A DNA stretch of 64,000 nt. It comes from Rikenella microfusus. Lineage in GTDB: Bacteria > Bacteroidota > Bacteroidia > Bacteroidales > Tenuifilaceae. The stretch is taken from the NCBI GenBank assembly GCA_020722565.1, contig DYKO01000004.1, positions 1 to 64,000 on the forward strand, read 5' to 3'. Below, one piece after another: positions 1 through 64,000 of the stretch. How positions within the stretch are numbered: the stretch's first letter is position 1; each line of letters starts with the position of its first letter. A program made the translations under genes and the position numbers. Below the pieces are notes generated by a model. That model ran no database searches. It worked only from the letters and a program-made list of their open reading frames with translations, and was not told the DNA's origin.

Positions 1-152
1 GGTCAAGGCAAAACCATTTCCGTATAAATTTTATTACTTAAATGCCTAATTCAAATATTTTAATTTTGAATCAATAACCCTTACCAAAGGTACGGTTATA
101 CACCCAAAATAGATGTATATCACTACTTTTGGTACGGTTATAAACGAGTTAT
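1..152. other. AT-rich left-edge intergenic with short direct repeat
   Basis: No gene is visible here. The 12-base word GGTACGGTTATA occurs twice, at about 90-101 and 131-142, and the second copy is followed by CGAGTTATGTGT just before the helicase reading frame. The stretch may be the end of a neighbouring mobile unit, but the window edge prevents a judgement. Confidence 0.4.
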
Positions 153-2563
153 GTGTCAGGCAAAAAAAACAGCACGATAAAAAAATGTAAAAAAGTGACC
201 ACAACAACCAAGACAAATATAAGTGCCTTAAACGACAAGCAGCAAGATGCTGTTGTTAGTGAAGACAAACGACTTTTAGTACTTGCAGGGGCAGGCTCAG
301 GCAAGACAAAAACTCTTTTGCAAAAGCTGATTTACTTAATCGAAGAAAAATAAGTAAGCCCTTCAAGTATTCTTGCAATTACTTTCACCAAAAACGCGAC
401 CAACGAAATGATTGACCGACTTATCATTTCGGCAGATGAAAGTGGTGATTATGAAAAGCAACTTGTTGACAAACGAAAAAGTCTTGCAGACAAAGACAAA
501 GAGCGATTTTTACAACAGAAAAAATATACTTGGATTGACGGACTTACAATCAAAACTTTTCATAGTTTTTGTTACAGCGTTTTACGCAACTATGGCGTAA
601 ATGAATTTGACAATAGGTTCAAAATTATCAGTGACGAAAAACGTGATGAAGAAGATGAACTTTCAAAACACGTTGCTCCCGAAACCGCCTTTGAAGTAAT
701 GCACAAACTTTTAATTGACGAATGTGAAAACACTGAATATCTATTAAAACTCAAACGCTACATCTTAGATTATATCATTGACAAAATCCATTTAAAACAA
801 GCAGACCCAAAATATATTCCGAAAGACGGAAAGTATTTTACAACACTCAATGGGACAAAAGTTCGTTCCAAATCAGAGCAGTATATAGCGGACTGGTTTT
901 ATAGACACAGCATCAAGTATGAATATGAGCCTCTGCTTAACGTAAAAGATTTTTCATTCCATCCAGACTTTTACATCCCTGATGCAAATCTTTACATTGA
1001 ACATATCAGCGACAAAAGTTTTTCAACCAAAGACAAAGAAGAACAATTTCAAAAAGGGAACCTATTGTTGGTGAAAACTTTTGAAAGCATGACAAAAGAT
1101 TCAACATTATTCAATCACACGCTTGACAAAATTGTAAAAAATCGCTTACCTGCCGACTATCACAAAACAATTTCTATAAACTTTAAAGAAGAATTTAACG
1201 GCTACCACGAAGATATAAAAGATTTTGTGCAACAGATTATGCGTATCACGGATATGATAAAAGTTGAAAATATCAATATTGACACCGTGTTAGAAAACGC
1301 AAGAAAAGACCAACACGAACGAGTTCGCAATTTTTACGAATTAGCAATTCCAATCGTAAAAAAATACATTCATTACTGTACTGATAAATCTTACCTTGAC
1401 TTTAACGACTTAATTTCGCGCAGTACTTCGTTATTTCAAAATCACAGCGACATTGCAAATAAATACAAAAGCAAATTTCAATACATTTTAGTTGACGAAT
1501 TTCAAGATGTAAACAACTTGCAAGTTGAACTCATTAAATTGTTGCTTACTGATAATACACAGCTTTTTTGCGTTGGTGATGATTGGCAAAGTATATATGG
1601 TTTCAGGGGTTCAAACGTTAGCTACATTGTAGAATTTGAAAAACATTTTTCAAATGCAAAGATAATTAAACTCAACATAAATTATCGTAGCACACAAAAC
1701 ATCGTTGGGGCAAGTAATGAAGTTATTAAACACAACAAATTCAAAGTAGAAAAAGACGTTTATGCTTCAAAAAAATCCGAACATAAAATTGTTGTTTTCG
1801 CAGGTAACACAGAAGAAGAAAATATTCAATTCTGTTTTGAGAAAGTAAAAGAGTTGTTAGATGATGGGATAAACAATGACGAAATTTTATTTTTGTATAG
1901 ACGAAGCAAAATGTATTCGCCTTATTTTTTAAGATTTAGAAATGAAAACATTCGTGTTCAAAGCAAGACAATTCACGCTTCAAAAGGACTCGAAGCAAAA
2001 GTTGTTTTCATTATCGGTTTGACAGAGGGTAATGGTGGTTTCCCAGATATTTGGCTAGAAGACAGGATTTTTCAAGTTATTAAAAAAGCAAATCACGATT
2101 TGCTAATGGAGGAAGAAAGACGTTTGTTTTATGTTGCTATTACAAGAGCTAAGGACAAACTATTTTTAATCACACAAAAAGGAAACGAATCAAGTTTTTT
2201 AAAAGAAATTCCATCAGCCTATACGGTAAGGTCAACAAATGCAGTTAAACAAGTAGTTGACAAAGTAATTCTATGCGACAGTTGTTTTAGTCAATTGGTA
2301 ACACTACATAAGTTTTGCCCCTACTGCGGGAAAAAAGTAGTAGAAGAAAAAGAGGAAAAGAAAAGTCATACCCAGTAGATGAAATAAGAAAGACCCATGC
2401 TCAAGCTTATCAGCCGTGGACAAAGGAAGATGACGATAAACTAGAACTATACTTTTGTGAAAGTAAAAAAGTGAAAGAACTATCGCAAATATTTGGAAGA
2501 AACGAAGGAGCAATTAATTCTCGAATAACGAAACTTGAAATTAAAAAAAAGTATGATAAATGA
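153..2563 (+). pseudogene. UvrD/HelD-like superfamily 1 helicase with inserted nuclease-like domain, disrupted
   Basis: This is an SF1 DNA helicase in at least three pieces. The first 66 codons (from GTG 153) carry Walker A (GAGSGKT, residues 46-52) and end at an in-frame TAA at 351-353. The same frame then continues with helicase sequence (VSPSSILAITFTKNA) to 2378, with its first ATG at 408. It holds the DEXX box (VDEFQD), GDDWQSIYGFRG, NYRST, HASKGLEA and the ARG-finger motif FYVAITRA. Between the first motifs lies an insert resembling a PD-(D/E)XK fold (SEQYIAD, HPDFYIP, YIEH). A zinc ribbon (CDSC...CPYC) follows, and a shift to another frame near 2355-2378 reveals a C-terminal AYQPWTKEDD domain ending at 2563. 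The region is visibly AT-rich compared with the genes to its right. It is either a decayed gene or the site of two sequence errors. A protein starting at 408 would lack the P-loop and should not hydrolyse ATP. Confidence 0.85.
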
Positions 2564-3203
2564 TTTCTGAACATAAAACAAGAATGCCCGAACACATAAC
2601 ACATGGTATAGTGCATGCGGGTCTCTGTGTTGTTCAAAGGCTTGTGGCTCGTAAAAAAAAGTTGGTGTAAACTGATAGGAAATAATCCGCAAGCCCAAAA
2701 CCCACGTAAAGCAAAGCGGAATAATTCCTCACGATGCTTACTCCCCCATATCTGCCTCAAGCATTTCAAAAGCGCCTAAAAACTTGGGCAAAAAGAGGCA
2801 CATATCAAAAATTACAGGAATAAACTTCCAATTTTTTTAATTGCCATTAAATTTACCCTCTTCCCAAAATTATTCATACGCTTGCTAAGTTTTTCTTTGG
2901 TAAAGCTAGCAACCGTGCCTGGAGTTGAACTAAAAATCAACAACTATGAAACGCCCCTTTAAAACACCCTTCAAATAAACAGATGAACAACCGAGTGCTT
3001 TTTACATGTTTGGAGGAACCAAAATTTGGGTGTTTGCCTACGACGAGCCCTTTGGGATTGTTCATCCGTACGTTAGCATGTGACCAGATTAAAATATAAC
3101 TTGCTGGGATTAAAAATTTTTATACAAATGAAATCTCATTCCAAATTTTTGTAGCGCTAAATGCATCATATGGTGTGCATTAAAATCAATAGCAAATTGC
3201 CTT
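2564..3203. other. intergenic region with cassette-end-like motif and a dispersed repeat
   Basis: No convincing gene is present. ACACATAAC at 2592-2600 is the reverse complement of GTTATGTGT at 148-156, on the other side of the helicase. It is followed by a potential imperfect hairpin (GGCTTGTGG near 2639 against CCGCAAGCC near 2690). Copy 1 of the dispersed repeat occupies about 2981-3082. The small ORFs in this stretch lack family resemblance and ribosome-binding sites. Confidence 0.6.
2981..3082 (+). repeat. dispersed repeat, copy 1
   Basis: This stretch matches, in inverted orientation, the sequence at 21810-21907. Shared blocks are AGATGAACAACCGAGTG (2981-2997), GGGTGTTTGCCTA (3028-3040) and CGAGCCCTTTGGG (3044-3056), separated by diverged spacers of similar length. 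Both copies are intergenic and neither encodes a transposase. It could be a MITE-like or REP-like element, or the remnant of a duplicated gene. Confidence 0.75.
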
Positions 3204-4628
3204 CTACTTTTTAACACCATGCTGACGGCGCTTCTCGGTTAGGCTCATATCCCAAAAACAACCGCATCCACTAGTTAACTTTTTTACCTTTTTCTTTTTT
3301 TGAATGCAGCCCCAGAACATGTTAAATCCAAATCGCAGGTTGGCATTTCTAACCTTTTCAGGGAAAAAAGGGGCCAATAGGTTATCGGATAGCAAGTAAA
3401 ATTGGAAACGCTCACCTCCCAGGTTTAGAGCTGCCCCTATATTGGCAAATGAGCCATTCTGAATGGTATAGGTAAGCGACAGAGCGCTCCCCTTGTTAGT
3501 AATAGCGCTAGCTAGTAAGGTAAACCCCATAACCGGTCGACCAGGGTACCACTCGGTTCTGAATACAGCACCAGCCTGGAGGTTTTTATTGATATCATAG
3601 GTTGCCCCGAGGTAAGCTTTTGGGTTGAGTAGTGTTGTAAAGCCGGAATATTGATGCTGAAACTGTACCTGATTATTAATTGAGTCGGCAAGCATATCGA
3701 TATAGGCTGCTGGGTCTAACAAATCGTCGGGTGTGGCCCCGCGGAATATAAAATGCCCCTGATTGCTGAATCGGGAAGATTTACCTGACCACCAAATAAA
3801 ACCCAAGTCCAAAATGCTCCCGCTCCAGGTGACTCTATCGCCGGGTTTAATAAAACCCAAATCAAAGGCGAACCCTGGATTGCTAAAGTTTAAGAAGAAT
3901 GGAAGCGGACTAAATCTGGAGGCTCCTACACCTGTTACGTTTCCCTCGGCATCGGTCGATACGGTTAGGGGATAGGAAACATCAACCTTAGGGTTCCATT
4001 GTGCATCAATATTGTAGGTAAGAGCATCAATATCGATATCGATTGTTTTGCGGCGGGTGAATACGCCACCCAAACCAAACAGAACTTTTGCATGCAGACC
4101 AACAAGAGTATTGCTCTGCAGCTCGTACGAATAGCCAAATGAAAATTCGCGATAGTAGAAGCCGTTTATTCCGGGATTGGAAGTTACCATCCCGGGGCCA
4201 ACGAACTGGGTGTTCCCATTGGCAAGAAGCGACATCAACTTTTTGGAAACGAACAACTTGCTTTCCACGCGCTCGGTCCATGCAAAGTTGAAGTACTGCT
4301 CGTTATCGTACATAAATCCAAACGAAACGGGCGTGTAGTGAAGCTCTCCCGAAAGGTAATCCCAGCTATGCATTTGTAAAACTAGTGAGGGAAAATTAGC
4401 CGAGGTTTCCATTGCAATATCGTTATATGAGAAACCAGTGGAATTTAGGTTTAGGTGCAGCGATGATAGGAATGGGACACCAACGTAAACAGGGCACTCA
4501 ATTTGAACCGCAGGGTTTAACAAATTTGCCTGAGGAATGCGGTGCATTAGGTATAGCGAATTGCTCTGCTGAGCCAAAGATGCAACCTGTTGCAAAACAA
4601 AAATGAATATGAATACTAACCGAAACAT
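3204..4628 (-). CDS. DUF5723-type outer-membrane beta-barrel protein
   Basis: This 474-residue protein starts with a signal peptide (about residues 1-19, ending ASLAQQ). Alternating hydrophobic beta-strand sequence continues to the C-terminus. The early phrase IPQANLLNPAV and the overall size match the DUF5723 family of Bacteroidota outer-membrane proteins, whose molecular role is unknown. It lies 3 bases downstream of the secreted-protein gene at 4632-5282 and is presumably cotranscribed with it. The C-terminal tail is lysine-rich (KKKKKVKK) and contains a CGC motif, which is unusual for a barrel that should end in a closing strand. The family assignment is from pattern recognition and the function is open. 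Confidence 0.7.
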   Translation of the reverse strand: MFRLVFIFIFVLQQVASLAQQSNSLYLMHRIPQANLLNPAVQIECPVYVGVPFLSSLHLNLNSTGFSYNDIAMETSANFPSLVLQMHSWDYLSGELHYTPVSFGFMYDNEQYFNFAWTERVESKLFVSKKLMSLLANGNTQFVGPGMVTSNPGINGFYYREFSFGYSYELQSNTLVGLHAKVLFGLGGVFTRRKTIDIDIDALTYNIDAQWNPKVDVSYPLTVSTDAEGNVTGVGASRFSPLPFFLNFSNPGFAFDLGFIKPGDRVTWSGSILDLGFIWWSGKSSRFSNQGHFIFRGATPDDLLDPAAYIDMLADSINNQVQFQHQYSGFTTLLNPKAYLGATYDINKNLQAGAVFRTEWYPGRPVMGFTLLASAITNKGSALSLTYTIQNGSFANIGAALNLGGERFQFYLLSDNLLAPFFPEKVRNANLRFGFNMFWGCIQKKKKVKKLTSGCGCFWDMSLTEKRRQHGVKK

Positions 4629-4631
4629 GCC

Positions 4632-5282
4632 TTAATTACTTATATTTAGCGAAAAATCGACACGGGCTGCAATCTGTACCCTTAATTTGTAACGATCAAA
4701 ATACTGCACATTTAGCTCATTAATGCCCTCCTCGGTTACAACGAGTCCTGCCCTGACCACCACGTATTGCGCTTGGCTCAGGTTATCAATACGTTGCTTA
4801 TCAATTTGAACCGGGTACGATTCAAATTTGGTTCCAACCACATCGCCGTTGGAGTAAATCTCTGCTGCTCTTACTGTGGCTGGATTTGGCGAGAAAAGTG
4901 AGTCAATTGCCTGATAGGAGCTGCTCACAAACAAAACCTGAGCATCTCCTTGAAGAGGGAAATCGTTCCAAATATTAACCCGAAAAGAGATGATTGAAAT
5001 ATCTTCGGACTGATTATAGGCCTCAGTTAAGTTAAGAGCAAACGTATCCTGAACGTAAACGTAACGATACTTTGCCCATTCGGGCACATTTTCGGTTAGA
5101 TTTATCTCCTGCAAACCAAGAGTTATGTATGTTTTTGCAAGATTAAAACTCCCCTCACCCACCGGAAAGGAAAGAGAGGGTGCCAGTGCAACCGAATCGG
5201 GCAGGGGTTGGATATTTCGAGTGCATTCCAAAGCCAAAACTACCGAAATTATTGCCAAAACCGTTTGTTTAATTTTAATCAT
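4632..5282 (-). CDS. hypothetical exported protein, probable lipoprotein
   Basis: This 216-residue protein has a hydrophobic N-terminus (residues 5-20) running into a cysteine in the context LALEC, an imperfect lipobox. It may therefore be a lipoprotein or a plain secreted protein. The rest is beta-rich with no motif I recognise. It is encoded 3 bases upstream of the DUF5723 barrel gene, so the two probably form one transcription unit and may work together at the outer membrane. I assign no function. Confidence 0.65.
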   Translation of the reverse strand: MIKIKQTVLAIISVVLALECTRNIQPLPDSVALAPSLSFPVGEGSFNLAKTYITLGLQEINLTENVPEWAKYRYVYVQDTFALNLTEAYNQSEDISIISFRVNIWNDFPLQGDAQVLFVSSSYQAIDSLFSPNPATVRAAEIYSNGDVVGTKFESYPVQIDKQRIDNLSQAQYVVVRAGLVVTEEGINELNVQYFDRYKLRVQIAARVDFSLNISN

Positions 5283-5414
5283 TTCAATATCAGAGATAAT
5301 ATTTAAAACCTGTTCACCAAGCTAAAAAGTGTTTTCCCTTGAAATTTACAATTTTTTATAAAAAGAGCAACATAATGGAAGGGTAAAAAGGTACCGGACC
5401 AAATAATATTTGGC

Positions 5415-5422
5415 TAACTTTG
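5415..5422 (+). promoter_or_regulatory. candidate -7 element TAACTTTG
   Basis: It matches the Bacteroidota -7 consensus TAnnTTTG and lies 26 bases before the ATG at 5449. There is no clear TTG at the usual -33 spacing, so the call is tentative. Confidence 0.4.
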
Positions 5423-5448
5423 TACTGAAATAAGTAGCGTAAAAAACG

Positions 5449-5727
5449 ATGGCCGGATTTAAATTCTTCAGCATCCCAAAACCAAGAGGATTTAGGTATA
5501 AACCTATATACTATAACGAGCAGAAAGAAGAAATGCGCGAGCGTGAGGAGCGAATCCGAAGGGAACTTGGCATAACCGAAAACGACAAATCTTACATCCC
5601 AAACATTAAAGGGCAATTCCGTAATGCATATAAACGGAAATCGACTGCCAATCGACAATCGAACATAAGGATTCTGATTATACTTTTCATTCTACTTTTA
5701 ATCAGTTACTTACTCTTCTTCCGTTAG
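5449..5727 (+). CDS. small membrane-anchored protein upstream of mutL
   Basis: This 92-residue protein is strongly basic and charged in its first 70 residues (EEMREREERIRRELGI reads as a helix). It ends in one hydrophobic transmembrane segment (about residues 74-91, ILIILFILLLISYLLFF). The ATG lies 26 bases after a TAACTTTG -7-like element, and the stop is one base from the mutL start, indicating an operon. It looks like a tail-anchored cytoplasmic protein. I do not recognise the family. Confidence 0.7.
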   Translation: MAGFKFFSIPKPRGFRYKPIYYNEQKEEMREREERIRRELGITENDKSYIPNIKGQFRNAYKRKSTANRQSNIRILIILFILLLISYLLFFR

Positions 5728-5728
5728 C

Positions 5729-7561
5729 ATGGCCGATGTAATTCAACTTTTGCCCGATTCCATTGCTAATCAGATAGCTGCCGGTGAGGTGGTTCAACGT
5801 CCTGCATCGGTGGTAAAGGAGCTACTTGAGAACTCCGTTGATGCAGGTGCAAAAAACATCAACCTAATTGTAACGGATGGTGGTAAAACCCTAATACAGG
5901 TTATTGATGATGGTACAGGCATGTCTGAAACTGACGCACGGCTTTGTTTTGAAAGGCATGCCACTTCAAAAATTCACGATGCATCGGACCTGTTCAATAT
6001 TCGCACCATGGGTTTCAGGGGTGAGGCATTAGCCTCAATTGCTGCTGTTGCCGAGGTTGAACTCCGAACCCGTAGGGTTGTTGACGAAGTAGGAACAGAG
6101 GTATGCATCTTGGGGTCGGAGGTTCAACGGCAACAACCAATTGCCTGCCCAACGGGAACGCAAATTGCTGTTAAAAATCTGTTTTACAATGTTCCGGCCC
6201 GCCGTAAGTTCCTTAAAAGTGATTCGGTTGAGCTAAAACATATTATCAGCGAGTTCCAGCGTATAGCCCTGGCATTCCCTGAGATTGCCTTTAGCCTTAG
6301 CCACAATGGCAATGAGCTCTATCGCTTGCAACCATCAGGATTAAAACAACGCATTGTTGGACTATTTGGTAAAAGCATAAACCAGCATTTGGTCGATTTA
6401 TCAACCAAAACCTCAGTGGTAACCATTGGGGGTTACGTTGGCAAACCCGAGGGAGCAAAAAAAACAGCAGGTGAGCAATTCTTTTTTGTAAATGGCAGGT
6501 TTATGAAGAATCCCTTTCTGCACAAGGCCGTCATGAATGCCTACAACCGCTTGCTCCCGCCCGATACCTATCCCGCCTACTTTATCTATTTCGATATTGA
6601 CCCTCAAACCATTGATGTAAACATCCATCCTACTAAAACCGAGATAAAGTTTGAGGATGAGCGGATGATATGGCAGATTCTGCATGCAGTAGTTAGGGAA
6701 TCGCTGGGGAAATTCGCCATTGTCCCACCCATCGATTTTGAATCGGCGCCGGGTTTTGATATTCCATACCTACCTAAAAATGCACCGGTTACCTTTCCCT
6801 CCATAGATGTTGATCCTACCTACAATCCGTTTGATAACGAAAAACCTGCATCATCGGGTTTCCAAGCCCACCGTAGCAACATGGAATCCGCTACCGGTTG
6901 GGAAAAGCTATTCGATGAATTACCGGCTGAGCCCAATCCAATCCAGACTCACATTGAAACTTTTGAATCAATGGGAATGCAAGGCCCAGCCCCCGAAAAC
7001 ATCGTGAGGTTTTATCAACTTAAGGGGCGCTTCATCCTTACCAATGTGAAATCGGGATTAATGATAATTGACCAGAAACGGGCCCACGAACGGATACTCT
7101 ATGAGCAATACCTGGCCGGAATGGAGACATCGGTTAACATGGGGCAGCGCGAGCTATACCCTCAAACCATAGAGCTATCACCCGCCGATTTTGAGCTGAT
7201 GATGAGTAACGCACAAGAGCTATCGAAACTTGGCATGGAAATAAGCAACCCGAACCACAACACCATCAGCATAAACAGCATGCCGGTTAGCTCAACCGTA
7301 ACCGACCCTGCCCGTTTGGTCGAGAATCTTTTGGCAATTATGCATGAGAACCAGGCCCTCCCATTCGACGATGCCCGTCACCGCATTGCTCTTAGTTTAG
7401 CCAAGGCTTCAGCCATTGGGTATAACAAAACCCTCAGCCAGTTCGAGATGCAGGAGACTGTGGATAAACTTTTTGCCTGTCGGGAACCCAACCTTACCCC
7501 CGATAATAAGAAAATAATTGTTATTATTGATGTGGCTGAAATAGAAAAACGGTTTAGATAG
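5729..7561 (+). CDS. mutL: DNA mismatch repair protein MutL
   Basis: This 610-residue protein links MutS mismatch recognition to downstream repair. The GHKL ATPase domain occupies about residues 1-330 with ELLENSVDAG, DDGTGM and GFRGEAL. A variable linker follows, then a C-terminal dimerisation domain from about residue 425. The endonuclease motif DQHA(X)2E(X)4E appears here as DQKRAHERILYE, with the metal-binding His replaced by Lys, and no clear CPHGRP motif is seen. Nicking activity is therefore uncertain. The length is normal for bacterial MutL. It is the second gene of a run that continues with two rhomboid proteases. Confidence 0.95.
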   Translation: MADVIQLLPDSIANQIAAGEVVQRPASVVKELLENSVDAGAKNINLIVTDGGKTLIQVIDDGTGMSETDARLCFERHATSKIHDASDLFNIRTMGFRGEALASIAAVAEVELRTRRVVDEVGTEVCILGSEVQRQQPIACPTGTQIAVKNLFYNVPARRKFLKSDSVELKHIISEFQRIALAFPEIAFSLSHNGNELYRLQPSGLKQRIVGLFGKSINQHLVDLSTKTSVVTIGGYVGKPEGAKKTAGEQFFFVNGRFMKNPFLHKAVMNAYNRLLPPDTYPAYFIYFDIDPQTIDVNIHPTKTEIKFEDERMIWQILHAVVRESLGKFAIVPPIDFESAPGFDIPYLPKNAPVTFPSIDVDPTYNPFDNEKPASSGFQAHRSNMESATGWEKLFDELPAEPNPIQTHIETFESMGMQGPAPENIVRFYQLKGRFILTNVKSGLMIIDQKRAHERILYEQYLAGMETSVNMGQRELYPQTIELSPADFELMMSNAQELSKLGMEISNPNHNTISINSMPVSSTVTDPARLVENLLAIMHENQALPFDDARHRIALSLAKASAIGYNKTLSQFEMQETVDKLFACREPNLTPDNKKIIVIIDVAEIEKRFR

Positions 7562-7611
7562 TTTTCAACTTTTCAGCAACTTATATGTTTACCCTTTTCA
7601 AATAATTTACC

Positions 7612-8436
7612 ATGAATTACGGAAATAGAGGCATTTTTAGCAGTACCCCTCCAGTGGTAATGAACCTGATAATGATTAACGTTGTAATGCTGGTTATCAC
7701 CTGGGTGATGGAAAGAACATTTGGAATCGATTTAAACGCAATTCTTGGGGTATATCCGCCGGGTTCACCCAATTTCAGACCCTACCAGATTATAACCCAT
7801 ATGTTTATGCATGGCGGGTTGTTCCATCTCGTCTTCAACATGTTTGCACTATGGATGTTTGGGCGCATACTGGAGCAGGTATGGGGTAGCCGACGTTTTT
7901 TTATCTACTACATGGTTACCGGATTGGGGGCAATAGCCATTCAACTTTTGGTAAACTACATACACATTTCTACCATTCAGCACGATGCCATGGCTGTGCT
8001 TAACACCCCATCGCCCGAAGCCTTTGCGGCTTTTATAACTCGTCACTTCCCTGAGTACTACAATCAGGTTTACGATAAATTTCTTGATAAGTGGAATCTT
8101 TTCCCAACCAGTCCGGTTTACATCGATCAGGCTGCAGAATATATTCGACAATTAATTAGCCTTCAGCAAGGTATTCCCACAGTTGGGGCATCGGGTGCGG
8201 TTTATGGCGTTTTGCTGGCGTTTGGGGTTCTTTTCCCAAACACCATATTAATGCTGCTATTCCCACCTATTCCCATTAAAGCTAAATGGATGGTTATCAT
8301 TTACGGAGGTTTGGAGCTCTACCTTGGGCTAACTCAACCGGGTAGCAGCATTGCGCACTTTGCCCACCTAGGCGGAATGATTTTCGGATTTATCCTTATC
8401 CGATACTGGCAACACCGCAAGGATGTATTTTACTAA
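7612..8436 (+). CDS. rhomboid family intramembrane serine protease
   Basis: This 274-residue multi-spanning protein shows the rhomboid signature: an HMFMHGG/LFNM segment in the first half, the catalytic serine in GASGAVYG and the catalytic histidine in HFAHLGG. At least six hydrophobic segments are visible. Between the second segment and the serine helix lies a longer soluble insert (about residues 122-190) that is absent from short rhomboids. It lies 50 bases after mutL and just ahead of a second rhomboid gene. Its substrates cannot be told from sequence. Confidence 0.92.
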   Translation: MNYGNRGIFSSTPPVVMNLIMINVVMLVITWVMERTFGIDLNAILGVYPPGSPNFRPYQIITHMFMHGGLFHLVFNMFALWMFGRILEQVWGSRRFFIYYMVTGLGAIAIQLLVNYIHISTIQHDAMAVLNTPSPEAFAAFITRHFPEYYNQVYDKFLDKWNLFPTSPVYIDQAAEYIRQLISLQQGIPTVGASGAVYGVLLAFGVLFPNTILMLLFPPIPIKAKWMVIIYGGLELYLGLTQPGSSIAHFAHLGGMIFGFILIRYWQHRKDVFY

Positions 8437-8502
8437 TTACCCAAAAATATTTAACTTTACTTATAAGTTAACAAGTATAATTGTTTAAATAATTTGTTTA
8501 GC

Positions 8503-9381
8503 ATGACAATCTGGGATGAAATAAAGTACTCGTTCCGTTTGGGTAGTAATTTGACCCGACTCATTTACATCAACCTTGGGGTTTTTCTGATACTTGGATT
8601 AATTAGGTTTTTTCTGTTCTTGAGCGGTAACCCTTCGGGTTGGATTACAGGACTAATGGCAGTTCCCGCAAATCCTCAACTTCTACTGATCAAACCATGG
8701 ACCATCCTTACCTATATGTTCTACCACGAGTCATTTCTACATATACTCTTTAACATGCTGTGGCTTTACTGGTTCGGACAACTTTTTTTAAGTTTCTTTT
8801 CGCAACGCCAGTTAACCTGGGTTTACCTGTTGGGTGGTTTAACTGGAGCGTTGTTTTACATTTTGGCCTTCAACATCTTTCCAGTATTTAAAGGATATGC
8901 CGACATATCGATGGCGTTAGGGGCATCGGCATCGGTTCTGGCTGTGGTAATTGCGGTGGCAACCCTTCAGCCCAATTTCACTGTTTACCTTTTATTTCTG
9001 GGTCCTATTAGGTTAAAGTATCTGGCTTTGATTACCGTAACCCTGGATATCATTAGCATACCAATTTCCAATGCCGGTGGGCATATTGCTCATTTGGGAG
9101 GTGCCGTTTTCGGATTTATCTATGTAATGCTACTGAATAAGGGAACCGATTTAGCCAAACCATTCTATCGCATTGGCGGCATCAAATTTCCCCACCGAAA
9201 AAAGCTAAAGGTCAGCTACCGCAGACCCGAAACCGACTACGATTACAACTACCGTAAGGCGCAAAACAATAAGCGAATTGATGAGATACTAGATAAGATA
9301 GCCCGCTCAGGATACGATAGCCTGACCAAAGAGGAAAAGGATATTCTATTCAGGGCAAACAACCGTAAGGATATAAATTGA
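8503..9381 (+). CDS. second rhomboid family intramembrane protease
   Basis: This protein has about 292 residues. I chose ATG 8503 because the slightly longer frame begins with TTG. It carries the rhomboid features FYHESFLHILFNMLW, a catalytic serine in LGASASVLA and a catalytic histidine in GHIAHLGG. A cytosolic C-terminal tail of about 80 charged, Arg/Lys/Tyr-rich residues follows, a common Bacteroidota extension. The gene overlaps the next one by a single base (TGATG). It differs from its upstream neighbour in lacking the large soluble insert, so the pair is probably not a recent tandem copy. Confidence 0.9.
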   Translation: MTIWDEIKYSFRLGSNLTRLIYINLGVFLILGLIRFFLFLSGNPSGWITGLMAVPANPQLLLIKPWTILTYMFYHESFLHILFNMLWLYWFGQLFLSFFSQRQLTWVYLLGGLTGALFYILAFNIFPVFKGYADISMALGASASVLAVVIAVATLQPNFTVYLLFLGPIRLKYLALITVTLDIISIPISNAGGHIAHLGGAVFGFIYVMLLNKGTDLAKPFYRIGGIKFPHRKKLKVSYRRPETDYDYNYRKAQNNKRIDEILDKIARSGYDSLTKEEKDILFRANNRKDIN

Positions 9382-10472
9382 TGTTGATTACCCGTATAGC
9401 GCATAGGATACTCGTAATTGCTAACGCTTTGGCGGCAATTGCTTTAGCACTAACCTATGTAAGCGTTTATGTTAACCCCAAAATTTACTGGTTTGCTGCA
9501 CTTTTTGGATTGTTCTATCCCTTTTTACTGGTTTTAAATTTGATATTCCTGTTCTACTGGATATTTCGGTGGAAATGGTTGATGCTTATTTCATTAACTG
9601 CTATCTCAATAGGAATAAGCCATTTAAACGCCTTTGTTAAGTTGCCCTTTGGGGTAAGGAACAAGCAGTCAAAGGTCGATTTAAAGGTGATGAGCTACAA
9701 TGTGAACCTGTTCAATCTTTACACATGGGCAAAACAAAAACCCACCCATATCGATATTTTCAACCATATCAAAAAAGAGAACATTGATGTGGTTTGCCTG
9801 CAGGAGTTCTACATTGCTAAGGGCAAACTCGATGTTGATGCCGCTAATAGGCAATTGGGAATGAGGGTTTACCCAAACTTTATACTTCAACGACCCGAAT
9901 CGGCATATGGACTGGCCATAGCCACACGGCTACCGGTAGTTAGAACCGGAAAGGTTTCTTTTCCCAACACTTTTAATTCGTGTATGTATGCCGATATTGT
10001 TAAAGGAGCTGATACCATTAGGGTGTACAACATGCATCTGCAATCCACACGCCTAAAAGAACGAAACTTCAACTTTCTGTTACGTAAGGAGTTTAAGCCC
10101 AACAGCAAAAATTACGAAGAAATTAAGGATTTGCTGAGCCGGCTGGGCTATGCTTTTACCAAACGAGCCAAACAGGTAAATATGGTTGTTGAGCACATGA
10201 GCAAATGCCCACATCCCATAATCATTTGCGGCGATTTTAACGATTCGCCCGTTTCGTACACCTACCATAAGCTTACAGCTAATCTGTACGATACGTTTAA
10301 AGATGCAGGCAAAGGGCTTGTATCTACCTACAGTGGCCTATGGCCCTCATACCGTATCGATTATGTTCTGCGAAGCAACCACTTTGATGTGGTAAGCTAC
10401 TCCAGCCCACGGTTAAAATTCTCCGACCATTATCCTGTTGTGGTAGAACTGATGATTAAAGACAACCATTAG
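9381..10472 (+). CDS. membrane-anchored endonuclease/exonuclease/phosphatase family protein
   Basis: This protein has about 363 residues. Three hydrophobic segments occupy residues 1-85, and an EEP (DNase I-like) catalytic domain follows. It shows MSYNVNLF, the metal-binding Glu in CLQEFY, NMHLQS, CGDFNDSP and the terminal SDHYPV motif. Such proteins cleave phosphodiester bonds in nucleic acids, phospholipids or phosphoinositide-like substrates, and the substrate here is unknown. The ATG overlaps the stop of the preceding rhomboid gene, implying translational coupling. The catalytic domain probably faces the periplasm, but that depends on an unverified topology. Confidence 0.88.
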   Translation: MLITRIAHRILVIANALAAIALALTYVSVYVNPKIYWFAALFGLFYPFLLVLNLIFLFYWIFRWKWLMLISLTAISIGISHLNAFVKLPFGVRNKQSKVDLKVMSYNVNLFNLYTWAKQKPTHIDIFNHIKKENIDVVCLQEFYIAKGKLDVDAANRQLGMRVYPNFILQRPESAYGLAIATRLPVVRTGKVSFPNTFNSCMYADIVKGADTIRVYNMHLQSTRLKERNFNFLLRKEFKPNSKNYEEIKDLLSRLGYAFTKRAKQVNMVVEHMSKCPHPIIICGDFNDSPVSYTYHKLTANLYDTFKDAGKGLVSTYSGLWPSYRIDYVLRSNHFDVVSYSSPRLKFSDHYPVVVELMIKDNH

Positions 10473-11434
10473 CATTGCCAGGGCAGGCGATTTAAATCGA
10501 CATTACCTCCCGAAATGATTACCCCCACACGCTTACCGGCAAATAGTTCCCTATTAAGCATTACCGCAGCAACCGGCACAGCCGAGGAGGGTTCAATAAT
10601 AATTTTCATTCGCTCCCAAATCATTTGCATAGCCTCAACAATTGCAAACTCGGATACGGTAAGTATGCCATTGCAGTATTTTTTCAATACACTAAAGGTA
10701 AGCGGCGAAAGCGATGTTAGCAAGCCATCGGCAATGGTTTGGGGTTTTATTGAGGGATAGATTGTATTATCGCGAAGCGAGCGGAACGCATCGTCGGCAT
10801 TTTGAGGTTCAGCACCATAAACCTTAACATCAGGGAATCGCTCCTTAATATAGGTAACCGTACCACTGAGCAGTCCGCCACCACCAACAGGTGCAAGAAC
10901 TGCATCGAGGGGGTTAACCTCCTGCATCAACTCCAGCGAGGCTGTGCCCTGTCCGCAAATCACATTAAAGTTATCGTAGGGGTGAATAAAAGTTGCTCCG
11001 GTCTTTTCCTTAACCATCAGCATGGTTTCCTCCCTATCCTTTTGTGTGGGCTGACAAAAAGTGATGATTCCCCCGTATCCAGCAACGGCCTTTTTCTTAA
11101 TTTCCGAAGCATTTTCAGGCATTACAATAAATGCCGGAATTCCCTTTTGCGATGCTGCCAAAGCCAAAGCAGCAGCATGGTTTCCTGAGCTGTGAGTAAT
11201 TACCCCGTTTTTGGCATCATGGTCATTCAACCTCAGCACAGCATGGGTTGCCCCACGAAACTTAAATGCTCCCACCCGCTGAAAGTTTTCGCATTTAAGA
11301 AATAGCGAACAACCCAAAAGGGCATTCACGCTTCGGGATGTCATTACTGGCGTTGCTTTTACCATCCCAACTATTAGAGAATAGGCTTCCTCAATGTCAG
11401 ATGCTGTAGGCAAGCGAACTGCATTGGTAGGCAT
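10469..11434 (-). CDS. PLP-dependent threonine/serine dehydratase (or serine racemase-like)
   Basis: This 321-residue protein is a fold-type II PLP enzyme. The Schiff-base lysine is K58 in GAFKFRGA. The phosphate-binding loop is SSGNHAAALA and the glycine loop is GGGGLLSG. It has no C-terminal ACT domain, so it resembles catabolic threonine ammonia-lyase or serine racemase rather than allosteric biosynthetic IlvA. It converges with the EEP gene, overlapping by 4 bases at the 3' ends, and lies 5 bases downstream of the exported-protein gene at 11440. The exact substrate is undecided. Confidence 0.88.
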   Translation of the reverse strand: MPTNAVRLPTASDIEEAYSLIVGMVKATPVMTSRSVNALLGCSLFLKCENFQRVGAFKFRGATHAVLRLNDHDAKNGVITHSSGNHAAALALAASQKGIPAFIVMPENASEIKKKAVAGYGGIITFCQPTQKDREETMLMVKEKTGATFIHPYDNFNVICGQGTASLELMQEVNPLDAVLAPVGGGGLLSGTVTYIKERFPDVKVYGAEPQNADDAFRSLRDNTIYPSIKPQTIADGLLTSLSPLTFSVLKKYCNGILTVSEFAIVEAMQMIWERMKIIIEPSSAVPVAAVMLNRELFAGKRVGVIISGGNVDLNRLPWQC

Positions 11435-11439
11435 GCTAA

Positions 11440-12228
11440 TTACTTTTTAGATTTCCTAATTCTTTCAAACTCATCAAAACGATTCAAAATTTCTTCGCGA
11501 ATTTCGTAATCGGTTGCTCGTAAAATGTAATCCTGAGTAAAACTGAGATAATCAATAAATTCATAAAGTTTTGTTCCCGAAAGCCCTGTTAACTCTGCAA
11601 CTATTGAAGGGTTAAACTTGCGATTGGCAATTCGGTTTAACCTATCCTTTTCAATAGCCTCGGCGACCTTTTCATTCTGTTTACGATACCAATCCTTACC
11701 AAAGACTATACCCGCTGAAGCCTGGGGCAAATTTCGAAGATTCAATCCTTTTACAATACCCATAAAGTAAAGTTGAATTTTTCCCTCTTGCTCTACCTCC
11801 TTATTTCTGTTCAACTTCAACCAAGCGAACTCGCGCAGAAAGCGCTCGTAGGTAGTAAATCGGCTAATCCTGACCGCTTCAATCGGGTACACTTTGGGTG
11901 TCATCGTTATTTCGTAAAACAGGCTATCGCTGCTAAACTGTCCCCAGTTTAGAATCTTTTTTTGATGATATCCCATAATCGAAATGGTAAGGCTATCGCC
12001 CAGACCAAAGGGTATGCTGAAATAGCCCAATAGGTCGGAAATACACGATTTGTTTTGGGTGGTATTTACCACATAAGCCAAACCAATGGGCTCAAGAGTA
12101 TTATAGTCAGTAAGTCTGAAGTTAACTATCCTAATCGAGTCGGGGAAAAGAATCTTAACCTGAGCAGACAGGTTAAGCACAAGTATAATCTGAAAAATTA
12201 CCGTTAAATAGATTAATCTCCGCGACAA
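11440..12228 (-). CDS. exported protein with carboxypeptidase-regulatory-like domain
   Basis: This 262-residue protein has a signal peptide (residues 1-22, ending NLSAQ). A beta-sandwich of the CarboxypepD_reg-like kind follows (residues about 33-110: LEPIGLAYVVN, GYFSIPFGLGD, ISIMGYHQK), as in the N-termini of many Bacteroidota surface proteins. The remaining 150 residues are helical and charged. There is no TonB-dependent barrel, so this is a stand-alone form. A two-part promoter match lies at 12246-12274. The function is unknown. Confidence 0.75.
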   Translation of the reverse strand: MSRRLIYLTVIFQIILVLNLSAQVKILFPDSIRIVNFRLTDYNTLEPIGLAYVVNTTQNKSCISDLLGYFSIPFGLGDSLTISIMGYHQKKILNWGQFSSDSLFYEITMTPKVYPIEAVRISRFTTYERFLREFAWLKLNRNKEVEQEGKIQLYFMGIVKGLNLRNLPQASAGIVFGKDWYRKQNEKVAEAIEKDRLNRIANRKFNPSIVAELTGLSGTKLYEFIDYLSFTQDYILRATDYEIREEILNRFDEFERIRKSKK

Positions 12229-12786
12229 GATTGCTTTTTTTTCATCAAATATAGCATAACCTTTAAAACAACAATAGTTAAAATAAAGGTTTAGCTGAAT
12301 TTAATGTTATGTTTTAGTAGATGTCAATCTTTATTAGCTAACCGGAAGGTTCTATTCCCCTCTTACTCATTATTTAAAAGGTTGCTTTACTGCATACTGT
12401 TTTATTGGTAAACGTTCTTTTTTAATACCTTAACACTTGTCGCAAAACACGAATTTTAGTGTAAAGCATATTACTGCAAACATTATATAGTTCGCGCCAT
12501 AAAAAGGATTAGCAGGGCTGCATTTAGGGTTACAGTGCCGCAGTCTAACTAAAAAATGAAACAATTCCATTTTTATAGGAATTATGCCTTTCACATTTTA
12601 TGACAACATAATGTGCACTTCTGTCAGGTTTCTTACATTTTATACATTTCTGTTACGGTTCAACTTAGTCATTTAAAATGATACATATAACATATTATAA
12701 CACATATTTGTATAATATCATACTCATATAATTATACATTTTTAATCTGTATATGTTTCTAATGTATAACATTAAACAAAAACGCC
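12229..12786. other. AT-rich intergenic region
   Basis: This region lies between the divergent exported-protein gene and the fasciclin remnant. Apart from the minus-strand promoter near its left end I see no gene, RNA or terminator. The base composition becomes very A/T-rich close to 12660-12780. Confidence 0.6.
12246..12274 (-). promoter_or_regulatory. candidate promoter TTGTTG...TATATTTG
   Basis: On the minus strand, TATATTTG (complement of 12246-12253) fits the Bacteroidota -7 consensus TAnnTTTG. TTG at 12272-12274 lies 18 bases upstream, close to the expected -33 spacing. It drives the gene starting at 12228 with a short leader. Confidence 0.55.
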
Positions 12787-13510
12787 ATGAAAACTAAAAA
12801 TTTATTTGCTCTTGTAGCGATAATAGGACTATCAAGCAGCCTATTGCTTACATCTTGTGAAAAAGACGATGAACCTGAGAAGAAATGCCCAAAAACATTG
12901 TGGAATTAGCTGTATCGGATCCGCAATTCTCAATTCTGGTTCAAGCCCTTCAAAAAGCAAACTTAGCATCAACATTGCAAAGTAGTGGACCCTTTACAGT
13001 TTTTGCCCCCACCAATGCTGCATTCACACAACTATTTCAGCAACTAGGTGTAAACAGTATTGATGCTTTAACTGCAGAACAGCTTACGCCCATTCTATTG
13101 TATCATGTTTTTTCTGGCAAGGTTGAGTCAAAGGACCTTCATAGTGGATACGTTTCCACACTTAGCCCTGGCGCCGGTGGTGCAACGGTTTCACTAATGG
13201 TTGATGCTACATCTTGTAAACTCAATAGCAATACTAACATTATTGATGCAGACATATCTGCAACAAATGGAGTAATTCACGGAATCGATAAAGTTTTGCT
13301 TTCCCCAACCGTTGTAGACATCGCCCTTGCAAATACTAATTTTACAAGTCTTGTTGCAGCCCTAACTAAAGCACAACTTGTTGAAACACTCAGTGCTAAA
13401 GGCACCTTTACTGTTTTCGCTCCCAACAACGATGCATTTACACAGCTATTTTCTGATTTAAACACCACCCTTAACGATCTATCTGCAGAAGCCCTTACAC
13501 CAATCAAACG
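12787..13510 (+). pseudogene. fasciclin-domain lipoprotein, frameshifted and 3'-truncated
   Basis: ATG 12787 begins a lipoprotein signal (SSLLLTSC, then EKDDEPEKK) that ends at a TAG 39 codons on. The protein continues in another frame from about 12880 (MPKNIVELAVSDPQF). Two fasciclin (FAS1) domains follow. The first is complete, with GPFTVFAPTNAAF and LLYHVFSGKV. The second starts with VVDIALANTNF and stops at EALTPI, where LLYHV should follow. There the sequence switches to an ABC permease. FAS1 proteins are adhesive surface or periplasmic proteins. This copy has lost both its signal-peptide linkage and its C-terminus and is probably inactive. Confidence 0.85.
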
Positions 13511-14218
13511 CCTCAAGGCGAAATGCACAATGCCATGTTCAGGGTACGGGGTATTTACCGCACCTCAAACACCGTCTTCGATTCCCGAGTGGCTTACGTC
13601 AACATAAACGAATTGGCTGCAGCAGCCAATATTGAACCTAACAGGGCTCATGAGGTAGCCTTCATGTGCGGAAGTAACAAACAGGCTAAGGCATTAGCAA
13701 AAGAGCTATCAGCTCATATTCCCCATTTAACAATTCGTAGTTGGTATGAAATATCACCAGAAATCGCACTTTATGCTGCCTTTGGCGATTTCATGGGATT
13801 AATATACGTTGTGATAATTCTTTTTGCCCTGGCCTTTGGAATTATCAATACCATGATGATGAGCGTTTTGGAACGTTTCCGTGAATTCGGAATGCTTATG
13901 GCCATCGGAATGAACCGATTACGGATTTTCGGCATGATAATGACCGAGTCGGTACTATTAATCCTTACCGGTGGTATTGTAGGAATGGCGCTGAGCACAT
14001 CATTTATAAAAATTTTTGCACGAACCGGAATTGATTTTGACATGTGGGCCGAAGGTTTTGAAGCAATGGGCTACTCTTCGGTGGTATATCCACATATCAC
14101 TTTAGCCGATTACCTATCAATTACAGCACTTGTAATTTTTACTGGAATTGTAGCCTCGCTATGGCCTGCACGCAGGGCGCTTAAGATGAATCCCATACAG
14201 GCGTTAAGAATTGAATAG
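13505..14218 (+). pseudogene. FtsX/LolE-type ABC permease, 5'-truncated fragment
   Basis: The open frame can be read from the junction (TPQGEMHNAMFRV), with its first ATG at 13523, to TAG at 14216-14218. It encodes about 235 residues from the C-terminal half of a MacB/LolC/LolE-type permease: the end of the periplasmic domain (VRGIYRTSN, VAYVNINEL) and three transmembrane helices, closing with the typical ARRALKMNPIQALR. The first transmembrane helix and most of the periplasmic domain are missing because the gene is fused out of frame to the fasciclin remnant. A LolD-like ATPase gene follows after 27 bases, the normal order for such exporters. Confidence 0.85.
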
Positions 14219-14245
14219 AAGTAACTAAACACAAATATTACACCC

Positions 14246-14928
14246 ATGGCAATAATTGAAGTTATTAATGTTGATAAGATATATAACAATTCCGATGTTA
14301 AGGTTAGCGCGCTGAGCAATATCAACCTAACCATTGATAAGAGTGAGTTTACTGCAATAGTTGGCCCATCGGGCTCAGGTAAAACCACGCTGCTGAATCT
14401 TATGGGTGGACTCGATACGCCTACATCCGGAAAAATCTGTATTGGAAATGTATGGCTCAATGAGCTGACGGGTCAAAACTCATCGACTTCAGGCTCAACA
14501 ACATTGGTTTCGTATTCCAGTCGTATAACCTGATACCGGTTCTTACAGCAGCCGAGAATGTGGAGCTCATCATGCAGCTGCAGGGCATACCTGCTGTAGA
14601 GCGACGAAAAACTGCCATGGAGCTCCTCAATGCCGTGGGATTTGCCAACCGATACAACAGCCGCCCCTCGAAACTTTCGGGTGGACAGCAGCAGAGAGTG
14701 GCTGTGGCAAGAGCTTTGGCCTCAAGGCCAGGATTCATACTTGCCGATGAACCCACAGCCAATCTCGACAGCAAATCGGCCGAAACACTGCTTGACGTTA
14801 TGGAGTAGCTGAATCGGAACGAAGGGGTGACGTTCATCTTCTCAACCCACGACCAGCGTGTGGTAAGCCGGGCAAGCAGGGTAATTCTGCTCGAAGATGG
14901 AAAGATAAAATCCGATACCATTCAGTAA
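14246..14928 (+). pseudogene. LolD/MacB-like ABC transporter ATPase, frameshift plus nonsense
   Basis: The N-terminal frame has Walker A (GPSGSGKTT) and [10 protein letters not shown] one-base shift near 14470-14474 is needed to continue with [16 protein letters not shown]. The signature [15 protein letters not shown] and Walker [12 protein letters not shown] are intact, but an in-frame TAG at 14806-14808 interrupts LLDVME*LNRNEGV just before the switch histidine (FSTHDQR). The full frame would end at 14926-14928. Without repair neither piece is a working ATPase. It partners with the truncated permease immediately upstream. Confidence 0.88.
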
Positions 14929-14941
14929 ATCGATTTGTACC

Positions 14942-16087
14942 ATGGTAAAACTTGGTAAAACATTTGTTTTTGCTGCTCTAACGCTAATGACTCTTACTAT
15001 CCATGGCCAAAGCCTGAAGGGGCATATCAAGTTCCTAAATTCCCTCTTCATTTCCTATCCTGATACTATTATGTGGTTTACTGACCAAACCCTCGACAAC
15101 CGTTTGGAGCTCAAATGGAATAACCTTGACTGGTTAAATGTTGAAGCTCACGCGCGCAGCCGATTTATTTATGGCGATTTTGTGGAAAACATTCCTGGTT
15201 ACGCCGATTTACTTAATAGCAATGCCTATTTTATTGACCTTTCGTTTCTTTGGGCAAACTAACGCTCGTTCGTGGGGCATACTCAACTCGACAGGTTGCT
15301 TGCGCAGCTCCGATTCGGACAGGCTGAACTAACCATTGGCAGGCAGCGTATTAACTGGGGTATGGATTTAACGTGGAACCCCAACGATATTTTCAATACC
15401 TTTTCGTATCTTAATTTGGAATACCCCGAACGGCCAGGAACCGATGCGGTAAACCTAAAATTTTATACAGGTTCGCTTTCGTTTGTCGAAGCGGTTTTTC
15501 AACCTCAAAAGGATATAGACAGCAGCGCATACGGTTTTCGCTACAAAGCAACAAAAGGATCCACGGATCTTCAGCTAATTTTTACCAATATGGCAACGCA
15601 TTATGTTGCGGGTGGTGGCTTTACAGCCGGACTGGGGCAGGTTGCCCTTCGAAGCGAATTCTCCTACTTTCATTCCCATGTCTCAGAACAAAAAAACGGT
15701 GTGGTGGGCACCCTCTCAACCGACCGTCCGTTTGCAAACAGCGGTTTCTTTCAGTTTGGGATGCTTTTTAACTCCTTTGGCAGCAGCAACGTAAACTCAC
15801 CGTTTAGCTTTATTGAACCGCAAGTTCAAAATCCCATGACTCTTAGTCGAGGAAAAATAAACGTAATGGCAGCAATAAGCGGTACAATCCAAACGCTATT
15901 CACCCCATCGCTTGCCATTCTGGCTAACCCGCGCGATGGGTCAGCAGTAATCATCCCCTCAATCAGTTACTCCGCCTCCAACGACCTGACACTTGGCCTG
16001 ACAACCATGCTGCTCACTGGTAAACACAGTTCTGAATACCCCAATACAGGGCAACTAGCCTACCTGAAGATGCAATGGAATTTCTAA
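14942..16087 (+). pseudogene. outer-membrane beta-barrel (porin-like) protein with internal stop
   Basis: ATG 14942 starts a signal peptide (ALTLMTLTIHGQ) followed by strand-rich sequence. An in-frame TAA at 15260-15262 (LSFLWAN*RSFVGHTQ) interrupts it, and the same frame continues to TAA at 16085-16087, ending in the barrel-like tail LKMQWNF. The central phrase TIGRQRINWGMDLTWNPND is typical of Bacteroidota porin-like proteins found beside LolD/LolE-type exporters. An ATG at 15272 could restart translation but without a signal peptide. The gene is probably inactive, unless the stop is a sequence error. Confidence 0.8.
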
Positions 16088-16165
16088 AAGATCGAGATAC
16101 ATAGGGGAATAATAGTGTTTTTTACACCCGTTACCTTTCACTAAGCTCCCGTAAAAGTTAAAATA

Positions 16166-17473
16166 TTAATCCCTTCGGCTGATATCGGCTCCAATGGCGT
16201 TTAGGCGTGTATCGATATTTTCATAACCGCGGTCAATCTGCTCAATGTTGTGAATTACGCTTTTCCCATCGGCCGAAAGGGCAGCAATAAGTAGGGCTAC
16301 CCCGGCCCGGATATCGGGCGAAGTCATTACTGTTGGCCGGAGCTTTAACTTACGATCGTGACCAATCACAGTGGCACGATGCGGATCGCAAAGAATTATT
16401 TGGGCGCCCATGTCAATAAGCTTATCCACAAAAAATAGGCGGCTTTCAAACATCTTTTGGTGAATGAGCACAGAGCCTTTGGCCTGCGTGGCCACCACCA
16501 GAAAAACGCTTAACAGGTCGGGCGTTAGACCGGGCCATGGAGCATCGGCTATGGTAAGTATTGACCCATCAATAAATGTATCAATCTCATAGTGCTCCTG
16601 GGCTGGAATAAAAATATCTTCGCCTTTAACATCGAAATATATACCCATTCTGCGAAAAGCATCAGGTATTATACCCAGATTGGGATACGATACATTTTTG
16701 ATGGTTATTTCGCTTTGGGTCATGGCTGCCAAACCAATAAAAGAGCCTATCTCAATCATATCGGGCAGGATGGAATGCTCGCACCCCCCTAGGGAACCAA
16801 CCCCATCGATGATAAGTAGATTTGAGCCAACCCCTGAAATCTTTGCACCCATTTGAATAAGCATCTTACTAAGCTGTTGCACGTAAGGTTCGCAAGCGGC
16901 ATTGTAAATGGTAGTTGTGCCAGGTGTTAAAACAGCAGCCATTAAAATGTTGGCTGTTCCGGTAACCGATGCCTCATCAAGCAGCATGTAGCTGCCATTC
17001 ATTTTGTCGCCATGCAGGGTAAAAAATTTCTCACGGTTATCGAAGTTAAAGGTGGCTCCCAGTTTCTGAAAACCCAAAAGATGCGTATCGAGACGGCGGC
17101 GACCAATTTTGTCGCCACCGGGCTTTGGTGCGTAAGCCTTGCCATATCGAGCAAGCAGGGGTCCAACTACCATAATGGAACCCCTGATAGCCGCTGCCTT
17201 TACCTTAAAATCTTCGGTCGTAAGGTAATCAACATTTACATTTACGGCTCTAAAGGTACATTCGGAGCTGCTATGGCGGAAAACCTCAACACCCATACCC
17301 TGCAGCAGCTCGATAAGTTTATTTACATCGCGTATATTGGGAATGTTCTTAATAGTAACAGGCTCCGAAGTCAGAAGCGTTGCGCAAATTACCTGTAGTG
17401 CCTCATTTTTGGCACCCTGTGGGTGTAGCTCTCCTTTTAATGGCCTACCGCCATAAACTTCGAATGTTGCCAT
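16166..17473 (-). CDS. murA: UDP-N-acetylglucosamine 1-carboxyvinyltransferase MurA
   Basis: This 435-residue enzyme catalyses the first committed step of peptidoglycan synthesis, transferring enolpyruvate from PEP to UDP-GlcNAc in the cytoplasm. It shows the N-terminal GAKNEALQ motif and the EPSP-synthase-like inside-out barrel layout over its full length. The mobile loop reads PKPGGDKIGRRRLD, so the position of the usual catalytic Cys (Cys115 in E. coli) is Asp121 here. Asp at this site preserves activity and prevents fosfomycin alkylation in characterised enzymes. The gene follows DUF4290 after 8 bases and is probably in one operon with it. Confidence 0.95.
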   Translation of the reverse strand: MATFEVYGGRPLKGELHPQGAKNEALQVICATLLTSEPVTIKNIPNIRDVNKLIELLQGMGVEVFRHSSSECTFRAVNVNVDYLTTEDFKVKAAAIRGSIMVVGPLLARYGKAYAPKPGGDKIGRRRLDTHLLGFQKLGATFNFDNREKFFTLHGDKMNGSYMLLDEASVTGTANILMAAVLTPGTTTIYNAACEPYVQQLSKMLIQMGAKISGVGSNLLIIDGVGSLGGCEHSILPDMIEIGSFIGLAAMTQSEITIKNVSYPNLGIIPDAFRRMGIYFDVKGEDIFIPAQEHYEIDTFIDGSILTIADAPWPGLTPDLLSVFLVVATQAKGSVLIHQKMFESRLFFVDKLIDMGAQIILCDPHRATVIGHDRKLKLRPTVMTSPDIRAGVALLIAALSADGKSVIHNIEQIDRGYENIDTRLNAIGADISRRD

Positions 17474-17481
17474 GTGAAAAA

Positions 17482-18072
17482 CTATTTACGCTTACGATGA
17501 TGTTTGTTTCGTACGTTGCTGTTCTTAAACTCCCGTTTATCGATGAGTTTTGAACCCGGTGCCATAACCAACTTACCGTTGCTAAGGGTTTCCATATCGC
17601 GGAAAATATCCTCGTCCGACACCGATTCCTTATTCCATGTAATGTTGGCCTTTTTCATCTGATTGGCAATGAGCTGCTTAAAAGCCTCCCTTTCAGGTCC
17701 ATCTTCCATTTCAACAGCTTTTTCAATCATCTGCTCAATTATGCGGCCATAGTGTTTAAATCTGATGGGATTACTGGGATAAGGGACTTTGCGGGGTTTC
17801 TCCTGATAGGTTTGTAAATTGGGCTTGGGATAGGGTGAATCGATATCTAATTTGAAATCGGACATCACAAAAAGATGATCCCATAACTTATGACGAAAAT
17901 CATTAACATCGCGTAGGTGGGGATTCAGGTTGCCCATTACAGCAATAAGCGACTTGGCCAGTCGGTTCCGTTCCTCACTATCCTCAACACCCACAATATA
18001 GTCAACCATTTGCTGAATGTGCCTTCCGTATTCGGGAAGAACCAGTTTCTTTCGTTGTGTGTTGTAATCCAT
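17482..18072 (-). CDS. DUF4290 family protein
   Basis: This 196-residue soluble, charged protein begins MDYNTQRKKLVLPEYGR and contains NLNPHLRDVNDFRHKLWDH. It matches the DUF4290 family, which in Bacteroidota commonly sits directly upstream of murA as it does here. The C-terminal tail is rich in Lys and Arg (RNKHHRKRK). The function is unknown. A link to cell-wall synthesis is suggested only by gene order. Confidence 0.85.
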   Translation of the reverse strand: MDYNTQRKKLVLPEYGRHIQQMVDYIVGVEDSEERNRLAKSLIAVMGNLNPHLRDVNDFRHKLWDHLFVMSDFKLDIDSPYPKPNLQTYQEKPRKVPYPSNPIRFKHYGRIIEQMIEKAVEMEDGPEREAFKQLIANQMKKANITWNKESVSDEDIFRDMETLSNGKLVMAPGSKLIDKREFKNSNVRNKHHRKRK

Positions 18073-18215
18073 TTAGAGTTGATTAGCTTATTAGTGTAAA
18101 GATATGATATTTTTAAACATCAAAATCATCAGCATTGATGATGAAAATACCAATTGCGTGCAAAACTAATGATTAACAATTAATTTGCAAAGTTTGTAAT
18201 CTAACCTGTAAAATT

Positions 18216-20507
18216 CTACTCCAGCAGCTTGAGATCGGCAAACTTAAGCAGTAGTTTTTTTGACCCAACAACGTTGAACCTTACGGTTGCCTTACGATTA
18301 GGGCCAGAACCTTCAACCATCTCAACAACACCCTCTCCAAATTTGGCATGAAAAACCTGCATTCCGACATCAATGCTATCAGGGTTAATTTCGGACAATT
18401 TGCGATTTGTAGGCTTCGCCACTACTGAAGGCTTGGTATCGGTTTGAGCATTCATGCCGGAACGGCGAATGGAATCCTGACCCAAAGTCTTAAATCGATC
18501 CGAATTGAATGTTGAATCACTACTCCTTTCATCAATTTCGAATGGGGTATCCATGTAGCTCGAGTCTATCTCCTTTATAAAACGGCTTGGAATGCAATGG
18601 GTTGGTGTTCCCCAACGGTAACGGTTTTGGGCATAAGTAATGTAGGCTTTTTTTGCAGCTCGGGTAAGGGCAACGTAAAATAAGCGACGCTCCTCCTCCA
18701 AATCTTCCACCGACGAAAAATTTAAGGTTGAAGGAAATAGGTTTTCCTCCAAACCCGTTAGGAACACGTAATCAAACTCCAACCCCTTGGCCGAATGCAC
18801 TGTCATTACGTTAACCCTGCTCTGAGCCTGGTCGTCATCGGAATCCATATCGGTAAGCAGTGCCACATTCTCAAGGTAATCGACCAGGGTGACAGTTTCC
18901 TCAAAACCCTCCTCCTTTCGGTTTTCAATAAACTCGCGAATCCCATTCATTAGCTCCTCTACGTTTTGCAGGCGCGATATTCCCTCCTGTGTGGCATCGG
19001 ATTTCAAATCGTTTAGCATGCCCGATAAATTTGCAATGGCATATACGGCATCGTAGGCATCAGCGGTATAAATCAGCTTCTGAAAACCCGCAATCATGTT
19101 GCGGAAATCAGTCAGTTTACGAGCAGTAGGCGCTTTGATGACATGGGCAAACTGGTCCAACTCATTTATAGCTTTCCATAAACTTAGCCCAAGACGGTTG
19201 GCTAACTCCTGAAGATGCTCAACGGTTGTATTGCCTATGCCACGTGCGGGATAGTTGATAACCCGCCTGAAGGCCTCATCGTCGTTCGGATTAACTGTCA
19301 AACGGACATAGGCCAACAAATCCTTAATTTCCTTACGCTGGTAAAACGAAAGGCTTCCGTAAATGCGGTAGGGGATGTTACGCTTGCGCAATGCCTCCTC
19401 AAAAATACGCGACTGCGCATTGGTTCGGTAGAGAATGGCAATTCGGCTATATTCGCAATGCTCTTGGTGCACCAGGTTAAGTATTTCAGATGCTACCATA
19501 AAGCCTTCCTCCTGATCGGTAAAGGTTTTCATCAACTTTATTCTCTCACCCACATCATTTTTGGAATAGGCCACCTTGGGAATTTGCCTCTGGTTGTGGG
19601 CTATAAGACTATTGGCAGCATTTACAATGATTTGGGTAGAACGATAGTTCTGCTCCAACTTAAAAAGCCTATAATCGTTATAATCTTTCTGAAAGTTAAG
19701 GATATTCTCAATTTTAGCTCCGCGGAACGAATATATGCTTTGCGCATCGTCGCCCACCACACAAATATTGCGGTGTGCCTGCGATAATTTTGTAACAATG
19801 AGATACTGTGCGTGGTTGGTGTCCTGATACTCATCAACCAGGATGTACTGGAATTTAGCTTGATACTTTGCCAGTGCATCGGGATGATCGCGAAAGAGGA
19901 TGTTAGTATTCAGGAGCAAATCATCGAAATCCATTGCAGAGGCCTGCTTGCAGCGCTGGGCATAAAGTGTGTATATGCGGTGAATCTCACCCAACCGTGC
20001 CTTTACATCCTGAGCAATAATAGAAGTATTCTGAGCATAAGCCTGATGCGTAATTAGGTTATTTTTTGCCAATGAAATTCGGCTAAGCACCTGAACGGGT
20101 TTGTATACCTTGTTATCGAGTTTCAGCTCTTTGATGATTTGCGCTATCAAGTTTTTGGAATCGGAGGTATCGTATATGGTGAAGTTCTTATCGTAACCCA
20201 GCCTTTCGGCCTCGTAACGAAGAATTTTAGCAAAAATTGAGTGAAAGGTCCCCATCCATAGCTTTGAGGCGGTTACAGACCCAACTATTTTAGCAATACG
20301 ATCCTTCATCTCGCGGGCTGCCTTATTGGTAAAAGTAAGGGCCAATATTGACCATGGCTTTACCCCCAATTTAAGCAGATGGGCAATCCTATAGGTTAAA
20401 ACCCTTGTTTTCCCAGAACCCGCTGAAGCAATAACCAAACTTGGCCCATCGACACAGGTTACCGCTTCGCGCTGCACATCGCTTAATTCATCTAAGTAAT
20501 GGCTCAT
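18216..20507 (-). CDS. pcrA: ATP-dependent DNA helicase UvrD/PcrA
   Basis: This intact 763-residue SF1A helicase acts in repair and in removal of proteins from DNA. Motifs in order are Walker A SAGSGKTRV (about residues 28-36), TFTNKAAREMK, VDEYQDTN, GDDAQSIYSFRG, EQNYRST, TVHSAKGLEFDYVF and EEERRLFYVALTRA. The C-terminus holds the Tudor-like domain (VFHAKFGEGVV). It is a good internal contrast to the broken helicase at the left edge and shows that long open frames survive in this assembly. A two-part promoter match lies at 20530-20560. Confidence 0.95.
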   Translation of the reverse strand: MSHYLDELSDVQREAVTCVDGPSLVIASAGSGKTRVLTYRIAHLLKLGVKPWSILALTFTNKAAREMKDRIAKIVGSVTASKLWMGTFHSIFAKILRYEAERLGYDKNFTIYDTSDSKNLIAQIIKELKLDNKVYKPVQVLSRISLAKNNLITHQAYAQNTSIIAQDVKARLGEIHRIYTLYAQRCKQASAMDFDDLLLNTNILFRDHPDALAKYQAKFQYILVDEYQDTNHAQYLIVTKLSQAHRNICVVGDDAQSIYSFRGAKIENILNFQKDYNDYRLFKLEQNYRSTQIIVNAANSLIAHNQRQIPKVAYSKNDVGERIKLMKTFTDQEEGFMVASEILNLVHQEHCEYSRIAILYRTNAQSRIFEEALRKRNIPYRIYGSLSFYQRKEIKDLLAYVRLTVNPNDDEAFRRVINYPARGIGNTTVEHLQELANRLGLSLWKAINELDQFAHVIKAPTARKLTDFRNMIAGFQKLIYTADAYDAVYAIANLSGMLNDLKSDATQEGISRLQNVEELMNGIREFIENRKEEGFEETVTLVDYLENVALLTDMDSDDDQAQSRVNVMTVHSAKGLEFDYVFLTGLEENLFPSTLNFSSVEDLEEERRLFYVALTRAAKKAYITYAQNRYRWGTPTHCIPSRFIKEIDSSYMDTPFEIDERSSDSTFNSDRFKTLGQDSIRRSGMNAQTDTKPSVVAKPTNRKLSEINPDSIDVGMQVFHAKFGEGVVEMVEGSGPNRKATVRFNVVGSKKLLLKFADLKLLE

Positions 20508-20529
20508 CTTTAACGCAAAAAAATAAATA

Positions 20530-20560
20530 CAAAAGTAGCTTTAGGGTATCACTACAACAA
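20530..20560 (-). promoter_or_regulatory. candidate promoter TTGTTG...TACTTTTG
   Basis: On the minus strand, TACTTTTG (complement of 20530-20537) fits TAnnTTTG, with TTG triplets 17 and 20 bases upstream (complement of 20555-20560). It lies just upstream of the helicase start at 20507. Confidence 0.6.
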
Positions 20561-20680
20561 GATAAGACCTACAATGTTATCAACAAAATTTAAGGGGCAG
20601 CAAAAAATCGGTAGTAGGGGGTTATACCAGATTATAAGTAATTAATTAATCGAGAAAATTTGGTACTATATTCCAACATT

Positions 20681-21754
20681 TCATGGATAAACCACCGCCG
20701 CATATCCAACCCAGTGATGCAGGTTTGCCGGAGCTGTTTTACCCATGCCTAAATCCTCTACAGGAATGGGTTCGTGATCAATACTGGTGGCGTAACCTAC
20801 TGTTAATCCAGTTAACGGTTCATCGTCCATAATTCTATTTAGCTCCAGTGCTGTGAGCAGCCCTACAGGAATGCTGTAACGCCCGCACCATGTCCATTTG
20901 TACTCCTTATAGTTGTTAGGATCAAGAGTGAAATGTGTAAACAACTCAACCTTTTCAGGGGTAAGTGAACCCGTAAGGGCAGATACCAGTATCTCACTTT
21001 CTAACTGAACAGCTTTAGAGTATCCCGCCGAATCGGTACCAAAGGGTGCATAATTTTTATCTCCCCAATCCTCATCGCCATAATGGACGGCATCAGTGGT
21101 AACCAGAAGGGCAACATCTTTACCCCACTCCAAACCCTTTTCCTGTAATACCGTAGCTATTGCACCTGCAAGCACTTTGGCCGTTCTGCCCATACGGCCT
21201 AAATCCATATACGGGACAAGTATCGAAACAATTTTGACATTGCGATTTTGTTGCTGCAAAAAGGGGAGCATCGATTCTACTGAATGCTCAACCATGTGCA
21301 TGCTATCGTGGTGGATAGCCATTTCGGACGGCATCCGCTCAAAAATTTCATCTCTAAGCTCCGATACTTTTATATCGCCATATGGACCGTGCCACTTGCT
21401 AAAGGTATCAAAAATTAATTTATCCTCAAGTCCAAAACGTCGTGCTTTATGGGCTACTCCAAATATTACAACAGTGTGAGCTGTAATGCTCCTGAGTGTA
21501 GCCGGATATAGCCATCCCACATAGGTATAATCGTCGTGTGGACAAATGACCAGGCGGCTATTGCTTACCCTAGGCGCATTACTAAGCAGTGTTCCCTGTA
21601 ACCGTTCAATTCGTTGCATGACAGAATCAATCTGGTATGCCTTGCTCGCAAATCCAACCGTATCGGCCATTGGCCTGACAGAATCGCTTTTTTGATTTGG
21701 CCTACACGATGCCAAAAAAAACATGACCATCAGGAATAATAGTACCTTTTTCAT
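20681..21754 (-). CDS. exported MEMO-like lipoprotein (AmmeMemoRadiSam protein B family)
   Basis: This 357-residue protein has a lipoprotein signal peptide with lipobox LASC (Cys17), followed by a MEMO fold. Counterparts of the MEMO metal-site residues are present: His73 in CPHDDYTYVG, His102 in FGVAHKAR, Asp221/His224 in TTDAVHYG and Cys290 in WCGRYSIPVG. EHSVESMLPF is also typical. MEMO proteins usually occur in the cytosol, often beside AMMECR1 and radical-SAM partners. No partner lies in this window, and this one should be anchored in a membrane facing the periplasm or the cell surface. The reaction is unknown. Confidence 0.88.
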   Translation of the reverse strand: MKKVLLFLMVMFFLASCRPNQKSDSVRPMADTVGFASKAYQIDSVMQRIERLQGTLLSNAPRVSNSRLVICPHDDYTYVGWLYPATLRSITAHTVVIFGVAHKARRFGLEDKLIFDTFSKWHGPYGDIKVSELRDEIFERMPSEMAIHHDSMHMVEHSVESMLPFLQQQNRNVKIVSILVPYMDLGRMGRTAKVLAGAIATVLQEKGLEWGKDVALLVTTDAVHYGDEDWGDKNYAPFGTDSAGYSKAVQLESEILVSALTGSLTPEKVELFTHFTLDPNNYKEYKWTWCGRYSIPVGLLTALELNRIMDDEPLTGLTVGYATSIDHEPIPVEDLGMGKTAPANLHHWVGYAAVVYP

Positions 21755-21809
21755 CCGTACAAAATTTAATTTTATTAAATACCTGCAAGTTATATTTTTA
21801 ACTTAAATA

Positions 21810-21907
21810 CACACTAATGTTTGGATTACCCCCAAAGGGCTCGCCATAGGCAAACACCCGTATTTTTACCCCGCCGAATTAGCAAAAAAACACTCGGTTG
21901 TTCATCT
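21810..21907 (-). repeat. dispersed repeat, copy 2 (inverted relative to copy 1)
   Basis: Read on the minus strand it matches 2981-3082: AGATGAACAACCGAGTG (complement of 21891-21907), GGGTGTTTGCCTA (21847-21859) and CGAGCCCTTTGGG (21831-21843). The weaker match extends a further 20 bases or so. The two copies bracket about 19 kb in opposite orientation. Confidence 0.75.
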
Positions 21908-22617
21908 ATGCATACGAAACCGTACAGGATGAATTCATACTAATATGATTTTCAACACTAAAGTTAAGCATGATATTTTTAGAATTGTGAACATGAATGT
22001 AAAAAAAATAAATCTGCTCACATTATCATTTTTGACTAAAACCAATAAACGGGATTATGGGTTACTCAAAAATATTGCAAAATACCATTTTAACTTTTAA
22101 ACACCTTCAGGCATTTTTCCCATCTTTATAAAAATTTACTTACTAAAGAATTTAAGACAGTATGAATGCTCTAATACTTCTTCTAAAATCAAAAAAACGC
22201 TTATTTCATCCAATGATATTTTTTAAGGCCGGCTAAACCTGTAAGGAAATGGATATGAGTAAAATTAATGCAATTTGAAATACCTTAAATCATAAGCCCA
22301 AAAATTGCTTTTAATTTTGTAAATCCAATCCCGCAAATAAAGGGAAACTCAGATTTATTAAAGCAGGTTAATAGGAGGGATGTGTAAAAACAGGGTAGTC
22401 CAGCAGAGTCTAATTTAGTGTGTTTTAAAGGTAAAAAGGTTAGCTGTACGTAAAATGATAAAAGCTGTGAGGCTAAGCCTACCATGCTTCAAATTGTTGG
22501 ATTGTTTGTGACGTACAAATTTTTGAAACTGCAATTTGGAACTTTCTCCCATCACGATTCTTACTTCGAATGAAAATTATACTCTATTTAGTGAAGAGAC
22601 AGCACTCTTACCATATA

Positions 22618-22625
22618 TAAATTTG
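22618..22625 (+). promoter_or_regulatory. candidate -7 element TAAATTTG
   Basis: It fits TAnnTTTG, 161 bases before the preferred mutA start. No clear -33 TTG is seen at the usual spacing. Confidence 0.35.
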
Positions 22626-22786
22626 ATATACAAATAAATAAGCAATAAAAAGTTAAACGTGTTTAGCTGAAGGAATAGCACTTTTTTATGCTTAAGAGCA
22701 TTATTAGCTTAATTATCATGCCAATTCAAACCTGGCTAAATTATCAATTGTTAAATTTGCAAACCAAAAATCCTAAAAGTCAGATT

Positions 22787-24670
22787 ATGGCAGAAAAAAG
22801 CAATGAGAAGCTTTTTACCGAGTTTCCGCCGGTATCAACTGCTGAGTGGGAAGCGGTAATCCGCGAGGATTTAAAAGGAGCCGATTACGACAAAAAACTG
22901 ATATGGAAAACGCTAGAAGGGTTCAGCGTAAGGCCATACTACCGCTCCGAAGACCTGGCAAACCTTGAAACGGTTCACGTAAAACCGGGTCAGTATCCCT
23001 TTGTAAGGGGTAACCATCCTAAGGCAAATCCATGGCTAATCCGTCAGGATTTTGAGGTATGCCTCGACAAGCCAACCGATGCCAATCGAAAGGCTTTAGA
23101 TATGCTGAACCGCGGCGTTGAATCGTTGGGTTTTAAATTATGCAGCGATTGTGAGCCTTCGTTCGACTCCATTAGCCGTTTGCTCAAAGGCATCGACTTA
23201 GCGAAAGTAGAGGTAAACTTTACCGGAGGTTCTACAACAGCCAAGGCTCTGCCCTTCATTGTTCAATACTTTGAACAATCAATAGTTAGTCCTTCCACAA
23301 TAAAGGGATCCATTGATTATAGCCCCCTAACCACTCTTGCCCTAAAGGGCAAGTTCTGCTGCGATAACGATGCCAGCTACGAAGGGTTGATAAATACAAT
23401 GAATGCCACCAAAAAATATCCCAATTTCAGGATCATCGGCGTAAATGCCCATGTTTTTCACAACTCTGGTTCTTCGGCAGTTCAGGAACTGGCATTTGGA
23501 TTAGCCATGGCTGCTGATTATTTGACGAACCTTACCGATAAGGGCATTGGGGTTGAGGATATTTTATCAAAGATAAAATTCAACTTTGCCGTGGGCTCCA
23601 GCTATTTTATGGAGATAGCTAAGTTCAGGGCAGCCCGCTTGCTTTGGGCTAAAATGATTGAGGCCTACAATCCTGCACTGAAAGAATCGGCAACAATGAA
23701 CATACACGCCGAAACCAGCCGCTGGAACATGACTGTTTACGATCCCTATGTAAACATGCTCCGCACCACCACCGAAAGCATGAGCGCCGTATTGGCTGGA
23801 GTTAACTCGTTAAACGTGCTGCCCTTTGATGCTCCATTTGCCGAACCATCAGCATCTTCGGAACGAATTGCTCGTAACCAGCAGATCCTGCTGCGCGAAG
23901 AGTCGCACTTCGGCAGAGTTGCCGATCCTTCAGCCGGCAGTTACTATATTGAAAACCTGACTATTTCCATAGCCGAACATGCATGGAACCTATTCCTTGA
24001 GGTTGATGAATTAGGCGGTTTCCGTGAGGCTTTTACAAAAGGATATATTCAGGGAAAAATTAACGAAATTTCAGCCAAGCGCGATGCTAACATCGCATCA
24101 AGGCGCGAAACCGTACTGGGAACCAACCAGTATCCCAACTTCAATGAAATTGCCGACCTTAATAGGGTAAAATCCGAAGCAGTTATCCGTTCCAAAGGGA
24201 ACAAGCCAACCGATGCCATTGTGCAACCGCTTGTTCCGTATCGTGGAGCTCAGGCATTTGAAGCGCTACGCTACCGCACCGATTCAAGTGGAAGTCGCCC
24301 AAGAGTATTCATGCTCACACTTGGCAACCTGGCCATGCGTCGCGCACGTGCTCAATTCAGCTGCAATTTCTTTGCCGTTGCCGGCTTTGAGGTAATCGAT
24401 AACATCGGTTTTGCAACGGTTGATGAGGGCGTTAAAGCCGCACTCGAAGCCAAATCGAATATTGTAGTTATTTGCAGCTCCGACGATGAGTATGCCACCC
24501 TTGCACCGGAGGCTTTCGAAAAACTAAGCGGCAAAGCCATTTTCGTGGTTGCCGGTGAACCCGCCTGTAAACCCGAATTGGAGGCCAAGAGAGTAGCTAA
24601 CTACATCAGCGTTAAGAGCAATTTGCTCGACACACTCATCAAGTACCAGGAAATGCTGGGCATTAAGTAA
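22787..24670 (+). CDS. mutA: methylmalonyl-CoA mutase small (beta) subunit
   Basis: This protein has about 627 residues from ATG 22787. The frame is open 33 codons further upstream to 22688, but the clear homology (EKLFTEFPPVSTAEWE) begins just after this ATG. It pairs with the large subunit to isomerise succinyl-CoA and methylmalonyl-CoA. The TIM-barrel region includes HAETSRWNMTVYDPYVNMLR and DPSAGSYYIE. The C-terminal B12-type fold lacks the cobalt-ligating DxHxxG motif, as expected for the non-catalytic subunit. The large subunit gene follows after 29 bases. Confidence 0.93.
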   Translation: MAEKSNEKLFTEFPPVSTAEWEAVIREDLKGADYDKKLIWKTLEGFSVRPYYRSEDLANLETVHVKPGQYPFVRGNHPKANPWLIRQDFEVCLDKPTDANRKALDMLNRGVESLGFKLCSDCEPSFDSISRLLKGIDLAKVEVNFTGGSTTAKALPFIVQYFEQSIVSPSTIKGSIDYSPLTTLALKGKFCCDNDASYEGLINTMNATKKYPNFRIIGVNAHVFHNSGSSAVQELAFGLAMAADYLTNLTDKGIGVEDILSKIKFNFAVGSSYFMEIAKFRAARLLWAKMIEAYNPALKESATMNIHAETSRWNMTVYDPYVNMLRTTTESMSAVLAGVNSLNVLPFDAPFAEPSASSERIARNQQILLREESHFGRVADPSAGSYYIENLTISIAEHAWNLFLEVDELGGFREAFTKGYIQGKINEISAKRDANIASRRETVLGTNQYPNFNEIADLNRVKSEAVIRSKGNKPTDAIVQPLVPYRGAQAFEALRYRTDSSGSRPRVFMLTLGNLAMRRARAQFSCNFFAVAGFEVIDNIGFATVDEGVKAALEAKSNIVVICSSDDEYATLAPEAFEKLSGKAIFVVAGEPACKPELEAKRVANYISVKSNLLDTLIKYQEMLGIK

Positions 24671-24699
24671 TTCGGAGTTTACCATAAACAAATCAGAAA

Positions 24700-26835
24700 A
24701 TGAAACCCGATTTTAAAAAAATAGATATCAAGCACATCGGAAAGAACAACGATGTGTTTAGCGTTGAGGCCGACTGGCTAACCCCGGAACACATACAGGT
24801 TAAGCCTGCCTTCACAGCAGCCGACCTTGAGAGCATGGAGCATTTAAACTACTCTGCTGGTATTCCACCATTCCTCCGCGGACCCTACAGCACCATGTAT
24901 GTAATGAAACCCTGGACGGTTAGGCAGTATGCCGGTTTCTCTACAGCCGAGGAATCAAACGCTTTCTACCGCCGAAACCTGGCTGCAGGCCAGATGGGAC
25001 TTTCGGTTGCCTTCGACCTGGCCACCCACCGCGGATACGATTCCGATCATGAGCGTGTAGTGGGCGATGTGGGTAAAGCTGGTGTGGCTATCGACTCGGT
25101 AGAGGATATGAAGATTCTCTTCGATGGAATTCCCCTAAATAAAATGTCTGTTTCCATGACCATGAACGGCGCTGTGCTTCCGGTTATGGCCTTTTACATT
25201 GTTGCGGCTCTTGAACAGGGTGCTAAACTCGAGGAGCTCAGCGGCACCATTCAGAACGATATTCTGAAGGAGTTCATGGTGCGTAACACCTATATTTACC
25301 CGCCTGAATTCTCTATGCGTATCATTGCCGATATTTTTGAGTACACATCACGGAAGATGCCCAAGTTCAACAGCATTTCCATATCGGGATACCACATGCA
25401 AGAGGCAGGCGCCACTGCCGATATTGAACTTGCCTACACCCTTGCCGATGGCTTAGAATACCTTCGTACCGGTGTTAAGGCAGGTATCGACATCGATGCA
25501 TTTGCACCCCGGCTATCGTTTTTCTGGGCAGTTGGCATGAACCACTTCATGGAAATTGCTAAAATGAGAGCCGCCCGTTTGCTCTGGGCCAAAATTGTTA
25601 AACAATTCAACCCCAAGAACCCAAAATCTATGGCCCTACGCACCCACAGCCAGACCTCGGGCTGGAGCTTAACCGAGCAGGATCCCTTCAATAATGTTGC
25701 ACGTACCTGTATCGAGGCTATGGCAGCAGCGCTGGGTCATACCCAGAGCCTTCACACCAATGCCCTCGACGAGGCCATCGCACTTCCAACCGATTTCAGT
25801 GCTCGTATTGCTCGTAATACCCAACTCTACATACAAGAGGAAACTAACGTATGTCGTGCGGTTGACCCATGGGCTGGCTCGTACTACGTGGAGTACCTCA
25901 CCCATGAAATTGCTCACAAGGCATGGAAATTGATTCAGGAAGTTGAGGAACTCGGTGGCATGGCAAAGGCCATTGAAACCGGATTGCCCAAAATGAAAAT
26001 CGAAGAGGCCGCTGCCCGCAAGCAGGCCCGTATCGATTCGGGTAAGGATATCATTGTTGGGCTAAACAAGTACAGACTTGACAAGGAAGATCCCATTGAG
26101 ATCCTGGATGTTGATAACACTGCTGTTCGCGAGGCTCAAATCAGAAGATTGCAAAAGCTACGCGCCGAGCGTAATGAAGCAGAGGTTCAGGCCGCACTTG
26201 AAGCCATCACATATTGTGTGGAAACCGGCCAAGGCAACCTATTGGAACTTTCGGTTGAGGCCGCCAAAAAACGAGCCACACTTGGTGAAATTTCTTACGC
26301 CTGCGAAAAGGTGGTGGGCCGTTACAAGGCTGTTATACGTTCTATATCAGGAGTTTACTCATCAGAATCTATGGAAGATCCCAGCTATCAGAAAGCCCGC
26401 GAGCTCTGCGAAAAATTCGCCAAACTTGAGGGTCGTCAGCCCCGTATCATGATTGCCAAAATGGGGCAGGATGGCCACGACCGTGGCGCCAAGGTGGTGT
26501 CAACCGGCTATGCCGATATAGGCTTCGATGTTGACATCGGGCCACTCTTCCAAACCCCGGCCGAGGCAGCCAAGCAAGCCGTTGAAAACGACGTTCACGT
26601 TCTTGGGGTATCGAGCCTCGCAGCCGGACATAAAACACTGGTTCCACAAGTTATTGAGGAATTGAAAAAACTGGGACGCGATGACATTATGGTTATTGTT
26701 GGTGGTGTTATCCCACCACAGGACTACCAGTTCCTTTACGACAATGGTGTGGTAGGTATTTTTGGCCCCGGCACATCGGTTTCTACTGCAGCTGTTAAGA
26801 TCCTAGAAATACTCCTCCAAAAATTTGAGGATTAA
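24700..26835 (+). CDS. mutB: methylmalonyl-CoA mutase large (alpha, catalytic) subunit
   Basis: This 711-residue, adenosylcobalamin-dependent catalytic subunit is used in propionate metabolism. The TIM barrel shows RPYSTMY-like [28 protein letters not shown] and [16 protein letters not shown]. The C-terminal B12-binding domain has the base-off motif [10 protein letters not shown], with the cobalt-ligand His, then [15 protein letters not shown]. It follows mutA and ends at a strong terminator at 26855-26893. No MeaB-type GTPase chaperone or epimerase lies in the window, so those genes must be elsewhere if present. Confidence 0.96.
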
Positions 26836-26854
26836 CATTTAGATGATTTTCATA

Positions 26855-26893
26855 GAAAAGGGTCACTTTGCTACGACCCTTTTCTTATTTTTT
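26855..26893 (+). terminator. intrinsic terminator after mutB
   Basis: A perfect 10-bp stem (GAAAAGGGTC at 26855-26864, GACCCTTTTC at 26875-26884) with a 10-base loop is followed by TTATTTTTT. Confidence 0.85.
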
Positions 26894-26988
26894 GATGTTT
26901 TATAAAATCCTGTTATGTTTTGTTTCGAAATAGTAATAAATTTGTTTTATTTGCAAAATGAGTTAAACCCTACAGAACAAATTGATAA

Positions 26989-27597
26989 ATGGGTAAAGTT
27001 CGATTAAGCGTATTAGGAATATCCTACAGCCAAACACAATCGGGAGCATATGCGCTTGTGCTTAGCGAGGAAAATGGCAATCGGCGGATACCGATAATCA
27101 TTGGCGGATACGAAGCGCAAGCAATAGCTATCCAACTCGAAGGTTTAACTCCTCCCCGCCCCCTTACCCACGATCTTTTCCTTAACTTTGCCCGTGCCTT
27201 TGGCATCGATCTTATTGATGTTCATATCTATAAACTTGAGGATGGAGTTTTTTTCTCCAAACTCCATTGCGAAAACGGCCATAAGGAACTCTCCATCGAC
27301 TCCCGCACCTCCGATGCAGTAGCACTGGCCCTTCGGTTTAATTGCCCTATATACACAACCGATGAAATAGTTGAAAAGGCTGGAATTACCCTTGATGTGG
27401 AGGAATTCGATGAATCTGATACATCGGAGTATCCCAAAAAGGAGAAAAAAGAGGATGATGCACCTACCGACCCGTTTACCCAGCAGCTACAACGAATGTC
27501 TATTGAAGAACTAAAGGAACTTCTTAATGAAGCAGTAGAAAACGAGGAGTACGAAAAAGCAACCAAAATACGTGATGAAATAAAACGACGTTCCTAA
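26989..27597 (+). CDS. bifunctional nuclease family protein (DUF151 plus UVR motif)
   Basis: This 202-residue protein has an N-terminal DUF151/BFN domain (residues 1-130: IIGGYEAQAIAIQLEG, PRPLTHDL, IDSRTSDAVALALR). A short acidic linker follows, then a C-terminal UVR motif (SIEELKELLNEAVENEEYE to about residue 200) that resembles the UvrB-UvrC interaction helix pair. The family name comes from a plant relative with nuclease activity, and bacterial roles are little known. It lies 16 bases upstream of a nucleoside transporter gene and is probably cotranscribed with it. Confidence 0.9.
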   Translation: MGKVRLSVLGISYSQTQSGAYALVLSEENGNRRIPIIIGGYEAQAIAIQLEGLTPPRPLTHDLFLNFARAFGIDLIDVHIYKLEDGVFFSKLHCENGHKELSIDSRTSDAVALALRFNCPIYTTDEIVEKAGITLDVEEFDESDTSEYPKKEKKEDDAPTDPFTQQLQRMSIEELKELLNEAVENEEYEKATKIRDEIKRRS

Positions 27598-27613
27598 CCT
27601 AAAACTTTTTGTG

Positions 27614-29104
27614 ATGATAAAGAAAGTTATTGCCGGAATTGCAACGGCTTTTGTTTTATTAGGATTTATTGTTTCGGCTCAAAACGCCCCGACTGATTCT
27701 GTTGCCAGAACCGATAGCGCCACAGTTCAGATTTCAGCATCAAATGACCCAACCCCTACAACCACTCCTTCAATGGCAACACAAATTACCGTAGGAGAAA
27801 AGGCATTTCATTTCAACATAATTACGTTACTGCGCGGGCTACTGGGTATGATTGTACTTATCGGTATTGCATACTTATTTAGTTCCGATAGGGAAGCAGT
27901 TTCTTGGAAGACCGTTGCCATTGGCCTTGGAATTCAGATACTACTTGCCATACTAATACTTCAATTCCCTCCGGTGAGGTACATTTTCGAATTTGTGGGC
28001 AAATTATTTGTAAAAGTTCTTGACTTCTCCCGTGCAGGAACTGAATTTCTATTTGCAGGATTCCTCGATACAACAAAATTTGGTTTCATATTCGCTTTTC
28101 AGGTTCTACCCACCATTATATTCTTTTCCGCCCTTACTAGTTTACTATTTTACCTTGGTGTGATTCAAAAAGTTGTATGGCTTTTGGCATGGCTCATGAC
28201 TAAGGCACTTAAAATATCTGGAGCCGAAAGCTTATCGGTTGCCGGAAACATTTTCTTGGGCCAAACCGAATCGCCGCTGATGATTAAGGCCTACCTGGGA
28301 AAAATGACCAAATCGGAAATACTACTGGTCATGACTGGAGGCATGGCAACCCTCGCTGGAGGCGTTCTGGCAGCCTATATCAGTTTCCTGGGAGGTAATG
28401 ATCCCGTTCAACGGCTAATATTTGCTAAGCACCTTCTAGCAGCTTCGGTTATGGCTGCCCCTGGTGCTGTGGTGATTTCCAAAATACTGGTTCCCCAAAC
28501 CGAAAACATCGATACAAACGTTAGTATCCCCAAAGAAAAGATAGGCAACAACGTTCTGGATGCCATTTCAAATGGCACCACCGAGGGTCTAAAACTTGCA
28601 GCCAATGTGGCAGCCATGTTGGTTGTTTTCATCGCTTTTATCGCCATGTTCAACTTTATAGTTCAAAAAATTGGTGCATGGACGCATTTAAACGAGACAA
28701 TTGCAGCTGCAACCAATGGTAACTACACCAAGCTCTCACTGGAGTTTCTTTTAGGGTACGCCTTTGCTCCAGTTATGTGGCTAATTGGAGTATGTAAAGA
28801 AGACATCACCCTTTTAGGCCGATTACTTGGCGAAAAACTAATTATGACAGAGTTTATTGGATACGTAAGCCTAGCCGACCTAAAATCAATTGGTGCTTTT
28901 GCCCAAGAAAAATCAATAATTATGGCAACCTATATGCTTTGCGGCTTTGCAAATTTCGCCTCAATAGGTATTCAAATTGGTGGTATAGGTTCTTTGGCGC
29001 CAGGCCAACGCGTTCTACTCAGCAAGTATGGAATGCGGGCACTGCTGGGTGGTACATTAGCCGCTCTAATTTCGGCCACAATTGTAGGCGTAATATTGGG
29101 GTAA
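27614..29104 (+). CDS. concentrative nucleoside transporter, NupC/CNT family
   Basis: This protein has about 496 residues. ATG 27614 is preferred over the adjacent GTG at 27611. An N-terminal cleavable-looking signal (FVLLGFIVSAQNAP) and a Thr/Ser/Pro-rich linker precede the membrane core. The core carries CNT hallmarks: the LFYLGVIQKVVW segment, the nucleoside-site motif GQTESPLMIKAYL, MTGGMATLAGG and CGFANFASIGIQIGG. It imports nucleosides with a cation gradient across the inner membrane. The linker with a signal peptide is a Bacteroidota variant. A terminator follows at 29157-29187. Confidence 0.92.
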   Translation: MIKKVIAGIATAFVLLGFIVSAQNAPTDSVARTDSATVQISASNDPTPTTTPSMATQITVGEKAFHFNIITLLRGLLGMIVLIGIAYLFSSDREAVSWKTVAIGLGIQILLAILILQFPPVRYIFEFVGKLFVKVLDFSRAGTEFLFAGFLDTTKFGFIFAFQVLPTIIFFSALTSLLFYLGVIQKVVWLLAWLMTKALKISGAESLSVAGNIFLGQTESPLMIKAYLGKMTKSEILLVMTGGMATLAGGVLAAYISFLGGNDPVQRLIFAKHLLAASVMAAPGAVVISKILVPQTENIDTNVSIPKEKIGNNVLDAISNGTTEGLKLAANVAAMLVVFIAFIAMFNFIVQKIGAWTHLNETIAAATNGNYTKLSLEFLLGYAFAPVMWLIGVCKEDITLLGRLLGEKLIMTEFIGYVSLADLKSIGAFAQEKSIIMATYMLCGFANFASIGIQIGGIGSLAPGQRVLLSKYGMRALLGGTLAALISATIVGVILG

Positions 29105-29808
29105 AAAAGCATAAACAACAAAGTAAGGGAAAGTAAAAGAGATTAATATCCTAAGCGCACGTGTCCAGTTTGGATACGTGCTTTTTTATAACTATCTGTC
29201 TTGCTTCATGTTTAATCCCAGATTAAGCATTAGGAATGTAATGAACTAATATTAGCTTGTTGATTGCACAATGGGTATCTGGGTTAATTCCGACAAATCA
29301 TTAATTTAGTCGGCCTTTAGGCAAAATCGCGTTAGTTAATGCTTAATTTGGGTTAATTTTTTTGTGGGTTTAACTATTCGTAAACAAACTGATAATTCAC
29401 TAGAACACCGCCCCCTTTCAGAAAAAAATTAATTTTTATTGTCAAAAATTGAATTAAATAAACAGCTCATACTGCACCAAAAGGCTTATACCCCAAATCA
29501 TCTTATCTTTATTTTTGCTCCTATTTCCTGAATAAAAAAAGCTTCTACTTAAAATTATTACTATTTAATTTCAACACAAAATCATCCCCCGCTAATGGGG
29601 TCAAAGGGTATAAGTTACCTTGAGATTCTGCATCCAATACTGCTTAAGTCAGTCTAAGGCAAACAAGACATATTACAAGAGAATAAACCTGTTGCTACCC
29701 ATCCAATTGAGATTAATGGTCGTAAACTCAGTATAATAGTTTATTAATTGCTATTCTTTGAACCTAAGCAATATATCTTTAGTTAATTGTTTAAAGTTAA
29801 GTAATTAA
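29105..29808. other. AT-rich intergenic region between convergent genes
   Basis: Apart from the terminator at 29157-29187 it holds no recognisable gene. A small dyad (CCGAC...GTCGG near 29290-29315) and CCCCGCTAATGGGG near 29590 are visible, but neither is followed by a T-run. Confidence 0.55.
29157..29187 (+). terminator. intrinsic terminator after the nucleoside transporter
   Basis: A 10-bp stem with one G-T pair (GCACGTGTCC at 29157-29166, GGATACGTGC at 29172-29181) is followed by TTTTTT. Confidence 0.8.
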
Positions 29809-31008
29809 CTAACCTTTCACACCATCATTCAAACTCAAGTCCCTTTTACTGGTACGAATAAAATAGATTAATGCTGCTACTGCTAACAGTTGGATTGCTA
29901 TTGAAAAGAATATCAGCGCATTCAAAGAGAAATCATAAAGGTAACCCATTAATGCGCTACCTGCAAACCAGAAAAGACCGTAAGCTGCGTTGTAGGTACC
30001 AAAGGCTAACCCTCGTTTATTTTGGGGGATAAGGTTGGCAACTTCTGCCTTTAAAATTGATTCCTGTGCGCCCATGCCAATACCCCATAAAACCATGCCA
30101 AGAAGTGCAAGGTAAAAATCGCCCAGAAAAACCAGCGGTACAAATAATAGCGATAGCAGTAGGGCTAACAGAATCGTTTTGGCTCCAAAATGGTCGAACA
30201 GCTTTCCGAAAATGAGTGCAGCAAGGGCATCTACCCCCATAGCTACGGCATAAAAAATAGGAATTGATGAGTCGGACATCAGCGATTTTTGCTTAAAGTG
30301 ATATGCAATTAAGGGGAAATCGACATAACCCGCGGCAACAAAAAGAACCACCAGAAGGTAAACCCAAAAACTTTTGCTAAAGCCCTTGGCATCGATCGAT
30401 TTAATTTTTACCTCAAGGTTTTCGGGATGTGGGTAAAGGTAACGTGAAATCAGTAGGGTTACAATAGCTAAAAGTGCAGGGATGGATAGTATTCCGTAAG
30501 CCATGCTATAGTTTTGGTTTTTGTAAAACAGTACCGCACTAACCATTAGTGGCCCAAGAGTGGCCCCAATCTGGTCCATAGCCTCGTGTAAGCCATAACC
30601 CCAGCCACGGCCCATTTTTTGGGTACCGAATGAAAGTAGCGCATCACGAGCAGGAGATCGAAGCGCTTTCCCTACCCTTTCGGCAATCATCAGAAGCACG
30701 GCCAGTTGCCAGTAACCGGCAAATGCCAAAAGGGGTACAGATAAAAGATTAAGGCTGTAGCCAATAATTACAATTGTCCAGTACTTTTTGGTTTTATCGG
30801 CAATATAACCAGAAAAAAAGCGTAAGCCGTAACCTATCAGTTCACCAATGCCAGCTACCAAACCCACTGTGGTACCACTGGTGCCAAGAATCTGAAGGAA
30901 CGAACCATTAATGCTTCGGGCTGCCTCGTAGGTCATATCCGAAAACAGACTTATAATACCCAGTAGCAGTACAAACTTAGTTGCAGTATCAAAACGAAAA
31001 TGTTTCAT
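29809..31008 (-). CDS. MFS transporter
   Basis: This 399-residue protein has about 12 hydrophobic segments. Major-facilitator loop features include SGYIADKTKKYW (loop 2-3) and GKLFDHFGAKTILL (loop 8-9). ALRSPARDALLSFG and KRGLAFGTYNA resemble the Bacteroidota/Proteobacteria MFS group of unknown substrate. It lies 20 bases downstream of the metallophosphatase gene on the same strand, so it may export or import products of nucleotide hydrolysis. That link is inferred from order only. Confidence 0.85.
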   Translation of the reverse strand: MKHFRFDTATKFVLLLGIISLFSDMTYEAARSINGSFLQILGTSGTTVGLVAGIGELIGYGLRFFSGYIADKTKKYWTIVIIGYSLNLLSVPLLAFAGYWQLAVLLMIAERVGKALRSPARDALLSFGTQKMGRGWGYGLHEAMDQIGATLGPLMVSAVLFYKNQNYSMAYGILSIPALLAIVTLLISRYLYPHPENLEVKIKSIDAKGFSKSFWVYLLVVLFVAAGYVDFPLIAYHFKQKSLMSDSSIPIFYAVAMGVDALAALIFGKLFDHFGAKTILLALLLSLLFVPLVFLGDFYLALLGMVLWGIGMGAQESILKAEVANLIPQNKRGLAFGTYNAAYGLFWFAGSALMGYLYDFSLNALIFFSIAIQLLAVAALIYFIRTSKRDLSLNDGVKG

Positions 31009-31028
31009 TATTCAAAGCATTAAAGACA

Positions 31029-31865
31029 TTACCTGCGTTTGTGTTTTTGCCTCTCAACGTTTAAGTCGATACGGCCAAGGTACTGACCGCTTTTGCCCAC
31101 CTGGGCAATTATAACCGGGTTGCCATCTTTGTTCTTTTCGGTTGTGTTGGTTATCATGCTATGTGAGTGCCCACCAATAATTACATCGATATACTTTGAT
31201 TCTCGTGCAATCTCAAAATCATTTACATTGCCCTCCTTGGAATCGGCACCCAGATGCGATAGGCATATTACCAGATCGCACTTCTCCCTTCTTTTAAGTA
31301 TGTTTGAAATGCTATCGGCAGTAGAAAAGGGATCTTTATAGATCATTCCCCTATAGTTTCGCTCAAAAATTAAACCCACAGGGTTTACGCCGAGGCCAAA
31401 TATTCCAATTCGTAAACCGCCTCTTTTAACCACTATGTAGGGCTTAACAATATTTGCCAAAGGGGTGTTGGTAAAGTCGTAGTTGGCACTGACAATGGGT
31501 ACTCGGTTATTTTTTAGAACCACAGCAAGTGTATCGATGGGATTATCGAATTCATGGTTACCCAATGTGATGGCATCATATTGCATGCGATTTAATGCAT
31601 CAATTTCAATCCTCCCATTAAAAAAGTTGAAATAGGGTGTACCCTGGGAAAAGTCACCGGCATCGAGCAGCAGCACGTTTTTTTCGGTTGCCCTAATCTG
31701 CTCAATTACTCCTATTCTTCGGGCGTAGCCACCCATATTTTTATCGTTGGGCTCAACCTGGCTATGGGTGTCGTTGGTATGAAGTATTACCAACTTCACG
31801 CTTTGCCCAAAACTTACGGTAGATACCGATATAAGTATCACTAATAATATCCTCTGCATCGTCAT
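31029..31865 (-). CDS. periplasmic 5'-nucleotidase, metallophosphatase domain
   Basis: This 278-residue protein has a signal peptide (residues 1-20, VSTVSFGQ). The calcineurin-like domain of the 5'-nucleotidase/UshA family follows: HTNDTHSQVE, DAGDFSQGTP, LGNHEFD, SHLGAD and GGHSHSM. These metal ligands are all present. The substrate-binding C-terminal domain is absent here and is instead encoded by the gene 15 bases upstream (31881-32684). The two proteins presumably act together on nucleotides or related phosphate esters in the periplasm. Met3 is an equally good start. Confidence 0.92.
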   Translation of the reverse strand: MTMQRILLVILISVSTVSFGQSVKLVILHTNDTHSQVEPNDKNMGGYARRIGVIEQIRATEKNVLLLDAGDFSQGTPYFNFFNGRIEIDALNRMQYDAITLGNHEFDNPIDTLAVVLKNNRVPIVSANYDFTNTPLANIVKPYIVVKRGGLRIGIFGLGVNPVGLIFERNYRGMIYKDPFSTADSISNILKRREKCDLVICLSHLGADSKEGNVNDFEIARESKYIDVIIGGHSHSMITNTTEKNKDGNPVIIAQVGKSGQYLGRIDLNVERQKHKRR

Positions 31866-31880
31866 GGTTTTTATTAAATG

Positions 31881-32684
31881 CTAATTGGCAACCAGTTTGA
31901 TTCTTCCGTCCAGTACCGATTGCACCTTTTTCCCTTTAGCTGTTTCTTTTCTAATATAATCAATGAGCAAATCCCTGATTTTAATGCCTGTATTTATCCT
32001 CTTTTCGGGTGTTTTAAACTGTACCATGCCGCTATTACCATCAGCAAGGTAATCGTTGGTGGCAATTACATAAACTCTTTCGGTATCAATTGGAAGCCCT
32101 CCAATGGTAATGTTTAAAGGCTTTTTGTCCCTAATCTCCATTCGCAAACCCGACACACCCTCGCCGCCAACATCGGCTATATGTTCCAGTATTCCCATAA
32201 ACTTATCGCCTTTTAACCATATAATGGATAGCTCATTCTCAAAGGGCATGATTTCAAAAATCTTTCTAATGGTGACTGCTCCAGCCCGAATATCACTACG
32301 AATACCCCCTCGGTTTACAATGGCAATATCTACTGGCTGACCAAGAAACTCTGAGGCAACCCGACGATAGGCATCGGAGATGTAGTTTGAGAGCAAACTT
32401 TCGGGACGTTGAGTCCGCATGGGCTCTTCGGCATAGCCAATAACCACATTCATTCCATCATCGAGTTTCTGCTTGATGGGCATTAAATAGGCTTCGTAGT
32501 TTTTATCTGCCAGCGAATCGGTGGTGCTGTCAATTGCAATTTTATCCGATTTCCAATGGGTAATTAAGGTAACCCGACTGTTACACGAAACAATCAGAAT
32601 GGCTAACAACCCAGAAAAAATAGATATCCGGAGAAACTTTGGTAAATACATTCTTTTTGCTTTTTTCTTAAAATTAAACTGCAC
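31881..32684 (-). CDS. 5'-nucleotidase C-terminal-domain lipoprotein
   Basis: This 267-residue protein may start at residue 1 or at Met12. Its signal peptide ends in the lipobox IVSC. The body is the 5'-nucleotidase C-terminal substrate-binding domain: SLLSNYISDAYR, IVNRGGIRSDIRAG, IMPFENEL and TNDYLADGNSG. It is the first gene of a minus-strand unit with the catalytic metallophosphatase and the MFS transporter. Separation of the catalytic and substrate domains into two genes, one of them lipid-anchored, recurs in Bacteroidota. Confidence 0.92.
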   Translation of the reverse strand: MQFNFKKKAKRMYLPKFLRISIFSGLLAILIVSCNSRVTLITHWKSDKIAIDSTTDSLADKNYEAYLMPIKQKLDDGMNVVIGYAEEPMRTQRPESLLSNYISDAYRRVASEFLGQPVDIAIVNRGGIRSDIRAGAVTIRKIFEIMPFENELSIIWLKGDKFMGILEHIADVGGEGVSGLRMEIRDKKPLNITIGGLPIDTERVYVIATNDYLADGNSGMVQFKTPEKRINTGIKIRDLLIDYIRKETAKGKKVQSVLDGRIKLVAN

Positions 32685-33106
32685 TATATCATTATTAGAT
32701 CGTGAAAATAGGTAAGTTTTGTCAATTTCTGTTGATCTGAAAGCTATAAAAGATTAAAAATCTGTTATAGTTTATTGAATTAATATGCTTACCTATCATT
32801 TTCTTAATTATTATTTTTTCAAATGAAATGAAAAAGCAAAATAAATATAAAGTTGTAGTTTGAAACCAAATTACATATCATAGCCACCTTAATACAACAG
32901 AGCCGCCCGTTGCTTAAAAATGGCATTCATGAAATATATTACACCAGTTTATCATGTAACATCATCAACTTAAATAACAGCTATGGTTTTCACTAATTTA
33001 CATAATGAACAAAGTACCAATAGTATATTAAAATCAAAGGAGTATAAACATTTATTTGTAATATTGTGGTCTCCGAATACTAATTGGGGAGTAAAACCGT
33101 TTTGTA
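32685..33106. other. divergent intergenic region before porW
   Basis: It is AT-rich and must hold promoters for the 5'-nucleotidase unit (minus) and porW (plus). I find no full TAnnTTTG match with a well-placed TTG, and no gene. Confidence 0.5.
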
Positions 33107-35815
33107 ATGCACAAACTACTATTACAAAAATTTAAATTGACGAGTAGGTCTTTACTGATAGCTATAGTTTTAGCATTTTTTTCTATTTGGCTGAGCTCCT
33201 GTTCAACCCAAAAAAACACCTTTATAAACAGGCAGTACCATAATCTTACATCTTACTACAACTACTACTATAACGCCTACGACAGCTACAAAAGCGGACT
33301 CAGCAAAGCTGAAAAGGGAATAAGTTACAACTACACACTGGTTTTGCCGGTTCTTCTGATCGGCGAGTCACAGGTATCGGGTATGGTTTCGGGCGACATG
33401 GAACGTACGCTAAATAAATGCACGATGCTTCTGGCCCGACACTCCATAACGGCAAAGCCATTACGTAAAAGTAATACACTTAGCCCAAAGGAAAAGAAAT
33501 TTTACAATCAGAATGAATACGTCCGATGGGCGCGCGACTCCTGGTTGCTGGTAGGAAAGGTGCATACGTGGAAATCGGATTTACCCAAAGCCCGTTCGGC
33601 TTTTGAGTTTGTAATCCGCCAGTTTCCGGAGCAACCCATTTGGTTCGATGCACAGGTTTGGCTGGCCAGGGTAGCCATTCTTGAAGGCGACTACGTTGAT
33701 GCGCAGGATAGACTTAAATCGGTTGAGAACAATAGGAAACGCCCCAAAACCAAACAGTTTAACCATCTTTTAGCCTCCAGTTGGGCTTACCTCTACCAAA
33801 AGCAGCAACAGTATGAAAGTATGATTCCCTATTTGCGAAAGGCCATAGAACTGGCCTCAAGCAGAACTGATCGTGTCAGATACAACTTCATTTATGCACA
33901 AATACTTCAACAGTTAGGGAAAAACCACGAGGCCCTTTCGGCTTATCAAAAGGTAATCAAAATGAATCCGGCCTATGATATGGCATTTAGTGCTCGTATT
34001 CAAATTATCGCTCTAACACAAAAGCAGGGCAATGAGTTAAAACAAGAGCTGCTTAAACTGGCTAAGGACGCAAAAAATTCCGATTATTTAGATCAACTTT
34101 ACTTTACTTTAGGCAACATGGAGCGCAAAGAGGGTAACATGGAAAAGGCCATTGAGTACTACACCCTATCGGCGCAAAACAGCAAGGGTAACAGCAACCA
34201 GAAGGGCATGTCGTATTTAGTTTTAGCTGATTACTACTTCGGTAAAGCCGACTACACCCGAGCCCAGGCCTACTACGATAGCTCCTACAACTCACTCGAT
34301 AATACCTATCCCGATTATCAACGAATAGAGCAAAAGGCCAAGTTTTTGAACTCGTTGGTTGATAATCTGAACACCATAAAAACAGAGGACAGCCTACTAC
34401 GAGTAGCCTCAATGCCCCAGGAAGAGCGCGATGCGCTTATCAAGGCAATCATTGCTAACATTGAAATAGAGGAGCAACGCGCCCGGGCAATGGAAATGGA
34501 AGAACGTAACCAATCAATGCTTTACCAGCAATCCCAACGATTTCGTCCCGATAACCCGCAGGAGGGCGCGAAATGGTATTTCTACAATCAAGCATCGTTA
34601 AGTTACGGCCAATCGGAGTTTCAGATGAAATGGGGTAAACGTAAACTTGAAGATAACTGGCGTAGAAAGAATAAGCGCGTTCTATCCGACGACGAGGTAA
34701 CCCTAGCCGGAAAATCAACTGGAAGTAGCACAGACGAACCACAGAAACAGCTCTCGCCTAAAACACCGGAATACTACCTAGTGAACCTACCATTCAGCGA
34801 TTCGCTCAAGCAAATCTCTATTGAACATGTTAAAAATGCCATGTTCCGCGTGGCCGAGATTTATGAAATAAATCTATCTGATTACGTGCAGGCACGTATG
34901 GCCTATTTAAACATGGCAAATCGATTTAGCGATTCCGAAACTGCTGCAACTGCCTATTACAGATTATATCGTATGGCCAACCAGTTTAACCAAACCGCCG
35001 AAGCGGCTCAATTCCGCAATACCCTAATCACAAGTTACCCCAATAGCCCCTACGCCATCCTGCTTTCCAACCCCGCTTATTTTGAGCAGTTGAGCAAGCA
35101 ACAAAACGCAGGTGAAGAGATTTATCAAAAGGCATACAACCATTACGAAAAAGGACTTTTTTCCGATGCCCATAACCTGTTAAAGGATGGGCTCAGTAAA
35201 GTAAAGAATACGGGTTTAGAGCCCAAATACCTGCTCCTTGAATCGCTTTGTATGGGCAAAACCGCCGATGTTAAAACCTTTAAGAATTCACTAAACAATC
35301 TTATTGCTTCTTTTCCCAGCTCCGAAGAGGCAAAATTAGCCGAAGGCCTATTGAAACAGGTGGAACAGCAAGAGCTACAGCTTGCCTCTGGAGTAGCAAA
35401 TCTGGATTTTGCCACTCCCACACAGGAATCATCTCAGAACCAATCATCAACCTATACCGCTACCGATGGGGAGCATATGTTTGTTGTTCTGATATCGAAC
35501 CGAAGCAATATCAATCAGCTTAAGTTTAACATCATCAGTTTTAATGTTGATGAGTTTATTGATGCCAACCTAAATGTAAGCAACCAGCCCTACAACGATT
35601 ACATTGAAATGGTGATTTGCTCTGGCATTAAGGATAAAAAAACCGCCATCCATTACTTTGACCTAATAAGCAAGGAGCATAAGGTTTTTGCTGGTCTAAA
35701 GCCTACCGATTACCAAATGTTTATGATTAGCATTGATAACTTTGCTCGATTCTTAAGTGAAAAATCGATACCCGATTACCTAAACTTTTTCAAGGCTAAC
35801 TATCAAAACAAGTAG
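33107..35815 (+). CDS. porW: type IX secretion lipoprotein PorW/SprE
   Basis: This 902-residue TPR lipoprotein has lipobox LSSC (Cys32) followed by the family start STQKNTFINRQYHNL and a Tyr/Asn-rich SYYNYYYNAYDSY. Tetratricopeptide-like helical pairs run through residues about 140-420 and again from about 590 to 750. A Glu/Arg/Met-rich stretch and WYFYNQASLSYGQSEFQMKW lie between them. PorW (SprE) is needed for type IX secretion and gliding in characterised Bacteroidota. The stop is 5 bases from porX, so the structural component and its regulator are likely cotranscribed. Confidence 0.9.
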   Translation: MHKLLLQKFKLTSRSLLIAIVLAFFSIWLSSCSTQKNTFINRQYHNLTSYYNYYYNAYDSYKSGLSKAEKGISYNYTLVLPVLLIGESQVSGMVSGDMERTLNKCTMLLARHSITAKPLRKSNTLSPKEKKFYNQNEYVRWARDSWLLVGKVHTWKSDLPKARSAFEFVIRQFPEQPIWFDAQVWLARVAILEGDYVDAQDRLKSVENNRKRPKTKQFNHLLASSWAYLYQKQQQYESMIPYLRKAIELASSRTDRVRYNFIYAQILQQLGKNHEALSAYQKVIKMNPAYDMAFSARIQIIALTQKQGNELKQELLKLAKDAKNSDYLDQLYFTLGNMERKEGNMEKAIEYYTLSAQNSKGNSNQKGMSYLVLADYYFGKADYTRAQAYYDSSYNSLDNTYPDYQRIEQKAKFLNSLVDNLNTIKTEDSLLRVASMPQEERDALIKAIIANIEIEEQRARAMEMEERNQSMLYQQSQRFRPDNPQEGAKWYFYNQASLSYGQSEFQMKWGKRKLEDNWRRKNKRVLSDDEVTLAGKSTGSSTDEPQKQLSPKTPEYYLVNLPFSDSLKQISIEHVKNAMFRVAEIYEINLSDYVQARMAYLNMANRFSDSETAATAYYRLYRMANQFNQTAEAAQFRNTLITSYPNSPYAILLSNPAYFEQLSKQQNAGEEIYQKAYNHYEKGLFSDAHNLLKDGLSKVKNTGLEPKYLLLESLCMGKTADVKTFKNSLNNLIASFPSSEEAKLAEGLLKQVEQQELQLASGVANLDFATPTQESSQNQSSTYTATDGEHMFVVLISNRSNINQLKFNIISFNVDEFIDANLNVSNQPYNDYIEMVICSGIKDKKTAIHYFDLISKEHKVFAGLKPTDYQMFMISIDNFARFLSEKSIPDYLNFFKANYQNK

Positions 35816-35820
35816 CAAAT

Positions 35821-37371
35821 ATGCAATCCACTATTTTATGGGTAGATGACGAAATTGATCTGCTCCGCCCACATATAATTTTTTTGGAGCAGAAGGGTTA
35901 CCGCATTCTAACCGCTTCGAACAGTATTGATGCGCTTGAAATAGTTAGACAGAATGCAATTGATCTGGTTTTCCTCGATGAAAATATGCCAGGCATTGGT
36001 GGACTAGAAGCGCTCCCTAAAATTAAAGAAGTAAAACCTGCCCTTCCAGTGGTAATGGTAACCAAGAGCGAGGAAGAAAACATTATGGACCTGGCAGTTG
36101 GCTCGCAGATTTCGGATTATCTTATTAAACCAGTAAATCCCATGCAAATGCTACTTGCCATAAAAAAGTTTATTCACGGCAAAGAGTTGGTAACCGAAAA
36201 ACAGCTGTCGGACTACCGTGGTGAGTTCATGCAACTAACCCAGCAAATAGGAGGTGCTAAAAGCTACTCTGATTGGGAAGAAATATACCGTAGGTTGTCC
36301 TCCTGGCAGGTCAAGCTTTCCGATCATCCCGATGTCAACCTCAAACAGATGCTTGAGGTTCAACTCAACGAGGCCAATCAGGTATTCGGCAAATTCATTA
36401 GGATTAACTACCTCAAATGGTTACAACCTAACTCCGAAAAACCCATGCTCACCCCTGCTGTTCTCAAAAATAAAGTTTTCCCCCATCTTTCGGCCAAAAG
36501 GAAGGTACTGCTGCTAGTAATCGACAACCTCCGCTACGACCAGTGGAAAATTGTTGAACCCCTGCTAACCGGCGAATGGCAGGTAGAAGCCGATGAAATC
36601 TATTTCAGCATACTACCTACAGCTACACAGTACGCACGAAATGCTCTATTTTCCGGTCTAATGCCCCTGGCAATCCATAAAACATCCCCTGAACTTTGGG
36701 TATTCGACGAAGAGGATGAGGGCAAAAACCTATTTGAAAAACAGCTGCTACAGGCGCAGCTTAAAAGGGCAGGGCTGGATATTACTTTTTCGTATCTAAA
36801 AACCGATACGCTAAAGGGGCTTTCAGGCAATTTCAACATCCATGAATTTCTGAGCAAACCCCTATCGGTTCTTGTGTATAACTTTGTTGATGTGCTATCG
36901 CACTCCCGCACCGATTCAGATATGATGCGGGGTCTTGCAGCCGATGAATCGGCATACTTGTCGCTTACACGCTCATGGTTCCTGCATTCCGATTTAAAGG
37001 AATTTCTTGCCGAGGCCGCCAGTCAAGATGTAAAACTGGTCATTACCACCGATCATGGCTCAATTCGGGTAAAAAATCCCATAAAGGTGGTTGGCGACCG
37101 TGCCACTTCTACTAACCTACGGTATAAGATGGGCCGAAGTCTTAACTATAATCCCAAGGAGGTATTTGAGGTTCGTAAACCCGAAGAAGCCCAACTGCCC
37201 AAACCCAATATCAGTTCATCGTTTATTTTTGCCCTAGGTAACGATTTTTTAACCTACCCGACCAACTTCAACTACTACGCGTCGCACTATCGCGATACAT
37301 TTCAACACGGAGGGGTATCGCTGGAAGAAATAATTGTTCCAATTGTTACCCTTAATCCAGTTAAAAGATAG
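35821..37371 (+). CDS. porX: PorX-type response regulator with PglZ domain
   Basis: This 516-residue protein has an N-terminal receiver (residues 1-120) with acidic residues DDE at 9-11, phospho-acceptor Asp53 (FLDENMPG), Thr81 and Lys103 (LIKPV). A helical linker follows, then a PglZ/alkaline-phosphatase-like domain (about 215-510: LLVIDNLRYDQW, FSILPTATQYARNALF, VLVYNFVDVLSHSR, ITTDHGS). This architecture defines PorX, the regulator of type IX secretion that works with sensor PorY and sigma factor SigP in Porphyromonas gingivalis. The catalytic metal ligands appear present. It sits directly behind porW. Confidence 0.93.
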   Translation: MQSTILWVDDEIDLLRPHIIFLEQKGYRILTASNSIDALEIVRQNAIDLVFLDENMPGIGGLEALPKIKEVKPALPVVMVTKSEEENIMDLAVGSQISDYLIKPVNPMQMLLAIKKFIHGKELVTEKQLSDYRGEFMQLTQQIGGAKSYSDWEEIYRRLSSWQVKLSDHPDVNLKQMLEVQLNEANQVFGKFIRINYLKWLQPNSEKPMLTPAVLKNKVFPHLSAKRKVLLLVIDNLRYDQWKIVEPLLTGEWQVEADEIYFSILPTATQYARNALFSGLMPLAIHKTSPELWVFDEEDEGKNLFEKQLLQAQLKRAGLDITFSYLKTDTLKGLSGNFNIHEFLSKPLSVLVYNFVDVLSHSRTDSDMMRGLAADESAYLSLTRSWFLHSDLKEFLAEAASQDVKLVITTDHGSIRVKNPIKVVGDRATSTNLRYKMGRSLNYNPKEVFEVRKPEEAQLPKPNISSSFIFALGNDFLTYPTNFNYYASHYRDTFQHGGVSLEEIIVPIVTLNPVKR

Positions 37372-37372
37372 C

Positions 37373-37795
37373 ATGACAACCATTTTATTACGTGGACTCG
37401 ACGATTTGGAGAGTGTGGCTCAAGAGGTGCTAAAACATACACAAAACAGCAACATTATCTGCTTTAAGGGCACAATGGGAGCAGGAAAAACAACCCTTAT
37501 TCGTGCAATATGTGAGCAATTGGGAGTATCCGATGTGGTTACCAGTCCTACCTTTGCTCTGGTTAACGAGTACACCTCCATAAAAGGAAATCCGGTTTAC
37601 CATTTCGACTTTTACCGAATAAAGAACATCGAAGAGGTATTTGACCTTGGCTATGAGGATTACTTCTATAATCCCGATGCACTCTGCCTAATTGAATGGC
37701 CTGAACTTATTGAGAATTTACTTCCCGAAAGCGGTGTGATATGGGTTAACATCAATGTTAATAGCAACGGTACAAGAACCATAGTAATTGAGTAG
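37373..37795 (+). CDS. tsaE: tRNA threonylcarbamoyladenosine biosynthesis ATPase TsaE
   Basis: This 140-residue protein starts at ATG 37373, one base after the porX stop. A frame from 37334 would overlap porX and adds nothing to the family. Walker A is GTMGAGKTTL, followed by TSPTFALVNEY, HFDFYRI and the Walker B-like CLIEWPE, all typical of TsaE. It supports TsaB-TsaD in making t6A37 of ANN-decoding tRNAs. Its position with porW and porX is not functionally explained. Confidence 0.93.
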   Translation: MTTILLRGLDDLESVAQEVLKHTQNSNIICFKGTMGAGKTTLIRAICEQLGVSDVVTSPTFALVNEYTSIKGNPVYHFDFYRIKNIEEVFDLGYEDYFYNPDALCLIEWPELIENLLPESGVIWVNINVNSNGTRTIVIE

Positions 37796-37923
37796 AAACG
37801 AGAATATCTTTTTACATCCCCAGTAAATAGGTATAACATTAAACCAAAATCTTCGTAAAAAATCATACTCCAATAAAATTGAAAAAAACTTAACTAACCC
37901 AAACTGCTCAAAACCAAACGGAC

Positions 37924-39138
37924 ATGAATAATCCGAAATTCTCCGAATTCCCGCATGCAAAGGGTTTACTGGTTCAGGAAGAACGTATTGAATACAAACG
38001 CAAGCATAAGCAGTTGATTATTGGTATACCCCGCGAGATTGACCCTTCCGAGAGCCGAATTCCCTTAACTCCCGAGGCAGTTGAAATACTCATTCAAAAC
38101 GGGCATACCATTATCATTGAAAAAGATGCCGGCAAGCAGGCCAACTACTCCGACATGGAGTACAGCGAAAAAGGCGCTCAGATTGTTTCCACTGCTACAG
38201 AGGTTTACCAAAGTGACATCATACTAAAGGTTTCGCCCCTTACTCCAAAGGAAACCGAACTAATTCATGAGAATCAATCAATTCTATCATCGCTTCACCT
38301 TAACAACAATACAGGCGAATATTTGAAGAAACTTATCCAAAAGCGTGCTACCGCCATTGCCTTTGAGAGCATTTTGGACGCCGAAGGTGAGTTCCCGTTT
38401 GTTCGCGCTATGAGCGCCATAGCAGGAAGCACCTCGGTGCTGGTGGCGGCCGAATACCTTAGCAACGTTAACCATGGTAAAGGAGTAATGCTGGGGGGTA
38501 TTACGGGAATTTCCCCAACCGAAGTTGTTATACTCGGTGCAGGAACGGCAGGTGAATATGCAGCCCGTGCTGCATTAGGTCTTGGGGCAAATGTTAAAAT
38601 ATTCGATAAATCCATCAAAAAGTTGATGGAAATTCAAAACATACTCGGCCAAAGGTTATATACATCTATTTTCCATAGGCAAGTTTTGGAAAAGGTTCTT
38701 AAAACTGCCGATGTGGTTATTGGCACCCTTGCCCCTGAAGAAACCAATCTAAATTATCTGGTATCCGAGGACCAGGTAAAATTAATGAAACGAGGTGCTG
38801 TACTTATTGACTTGGGTATCGATCGTGGTGGATGTTTCGAAACATCTGAGCTGCGCGACCATAGCAATCCCTCATTCGTAAAGTACGGGATTATACATTA
38901 CTGTGTGCCAAACATTACCGCACGTGTAGCCCGCACCGCATCCATAGCCATGAGCAACGTTTTTGTTCCACTTCTACTCCAAATTGCCGAAAGCGGAGGG
39001 TTGCTTGTGCAAATCAAGGAGGATAGTGGTCTACGACATGGGGTATATCTTTTTAATGGCATCCTTACCAACGAATACCTTGGTAAGCTTTACGATATTC
39101 CCTCGCGAGACATCAACCTGTTGATGGCTGCTTTTTAG
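37924..39138 (+). CDS. ald: alanine dehydrogenase family protein
   Basis: This 404-residue protein has the alanine dehydrogenase/PNT N-terminal domain (GIPREIDPSESRIPLTPEA). A Rossmann domain follows (VILGAGTAGEYAARAALGLGA) and then the conserved DLGIDRGGCFETS and PNITARVARTAS. It would interconvert alanine and pyruvate with NAD. An N-terminal extension of about 30 residues, including EFPHAKGLLVQEERIEYK, precedes the canonical start. Bacteroidota members often carry this form, and some are annotated only as family members. Confidence 0.88.
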   Translation: MNNPKFSEFPHAKGLLVQEERIEYKRKHKQLIIGIPREIDPSESRIPLTPEAVEILIQNGHTIIIEKDAGKQANYSDMEYSEKGAQIVSTATEVYQSDIILKVSPLTPKETELIHENQSILSSLHLNNNTGEYLKKLIQKRATAIAFESILDAEGEFPFVRAMSAIAGSTSVLVAAEYLSNVNHGKGVMLGGITGISPTEVVILGAGTAGEYAARAALGLGANVKIFDKSIKKLMEIQNILGQRLYTSIFHRQVLEKVLKTADVVIGTLAPEETNLNYLVSEDQVKLMKRGAVLIDLGIDRGGCFETSELRDHSNPSFVKYGIIHYCVPNITARVARTASIAMSNVFVPLLLQIAESGGLLVQIKEDSGLRHGVYLFNGILTNEYLGKLYDIPSRDINLLMAAF

Positions 39139-39140
39139 AA

Positions 39141-39917
39141 TTACTGGGGGACAAAAAGATAGGTTATACTTCCACGTTGGCGGCCACTAGCAGGGGCAGA
39201 TGAGAAACGACTAGCCATGGCTGCGGCAATAGCAGCACTATTAATGCAGTCGTCGGTTACCGAATTAGCCCTATCAATTGAGGCATTGGCTACAGTGCCA
39301 TCGGCATTTACCTCAAGGCTTACCACAACTTGCCCCCCCAACTCGCACTTATAGGATGGTATCGGCAACCAAAGGGCTTTACGCCCTAATAGGTAATACG
39401 ACACCACAGTTGGACCCTTAAACTGTCCTTCCTTTTCTTTTGAAATAGATTTCTCCGGGGTATTGGGAATATTCGCCTCAATATCTTTTTGGGCCTGCTC
39501 AAAAAACTCGCGGTTCTGCTTCATGCGCTCGTAAACATCATTGGCCTCACGGTATAGCTCATCTGCATCAATATTTTTTTCATCGCCTAGCCCTGCATTA
39601 AGGTCCTTTTGTGTAGCATCAACTGCAAAATTCCGAATGGCTTCGGATTCATATTCGGGTTTTAGAACATCGGGTGGTAAAATTGGGTTTATTTTCTCAT
39701 GGATTATTTCGGCTTCGCTAGGCTCCTCAAACTCCATTTCAATGGTGGACCCGTAGTACTCCTTGCGGGTTTCAATTTTTAGAACTAGAAAAACAATGAT
39801 AAGCAATAGGTGAACCACTATGGTACCCAAAAGACCAACCTTATGCTGATTTACAATCCGGTTTGCAGCGGTGTAAAGATTATCAATTGCATTCTCAATT
39901 CTATGCGGAAACGACAT
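39141..39917 (-). CDS. TonB-like energy transducer family protein
   Basis: This 258-residue protein has an N-terminal transmembrane segment (residues about 28-48, GTIVVHLLLIIVFLVLK). A long charged linker follows without the classical Pro-rich spacer. The C-terminal TonB-like domain includes ELGGQVVVSLEVNADG, TDDCINSAAIAAAM and SITYLFVP. It may energise an outer-membrane receptor or merely use the fold. No ExbB/ExbD genes lie in the window. It converges on the alanine dehydrogenase gene with 2 bases between stops. A -7-like TATCTTTG lies on the minus strand at 39940-39947. Confidence 0.8.
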   Translation of the reverse strand: MSFPHRIENAIDNLYTAANRIVNQHKVGLLGTIVVHLLLIIVFLVLKIETRKEYYGSTIEMEFEEPSEAEIIHEKINPILPPDVLKPEYESEAIRNFAVDATQKDLNAGLGDEKNIDADELYREANDVYERMKQNREFFEQAQKDIEANIPNTPEKSISKEKEGQFKGPTVVSYYLLGRKALWLPIPSYKCELGGQVVVSLEVNADGTVANASIDRANSVTDDCINSAAIAAAMASRFSSAPASGRQRGSITYLFVPQ

Positions 39918-40386
39918 ACCAGATAAACTTTCATATCGACAAAGATAGTAAATGGATGTTATAATTTGAAAGCCGACCTGATGGTAATATATTATTCTTC
40001 ACATCAATAAACAATAATTTTGAATCCATTGAACCTTCGTGACATTTACCCAATTACATTCTGATCTATCAGAAGTATTTTTAGGATGCTCCGAAATTTG
40101 ATTTTTTATTTGGCGGTGGGTATGATAAAAATACGAAGGTTTAACTATTAATTTTTTTCTGCTGCTCCAAATTGTTCCATTTATTGGAAAAGCCTCTGCA
40201 TCATCCCTATGTTTATTTTTGTTTTTTTGAGATTTTCTTGAACTCTCTCATCCTTTATACCACTTTAATGATCCTTTAAAACATTGTTGCGTTTCGATGC
40301 ATCTGAAGCTGGGGTACTCAAAATGCATATGAAGAGTCTACATATCACGAATTCGCAAACATTGCCTAGCAAAACAATAAAAATAT
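39918..40386. other. AT-rich intergenic region
   Basis: It lies between the TonB-like gene start and the 3' end of the suf operon. It contains a minus-strand TATCTTTG (39940-39947) as a possible -7 for the TonB-like gene. No gene or clear terminator is visible. Confidence 0.55.
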
Positions 40387-41637
40387 TTAACCGAACATCG
40401 CCTTAATTTTAACCAGCGCATCGTAAAGGCGGTCGATTTCCTCAAATGTGTTATAGAATGCCAGTGAGGCACGTACCGTGCCATCGATTCCAAAATGGTC
40501 GATAACAGGCTGGGTACAGTGGTTGCCGGTTCGCACGGCAATGCCCATTTTATCGAGCACCATACCGGTATCGTAGGGATGAATATCCTTTAAAAGGAAC
40601 GATATTATTGCCGCCTTTTCGCGGGCATTTCCGTAAATGGTTAATCCATCAATTTCCGATAACCGTTCAATTGCATACTGAAGAAGTTCTCCTTCATATG
40701 ATGTTGCCGCTTCAATACCTATGCGCGAGTAGTAAGTAAGAGCGGTTACCAAACCTACGGCACCAATGTAGTTGGCCGTTCCGGCCTCAAACTTAAAAGG
40801 AAGTTCATTGAAGGTGGTCTTGGCAAACGTTACGGTTGCAATCATATCGCCACCGCTCTGCCAGGGTACCATACGATCGAGCCACTCCTCCTTGCCGTAG
40901 AGCACTCCAATTCCTGTTGGACCATATATTTTATGCCCCGAAAAGGCATAAAAATCGACATCGAGCTGCTGAACATCAACTATTCCGTGCTTTACGCCCT
41001 GTGCGCCATCAACCAGCACTGGAACATTCTGGCTGTGCGCTATGCGCACAATTTCAGCTATGGGATTAACAGTTCCCAGGGTATTGGAAACATGGGTAAC
41101 GGCAACTATTCGGGTTTTTGGGGTAAGCAACTTGGGTAGCTCATCAAGTATCAACTCACCATTTTCGTCGAATGGCAGCACTTTCAATTTTGCACCCTTA
41201 CGCTCACAGAGCAGCTGCCAGGGTACAATGTTGGAATGGTGTTCCATTTCGGTCACCAGAACCTCATCACCTTGGCTTACAAAAACCTCGCCAAATGAGA
41301 AGGCTACCAGATTCAGAGATGCCGTTGCGCCAGAGGTAAAAATTATCTCGCTTGATTTGCGGGCATTCAAAAAACCTCGCACCACCTCACGCGCATTCTC
41401 ATACTCAAGGGTCGATTCGTCGCTCAGCTTATGAACGCCACGATGAATGTTTGCGTTAATTTCATTATAAAACCGCTGAATGGTCTCAAGTACACACCTC
41501 GGTTTTTGCGTTGTAGCACCATTATCAAAGTAAACCAACGGCTGCCCATAAACCTCACGAGTAAGTATTGGGAAATCGGAACGATAATCGCTAATGCTGT
41601 TGGTTTTTTGCTGTTCTTTGTTCCTCCTGGACACCAT
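40387..41637 (-). CDS. sufS: cysteine desulfurase SufS
   Basis: This 416-residue PLP enzyme supplies sulfur for Fe-S clusters by cysteine desulfuration. It shows YFDNGATTQKP at the start, THVSNTLG, the PLP-binding lysine in FSGHKIYGPTGIG and the active-site Cys in RTGNHCTQP. It is the last gene of the suf unit. A 135-base gap and a small ORF separate it from sufD. Its usual activator SufE is encoded about 10 kb away at 51334. Confidence 0.95.
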   Translation of the reverse strand: MVSRRNKEQQKTNSISDYRSDFPILTREVYGQPLVYFDNGATTQKPRCVLETIQRFYNEINANIHRGVHKLSDESTLEYENAREVVRGFLNARKSSEIIFTSGATASLNLVAFSFGEVFVSQGDEVLVTEMEHHSNIVPWQLLCERKGAKLKVLPFDENGELILDELPKLLTPKTRIVAVTHVSNTLGTVNPIAEIVRIAHSQNVPVLVDGAQGVKHGIVDVQQLDVDFYAFSGHKIYGPTGIGVLYGKEEWLDRMVPWQSGGDMIATVTFAKTTFNELPFKFEAGTANYIGAVGLVTALTYYSRIGIEAATSYEGELLQYAIERLSEIDGLTIYGNAREKAAIISFLLKDIHPYDTGMVLDKMGIAVRTGNHCTQPVIDHFGIDGTVRASLAFYNTFEEIDRLYDALVKIKAMFG

Positions 41638-41772
41638 TTCAATTTTTTTGGCAATAATTTAGTAATCTTTTAATCAGAATTTTGCAATGCTATTTTGCTA
41701 GTTTTGCTCAAATTTAAAATTTATTGGCATTAACCATTTGAACTTTACAAGATATAAAAGTACAAGTAGTAT

Positions 41773-42027
41773 TTATATTTCAAAATAGTATTTTTTTATT
41801 TGAATAGCCTCTCCCTCCTCTTTAATCCACATTTGATGAGCTTGATACAATGCACTTAAGTTAATGTGAACCTCCCCGCTCCTCAACTTAGGGTAGCTGT
41901 TTGGTGATTTAGTAAACCATTTTCCCAAATTTAAAGGGTTTTCTCCGAACTTCCCATCCCTTAAAATCCAAAATTCCACATGTTCTTTTATGAAAAACAA
42001 TCCATTAGCTGTCATGTATTTAACCAA
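41773..42027 (-). CDS. small hypothetical ORF inside the suf operon
   Basis: An 84-residue frame starts 3 bases after the sufD stop and ends 135 bases before sufS. It has mixed, protein-like composition (FFIKEHVEFWILRDG, WFTKSPNSYPKL, VHINLSALYQAH) but no signal, membrane segment or cysteine. I do not recognise it. The tight spacing favours a real cotranscribed gene. The AT-rich 3' part and lack of family resemblance argue for caution. Confidence 0.45.
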   Translation of the reverse strand: MVKYMTANGLFFIKEHVEFWILRDGKFGENPLNLGKWFTKSPNSYPKLRSGEVHINLSALYQAHQMWIKEEGEAIQIKKYYFEI

Positions 42028-42030
42028 TTG

Positions 42031-43398
42031 CTAACAATGCATAAGGCAATTGTGGCAGCGGGATAATTCGCCGTGTAAACGTCTGTTTACCATGTCATCT
42101 ATTCGCTCCCGAAGGGTATCAATAGAAATTTTTTTAATCACTTCGTGAACAAAACCAAACATGAGCAGCAATTTGGCCTCACGCTCACCAATACCACGGG
42201 CTCGCATGTAGAACAGCGCCTCGTTGTTAAGTTGGCCCACGGTAGCCCCGTGCGAGCACTTCACATCATCGGCATAAATCTCGAGCTGAGGCTTGGTATT
42301 CATACGAGCGTCAGCGGTAAGCAACAGGCTATTATTCGATTGGTAAGCCTGGGTTTTTTGCGCATCGCGGCGCACCAATATTTTACCATTAAAAGCACCT
42401 GTTGCCTGGTCGTCAAGTATTCCCTTGTATAGCTCGTTACTAGTGCAGTTAGGCACAGCATGATCTATATAGGTAAAATTATCAGTATGCTGAGTGCGGT
42501 CGGTTAGGTATAAACCATAGAGCTGGGCATCGGCCCCCTCGCCCGATAGGGTAACGAAAAGGTTGTTGCGTATAAATCCTCCGTGCAGTGTGAGCGTATT
42601 GGTAACTAGGTGCGAATCGCGCTGCTGATTAACATAGGTGTGGGTTATCTGGGCAGAGTCGTTATGCTCGTTTTGCATTTTAACAAACTCGAGCGAAGCA
42701 TTGCGGCCAACAAATATTTCGGTAACCACATTTGAAAGGAAACGCTTGGGCGAAAGGGTATGATCGCACACCAGCACTTTGGCTTGAGCTCCATCTTCAA
42801 CAACAATCAGGTTGCGGTATTGAACCAATTGGTTTTCGTCCGACATCAGCAGGTTGATGATTTGTATGGGCTTCGCCTCAACCACATTGCGGGGAACATA
42901 AATAAAAACACCGTCCTGCGCAAACGCTGTGTTCATTGCAACCAATCCATCGGTAGTATTTTCAGCCAACGTGTTGTATCGGCCCTTGAACATATTGGGA
43001 TATAGGCGCGAAGCTTCGGCCAAGCTACCCATTATAATGCCGTTAGGTAGCTCTGTTATTTTATTGGCCCTATTAGGTAGATAAAAACCATTAAGCACAA
43101 GTGCCAAATGGGTATCGAGTTCGGGTATATCGCACCTAAAGATATCATCTATATTAAAAAGAATCTTTTTCGGGGCAAAATACTTTTCGTAATCATAGCC
43201 GAAAAGCGGTTCAATTTTAGAGTACTTGTATTTTTCGTTCTTAACCGATGGAATGCCCAGCAACCTAAAATACTGAATGGCCTCCTCGCGGTAATGATTC
43301 ATAAGCTCTGAGCTCTCCTCGGTAATCAGGTCGAGATTGTTCAGGTAGAGGTTCACAAACTCATCGCGAACGGATAGGGTTGAAGTTTTATCTGCCAT
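42031..43398 (-). CDS. sufD: Fe-S cluster assembly protein SufD
   Basis: This 455-residue protein starts at the ATG at 43398 (MADKTSTLSVRDEF). A frame 10 codons longer would begin inside the sufC stop region. It forms the SufBC2D scaffold. The beta-helix core and the C-terminal phrases KCSHGATVGQLNNEALFYM and ARGIGEREAKLLL are diagnostic. The tail ends in a Cys/His cluster (SRCHNCLMHC). It follows sufC with a gap of about 30 bases. Confidence 0.93.
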   Translation of the reverse strand: MADKTSTLSVRDEFVNLYLNNLDLITEESSELMNHYREEAIQYFRLLGIPSVKNEKYKYSKIEPLFGYDYEKYFAPKKILFNIDDIFRCDIPELDTHLALVLNGFYLPNRANKITELPNGIIMGSLAEASRLYPNMFKGRYNTLAENTTDGLVAMNTAFAQDGVFIYVPRNVVEAKPIQIINLLMSDENQLVQYRNLIVVEDGAQAKVLVCDHTLSPKRFLSNVVTEIFVGRNASLEFVKMQNEHNDSAQITHTYVNQQRDSHLVTNTLTLHGGFIRNNLFVTLSGEGADAQLYGLYLTDRTQHTDNFTYIDHAVPNCTSNELYKGILDDQATGAFNGKILVRRDAQKTQAYQSNNSLLLTADARMNTKPQLEIYADDVKCSHGATVGQLNNEALFYMRARGIGEREAKLLLMFGFVHEVIKKISIDTLRERIDDMVNRRLHGELSRCHNCLMHC

Positions 43399-43427
43399 AC
43401 TCAAATAGTTTACGCCAATTGAAAACA

Positions 43428-44180
43428 TTAGGCGTTATCGCCATTTTTAATCCAATCGTAACCCTTCTCCTCCAGCTCAAGGGCAAGCTCCTTGCCCGCA
43501 CTTTTAACAATACGGCCATTGTAGAGTATATGAACATAGTCAGGCACAATATAATCGAGCAAGCGCTGGTAATGGGTAATAACAATAACGGCATTATCGG
43601 GGCGCTTGAGCTTATTAACACCGTTGGCCACCACGCGCAGCGCATCAATATCTAAACCCGAATCGGTTTCATCGAGTATTGCCAGCTTGGGATCGAGCAT
43701 GGCCATCTGGAATATTTCGTTCTTCTTCTTTTCGCCACCCGAAAAGCCCTCGTTAACCGATCGATTGGTAAGTGCCGAGTCAATTCCAACCAGCTCCTTA
43801 TGCTCGCGCATCATCTTCAAAAAATCGGAAGCCGACAGGGGCTCCAGTCCGCGGTACTTACGATGTTCATTTACAGCCGCCTTCATAAAGTTGACCATGC
43901 TCACTCCCGGTATCTCAACGGGATACTGAAAACTAAGGAATATTCCCTCGTGGGCGCGAATCTCGGGTGCCATCTCTAGTAAATCATTGCCATTAAACGT
44001 AACCGAGCCATGGGTAACCTCAACCAGTTCCCGTCCGGTTAGCACCGAAGCCAATGTACTTTTGCCCGAGCCATTAGGGCCCATAATGGCATGTATTTCG
44101 CCAGCTTTTACCTCAAGGTTGATACCCTTTAGAATTTCTTTATCGTTAATTTTTGCGTGAAGGTCTTTTATTACAAGCAT
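43428..44180 (-). CDS. sufC: Fe-S cluster assembly ATPase SufC
   Basis: This 250-residue ABC-type ATPase of the SufBCD complex has Walker A GPNGSGKSTL, Q-loop FLSFQYP, signature EGFSGGEKKKNEI, Walker B LAILDETDSGLD and switch His in VITHYQRLL. The SGGEKKRNE-type signature separates SufC from transport ATPases. It lies between sufB and sufD in the standard order. The 92-base gap to sufB contains nothing notable. Confidence 0.96.
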   Translation of the reverse strand: MLVIKDLHAKINDKEILKGINLEVKAGEIHAIMGPNGSGKSTLASVLTGRELVEVTHGSVTFNGNDLLEMAPEIRAHEGIFLSFQYPVEIPGVSMVNFMKAAVNEHRKYRGLEPLSASDFLKMMREHKELVGIDSALTNRSVNEGFSGGEKKKNEIFQMAMLDPKLAILDETDSGLDIDALRVVANGVNKLKRPDNAVIVITHYQRLLDYIVPDYVHILYNGRIVKSAGKELALELEEKGYDWIKNGDNA

Positions 44181-44272
44181 ATCGTTTTACTTTATTTATG
44201 TCAATTTATGTTGATTTACAATTACTTCAATATGATGAGAGGTTAATCCCTTTCAGCTTATCATTTTATTTG

Positions 44273-45721
44273 TTAGCCAACGCTTCCTTCAAGGCTTATC
44301 TGCAGGAGCTTTTGTGCCTCAACGGCAAACTCCATGGGAAGCTTATTAAGCACCTCCTTGGCATAACCATTAATTATCAAGCCAACAGCATCCTCGGTTG
44401 ACAAACCCCTTTGGTTACAGTAAAAAATTTGGTCTTCGCCAATTTTAGACGTGGTTGCCTCGTGCTCCACAATAGCGGAAGGATTATCCACCTCAAGGTA
44501 GGGAAATGTATGGGCACCGCACTTATCCCCCAGCAATAGTGAATCGCATTGTGAGAAGTTACGGGCATTCTCGGCTCCCTTAAGAACTTTAACCAGTCCG
44601 CGATAGCTATTATTGCTCTGTCCGGCCGAAATACCCTTTGATACAATGCGGCTTCGGGTATTTTTGCCAATATGAATCATTTTAGAACCGGTGTCGGCCT
44701 GTTGGTGATTGTTGGTAACGGCTACGGAGTAGAACTCGCCATAGGAATTATCGCCTAAAAGTATACAGCTGGGGTACTTCCAGGTAATTGCCGATCCGGT
44801 TTCAACCTGTGTCCATGAGATTTTACTATTCTTACCCCTGCAAATTCCACGCTTGGTAACAAAGTTGTAAATGCCGCCCTTGCCATCCTTATCTCCGGGA
44901 TACCAGTTTTGAACGGTGGAGTACTTAACCTCTGCATTTTCAAGGGCCACAATTTCAACTACAGCAGCGTGCAGCTGGTTTTCGTCGCGCATGGGAGCGG
45001 TGCAACCCTCAAGGTACGATACATAGCTATCGTCGTCGGCAACAATGAGCGTTCGCTCAAATTGGCCGGTGTTTGCAGCATTAATTCGGAAATAGGTGCT
45101 AAGCTCCATGGGGCACCTAACGCCTTTGGGAATGTAGCAAAAAGAGCCATCGCTGAAAACGGCTGAGTTTAGTGCTGCAAAATAGTTATCGGTAACGGGC
45201 ACCACCGATGCCAGGTACTTGCGCACTAAATCGGGATGCTCTCGAATGGCCTCACTCATGGAACAGAAAATAATGCCCTGCTCGGCAAGGGTTTCGCGGA
45301 AGGTGGTTTTCACCGAGGTGCTATCCATTACCGCATCCACTGCTACGCCAGCTAGTAACTTTTGCTCCTCGAGCGGAATTCCCAATTTATCGAAGGTAGC
45401 CTTCAGCTCCGGGTCTATTTCCTTTTCGCCCTCAGCACTTACCCTTTGCTTTGGAGCCGCATAGTAGATGATATCTTGATAGTTGATTTCTGGTATTTGA
45501 AGATGAGCCCAGTGCGGCATCTCCATGGTTTGCCAATGACGAAAAGCCTTTAAACGAAACTCCAGCATCCACTCAGGTTCCCCCTTTTTCTCCGAAATCA
45601 TACGAATAATGTCCTCATTAAGTCCCTTGGGGATGGTTTCAGTTTCAATGTGGGATACAAAACCGTACTTATACTCCGAACCTGTGACATCACTTAGTAT
45701 TTTGTCCTGTTTTTCATCCAT
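44273..45721 (-). CDS. sufB: Fe-S cluster assembly protein SufB
   Basis: This 482-residue scaffold protein begins with the [12 protein letters not shown] motif. It includes [51 protein letters not shown] and [15 protein letters not shown]. Length and motifs are normal. It is the first gene of the suf unit. A -7-like TATCTTTG (minus strand, 45811-45818) and an adjoining 7-1-7 palindrome lie upstream, suggesting repression by a metal- or redox-sensing regulator. Confidence 0.96.
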
Positions 45722-45784
45722 AACTTTAAAATCTTAACACAATAGCAACAATTCAAAAAGAACAAAGTTTATTAAATCACAACT

Positions 45785-45805
45785 AAATTAGATTTAATCT
45801 AAATT
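45785..45805. promoter_or_regulatory. palindromic candidate operator of the suf operon
   Basis: TTAGATT-T-AATCTAA (45788-45802) is a perfect 7-1-7 inverted repeat. It extends to 10-base arms with one mismatch. It sits directly downstream of the -7 element on the minus strand, so it should overlap the sufB transcription start. The 7-1-7 layout is that of Fur/PerR-family boxes, though an Rrf2-type regulator is also possible. Confidence 0.6.
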
Positions 45806-45810
45806 AACTG

Positions 45811-45818
45811 CAAAGATA
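45811..45818 (-). promoter_or_regulatory. candidate -7 element TATCTTTG of sufB
   Basis: The complement of CAAAGATA fits TAnnTTTG and lies 90 bases upstream of the sufB start. No TTG is found at the standard -33 position, consistent with a regulated or weak promoter. Confidence 0.5.
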
Positions 45819-46033
45819 TTTGCTTTTCCTCGAAATACGAAATGATATTAATCACATCATGGTCATGGTTCAAGAAAATCGGAAATTGGAACTTGTTCCC
45901 CTTAATCACGAGATAATCATAGTGATTAACCCTTTTGGGGCGAACAGGTTTACATATCATTGCAATTACCGAACAGCTACTTACGACTATCGAACCACCT
46001 TGCTATCTTCAAAATCCCAATCCTATTTTTTGC

Positions 46034-46041
46034 TACATTTG
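46034..46041 (+). promoter_or_regulatory. candidate -7 element TACATTTG of dapD
   Basis: It fits TAnnTTTG and lies 19 bases before ATG 46061, which supports that start over the longer upstream frame. No well-spaced TTG is seen. Confidence 0.45.
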
Positions 46042-46060
46042 CCAAAAATCAAATGCTACC

Positions 46061-46879
46061 ATGTTTAACGATTTAAAAATTGCGGTTGAGCAGGCATGGG
46101 ATAACCGCGATTTACTTAGTAAACCCGAATACAGAAGCGCCATTGAGAAGGTAGTTGCGCTGCTCGATAGCGGAAGGGTGCGCGTAGCGCAGCCCAATGG
46201 TGCCGAATGGATAGTTAACGAGTGGGTAAAAAAGGCTGTGCTGATGTTCTTTCCCATCCGAAGCCTCGAGGTAATTGAGGCTGGAGCCCTAGAATTCTAC
46301 GACAAGATACCCCTTAAACGCAATTTTAAGGAATTGGGTGTACGGGTTGTCCCCCATGCAGTGGCACGTTACGGAAGCTACCTGGCCAGAGGCGTTGTGA
46401 TGATGCCCTCATACGTAAACATTGGAGCTTATGTTGATGAAGGCACCATGGTGGATACCTGGGCAACCGTGGGCTCCTGCGCACAAATTGGCAAGGGTGT
46501 ACACCTGAGCGGTGGCGTTGGAATTGGCGGGGTGCTGGAACCCGTACAGGCCTCACCGGTAATAATTGAGGATGGTTGCTTTATTGGGTCCCGCTGTATT
46601 ATTGTTGAGGGAGTTAGAATTGGCCGCGAGGCGGTTCTGGGGGCTAATGTGGTTATTACCCAATCAACAAAAATTATTGATGTTTCGAGCAATAATCCCG
46701 TTGAATACAGGGGCTACGTACCCGACCGTTCAGTGGTTATTCCCGGGTCCTACACCAAGCATTTCCCGGCCGGCGACTATCAGGTACCATGTGCTTTGAT
46801 TATTGGTAAGCGAAAAGAATCCACCGACCTTAAAACCTCACTCAATAGCGCCCTGCGCGACTTTGGTGTTAGCGTTTAA
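46061..46879 (+). CDS. dapD: 2,3,4,5-tetrahydropyridine-2,6-dicarboxylate N-succinyltransferase
   Basis: This 272-residue protein starts at ATG 46061 (MFNDLKIAVEQAW). The frame is open to 45935, but that part overlaps promoter sequence. It catalyses the succinylation step of lysine/diaminopimelate synthesis. The left-handed beta-helix of hexapeptide repeats is clear (VNIGAYVDEGTMVDTWATVG, IEDGCFIGSRCIIVEGV, IGREAVLGANVVI). The catalytic-site phrase SGGVGIGGVLEP is present. It is transcribed divergently from sufB. Confidence 0.94.
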   Translation: MFNDLKIAVEQAWDNRDLLSKPEYRSAIEKVVALLDSGRVRVAQPNGAEWIVNEWVKKAVLMFFPIRSLEVIEAGALEFYDKIPLKRNFKELGVRVVPHAVARYGSYLARGVVMMPSYVNIGAYVDEGTMVDTWATVGSCAQIGKGVHLSGGVGIGGVLEPVQASPVIIEDGCFIGSRCIIVEGVRIGREAVLGANVVITQSTKIIDVSSNNPVEYRGYVPDRSVVIPGSYTKHFPAGDYQVPCALIIGKRKESTDLKTSLNSALRDFGVSV

Positions 46880-46920
46880 CATTTATTTTAAATGTTTACA
46901 CCTTATTATTACCATGAGCA

Positions 46921-46953
46921 TTGAAACGGTTATCTTGAAATTATATACCTTTG
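46921..46953 (+). promoter_or_regulatory. candidate promoter TTG...TACCTTTG of the transketolase unit
   Basis: TACCTTTG (46946-46953) fits the -7 consensus and TTG (46921-46923) lies 22 bases upstream. The ATG is at 46988. Confidence 0.5.
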
Positions 46954-46987
46954 TAAATTCGTTTGAACAGATAAAATCAGATACTTA

Positions 46988-47833
46988 ATGGCTGATATAG
47001 ATTTTTTAAAGAAAATGGCGGCACAGGTTCGCCGCGATGTTATTCGTATGGTTCATAAGCCCGCCAGTGGGCATCCCGGAGGCTCGTTGGGCTGTGCCGA
47101 TTTTTTCACTGCCCTTTACTTTGATGTGCTCAACATCAACCCACAAAACTTTAGCATGGATGGCATTGGCGAGGATATTTTCTTTTTATCAAACGGACAC
47201 CTTTCGGCTGCTTGGTACAGCGTACTGGCCCGCAGGGGATATTTCGATAAATCAGAACTTTCAACATTTCGCCTAATTAACTCACGACTGCAAGGTCATC
47301 CCACTCCTGCCGAGCATCTGCCTGGAGTAAGGATTGCATCGGGCTCGCTGGGGCAGGGGCTTTCTGTAGCCTGCGGAGCAGCTCTTGCCAAAAAACTTAA
47401 TGGCGATAAGAATCTGGTTTACTCGCTCCACGGCGATGGTGAGTTGCAAGAGGGTCAAATCTGGGAGGCTGCCCTTTTTGCCGCAGCAAAAAAGATTGAT
47501 AACCTGATTGCCACCATCGACTATAACGGCAGGCAAATTGATGGTCCAGTGGACAAAGTGATTTCACTTGGCAATTTAAAAGCAAAGTGGTTAGCCTTTG
47601 GCTGGGAGGTATTGGAAACCAACGGAAATGAAATGGAAAAGCTTTTGACCACACTGGCCGAGGCCAAAGCAAAAACCGAAAATGGGAAACCTGTAGTAAT
47701 ACTCATGCAAACTGAAATGGGCATGGGAGTCGATTTCATGATGGGTACCCACAAGTGGCATGGTAAAGCACCCAACGAAGAGGAATTTTCGCGGGCTATG
47801 GCTCAACTTCCCGAAGCCATTGGGGATTTTTAG
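46988..47833 (+). CDS. transketolase, N-terminal (TPP-binding) subunit
   Basis: This 281-residue thiamine-diphosphate-binding half of transketolase has KPASGHPGGSLGCADF, the GDG...N motif (HGDGELQEGQIWEAALFA then IDYNGRQIDG) and MGMGVDFMMG. The pyrimidine-binding half is the separate gene at 48301. In between lies a methylglyoxal-synthase-like gene. Split transketolases act as alpha2beta2-like assemblies in the non-oxidative pentose phosphate pathway. Confidence 0.94.
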   Translation: MADIDFLKKMAAQVRRDVIRMVHKPASGHPGGSLGCADFFTALYFDVLNINPQNFSMDGIGEDIFFLSNGHLSAAWYSVLARRGYFDKSELSTFRLINSRLQGHPTPAEHLPGVRIASGSLGQGLSVACGAALAKKLNGDKNLVYSLHGDGELQEGQIWEAALFAAAKKIDNLIATIDYNGRQIDGPVDKVISLGNLKAKWLAFGWEVLETNGNEMEKLLTTLAEAKAKTENGKPVVILMQTEMGMGVDFMMGTHKWHGKAPNEEEFSRAMAQLPEAIGDF

Positions 47834-47869
47834 AAAGTTTTTAAGGTATCAACATAAAATTGTATAAAA

Positions 47870-48271
47870 ATGCAGAACATTGCCCTAATTGCTCACGATG
47901 CCAAAAAACCTGAACTGGCAAGGTTTTTAAAAGGGCACGAGGATTGGCTTCCTGGCGTTAATCTGCTAGCAACCGGTCGTACCGCGGAGTTTCTCGAAGA
48001 ACAGGGCATCAAATGCCGCCATCTTAGCCCCGGGGTTTCTGGTGGTTACATTGAGATTACCAATATGATTGAGCGTGGCGAGGTGGATATCGTAATCTTT
48101 TTGCGCGACCACAAGGTGGTTCAGCCACATCACGAGGATATCCGCAGGCTACTTGAGGCATGCAACATAAAAAACATCCCCCTTGCCACAAACCAAGCCA
48201 CCGCCGAACTTGTTATTTTAGGTCTGATTCGCAAAGAGGCCATTGAGCGCATGAAACGAAATGCTGAATAA
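47870..48271 (+). CDS. methylglyoxal-synthase-like protein lacking the catalytic Asp
   Basis: This 133-residue MGS-fold protein has His9 and Lys12/13 in AHDAKK, phosphate-loop TGRT (35-38), His87 and Asp90 (PHHED) and the end motif [14 protein letters not shown]. In methylglyoxal synthase the catalytic Asp lies in SGPLGGDQQ. Here the matching segment is [10 protein letters not shown], with Tyr60 in the Asp position. It probably still binds a triose phosphate or phosphate but may not make methylglyoxal. It sits between the two transketolase subunit genes (gaps 36 and 29 bases), suggesting a regulatory or substrate-sensing role. Automated annotation would call it mgsA. Confidence 0.85.
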
Positions 48272-48300
48272 AACGTATTAACCAGTTTTTTAATCAAACA

Positions 48301-49251
48301 ATGCTATTTACCTCATCAGGAAATAAGGATACCCGCTCAGGATTTGGCGCGGGCTTACACGAACTCGGACGTCATAATCCTAATGTTGTGGCACTTTGTG
48401 CCGATCTGGTTGGCTCCCTAAAAATGGACGATTTCATTAAGGAAAACCCCGAACGGTTCTTTCAGGTTGGAATTGCTGAAGCCAATATGATTGGCTTGGC
48501 TGCAGGGCTTACCATTGGGGGAAAAATTCCTTTTGCCGGTACTTTTGCAGCCTTTGCCACTGGCCGTGTTTACGACCAAATCCGCCAAAGTGTAGCCTAC
48601 TCCAATAAAAACGTTAAAATTTGCGCATCGCATGCCGGTTTAACCCTTGGCGAGGATGGCGCTACGCACCAAATGCTTGAAGACATCGGGCTTATGAAGA
48701 TGCTGCCCAACATGACCGTTGTTGTTCCGTGCGACTATAACCAGACCAAGGCTGCAACTCTTGCCATTGCAGATTACTACGGACCGGTTTACCTAAGGTT
48801 TGGCCGTCCGGCAGTTCCCAACTTCACCCCAGCCAACCAAAAATTTGAAATAGGAAAGGCTCAGCTTCTTAAAGAGGGAAAGCAGGTAAGCATATTTGCC
48901 ACAGGCCATATGGTTTGGAAGGCATTGCTTGCAGCCGATATACTTGAGCAACAGGGAGTCGATGCCGAGGTCATCAACATACACACCATCAAACCCCTCG
49001 ACACCGAGGCCATACTCAAATCCGTAAGCAAAACCCAAGGTGCCGTAACCGCCGAGGAGCACATGATGAACGGTGGAATGGGCGATAGTATCGCTCAGCT
49101 GTTGGCACGTAAGTTACCCACTCCAATTGAGATGGTTGCCGTTAACGATGTTTTTGGCGAAAGCGGCACCCCCGACGACCTAATGGTAAAATACGGATTG
49201 GACACGCCAAATATTGTGGACGCAGCACTTAAGGTATTGGCACGTAAGTAA
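48301..49251 (+). CDS. transketolase, C-terminal (pyrimidine-binding) subunit
   Basis: This 316-residue protein has the transketolase PYR domain: [15 protein letters not shown] with its catalytic Glu, [38 protein letters not shown] and [12 protein letters not shown]-terminal swivel domain follows ([26 protein letters not shown]). It completes the enzyme begun at 46988. The sigma-factor gene starts 13 bases after its stop. Confidence 0.94.
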
Positions 49252-49264
49252 TCCGTAACACCCT

Positions 49265-49813
49265 ATGAGTCAACTTTCCGACAGTGAACTGCTCAAAATG
49301 TTTCGGAACCCCGATACGAAACATTACGCATTCAACCTGTTGGTCAGAAAGTACCAGGAGCGGCTCTACTGGCATATTCGTAAAATTGTTATCAGCCACG
49401 ATGATGCCGATGATGTAATCCAAAACACACTTATGAAGGTTTGGGGGGGATTAGAAACTTTTCGCGAGGACTCGCAAATTTTCACATGGCTTTACCGTAT
49501 TGCCACCAACGAGGCGCTTACGTTTCTTAAAAAGAAACGAACCCGTTTCCTATTGCCCTTGGGCGATGTTGAGCAACAACTCATGCGCACCCTCGAAAGC
49601 GACCCATTCATCGATGGTGATGCCACCCAGTTAAAGTTACAAAAGGCAATACTGCAGCTGCCCGAAAAACAGAGGCTGGTGTTCAATATGAAGTATTTTG
49701 AGGAAATGAAGTATGAGGAGATGTCAGAAATTTTGGGTACATCGGTTGGAGCACTAAAGGCATCGTTTCATCATGCCGTTAAAAAAATTGAAAAATTAAT
49801 GGAGGAGGATTAA
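49265..49813 (+). CDS. ECF-type RNA polymerase sigma factor
   Basis: This 182-residue protein has sigma region 2 (FNLLVRKYQERLYWHIRKI, DDADDVIQNTLMKVW, FTWLYRIATNEAL) and region 4 (LQLPEKQRLVFNMKYFEEM, YEEMSEILGTSVGALKASFHHAVKKI). It starts 13 bases after the transketolase gene, so it may be read from that promoter as well as its own. A membrane protein gene of the size expected for an anti-sigma factor follows. Confidence 0.93.
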   Translation: MSQLSDSELLKMFRNPDTKHYAFNLLVRKYQERLYWHIRKIVISHDDADDVIQNTLMKVWGGLETFREDSQIFTWLYRIATNEALTFLKKKRTRFLLPLGDVEQQLMRTLESDPFIDGDATQLKLQKAILQLPEKQRLVFNMKYFEEMKYEEMSEILGTSVGALKASFHHAVKKIEKLMEED

Positions 49814-49885
49814 ACCATTGTCGGTTGCTCCCATCATAATTTTGGATATCAAGCAATAGCGCAAAACAAAGAGGAGGATTGAGCG

Positions 49886-50320
49886 ATGAAAGGAAAACAG
49901 GAATTTGAACGTAAGCTACCCTTTAGGGTTCCCGAAGGTTACTTCGATGAGCTCCCTACCAGAGTACAGAAGCGCATTGCAGCCTCTGAAGGACAATCCC
50001 AATCCAGAAAATGGGTAACTTTGAAATCACAACTGGCATTCGCCGCAGGCTTTGCCTTTATGGCACTGCTGGGTTACTTTGGATACTATATGGCTCGCCC
50101 GCTCATGCACAACCAGTTAGAGCGGCCCAAAACCGATTATGTTGAAATTGTAAGCCGAACCATTTACGATTTCGATGACATAGAACTCTACAGAGCTGTT
50201 GAAAACAAAAAACGCTCCGATAGCATTAAGAATGCCATGCAAGACATGCCCCATCGCCTATACATCAGAAGCAGCAACTGCATTACTATAATTGACGAAA
50301 AGAAAGAAATTAAACCATGA
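49886..50320 (+). CDS. single-pass membrane protein, possible anti-sigma factor
   Basis: This 144-residue protein has a strong ribosome-binding site (GAGGAGGA) ahead of ATG 49886. The N-terminus (FRVPEGYFDELPTRVQKRI) is the typical cytosolic start of Bacteroidota proteins encoded next to sigma factors. A transmembrane helix occupies about residues 51-69 (LAFAAGFAFMALLGYFGYY), and a short periplasmic tail follows. The role as anti-sigma factor is inferred from position and topology, since no zinc-binding ASD motif is seen. It overlaps the next gene by 4 bases. Confidence 0.7.
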   Translation: MKGKQEFERKLPFRVPEGYFDELPTRVQKRIAASEGQSQSRKWVTLKSQLAFAAGFAFMALLGYFGYYMARPLMHNQLERPKTDYVEIVSRTIYDFDDIELYRAVENKKRSDSIKNAMQDMPHRLYIRSSNCITIIDEKKEIKP

Positions 50321-50757
50321 GGCAACTTACAGCCATACTCACTCTTGCCCTTTTAGTGGCTTTGGGTCTTAAAGTAACAGCCCAAACCGATACGGAAAAA
50401 GTTCTGAAAGCCGAGAAAGTGGCATTTCTTACCAAAAAATTGGAGCTCACACAAGATGAGGCCAAAAAGTTTTGGCCCTTGTACGATGAATACTGGGGAA
50501 AAAAGATTGATATCCTTAACAATCGCTATAATTTGGCCGAGGATTTCATTAAAAAAATTAATAACCTTAACGAAAAGGAGGCCATTGATTATGCCAACCG
50601 CTACATAGAATCGCAGAAACTCGAGGTTGAGTTGATGGATGAATTTAACAAGCGCTTTTTAGGTATACTGCCACCCAAAAAGGTGATGCTCCTTTATCAA
50701 TCGAACTACGAGTTCAAAAACTACCTGCTTCAAAAAGTTAAGGAGACAAAAAAATAA
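50317..50757 (+). CDS. small exported helical protein, Spy/CpxP-like in design
   Basis: This 146-residue protein has a signal peptide (residues 1-23, LALLVALGLKVTAQT) followed by a mostly helical, charged body (KLELTQDEAKKFWPLYDEY, AEDFIKKINNLNEKEAID). The LTxxQAxKFWPLYxEY-type phrase recurs in small periplasmic proteins of Bacteroidota encoded with ECF sigma factors. It overlaps the membrane-protein gene by ATGA and so belongs to the sigma operon. It could be an envelope-stress sensor or chaperone. The function is unproven. Confidence 0.72.
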   Translation: MRQLTAILTLALLVALGLKVTAQTDTEKVLKAEKVAFLTKKLELTQDEAKKFWPLYDEYWGKKIDILNNRYNLAEDFIKKINNLNEKEAIDYANRYIESQKLEVELMDEFNKRFLGILPPKKVMLLYQSNYEFKNYLLQKVKETKK

Positions 50758-50786
50758 TTTTTCCTAATTATTATTTTAACTTTTTT

Positions 50787-50820
50787 TACATTTGTCGGGT
50801 TCAAACCCGATATTTTTTTG
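50787..50820 (+). promoter_or_regulatory. -7 element followed by hairpin and T-run
   Basis: TACATTTG (50787-50794) fits the -7 consensus. A perfect 7-bp inverted repeat TCGGGTT-CA-AACCCGA (50795-50810) and TATTTTTTT follow at once, 3 bases before ATG 50823. It may be the terminator of the upstream sigma operon, an operator or a leader hairpin for the SiaC-like gene. Confidence 0.45.
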
Positions 50821-50822
50821 AT

Positions 50823-51230
50823 ATGGTTAACGAGGAGAAAGTTTCAGAACTGATTGATTTATTTATTCCTGCAACAACCGAAACGCCAGAGATTAGGTGT
50901 GAGAAGGAAAAAGGGCGTGTAACGCTTGTGGGTAATCTAATACCCAGTGACCCTCAATCGTTTTTTGCTCCTATTCAACGATGGTTAAACATGTATGTTG
51001 AGGGGTACTCACCTGCCAGCATAACCATTGAGTTTTATCTTACCTTTATAAATGGCAGCTCCGCTCGCCATTTAGTCAAAATTCTCAAATACCTCGAAGA
51101 GGTACATGCAAAAGGCTTACCCGTTAAAATTATCTGCCATTATGAAAACGACGATGTTGACATGAAGGAGTGGGGTAAAGATTTAAGCATGGCATTATGC
51201 TACCCAGTTGAACTGGTTGAAATCAACTAA
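50823..51230 (+). CDS. SiaC-family (DUF1987) regulatory phosphoprotein
   Basis: This 135-residue single-domain protein (TPEIRCEKEKGRVTLVGN, FFAPIQRWLNMYVEGY, FYLTFINGSSARHLVKIL) fits the SiaC/DUF1987 family, in which a Ser/Thr near the NxSS motif is switched by a partner kinase and phosphatase. Here the motif is INGSS, with Gly where characterised SiaC has the phosphorylated Thr. No SiaA/SiaB-type gene is adjacent. A strong terminator follows at 51253-51281. Confidence 0.75.
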   Translation: MVNEEKVSELIDLFIPATTETPEIRCEKEKGRVTLVGNLIPSDPQSFFAPIQRWLNMYVEGYSPASITIEFYLTFINGSSARHLVKILKYLEEVHAKGLPVKIICHYENDDVDMKEWGKDLSMALCYPVELVEIN

Positions 51231-51252
51231 TAGTAAAGCAGCAAAAAATAAT

Positions 51253-51281
51253 AAAAGCAAGGCAGAGGCCTTGCTTTTATT
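51253..51281 (+). terminator. intrinsic terminator after the SiaC-like gene
   Basis: A perfect 11-bp stem (AAAAGCAAGGC at 51253-51263, GCCTTGCTTTT at 51268-51278) with a 4-base loop is followed by ATTCTATT. Confidence 0.85.
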
Positions 51282-51313
51282 CTATTCACCCTGAAAGTTG
51301 CCCATAATTAAGT

Positions 51314-51321
51314 TATCTTTG
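51314..51321 (+). promoter_or_regulatory. candidate -7 element TATCTTTG of sufE
   Basis: It fits TAnnTTTG and lies 12 bases before ATG 51334. The sequence is the same octamer as the sufB -7 element. The nearest TTG (51298-51300) is too close for a standard -33. Confidence 0.4.
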
Positions 51322-51333
51322 TAAAAAAACACC

Positions 51334-51765
51334 ATGTCAGTTAACGATATACAAAACGCCATTATTGATGAGTTTAGCATTTTCGATAATTGGATGGACC
51401 GCTACCAGCAGCTAATTGAGTACGGAAAGGAACTGCTCCCCATTGATGAGCGCAAGCGCACCGAACAGTATCTCATCCAGGGTTGTCAAAGCAAGGTATG
51501 GCTCGACGCTGAGCTGCGCGATGGTAAAATCTACTTCACCGCCGATAGCGATGCCATTATAACTAAGGGAATTGTGGCGCTGCTTATCAAGGTGCTCTCG
51601 GGCCGCACCCCCGATGAAATTTTAAATGCCGAACTATACTTTATCGATAAAATTGGCCTCAAGGAAAACCTCTCTCCCACCCGTAGTAACGGGCTGTTGG
51701 CCATGGTTAAGCAGATGCGAATGTATGCTCTAGCTTTCAAAACAAAATTGGAACAGGCCGGTTAA
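51334..51765 (+). CDS. sufE: sulfur acceptor protein SufE
   Basis: This 143-residue protein accepts persulfide from SufS. The active-site Cys lies in LIQGCQSKVWL. The C-terminal FIDKIGLKENLSPTRSNGL is typical. It starts a unit of its own, about 10 kb from the main suf operon, and is followed by the SufT-like gene 48 bases on. The separation suggests SufS/SufE pairing without co-transcription. Confidence 0.93.
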   Translation: MSVNDIQNAIIDEFSIFDNWMDRYQQLIEYGKELLPIDERKRTEQYLIQGCQSKVWLDAELRDGKIYFTADSDAIITKGIVALLIKVLSGRTPDEILNAELYFIDKIGLKENLSPTRSNGLLAMVKQMRMYALAFKTKLEQAG

Positions 51766-51813
51766 ACCATTACGGCACTTACTTGTTACTTCAAAAAACT
51801 AAATTTTAGTACT

Positions 51814-52128
51814 ATGCGTAACGAATTGGAAATCCAAACCGATATTGTGAAAATCCTTAAGAGAATTCACGACCCCGAAATACCCGTAAACATCTACGAC
51901 CTAGGTTTAATTTATGAGATTGATGTGGACGATAACCGGAAGGTTACCATTACCATGACCCTTACTGCCCCCAACTGTCCGTTAGCCGACCAAGTTGTGG
52001 AAGAGGTACACGAAAAGGTATCCAAAATTGATGACGTTACCGAAGTAGAAGTTCACCTAACCTTTGACCCACCCTGGGATAAGAGCCGGATGAGCGACGA
52101 GGCCATGCTGGAACTGGGTTTTCTGTAG
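51814..52128 (+). CDS. SufT/DUF59-type Fe-S assembly factor
   Basis: This 104-residue MIP18-family protein has DPEIPVNIYDLGLIYEID, TMTLTAPNCPLADQ with the conserved Cys, and TFDPPWDKSRMSDEA at the end. Such proteins help deliver Fe-S clusters to targets. It is paired with sufE here. Plain DUF59 members are sometimes labelled sufT, sometimes only metal-sulfur cluster assembly factor, so I leave the symbol blank. Confidence 0.9.
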   Translation: MRNELEIQTDIVKILKRIHDPEIPVNIYDLGLIYEIDVDDNRKVTITMTLTAPNCPLADQVVEEVHEKVSKIDDVTEVEVHLTFDPPWDKSRMSDEAMLELGFL

Positions 52129-52135
52129 CTGTGTC

Positions 52136-53047
52136 ATGGGAACAAAAAGCCAAAGCCGAGCCTACCTATTTGCCTCATTTGTGGTACTCTTTTGGGGAAC
52201 CTCTGCTACGGCTTTTAAAATCGGCCTCAAACACATTGAACCCATACAGCTACTTTTTTGGTCTTCGTTTTCAGCTTCAATTATTCTTTTTTCAATTCTT
52301 TTATTCCAGAATAAACTCGAATTGATACAGTTTCGTTCGAAAAGTGATTTTGCACTCTCAATGGCCGAAGCGCTGCTGAACCCGTTTCTCTACTATTTAG
52401 TGCTATTTAAGGCTTACAATCTACTCCCGACTCAAGTAGCCCAACCGCTTAACTACATCTGGCCCATTGTGCTGGTTGTTCTTTCTGCGATAATTCTAAA
52501 ACACCCCCTTCATCTCACCGATATCACTGCATTATTGATTAGCCTTACCGGAGTAGCATTCATTTCGTCGCAGGGGAACCCAAATATTTTTGCAAAAACC
52601 AACCCTAAGGGGGTTCTTCTTGCTATTGGCAGTTCAATTATCTGGGCGGGTTTTTGGATTGTTAACATGTACGATAAGCACCGCGACGTGGTAGCAAAAC
52701 TTTTTATCAGTTTTTCAATGGCCACTTTTTTTACATTGATATATATGCTGTTAACCGATAATTCACCCGTATTCAACCTGAATGGTTTTGCAACGTCAGT
52801 TTATATTGGTGCATTCGAAATGGGAATAACCTTTGTGCTTTGGCTAAAAGCATTAAATAGCGCTACAAATACAGCACGATTGGGTAATTTTTCCTATCTT
52901 GTTCCCTTTATTGCATTACTTTTTATAAGTATTGTGCTCAAAGAAAAAATTGTATGGACCACTCTGTTGGGGCTTTCCCTGATAATTGGCGCCATCATTT
53001 TTCAGCAAGTTTTTGCCAAAAGAACCGTAAAAAACAGTGATTCATGA
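52136..53047 (+). CDS. EamA/DMT-family transporter
   Basis: This 303-residue protein has ten predicted transmembrane helices in two EamA repeats (repeat 1: LFWGTSATAFKIGLKHIEP to about residue 138; repeat 2 from GVLLAIGSSIIWAGFWIV). The substrate is unknown; relatives export amino acids or metabolites. It starts 7 bases after the SufT-like gene and overlaps the protease gene by 4 bases, so the sufE-sufT-eamA-S41 run is probably one transcript. Confidence 0.9.
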   Translation: MGTKSQSRAYLFASFVVLFWGTSATAFKIGLKHIEPIQLLFWSSFSASIILFSILLFQNKLELIQFRSKSDFALSMAEALLNPFLYYLVLFKAYNLLPTQVAQPLNYIWPIVLVVLSAIILKHPLHLTDITALLISLTGVAFISSQGNPNIFAKTNPKGVLLAIGSSIIWAGFWIVNMYDKHRDVVAKLFISFSMATFFTLIYMLLTDNSPVFNLNGFATSVYIGAFEMGITFVLWLKALNSATNTARLGNFSYLVPFIALLFISIVLKEKIVWTTLLGLSLIIGAIIFQQVFAKRTVKNSDS

Positions 53048-54306
53048 AACGATTGGGCTATAAAATACTCTTGTTTGCAGGACTACTGGCCATGTACTCC
53101 TGTGAAAAAGACGATTCAAAAATCAATGTAAACAAAGAGGTGTACAACCTTATGAAGGACTGGTACTACTGGTACGATCAGCTTCCCGAAGTTAACCCAA
53201 ACGCCTATCCCGATCCCAAAAAGTTAGTTGAAGCAATACGTGTGAACCCGCCAGATCGATGGAGCTACGTAACCACAAAGCAGGAATACGAAGCCTACTA
53301 CAAACAATCTGAGTATATTGGTTTCGGTTTTGGGTCGGCGTTTACCCAAGACTCAAGGCTATTTATAACCTTTGTTTTTAAATCGTCGCAGCTATATGCT
53401 GCTGGAATTCGAAGGGGTTGGGAAATCCAAAGCATCGATGGACAAACCCCTACCCCAAGCAACTTTTCGGAGCTTCTAGGTCCACCCGAAGTTGGAATTG
53501 CCAAAACCTTTATTCTCAGATCCCCAACAGGACAGGTTGTAGAACAAACTTTTGTAAAAAGTTCAATCGACATGAATTCGGTTCTAATGGATACAATCTA
53601 CAATTTTAATGGGGAAAAAGTGGGTTACTTTGTACTCAAAAGTTTCGTTGAAAAAACAGCGGATGAACTTGAGACTGTTTTTCAAAAATTTAAGAACGAA
53701 AATATTCATGAACTAATTTGTGATCTACGGTATAACCAAGGTGGGCTAGTTGGCGTTTCAAAAATTTTGGGCAGTTTGCTATATTCTGTTAACGATACTA
53801 ATACAGTTTTTGGTAACTATGTGCATAATAACAAAAAATCTGAAAAGAACTCTACAATTTACTTCACGCCAAAAGCAAATGCACTATCCTTAAGCCAGGT
53901 TTTGTTCATTACCACTGAGAGCACAGCTTCAGCCAGTGAACTAGTAATTAATGCGCTAAAACCGTACCTAAACGTTACCCTTATAGGCAGCAGGACCCAT
54001 GGTAAACCCGTCGGTATGTATTCGTTCTCGTTTACTGATCCATCTATCGACTGGTTAATAGTTCCTATTTGCTTCACAATCCGCAATGCAAACAATGAGG
54101 GCGATTACTATGATGGCATTCAAGTAAACATCGAGGCAGATGATGATATTTTTACACCCTTTGGTGAAACATCCGAGGGAAGCCTTAATGCTGCTCTAAG
54201 CCACTTAGGAATAAGTATAAAAGGGAAAGGACCAAATGTAAAACATCCTACAAAAGCATCAACAATAACAGGAAAAGGGCTGTACGAGGAAGTTGGCGCA
54301 TGGTAG
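53044..54306 (+). CDS. S41 family peptidase lipoprotein
   Basis: This 420-residue protein has a lipoprotein signal (LAMYSC, Cys20) followed by the acidic EKDDSK. An N-terminal helical region leads to a PDZ-like segment (RRGWEIQSIDGQTP). The tail-specific protease core follows: VGYFVLKSFVEKTADEL, LRYNQGGLVG, catalytic Ser in TTESTASASELVINAL and Lys in GSRTHGKPVG. It is a C-terminal-processing-like serine protease of the envelope. The target is unknown. Confidence 0.92.
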   Translation: MKRLGYKILLFAGLLAMYSCEKDDSKINVNKEVYNLMKDWYYWYDQLPEVNPNAYPDPKKLVEAIRVNPPDRWSYVTTKQEYEAYYKQSEYIGFGFGSAFTQDSRLFITFVFKSSQLYAAGIRRGWEIQSIDGQTPTPSNFSELLGPPEVGIAKTFILRSPTGQVVEQTFVKSSIDMNSVLMDTIYNFNGEKVGYFVLKSFVEKTADELETVFQKFKNENIHELICDLRYNQGGLVGVSKILGSLLYSVNDTNTVFGNYVHNNKKSEKNSTIYFTPKANALSLSQVLFITTESTASASELVINALKPYLNVTLIGSRTHGKPVGMYSFSFTDPSIDWLIVPICFTIRNANNEGDYYDGIQVNIEADDDIFTPFGETSEGSLNAALSHLGISIKGKGPNVKHPTKASTITGKGLYEEVGAW

Positions 54307-54346
54307 CAAGTACCTATAATTTGTTTTTTAATTCTACCTTCAAGTA

Positions 54347-54904
54347 ATGATATTACCCAGAAGCATTTTAGGAATCGACCCAGGAACCAACATTCTGGGG
54401 TATGGAGTTGTGCGATGCACCGGGAAAAATTCCATCAAATTGGTGGTACTGGGTGTAATAGAACTTAAGAAGTTTCCCGATCATTACACTAAGCTAAAAG
54501 TTATTTACGAAAGGGTTCAGCATTTGGTTGACCAGTATAAACCAAATGAGGTAGCCATTGAAGCCCCCTTTTACGGCAAGAATGTTCAAAGTATGCTTAA
54601 GCTTGGCCGAGCCCAAGGTGTTGCCATGGCAGCCGTGCTTTCACGCTCAATTCCAATTTATGAATACGCCCCCCGAAAAATTAAACTTGCCATAACAGGC
54701 GTTGGTAGCGCATCAAAGGAGCAGGTGGCGGCTATGCTAAAGAATATTTTGGGAGAAAAGGATTTTGACCAAAAATACATGGATGCCACCGATGGTTTAG
54801 CTGCTGCAGTTTGTCATTTCTTTCAGGGCGAATATTCGTTGAGCGATGACAAACCTCGGAATTGGGAAGATTTTGTTATGAAAAATCCCAACCGAATAAA
54901 ATAA
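54347..54904 (+). CDS. ruvC: crossover junction endodeoxyribonuclease RuvC
   Basis: This 185-residue Holliday-junction resolvase has catalytic acidic residues in place: Asp11 (LGIDPGTNILGYG), Glu72 (IEAPFYGKN), Asp146 and Asp149 (DATDGLAAAVCH). The length is normal. The stop is followed at once by a bidirectional terminator shared with the convergent aminotransferase gene. ruvA and ruvB are not in the window. Confidence 0.96.
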   Translation: MILPRSILGIDPGTNILGYGVVRCTGKNSIKLVVLGVIELKKFPDHYTKLKVIYERVQHLVDQYKPNEVAIEAPFYGKNVQSMLKLGRAQGVAMAAVLSRSIPIYEYAPRKIKLAITGVGSASKEQVAAMLKNILGEKDFDQKYMDATDGLAAAVCHFFQGEYSLSDDKPRNWEDFVMKNPNRIK

Positions 54905-54926
54905 AATGATAATCTCCTTAAAAAAT

Positions 54927-54954
54927 AAAACCCCGATAAAGGCATCGGGGTTTT
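54927..54954. terminator. bidirectional terminator between ruvC and the aminotransferase gene
   Basis: A perfect 11-bp stem (AAAACCCCGAT at 54927-54937, ATCGGGGTTTT at 54944-54954) with a 6-base loop has A-run and T-run ends, so it can serve both converging genes. Confidence 0.85.
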
Positions 54955-54974
54955 AAATTAACAGTTAAACCATA

Positions 54975-56174
54975 TCATAGGGTCCTACCCGGATACTGTT
55001 TTAATGCAACATCGAGACACTCCATTGCATTTTTTAAATCATTAACCTTTAGCACGTAAGCAATACGTACTTCATTTTTACCCAAACCAGGAGTGGAGTA
55101 GAATCCCGTTGCCGGAGCCAGCATCACGGTTTGATTTTTATGCTCAAATGATTCCAAAAGCCACTGGGCAAACCTATCGCTATCGTCGATAGGTAGCTTC
55201 ACAACAGTATAAAACGCACCTTTGGGTTTGGGACAGTAAACTCCTTCCATTTTATTAAGTGCCTCAACCATAAAATCGCGGCGCTTGATATACTCTTGGT
55301 AAACTCCCTTAAAATACTCCGCAGGAGTATTAAGTGCTGCCTCGGCAGCAATTTGTCCAAACGACGGGGGCGATAAACGTGCCTGTGCAAATTTCAGTGC
55401 AGTAGCTATAACCTCTTTATTTCTTGAAATTAGCGCACCAATACGAACACCACACATGCTGTAGCGTTTGGAAACTGAATCCATGAGAATAACGTTATCC
55501 TCAAGCCCCTTGAGCATCATGGCTGAGTAGTGCACGTTACCATCGTAGCAGAACTCACGGTAAACCTCATCGGAAAATAGGTAGAGGTCGTGCTTCTTAA
55601 CTATAACAGCCAATTGCTCGAGTTCTTCCTTTGAATACAGGTAACCTGTGGGGTTGTTGGGATTACATATAACTATTCCCTTGGTTTTAGGGGTAATCAG
55701 TTTTTCAAATTCAGCAATTGGAGGTAGGGCAAAATCGTTTTGAATTGACGATACAATGGGTTTTACCACTACACCTGCCTGCAGGGCAAAGCTGTTGTAA
55801 TTGGCGTAAAAGGGTTCCGGGATAATAACTTCGTCACCGGGGTTCAGACAGGCCATGAAGACAATGGTAATTGCTTCAGAACCCCCTGTGGTTACAATAA
55901 TATCGTTATGGCTGATGTTGATGCCTATTTCCTGATAGTATCTGGCTAAACCCTTACGGTAGCTCTCTATTCCTGCGGAATGGCTATACTCAACCACTTT
56001 AAGGTCGATGTTACGCACGGCATTAAGGGCAACCTCAGGCGTTGATATATCGGGTTGCCCAATGTTGAGATGATAAACCTTCCGACCTTTGCGTTTTGCC
56101 TCGTCGGCATAGGGTACCAGCTTACGAATTGGCGAAGCCGGCATGGCAATACCCTTTTCTGATATCTTTGGCAT
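54975..56174 (-). CDS. PLP-dependent aminotransferase, fold type I (AspC-like)
   Basis: This protein has about 399 residues from ATG 56174 (MPKISEKGIAMPASPI). The longer frame to 56228 would overlap the DUF1573 gene. Features include YHLNIGQPDIST, TTGGSEAITIVFM, ICNPNNPTGYLYS, SDEVYREF and the PLP lysine in DSVSKRYSMCGVRIG. It belongs to the class I/II aspartate/aromatic aminotransferase group; the preferred amino acid is not readable. It is the last gene of the minus-strand unit that begins with the sigma-54 regulator. Confidence 0.92.
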   Translation of the reverse strand: MPKISEKGIAMPASPIRKLVPYADEAKRKGRKVYHLNIGQPDISTPEVALNAVRNIDLKVVEYSHSAGIESYRKGLARYYQEIGINISHNDIIVTTGGSEAITIVFMACLNPGDEVIIPEPFYANYNSFALQAGVVVKPIVSSIQNDFALPPIAEFEKLITPKTKGIVICNPNNPTGYLYSKEELEQLAVIVKKHDLYLFSDEVYREFCYDGNVHYSAMMLKGLEDNVILMDSVSKRYSMCGVRIGALISRNKEVIATALKFAQARLSPPSFGQIAAEAALNTPAEYFKGVYQEYIKRRDFMVEALNKMEGVYCPKPKGAFYTVVKLPIDDSDRFAQWLLESFEHKNQTVMLAPATGFYSTPGLGKNEVRIAYVLKVNDLKNAMECLDVALKQYPGRTL

Positions 56175-56202
56175 GTTGATAATGTTTAGTTCTTTGATTC
56201 CC

Positions 56203-56604
56203 CTACTCTGCGATTGGTTTAATTTCACCCATAATGGTTAAATATAAAGCTTGGGGCGATGCACTACTGAACACCCTAATGCTTTTACGAAAGGGTCCAA
56301 TAATTGCGGTATTATACTTTACCGTGATTTTACCTTTTCCCCCGGGCTTGATGGGTTCGCGGGGCCAATCAGTTGCGGTACAACCACACGATGCCACCAC
56401 ATTGGTAAGCAGTAAGGGTTGATTTCCTGTATTGGTAAACTCAAAAGCCCTATTGCCATCGCTGTTTTGTGATATCTGCCCGTAATCGAGTGTAGCAGTG
56501 GCAAATTCAATTTTTGGACCATTGTTTGACTCCCCCGAAACATTTTGGGCCCATCCCCATAATGAGGCTGAGCCCAAAATAAAAAGTAACAATATTTTTT
56601 TCAT
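56203..56604 (-). CDS. DUF1573 family exported protein
   Basis: This 133-residue protein has a signal peptide (residues 1-19, LGSASLWGWAQ) and one DUF1573 Ig-like domain (FATATLDYGQISQ, FEFTNTGNQPLLLTNVVASC, GCTATDWPREPIKPGGKG, ITVKYN). The family is widespread and of unknown function in Bacteroidota. The CGC pair in VVASCGCTATD is conserved. It lies between secG and the aminotransferase gene. Confidence 0.88.
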   Translation of the reverse strand: MKKILLLFILGSASLWGWAQNVSGESNNGPKIEFATATLDYGQISQNSDGNRAFEFTNTGNQPLLLTNVVASCGCTATDWPREPIKPGGKGKITVKYNTAIIGPFRKSIRVFSSASPQALYLTIMGEIKPIAE

Positions 56605-56631
56605 TGCTTATGCAATGTTTTTAATCAAAAA

Positions 56632-56967
56632 TTATTTTACCGAGTCCTGGCTCTGCTCTTCACTTGGCATGGGAAAGTTAGGAAGGGCACTAGGTTGATT
56701 TTCCTTAACCTTTGACTCAATTGCCGACTTTTGCTCAAACTCAGCCTTGGGCATTGTGATTGTTGCTAAAAAACTAAGTACCACTAGCGCTGCTGCAAGA
56801 GTCCATGTTGCCTTTTCAAGAAAATCGGCGGTACGGCGAACCCCCATTACCTGATTTGAACCTGCAAAATTGGATGCCAATCCGCCTCCTTTGGGATTCT
56901 GTGCTAACACAATCAGTATCAGCAGAACTGATACTATTACAATGAATGTCATTATTATCGTAAACAT
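56632..56967 (-). CDS. secG: preprotein translocase subunit SecG
   Basis: This 111-residue protein has two transmembrane helices flanking the signature LAQNPKGGGLASNF and NQVMGVRRTADFLEKATW. A polar C-terminal tail (about residues 80-111) is typical of Bacteroidota SecG. It stabilises SecYE in the inner membrane. It lies 24 bases after the TPR protein gene. Confidence 0.93.
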   Translation of the reverse strand: MFTIIMTFIVIVSVLLILIVLAQNPKGGGLASNFAGSNQVMGVRRTADFLEKATWTLAAALVVLSFLATITMPKAEFEQKSAIESKVKENQPSALPNFPMPSEEQSQDSVK

Positions 56968-56991
56968 CGTTTATGAAAATTAATGGTTTAA

Positions 56992-57792
56992 CTATCGTTC
57001 CTCTTTTAACTTTTTAATTTGATCGGCAAAGTAACTACTTTTTTCTGGATATTTCAACATTAATTTTTCGTAAACCGAAATAGCCTTATCGGTGTAACCC
57101 TGAAGTGCATATATCTGAGCCAAAGGCTCAGTAGCCAGTTCCTCCGGTTCTGCTACCGACTGTGACGATATATCCACAACACCCTCGTTGGTTTCGCCAC
57201 GGACAGGTGCTGCTGGCCGTGGAATTGTTGGTTGCTCAGAAATGAATTTTTCTATTAAATCGATTCCGTTGCTACCCTGAACGGTATCGCTATCAATTAG
57301 TTCCAGAATATCGGTATCGGTTTTAACATCAGCCTGATTGTCGGACTCGATGGTTTTCTCCAGTTCGCCCTGGTTCTCGATTATAGTAAACAATGGCTCG
57401 TTTTTGTCTTTGTACTCCTTAACTTTTTTAGGACGCCCACGTTTTTTAGGAACCTTTGGGCCCAAAAGTGTGTCGGTGATGATGGGCTTTGCATCAGCTA
57501 CGGCTGGGTCAGCACTAACTTCGACATTTGGTTGCTCTACCAATGTTTTGGATTCAGCAGCAGGTTTGTTTAAAATCATCAGCAAATGCCTGCGGTCAGG
57601 AATAAGCAGCGCTTGCCGTGCCAATTCCTTTTTGAATGCATCGAGGCTTTGATGATAAAGCATCTGAAGCAGCAACGACCGTGCGCTCTGAAAGTAGGGG
57701 TAACGCTCAATTAGGCTCGCTAACTCCTCAATTTGTGCTAAGTTTAAGCCGTAGGGCTTTTCAACTAAACTGTAAAAGGTTTGCTTTTCCAT
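56992..57792 (-). CDS. TPR-like protein with AT-hook-like basic patch
   Basis: This 266-residue protein starts with a helical domain (QIEELASLIERYPYFQSARS). An acidic, low-complexity middle follows. One basic patch, PKKRGRPKKVKEYKDK (about residues 113-128), contains the GRP core of an AT-hook. The C-terminus is a TPR pair (ATEPLAQIYALQGYTDKAIS, VYEKLMLKYPEKSSYFADQ). It lies between lptE (3 bases) and secG, an order I associate with Bacteroidota. I see no signal peptide. The function is unknown. Confidence 0.75.
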   Translation of the reverse strand: MEKQTFYSLVEKPYGLNLAQIEELASLIERYPYFQSARSLLLQMLYHQSLDAFKKELARQALLIPDRRHLLMILNKPAAESKTLVEQPNVEVSADPAVADAKPIITDTLLGPKVPKKRGRPKKVKEYKDKNEPLFTIIENQGELEKTIESDNQADVKTDTDILELIDSDTVQGSNGIDLIEKFISEQPTIPRPAAPVRGETNEGVVDISSQSVAEPEELATEPLAQIYALQGYTDKAISVYEKLMLKYPEKSSYFADQIKKLKEER

Positions 57793-57795
57793 AGG

Positions 57796-58311
57796 CTACC
57801 AGTTTGATGCAGCCGCATTAAATATATCGTCAATTAACTTCTCAACTATTTCCTGAACCAGTGCCTGTTCCACCTGCACAAAGTTTTGGTTGCTTCCAAA
57901 AACGGCATACTGCGAAAAGGTTTTCTCAAAACTCTGCTTGGGGTCAATTGCATTTACAAATTTAATCCTAACCGCAATGGTAAGCCTATTTTGAGCTGCA
58001 ATTTCATTACCCTGAACCGCCATAGGCGTAACGTCGTACTGGGTAATTTGACCCGAAAAGGCAAAATCGCCAAAATCGACCACTGGGCTTAGGCGGGTTT
58101 GCGACAGGAATCGGCTTTTAAGCTCCTCAGTAATATATCCTGCCAATGTTGGATTCACAATGCTTGCCAAATTCTGAAACAACTGTACGCTGAATGTTTT
58201 TGCTTCTGGAGGTATTGAGGCTCCTGTAAACGAATACGAAACCTTGCAGCCATTCGGTACCATTAGAACTATGGCTAATGAAGCAGCTATTATCGTCCTT
58301 TTTAAAATCAT
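57796..58311 (-). CDS. lptE: LPS-assembly lipoprotein LptE
   Basis: This 171-residue protein has a lipoprotein signal with VPNGC (Cys22). The Bacteroidota LptE body follows (KVSYSFTGASIPPEAKTFSV, IVNPTLAGYITEELKSRF, SGQITQYDVTPMAVQG, LTIAVRIKFVN). It would plug the LptD barrel at the outer membrane. It starts 1 base after the sigma-54 regulator gene ends. Confidence 0.9.
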   Translation of the reverse strand: MILKRTIIAASLAIVLMVPNGCKVSYSFTGASIPPEAKTFSVQLFQNLASIVNPTLAGYITEELKSRFLSQTRLSPVVDFGDFAFSGQITQYDVTPMAVQGNEIAAQNRLTIAVRIKFVNAIDPKQSFEKTFSQYAVFGSNQNFVQVEQALVQEIVEKLIDDIFNAAASNW

Positions 58312-58312
58312 A

Positions 58313-59557
58313 CTATAAATCTATGTTGTACTCCTTGAGTTTTCGGTATAATGTACGCTCGGAAATACCCAGCTCCTCGGCAGCTAATTTACGGCGACCG
58401 TTGTGCTTTTCCAGAGACTTAATAATCAACTCCTTTTCTTTTTCCTCAAGCGAAAGCGACTCCTCTTCTATCTCTTCGGTATCCTGGATGTTGTTTAAAT
58501 CTTTAACTAACGATTTGTTTTCAGGTACTGATGTAGCAGCAGCTGAAATAATGGGTTCATAGGTTGATGTATGCATATCGTTAAAAACCGATGAGCCGCT
58601 TATGCGGTCGGGGTTTATTGCTCCGTTACGAATAAGGTCGAACACAAGTTTTTTCAGCTCGTTCATATCCGACTTCATATCGTAAAGGATTTTGTAAAAA
58701 ATCTCGCGCTCGGAGGTAAAGGTTTGCTCATCAACAAAACCTTCTTTACCATAAAGGGTTGGTAACCGCGAGGCATGGTAATCGGGTAGGTAACGTGTTA
58801 GGGTTTCGGCATCAATCATCCTTTTTTGTTCAATAATTGAAATTTGCTCGGTTACATTTTTAAGTTGGCGGATGTTGCCAGGCCAATAGTAGGAAACCAA
58901 TACCCTTCTTGCCTCGTCATCGAGCGTTATGGGTGGCATGCGATACTTTTCTGCAAAATCGGCGGCAAACTTGCGAAAGAGCAGGGGAATATCCTCCTGC
59001 CGCTCCCGTAAGGGCGGTATGTGAATGGGAACGGTATTCAACCTGTAGTACAAATCCTCACGAAACTTGTTCTCGGTAATTGCATCGGCAAGGTTTACAT
59101 TGGTAGCGGCTACCACCCTAACATTGGTTTTTTGAACCTTTGAGGAACCCACTCGAATGAATTCGCCGGTTTCCAGTACCCTAAGCAAACGAACCTGTGT
59201 AGAAAGCGGAAGTTCTCCCACCTCATCAAGAAAGATGGTTCCACCATTGGCCCCCTCAAAGTATCCCTGACGACTATCGGTAGCACCGGTAAATGCGCCC
59301 TTTTCGTGTCCAAATAGTTCCGAATCGATGGTCCCCTCGGGTATTGCACCACAATTAACGGCAATGTAGGTGCCATGCTTACGGGAACTGTAGCTGTGGA
59401 TTATTTGCGGAAAAACTTCCTTACCAGTACCGCTCTCGCCAGTAATAAGTACTGACAGATCAGTAAAGGCAACCTGACGAGCAATATCGATAGCACGGTT
59501 TAAACCCGGTGAATTGCCTATAATGCCGAACCGTTGCTTTATGCTTTGTACTTCCAT
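58313..59557 (-). CDS. sigma-54-dependent transcriptional activator without receiver
   Basis: This 414-residue protein begins with the AAA+ domain: Walker A GESGTGKE, the sigma-54 contact loop GAFTGA, Walker B GGTIFLDEVGEL, sensor motifs and WPGNIRQLKN. A helical linker follows, then a Fis-type helix-turn-helix (KLAAEELGISERTLYRKL). There is no N-terminal receiver or sensor domain, so activity must be controlled by abundance or by a partner. It heads the lptE-TPR-secG-DUF1573-aminotransferase run. Confidence 0.93.
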   Translation of the reverse strand: MEVQSIKQRFGIIGNSPGLNRAIDIARQVAFTDLSVLITGESGTGKEVFPQIIHSYSSRKHGTYIAVNCGAIPEGTIDSELFGHEKGAFTGATDSRQGYFEGANGGTIFLDEVGELPLSTQVRLLRVLETGEFIRVGSSKVQKTNVRVVAATNVNLADAITENKFREDLYYRLNTVPIHIPPLRERQEDIPLLFRKFAADFAEKYRMPPITLDDEARRVLVSYYWPGNIRQLKNVTEQISIIEQKRMIDAETLTRYLPDYHASRLPTLYGKEGFVDEQTFTSEREIFYKILYDMKSDMNELKKLVFDLIRNGAINPDRISGSSVFNDMHTSTYEPIISAAATSVPENKSLVKDLNNIQDTEEIEEESLSLEEKEKELIIKSLEKHNGRRKLAAEELGISERTLYRKLKEYNIDL

Positions 59558-59658
59558 TGCATCAACTTAACTGACAAAATTACATATTTTTCGATAAAGG
59601 TAGCCCACAAACCTTAAATAATCGAAACAAAATGCAGGGAGCAAAATAAAATTACCAC

Positions 59659-60573
59659 CTATTTCTTCAACGGGTAGCTCCACCTTTTTAGCTTTTCGGG
59701 GTCAACCCATTTTTCAAGATTCCTATTCGATTCGGCATAGTATTCTTCAATCCATCTATGAATTTTAGCATTAAACCTATAGGGTTTAAAGTTAAAACAA
59801 CGGTCAATTACCTGAGTAATTCCTCGGGAAATGCCATACAGCTGCGGAATGTTTATGAAATACTGCTTGAATGGAGTATTTCCCAAAGAAAAGCGGTTTA
59901 AAAACCTCTGCTTTTGAAGGGCAATACATGAGTAGCGCTTATTTAGGCGCTCAAAGGAAATCCCTTCGGGCACTTCAATTTTTATGGCGGAACAGAATTG
60001 CTCTACGAAATGAGAGGGATTATCAGCAAAATCTTCATATAAAAAGACTTTCAGACTTGATTTTCCGAATAATCCCTCATAAAATCCAAGCAACTTACTG
60101 TACTCAAACAGTTTAGGACTGAAAAGGGGATACCCCATGAAAGGCTTGCTAAACCCTGTTTTCAACTTAAAATAGCGTTCAGGGGAATATGTTCCGCCAG
60201 TCATAATGTAATGGCTATACGCCGATTCGAGTGCTGTATGCTGATTTCTAATTAAAACGACAATTTGAGCGTTTTCAAATACTGCCGATAACCTATCGAC
60301 CATAAGTTTTACAAACTCTCCGCTTCCAAAACCAATATCAAGGCCTCCCACAAGTACCTCATCGCAAATGATTATTCGTTTCCCATCGCTATATTTAAAA
60401 AAATATTTTCGTGTTTCAGATGATGAAAAAGTGAATATATCCTTAAATACAAAATGTTCAAACAAAAAGGGCCTTGGAATATAAACTGCATCCTTTACCA
60501 TCGGGTAAAAAATCTGCTGAAACCATTTGGTTGCAGTTTTTGGGTAGCCAATGTGCAGAATTGGGGTGATCAT
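59659..60573 (-). CDS. sulfotransferase-like protein, copy B
   Basis: This 304-residue protein has the PAPS 5'-phosphosulfate loop ILHIGYPKTATKWFQ at the N-terminus. The 3'-phosphate motif is the segment VLIRNQHTALESAYSHYI. A C-terminal EEYYAESNRNLEKW matches its neighbour. It would transfer sulfate from PAPS to a sugar or other polymer. The gene overlaps the stop of copy A by 4 bases. Sequence divergence from copy A is large, so the duplication is old or the pair was acquired together. Confidence 0.8.
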   Translation of the reverse strand: MITPILHIGYPKTATKWFQQIFYPMVKDAVYIPRPFLFEHFVFKDIFTFSSSETRKYFFKYSDGKRIIICDEVLVGGLDIGFGSGEFVKLMVDRLSAVFENAQIVVLIRNQHTALESAYSHYIMTGGTYSPERYFKLKTGFSKPFMGYPLFSPKLFEYSKLLGFYEGLFGKSSLKVFLYEDFADNPSHFVEQFCSAIKIEVPEGISFERLNKRYSCIALQKQRFLNRFSLGNTPFKQYFINIPQLYGISRGITQVIDRCFNFKPYRFNAKIHRWIEEYYAESNRNLEKWVDPEKLKRWSYPLKK

Positions 60574-61463
60574 AGATAATAACCGTATTTTTCCAGTTCA
60601 TGGCGCTTAAAGTAATTGGTTAGATTACGGTTGCTACTGGAGTAGAACTTTTTAATATATTCCAAATCCTTAGACCTTAGAAAATCATCCTCTCTCAGGT
60701 ATCGTCCGAAAACGGGCAAGGGATTCAGGTACTTAATAATTCCCCTACCAACGGTAGTCATACCTGGGATATGGCAAACATATCGCTTACGACCTACGGG
60801 TTTCTTATAAAAATGGTTAATCGCTTTAAGCAGGGGCAAACAAAAAATTCTTAAACCCTTGTTAATATGCAAAAACGATACTTTTGTCCAGTCCACTTCA
60901 AAACCGTGTTCATCGCAAAAACGTATTAAAAAACGCTTGTTATCATCACTAAAGCTCTCATATAGGTAAATACTTACCCTTTCCATACCAAAAAGCGAAA
61001 CATAGTAATCAATTAATCTATCGTATTGCAAATGCTCAAAGCTAAAAACCTCGCCAGAGGACAACCAACGCCTAAAGCTATAGGTTCCCCCATTCTTTAA
61101 ATACTGCTGGTAAGCCGATGGTATAAGCGATTGCTGACGCCTTATGAAAATAACAATATTTGCATCAGGGAAGGTTGCTGCCAGTTTCAGCGCTACACCC
61201 ATGGAGTAGTAGCCAAAATGATATCCAAAGTTTATAGCGGTGGAAAAAAACTCTGAACTTATCAGGATGTTTCCCTCATCTCCCGAAAGCAATTTACTTT
61301 TAACAATATCAGGATTATACGAAAAACTATCGACATTCAAAATCAACTCATTGGCTTCCCTCCAGCTAACAAATCTGAAATTTTGAATATGCGGGAAAAA
61401 GTTTTCCTGCAACCAGGTGGTTGCAGTTTTGGGATATCCAATATGAACCAGTACCTTTGTCAC
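60570..61463 (-). CDS. sulfotransferase-like protein, copy A
   Basis: This 297-residue protein has the PAPS loop VHIGYPKTATTWLQENFF and the 3'-phosphate motif IRRQQSLIPSAYQQYLKNGG. The C-terminus ends with KKFYSSSNRNLTNYF, parallel to copy B. There is no signal peptide, so it acts in the cytosol, perhaps on a lipid-linked surface glycan. It is transcribed divergently from the large secreted repeat protein, with about 208 bases of AT-rich sequence between. Confidence 0.8.
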   Translation of the reverse strand: MTKVLVHIGYPKTATTWLQENFFPHIQNFRFVSWREANELILNVDSFSYNPDIVKSKLLSGDEGNILISSEFFSTAINFGYHFGYYSMGVALKLAATFPDANIVIFIRRQQSLIPSAYQQYLKNGGTYSFRRWLSSGEVFSFEHLQYDRLIDYYVSLFGMERVSIYLYESFSDDNKRFLIRFCDEHGFEVDWTKVSFLHINKGLRIFCLPLLKAINHFYKKPVGRKRYVCHIPGMTTVGRGIIKYLNPLPVFGRYLREDDFLRSKDLEYIKKFYSSSNRNLTNYFKRHELEKYGYYL

Positions 61464-61671
61464 TATTCTTAATTTATTCGTGTAAATATAGCACCATTTT
61501 GAATTCTGTAATTCGTTTCATTTTGCTTTAAAGAAAATTGATAATATGACCGATTTTGTCTAATTTTGATAAATTTTCTTCGCATATATAAAATTAATAT
61601 ATTTAATTTCAATAAATTGTTGACTATGGCTTGTTTTTTGCAATAAAAATTAGTGATAAAAGTACACAGTT

Positions 61672-64000
61672 ATGATACGATGCAGAATAATGCTGATAAC
61701 CATAATGGGAATGTTTTCGCTTACTTCTTTTTCCCAGAATGGGTGGCAATGGGTGAAACACCTAAGCCAATCGCCCAATCCAAATCTGGCAAACGAACTC
61801 GACATATACCAAATACAGTACTCCGAACAGGGCAACTTGTATGTACTGGGCTCATACAAATCCAACTTTACTATAGATGGAAATAGCTATATCGGCTATC
61901 CCGATACATCTGCTTCTGCTTTAGACATTTTTGTGGCAAAGTACGATACGGCTGGTAATAGGATTTGGGTTATTACCATTGGTGGAAGCAATGGCGACCA
62001 GCCCAACGATATGGTAGTTGATGGCTCAGATAATGTTTACATCTCGGGGTTCTTTCAGGGAACCTGTAACTTCGGTTCAAGCATAACGCTAACCTCTTCA
62101 GGTGGTAACGACGGGTTTATTGCCAAGTACAACCCTTCCGGTATGCTACAATGGGTCCAGAAAGCTGCATACGGAACAGCAAACGAGCGCATTTCAACCC
62201 TCACCATTGGTAAAGATGGAAATTTATACGTAGCTGGGATGTCGCAGAGTGCCTCATTTACTGTTGGCGATGGAACAAGCGGCTGCAGTTTTACCAACGA
62301 AGATTCAAACAGAGACCTATTTCTGGCCAGCTTTACACCGGCAGGTATTTACAGATGGTCAAAGCAGATTCCCGGAACCAATAATAATGCTCTTTTCCGT
62401 GCCATTGCGGTTGATGAAATCAACAACATTTATACTGGTGGGGCACTTGCCGGAACACTTACCATTGACGGTACTCCATATGTTTCGGTTGGCTCTGGCG
62501 ATATTATCCTAATGAAGGCAAGCCCAAGCGATGGATCAGCTGTATGGGTTCGAAAGGGCGGCAGCACCGCCGATGACCAGCTAAACAGCATTGCCGTTTA
62601 CGACAATTTTACTTATATTAGTGGATACATCCAGGGAACTGGAACTATTGATAGCACTGCATCACAACAATCGTCACAATTTACCACCGCCGGAGGAAAC
62701 GACTTGTTTCTTGCCAAGTACAACATGGATGGGAGGCTAATATGGAAAAAAACACTGGGTACCCCTGGTGGAGAAGTAAGTTATGGATTGAATATACTAA
62801 ACAACATAGTGGTTACAACAGGATACTTTAACAATACTATTAACTTCAACCTGAATACCATAACATCTGGTGGTAATAACGATGCTGCTTTTTTTGTATT
62901 TGATGTTGAGTCGAATGCTGTACTTGCAAAATCGGTTTCAGGCACACTCGATGATCGTGGACAAGGTATTGCCCTTGACTCCATGTACAATGTTTATTTT
63001 GGTGGTTACTTTAACTCGGCAACACTATCGGTTGGTACCACTACCCTAACCAATTCTGCCTCGGATTATAAGGATGCCTTTTTTGCCAAAAATCATAACG
63101 AATTTACAGCGACTTTCTCCTTTGAAAAGGACGTTAGCTGTAACGGAGGTGCCGATGGGGCTCTTACCGTTACCCCATATTTTGGACACCCCCCTTATAC
63201 CTATTCATGGACCAAAGATGGCTTTCCCTATTCGGCAACTGATTCTGCAATCACAAACCTTGCAGCTGGTACTTACCAGGTAACCGTTACCGATAATAAT
63301 TCTCAGCAATCAACTGCAAGCTACACAATTAATGAGCCAACAGTTTTAAGCGCTAGTGGTTCAATAACGCATGTTAGCTGTTATGGCCTACAAGATGGTG
63401 CAGTTGACATTACGGCTGGAGGAGGGGTTCCCCCTTATAGCTACTTTTGGACCTCAGGTAATGGTAATGGACATGTAATTGATAGTGAAGACCAAACAGG
63501 CCTCACAGCCGGGACTTACAATGTTCAGGTAACCGATTCAAATGGCTGTGTAATTAATAATAACTTTGTTGTAACACAACCTTTAAAGATTCAAATTAGC
63601 GGTACGGTAACCAATATAAGCGGAGCAGGGAGCAATGGGGCTGTTGATATTACGGTGATAGGCGGTTCTGGAGTGTATTCCAGCTACTCATGGAAATTAA
63701 ATGGTACTGAAGTTTATACTACTGAAGACATTTCAGGGCTCAATATTGGCGGAGATTACAGGGTTATTGTAACCGACGATGCATCATGCCGCGATTCCAA
63801 TACCTTTACGGTTTTGGATGAACGAGTATTCCACGCCTGGGTATCATCGCAAACTAATGTTAAATGCAAGGGTGAAAGTACTGGAGAAGCAACCATTTCA
63901 TATGCCAATAATGTTGGAACTGTTTCGGTTCTATGGTCAAGTAGCGAAACGTCACTAACTATTACTAGCAAACCCGCTGGGAGCTATTCAGCAACCCTAA
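61672..64000 (+). CDS. large secreted protein with SBBP and SprB repeats, partial at right edge
   Basis: The frame is open from ATG 61672 to the window end (776 codons seen). A signal peptide (MGMFSLTSFSQ) is followed by about six beta-propeller repeats of roughly 80 residues (IWVITIGGSNGDQPNDMVV, DNVYISGFFQGT, DGNLYVAGMSQSA, NIYTGGALAGT). From about 63115 come SprB repeats (VSCNGGADGALTV, PPYTYSWTKDG, LAAGTYQVTVTD; then VSCYGLQDGAVDI). SprB-type proteins are surface adhesins exported by the type IX system. The C-terminal sorting domain lies beyond the window, so the secretion route is inferred. Confidence 0.9.
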   Translation, partial: MIRCRIMLITIMGMFSLTSFSQNGWQWVKHLSQSPNPNLANELDIYQIQYSEQGNLYVLGSYKSNFTIDGNSYIGYPDTSASALDIFVAKYDTAGNRIWVITIGGSNGDQPNDMVVDGSDNVYISGFFQGTCNFGSSITLTSSGGNDGFIAKYNPSGMLQWVQKAAYGTANERISTLTIGKDGNLYVAGMSQSASFTVGDGTSGCSFTNEDSNRDLFLASFTPAGIYRWSKQIPGTNNNALFRAIAVDEINNIYTGGALAGTLTIDGTPYVSVGSGDIILMKASPSDGSAVWVRKGGSTADDQLNSIAVYDNFTYISGYIQGTGTIDSTASQQSSQFTTAGGNDLFLAKYNMDGRLIWKKTLGTPGGEVSYGLNILNNIVVTTGYFNNTINFNLNTITSGGNNDAAFFVFDVESNAVLAKSVSGTLDDRGQGIALDSMYNVYFGGYFNSATLSVGTTTLTNSASDYKDAFFAKNHNEFTATFSFEKDVSCNGGADGALTVTPYFGHPPYTYSWTKDGFPYSATDSAITNLAAGTYQVTVTDNNSQQSTASYTINEPTVLSASGSITHVSCYGLQDGAVDITAGGGVPPYSYFWTSGNGNGHVIDSEDQTGLTAGTYNVQVTDSNGCVINNNFVVTQPLKIQISGTVTNISGAGSNGAVDITVIGGSGVYSSYSWKLNGTEVYTTEDISGLNIGGDYRVIVTDDASCRDSNTFTVLDERVFHAWVSSQTNVKCKGESTGEATISYANNVGTVSVLWSSSETSLTITSKPAGSYSATL

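What the first reader, a model, noticed from the sequence alone, without database searches (positions are those of the whole stretch)
47870..48271. Methylglyoxal-synthase-like protein without its catalytic Asp, wedged between two transketolase halves
The protein keeps the phosphate-binding TGRT, His9, His87 and Asp90 of methylglyoxal synthase, but the GGD that carries the catalytic base is GGY (Tyr60). Its gene separates transketolase N and C subunits by 36 and 29 bases, so it is probably made together with them. A triose-phosphate-binding pseudoenzyme that tunes or senses transketolase flux is an attractive hypothesis. MGS folds already act as regulatory domains, for example in carbamoyl-phosphate synthetase.
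Basis: partly seen in the sequence, partly recalled or inferred. Interest (0 to 1): 0.72.

Follow-up and report, generated by a model that had tools for sequence, protein, structure and literature searches.

The report
Sugar-phosphate protein lacking its catalytic aspartate
A small protein descended from the enzyme that makes methylglyoxal has, throughout a branch of the Bacteroidota, swapped its catalytic aspartate for an unchanging tyrosine, and its gene usually sits among sugar-burning genes, so it is probably a sensor or a new enzyme of central metabolism that databases misname.

Summary
Window 47870-48271 encodes a 133-aa MGS-domain protein with GGY (Tyr60) where methylglyoxal synthase (MGS) has GGD, 36 and 29 bases from two transketolase (TK) halves. 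The genome also has an ordinary GGD MgsA elsewhere. All 133 aligned sequences are GGY (75) or GGD (58), and these are exactly the two sides of one tree branch (100/100). GGY was found only in Bacteroidota. More than one residue changed: E. coli Ser65, Pro67 and Arg107 (58 of 58 in GGD) are kept in 0, 0 and 1 of 75 GGY, the phosphate pocket in 74 of 75, and new near-invariants appear (W26, R37, H51, H88). A TK-specific role is not supported. TK often exists without GGY, GGY exists without this TK, and other lineages carry a VWA gene in the same slot. But 61 of 68 GGY loci (5 of 53 GGD) lie beside TK, PFK, GAPDH, TIM, a sugar kinase or a beta-phosphoglucomutase-like gene. Best reading: it no longer makes methylglyoxal and binds a sugar phosphate as a regulator of central carbon flux. 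An enzyme with new chemistry is the main rival. Function is untested.

The parts
47870..48271 (+). GGY-type MGS-fold protein, 133 aa
   Evidence: model pLDDT 90.5, best structural matches are MGS enzymes, Z up to 19.9
47972..47983 (+). phosphate-binding loop T35-G36-R37-T38 (canonical T-G-T-T)
   Evidence: T35 75 of 75, R37 71 of 75 GGY; Thr at this place in 51 of 58 GGD
48047..48049 (+). Tyr60 codon, at the place of catalytic Asp71 of E. coli MgsA
   Evidence: Tyr in every row of the clade (75), Asp in every row outside it (58)
48128..48139 (+). H87-H88-E89-D90, at the place of E. coli H98 to D101; H88 is specific to the GGY family
   Evidence: H88 72 of 75 GGY; E or D at this place in 57 of 58 GGD
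46988..47833 (+). transketolase N-terminal (ThDP-binding) subunit, upstream neighbour
   Evidence: 36-base gap
48301..49251 (+). transketolase C-terminal subunit, downstream neighbour
   Evidence: 29-base gap
49265..49813 (+). ECF-type sigma factor-like gene that follows TKC in most TK-linked relatives (named by inspection; not put through a family search)
   Evidence: recurring order TKN-GGY-TKC-ECF

Best explanation
The gene encodes a member of a daughter family of methylglyoxal synthase found here only in Bacteroidota. SHOWN: the family is one branch of the tree. The catalytic Asp is Tyr in every member. Ser65, Pro67 and (but for one row) Arg107 of the canonical enzyme are also gone, while the Lys/Thr/Gly phosphate pocket and His9 are kept, and new near-invariant residues (W26, R37, H51, H88) mark a remodelled site. 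The gene is usually co-directional with sugar-phosphate enzymes: TK halves in Bacteroidales; PFK, GAPDH, sugar kinase, beta-phosphoglucomutase-like and GH65 genes in Flavobacteriales and related groups. INFERRED: it no longer eliminates phosphate from DHAP. It keeps the MGS fold, and probably the oligomer, as a receptor for an anionic sugar phosphate, with Arg37 and His88 adding positive charge where the catalytic carboxylate was lost. Ligand occupancy would tune the co-encoded enzymes or flux through upper glycolysis and the non-oxidative pentose phosphate pathway, much as the MGS domain of carbamoyl-phosphate synthetase acts in cis (recalled). The ligand and the partner are not known.
For: Alignment of 75 GGY and 58 GGD sequences. 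Tree with a single split, 100/100, 100% of 200 bootstrap trees. D71 is the proton-abstracting base, and K23, S65 and T45-G49 bind the phosphate (PMC7843640, passages read). Context 61 of 68 against 5 of 53. PFK/GAPDH/kinase gene runs. The host also has a canonical GGD MgsA, so methylglyoxal formation is covered there. Two members (L222, L223) have lost R37, H87, H88 and D90 as well, yet keep Y60 and the same gene run: further loss of catalytic residues without loss of the gene. GGY is intact in a MAG whose adjacent TKN is a remnant and whose TKC is gone. Low dN with dS beyond computation suggests purifying selection.
Against: No ligand, binding or regulation was shown in anything I found. The new residues are almost invariant, which fits a new active site as well as a binding site. 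D80, H87 and D90 are all kept in 59 of 75, more than a pure binding protein needs. 7 of 68 loci have none of the tested genes within 4 kb. The loci are related by descent, so the context counts are not independent. Co-transcription is not shown, and a terminator-like stem lies at the end of TKN. 11 of 18 GGY genomes examined show no other short MgsA, so residual MGS activity there cannot be argued away by redundancy.
Confidence: 0.47

Rival explanations
1. It is an enzyme with new chemistry on a sugar phosphate (for example an isomerisation, epimerisation or other enediol step) in which Tyr60, His88, His9 and Asp90 form the new active site.
For: In the GGY clade Y60 is fixed (75), H9 is 75 of 75, H88 72 of 75, D90 73 of 75: constraint as tight as in an enzyme. 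PurH, of the same fold, is an enzyme without that Asp (recalled; fold similarity Z about 8-10.5). Position among catabolic enzymes.
Against: L222 and L223 lose R37, H88 and D90 but keep the gene run. No metabolic step is evidently missing in what I tested: 18 of 19 GGY genomes have an ordinary TIM; other steps were not tested. No substrate can be named.
Confidence: 0.28
2. It is a subunit, scaffold or chaperone specific to the split transketolase.
For: 47 of 68 GGY loci have TKN or TKC within 4 kb on the same strand. The TKN-GGY gap, between match ends, is 17-59 bases in 43 of 46. 23 of 25 GGY genomes in the order sample have the split TKC, against 165 of 368 others.
Against: TK exists without GGY in most TKC-bearing genomes of the sample. 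GGY exists without this TK in 8 of 18 chosen genomes. A VWA gene takes the same slot in other lineages, and TKN and TKC can lie 31-34 bases apart with nothing between. GGY is intact beside a decayed TK in one MAG.
Confidence: 0.1
3. It still makes methylglyoxal, using another base, and is an ordinary MgsA with a tolerated change.
For: NCBIfam PRK05234 calls it methylglyoxal synthase over its cut-off (110.1 against 84 bits). D80, H87 and D90 are kept in the window protein. 11 of 18 GGY genomes examined have no other short MgsA. A GGD MgsA can hold the same place beside PFK, GAPDH or a kinase (L228, L229, L233).
Against: D71 is the base that takes the proton from DHAP (PMC7843640). Ser65, Pro67 and Arg107 are lost as well. 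TIGR00160 scores below its cut-off (99.4 against 146.9).
Confidence: 0.08
4. It is an inactive partner subunit that joins canonical MgsA in a mixed hexamer and tunes methylglyoxal output.
For: In L150, L152, L156 and L159 a GGY gene is followed directly by a GGD paralogue with an altered phosphate loop. The window's host also has a GGD MgsA.
Against: 11 of 18 GGY genomes examined show no short GGD MgsA (judged by ORF length and place), so the partner cannot be general; most of these are MAG records whose completeness was not told.
Confidence: 0.05

Closest known systems
Methylglyoxal synthase MgsA (EC 4.2.3.3; PF02142, TIGR00160, PRK05234)
   Same: Fold (Z 16.6-19.9 to solved MGS), length, His19, Lys23, Thr45, Thr48, Gly66, Gly69-Gly70; in the window protein also Asp91, His98 and Asp101.
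   Different: Asp71 to Tyr, Ser65 to Pro, Pro67 to Val, Thr47 to Arg, Arg107 to Glu; separate clade; different gene neighbourhoods.
MGS-like regulatory domain of carbamoyl-phosphate synthetase
   Same: Same fold (Z 10-13.3); a non-catalytic ligand-binding role (recalled) that the hypothesis borrows.
   Different: A domain of a large enzyme with 17-19% identity; GGY proteins stand alone.
IMP cyclohydrolase domain of PurH/ATIC
   Same: Same superfamily fold (Z 8-10.5); an enzyme without the MGS catalytic Asp (recalled).
   Different: 14-23% identity, fused to a transformylase, purine substrate (recalled).
Bacillus subtilis MgsA under control of Crh
   Same: Links an MGS-fold protein to carbon-flux regulation (seen only as a reference title; the paper is not held).
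   Different: There MgsA is the regulated enzyme, not the regulator.

Membership tests
Methylglyoxal synthase (MgsA) | MGS fold | tested here: met
   PF02142; model against 1wo8 Z 19.9, 124 aligned, rmsd 1.9, 37% identity
Methylglyoxal synthase (MgsA) | catalytic Asp of GGD (E. coli D71) | tested here: not met
   Tyr in every row of the clade (75), Asp in every row outside it (58)
Methylglyoxal synthase (MgsA) | phosphate pocket K23, T45, T48, G66 with H19 | tested here: met
   H9, K13, T35, T/S38 and G55 kept together in 74 of 75; the one failure is an unread residue (X)
Methylglyoxal synthase (MgsA) | Ser65, Pro67, Arg107 (58 of 58 in GGD) | tested here: not met
   0, 0 and 1 of 75; P54, V56 and E96 in the window protein
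Methylglyoxal synthase (MgsA) | curated equivalog profiles | tested here: inconclusive
   PRK05234 over its cut-off (110.1 against 84), TIGR00160 under it (99.4 against 146.9)
Methylglyoxal synthase (MgsA) | DHAP to methylglyoxal plus phosphate | not testable with these tools
   needs an assay
CPSase regulatory MGS domain | fused to the carbamoyl-phosphate synthetase large subunit | tested here: not met
   free-standing 133-aa ORF; another MGS domain of the host lies in an open frame of 1087 aa, taken as CPSase
PurH / IMP cyclohydrolase | fused AICAR transformylase and PurH profile match | tested here: not met
   133 aa; no PurH model among the NCBIfam hits at E<=0.001
Transketolase-specific subunit | obligate association with TK genes | tested here: not met
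   GGY without this TKC in 8 of 18 chosen genomes; TKC in 188 of 393 genomes against GGY in 25 of 393
Pseudoenzyme / ligand-binding regulator | binds a phosphorylated metabolite without turnover | not testable with these tools
   pocket conservation only

The most novel reading that the evidence does not exclude
A previously unrecognised family of stand-alone sugar-phosphate sensors in Bacteroidota, built by converting methylglyoxal synthase into a receptor (Asp to Tyr, Thr to Arg). It has been moved between gene clusters so as to control glycolysis (PFK/GAPDH) in some lineages and the non-oxidative pentose phosphate pathway (transketolase) in others.
Probability: 0.4. Interest if true: 0.78.

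Novelty: new variant of a known kind. Interest (0 to 1): 0.58.

Why it matters
If it is a receptor, it gives a direct and testable handle on how Bacteroidota sense central-carbon flux. If it is an enzyme, it is a new reaction on the MGS fold. In either case NCBI's PRK05234 model names the window protein methylglyoxal synthase (over its cut-off), so methylglyoxal production is likely being predicted from genes that lack the catalytic base. The family also offers a clean natural comparison: one residue set fixed in 58 enzymes of the old type and another fixed in 75 descendants.

Tried and rejected
Rejected. (1) Sequencing error or a lone mutation: every one of 75 clade members has Tyr. (2) A TK-only partner: see the rivals. 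(3) Replacement of triosephosphate isomerase: TIM is present in 18 of 19 GGY genomes; the one miss, G428, is a 1.2-Mb record. (4) Phage or plasmid cargo: 21 phage and 64 plasmid records match, all below 60% identity. The 10 plasmid rows listed are annotated methylglyoxal synthase or carry no annotation there; the GGD site was not read in any of them. (5) A Bacteroidetes-type promoter pattern (recalled; TTTG-N-TANNTTTG) found 4 sites in the window against 4.2 expected, the nearest about 2.3 kb upstream of TKN. Sigma-70-like sites (15 against 11.4) and terminator-like stems (10 against 7.0) are near shuffled levels; among them are a stem at the end of TKN (47808-47826, with a T run) and a site at 47831-47860, which if real would speak against one transcript. 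(6) Literature: searches listed no paper on an Asp-less MGS paralogue or on this gene arrangement. I judged by titles and abstract starts; PMC5114307, which holds all the terms, was seen only in the listings. The library holds only open-licence PMC papers, so absence there proves little. Of papers I read only passages of PMC7843640 and PMC12070732 (T. forsythia MgsA). (7) No multimer or ligand model could be run and no model coordinates were available, so the pocket was judged from alignment only. (8) dS could not be computed, so there is no dN/dS ratio.

Limits and dropped rows. The GGY and GGD groups were defined by those very letters; what is informative is that no third type occurs and that the groups coincide with the two sides of one branch. 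That alignment keeps only open frames of 110-330 aa with an AHD/AHN motif, identical sequences once. In one search L220 was left out as the same gene as L151. Loci near contig ends, and L002, have short flanks. L098-L159 overlap at species level with loci; the context count uses only L098-L159, 5 class loci and the window. The scan used two motif patterns and kept the best 80 of 550, so diverged GGY members (such as L222) or ones outside Bacteroidota could be missed. Of weaker matches in the order sample I read 21, not all. The 18 genomes are a chosen set (16 without GGY beside an intact TK pair, 2 with).

Full report
CHECK OF THE OBSERVATION. The protein is PF02142, its flanks are the N and C halves of transketolase, and the model (pLDDT 90.5) matches solved methylglyoxal synthases best (Z 16.6-19.9). 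The window lies in a 2.84-Mb, 99.7%-complete genome. A same-family genome (G024) carries its GGY gene on a contig of 115,479 bases, the same length and place as in the Perlabentimonas gracilis contig behind L115; that species is of Tenuifilaceae, Bacteroidales. The genome has four MGS-domain places: a 1087-aa frame (taken as CPSase), a 520-aa frame (taken as PurH), a canonical 154-aa GGD MgsA, and this protein.

THE FAMILY. In the relatives sample 26 of 26 same-genus or same-family genomes besides the window's own have a strong GGY match. In an order sample of 393 genomes, 25 (the window's own included) have a member of at least 54% identity, and all 25 read GGY; the 21 weaker matches that I read (at most 44% identity) are all GGD. 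In a class sample of 395 genomes, 7 (own included) have a high-scoring member, all GGY; the 14 lower-scoring loci fetched are GGD. A scan of 84,980 species genomes, with two motif patterns and the best 80 of 550 kept, gave 62 GGY loci, all in records whose titles name Bacteroidota groups. The next 18 are GGD, one of them Saprospiraceae and the others outside Bacteroidota. One row printed as 'GGL' (L146) was a pattern artefact: the protein reads GGY.

SITE REMODELLING. All 133 distinct rows aligned are GGY (75) or GGD (58), with no third type. The groups were defined by those letters, so the informative fact is that they coincide with the two sides of one branch. By published roles, D71 is the base that takes the proton from DHAP, H19 steadies O3, H98 is auxiliary, K23, S65 and T45-G49 hold the phosphate, and G66-P67 cover the substrate (PMC7843640, passages). 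GGY proteins keep His9, Lys13, Thr35, Thr/Ser38 and Gly55 together in 74 of 75. They keep Ser65 in 0, Pro67 in 0 and Arg107 in 1 of 75, although all three are 58 of 58 in GGD. New near-invariants are W26 (74), R37 (71), H51 (73) and H88 (72 of 75) beside Y60. This looks like a coordinated change of the site, not decay. Against a simple reading, D80, H87 and D90 are still all present in 59 of 75. In L222 and L223, R37, H87, H88 and D90 are also gone while Tyr60 and the gene run remain.

ONE BRANCH. A maximum-likelihood tree of the 133 rows puts all GGY on one side of one branch (100/100, 100% of 200 bootstrap trees). Caveats: only 133 columns, several long branches, bootstrap not fully settled, root by midpoint, and the Tyr column itself was left in.

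NEIGHBOURHOODS. Of 68 GGY loci, 47 have TKN or TKC within 4 kb on the same strand, 13 PFK or GAPDH, 12 a sugar kinase or beta-phosphoglucomutase-like gene, 1 TIM; 61 have any of these and 7 have none (L119, L120, L144, L147, L148, L151, L155). Of 53 GGD loci, 5 have any. Fisher's p is 2e-20, but the loci share ancestry and some flanks are short, so it overstates the case. In Flavobacteriales and related groups there are two versions. One is PFK, GAPDH, BadF-like kinase, GGY, beta-phosphoglucomutase-like, GH65 (L218, L222, L223; L219 and L153 without GAPDH; L154 with the kinase and beta-phosphoglucomutase-like gene only; L221 with PFK and GAPDH only). The other is PFK, GAPDH, GGY, ROK kinase (L150, L152, L156-L159). 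An NrtR-like regulator gene on the other strand accompanies most of them. Pfam supports the names for L218 and, for ROK, L150 (the BadF match is under Pfam's cut-off; 'beta-phosphoglucomutase' and 'maltose phosphorylase' are inferred from the HAD and GH65 matches). Canonical GGD MgsA holds a comparable place in L228 (beside PFK), L229 (beside GAPDH and PFK) and L233 (after PFK, GAPDH and a BadF-like kinase), so GGY may have arisen in, or entered, a glycolytic gene cluster.

TRANSKETOLASE. The split TK is commoner than its link with GGY: 188 of 393 order genomes have TKC (E<=1e-80), 25 of 393 have GGY. I fetched 16 TK regions, 11 from genomes without GGY and 5 from genomes whose GGY lies elsewhere; none has GGY between the halves. 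Six have a VWA-domain gene between TKN and TKC, two have TKN directly followed by TKC (31 and 34 bases between match ends), two have VWA beside TKC with no TKN in the stretch, one has only short VWA fragments, and five have TKC without TKN or VWA. In one Bacteroidales lineage the order is TKN-GGY-VWA-TKC. In 8 of 18 chosen GGY genomes no orthologue of this TKC is found; most are MAG records whose completeness was not told. In the Great Salt Lake MAG (L144) the tail of TKN remains, TKC is gone and GGY is whole; assembly error cannot be excluded in a single MAG. Within the window's own family two rumen or omasum genomes depart from the pattern: TKN lies 447 bases away in L105 and was not found upstream in L106. 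Results for a TK link: 23 of 25 GGY genomes in the order sample have the split TKC against 165 of 368 others (Fisher p 3e-6, not corrected for kinship), and the TKN-GGY gap between match ends is 17-59 bases in 43 of 46 loci.

PARTNER SUBUNIT OF MgsA? By ORF length and place, 7 of 18 GGY genomes also have a short second MgsA-like gene and 11 do not, so a mixed hexamer cannot be the general function. The Flavobacteriales tandem (GGY plus a GGD paralogue with a TKSTS-type loop; L150, L152, L156, L159) remains an open special case.

MECHANISM. Best supported: a stand-alone MGS-fold protein that kept the phosphate pocket, lost the base and residues around it, gained Arg and His, and is encoded with sugar-phosphate enzymes. 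That fits a sugar-phosphate receptor. It fits a new enzyme almost as well. Shown: sequence, phylogeny, context. Inferred: loss of MGS activity (my estimate 0.85), sugar-phosphate binding (0.75), regulation rather than catalysis (0.47). Ligand, partner, oligomer and co-transcription are not shown.

VERDICT. A real, conserved and probably misnamed family, a new variant of a known fold family.

Noticed in passing
L122:8449-9831 and equivalents; L240, L243, L247, L248, L250, L251: A roughly 460-aa VWA-domain protein (PF00092) sits between the two transketolase halves in many Bacteroidota, with or without GGY. Why a VWA gene splits a transketolase gene pair is unexplained.
   Followed up: partly
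L150:8414-8779, L156:1959-2327, also L152 and L159: A short (121-122 aa) GGD MGS paralogue directly follows GGY; in L150 and L156 its phosphate loop reads TKSTS instead of TGTTG. The four lie on a long branch of their own (0.89). The two tandem paralogues have complementary site changes.
   Followed up: partly
L119:542-4709, L120:3851-7851: GGY lies directly upstream of what look like carotenoid genes (phytoene desaturase-like, synthase-like, hydroxylase-like, cyclase-like; names by inspection except the amine-oxidoreductase match).
   Followed up: no
L144:7735-8396: In one Great Salt Lake MAG the adjacent TKN is reduced to its C-terminal tail and TKC is missing, while GGY is intact.
   Followed up: partly
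G000:C31:12633-13559 (outside the window): The host has a second split-type TKC homologue, 49% identical, 323-aa frame.
   Followed up: no
L239, L241, L242, L244, L246, L252, L253, L254: TKC-containing regions in which no TKN was found within the fetched stretch: the two halves may be unlinked in several lineages.
   Followed up: no
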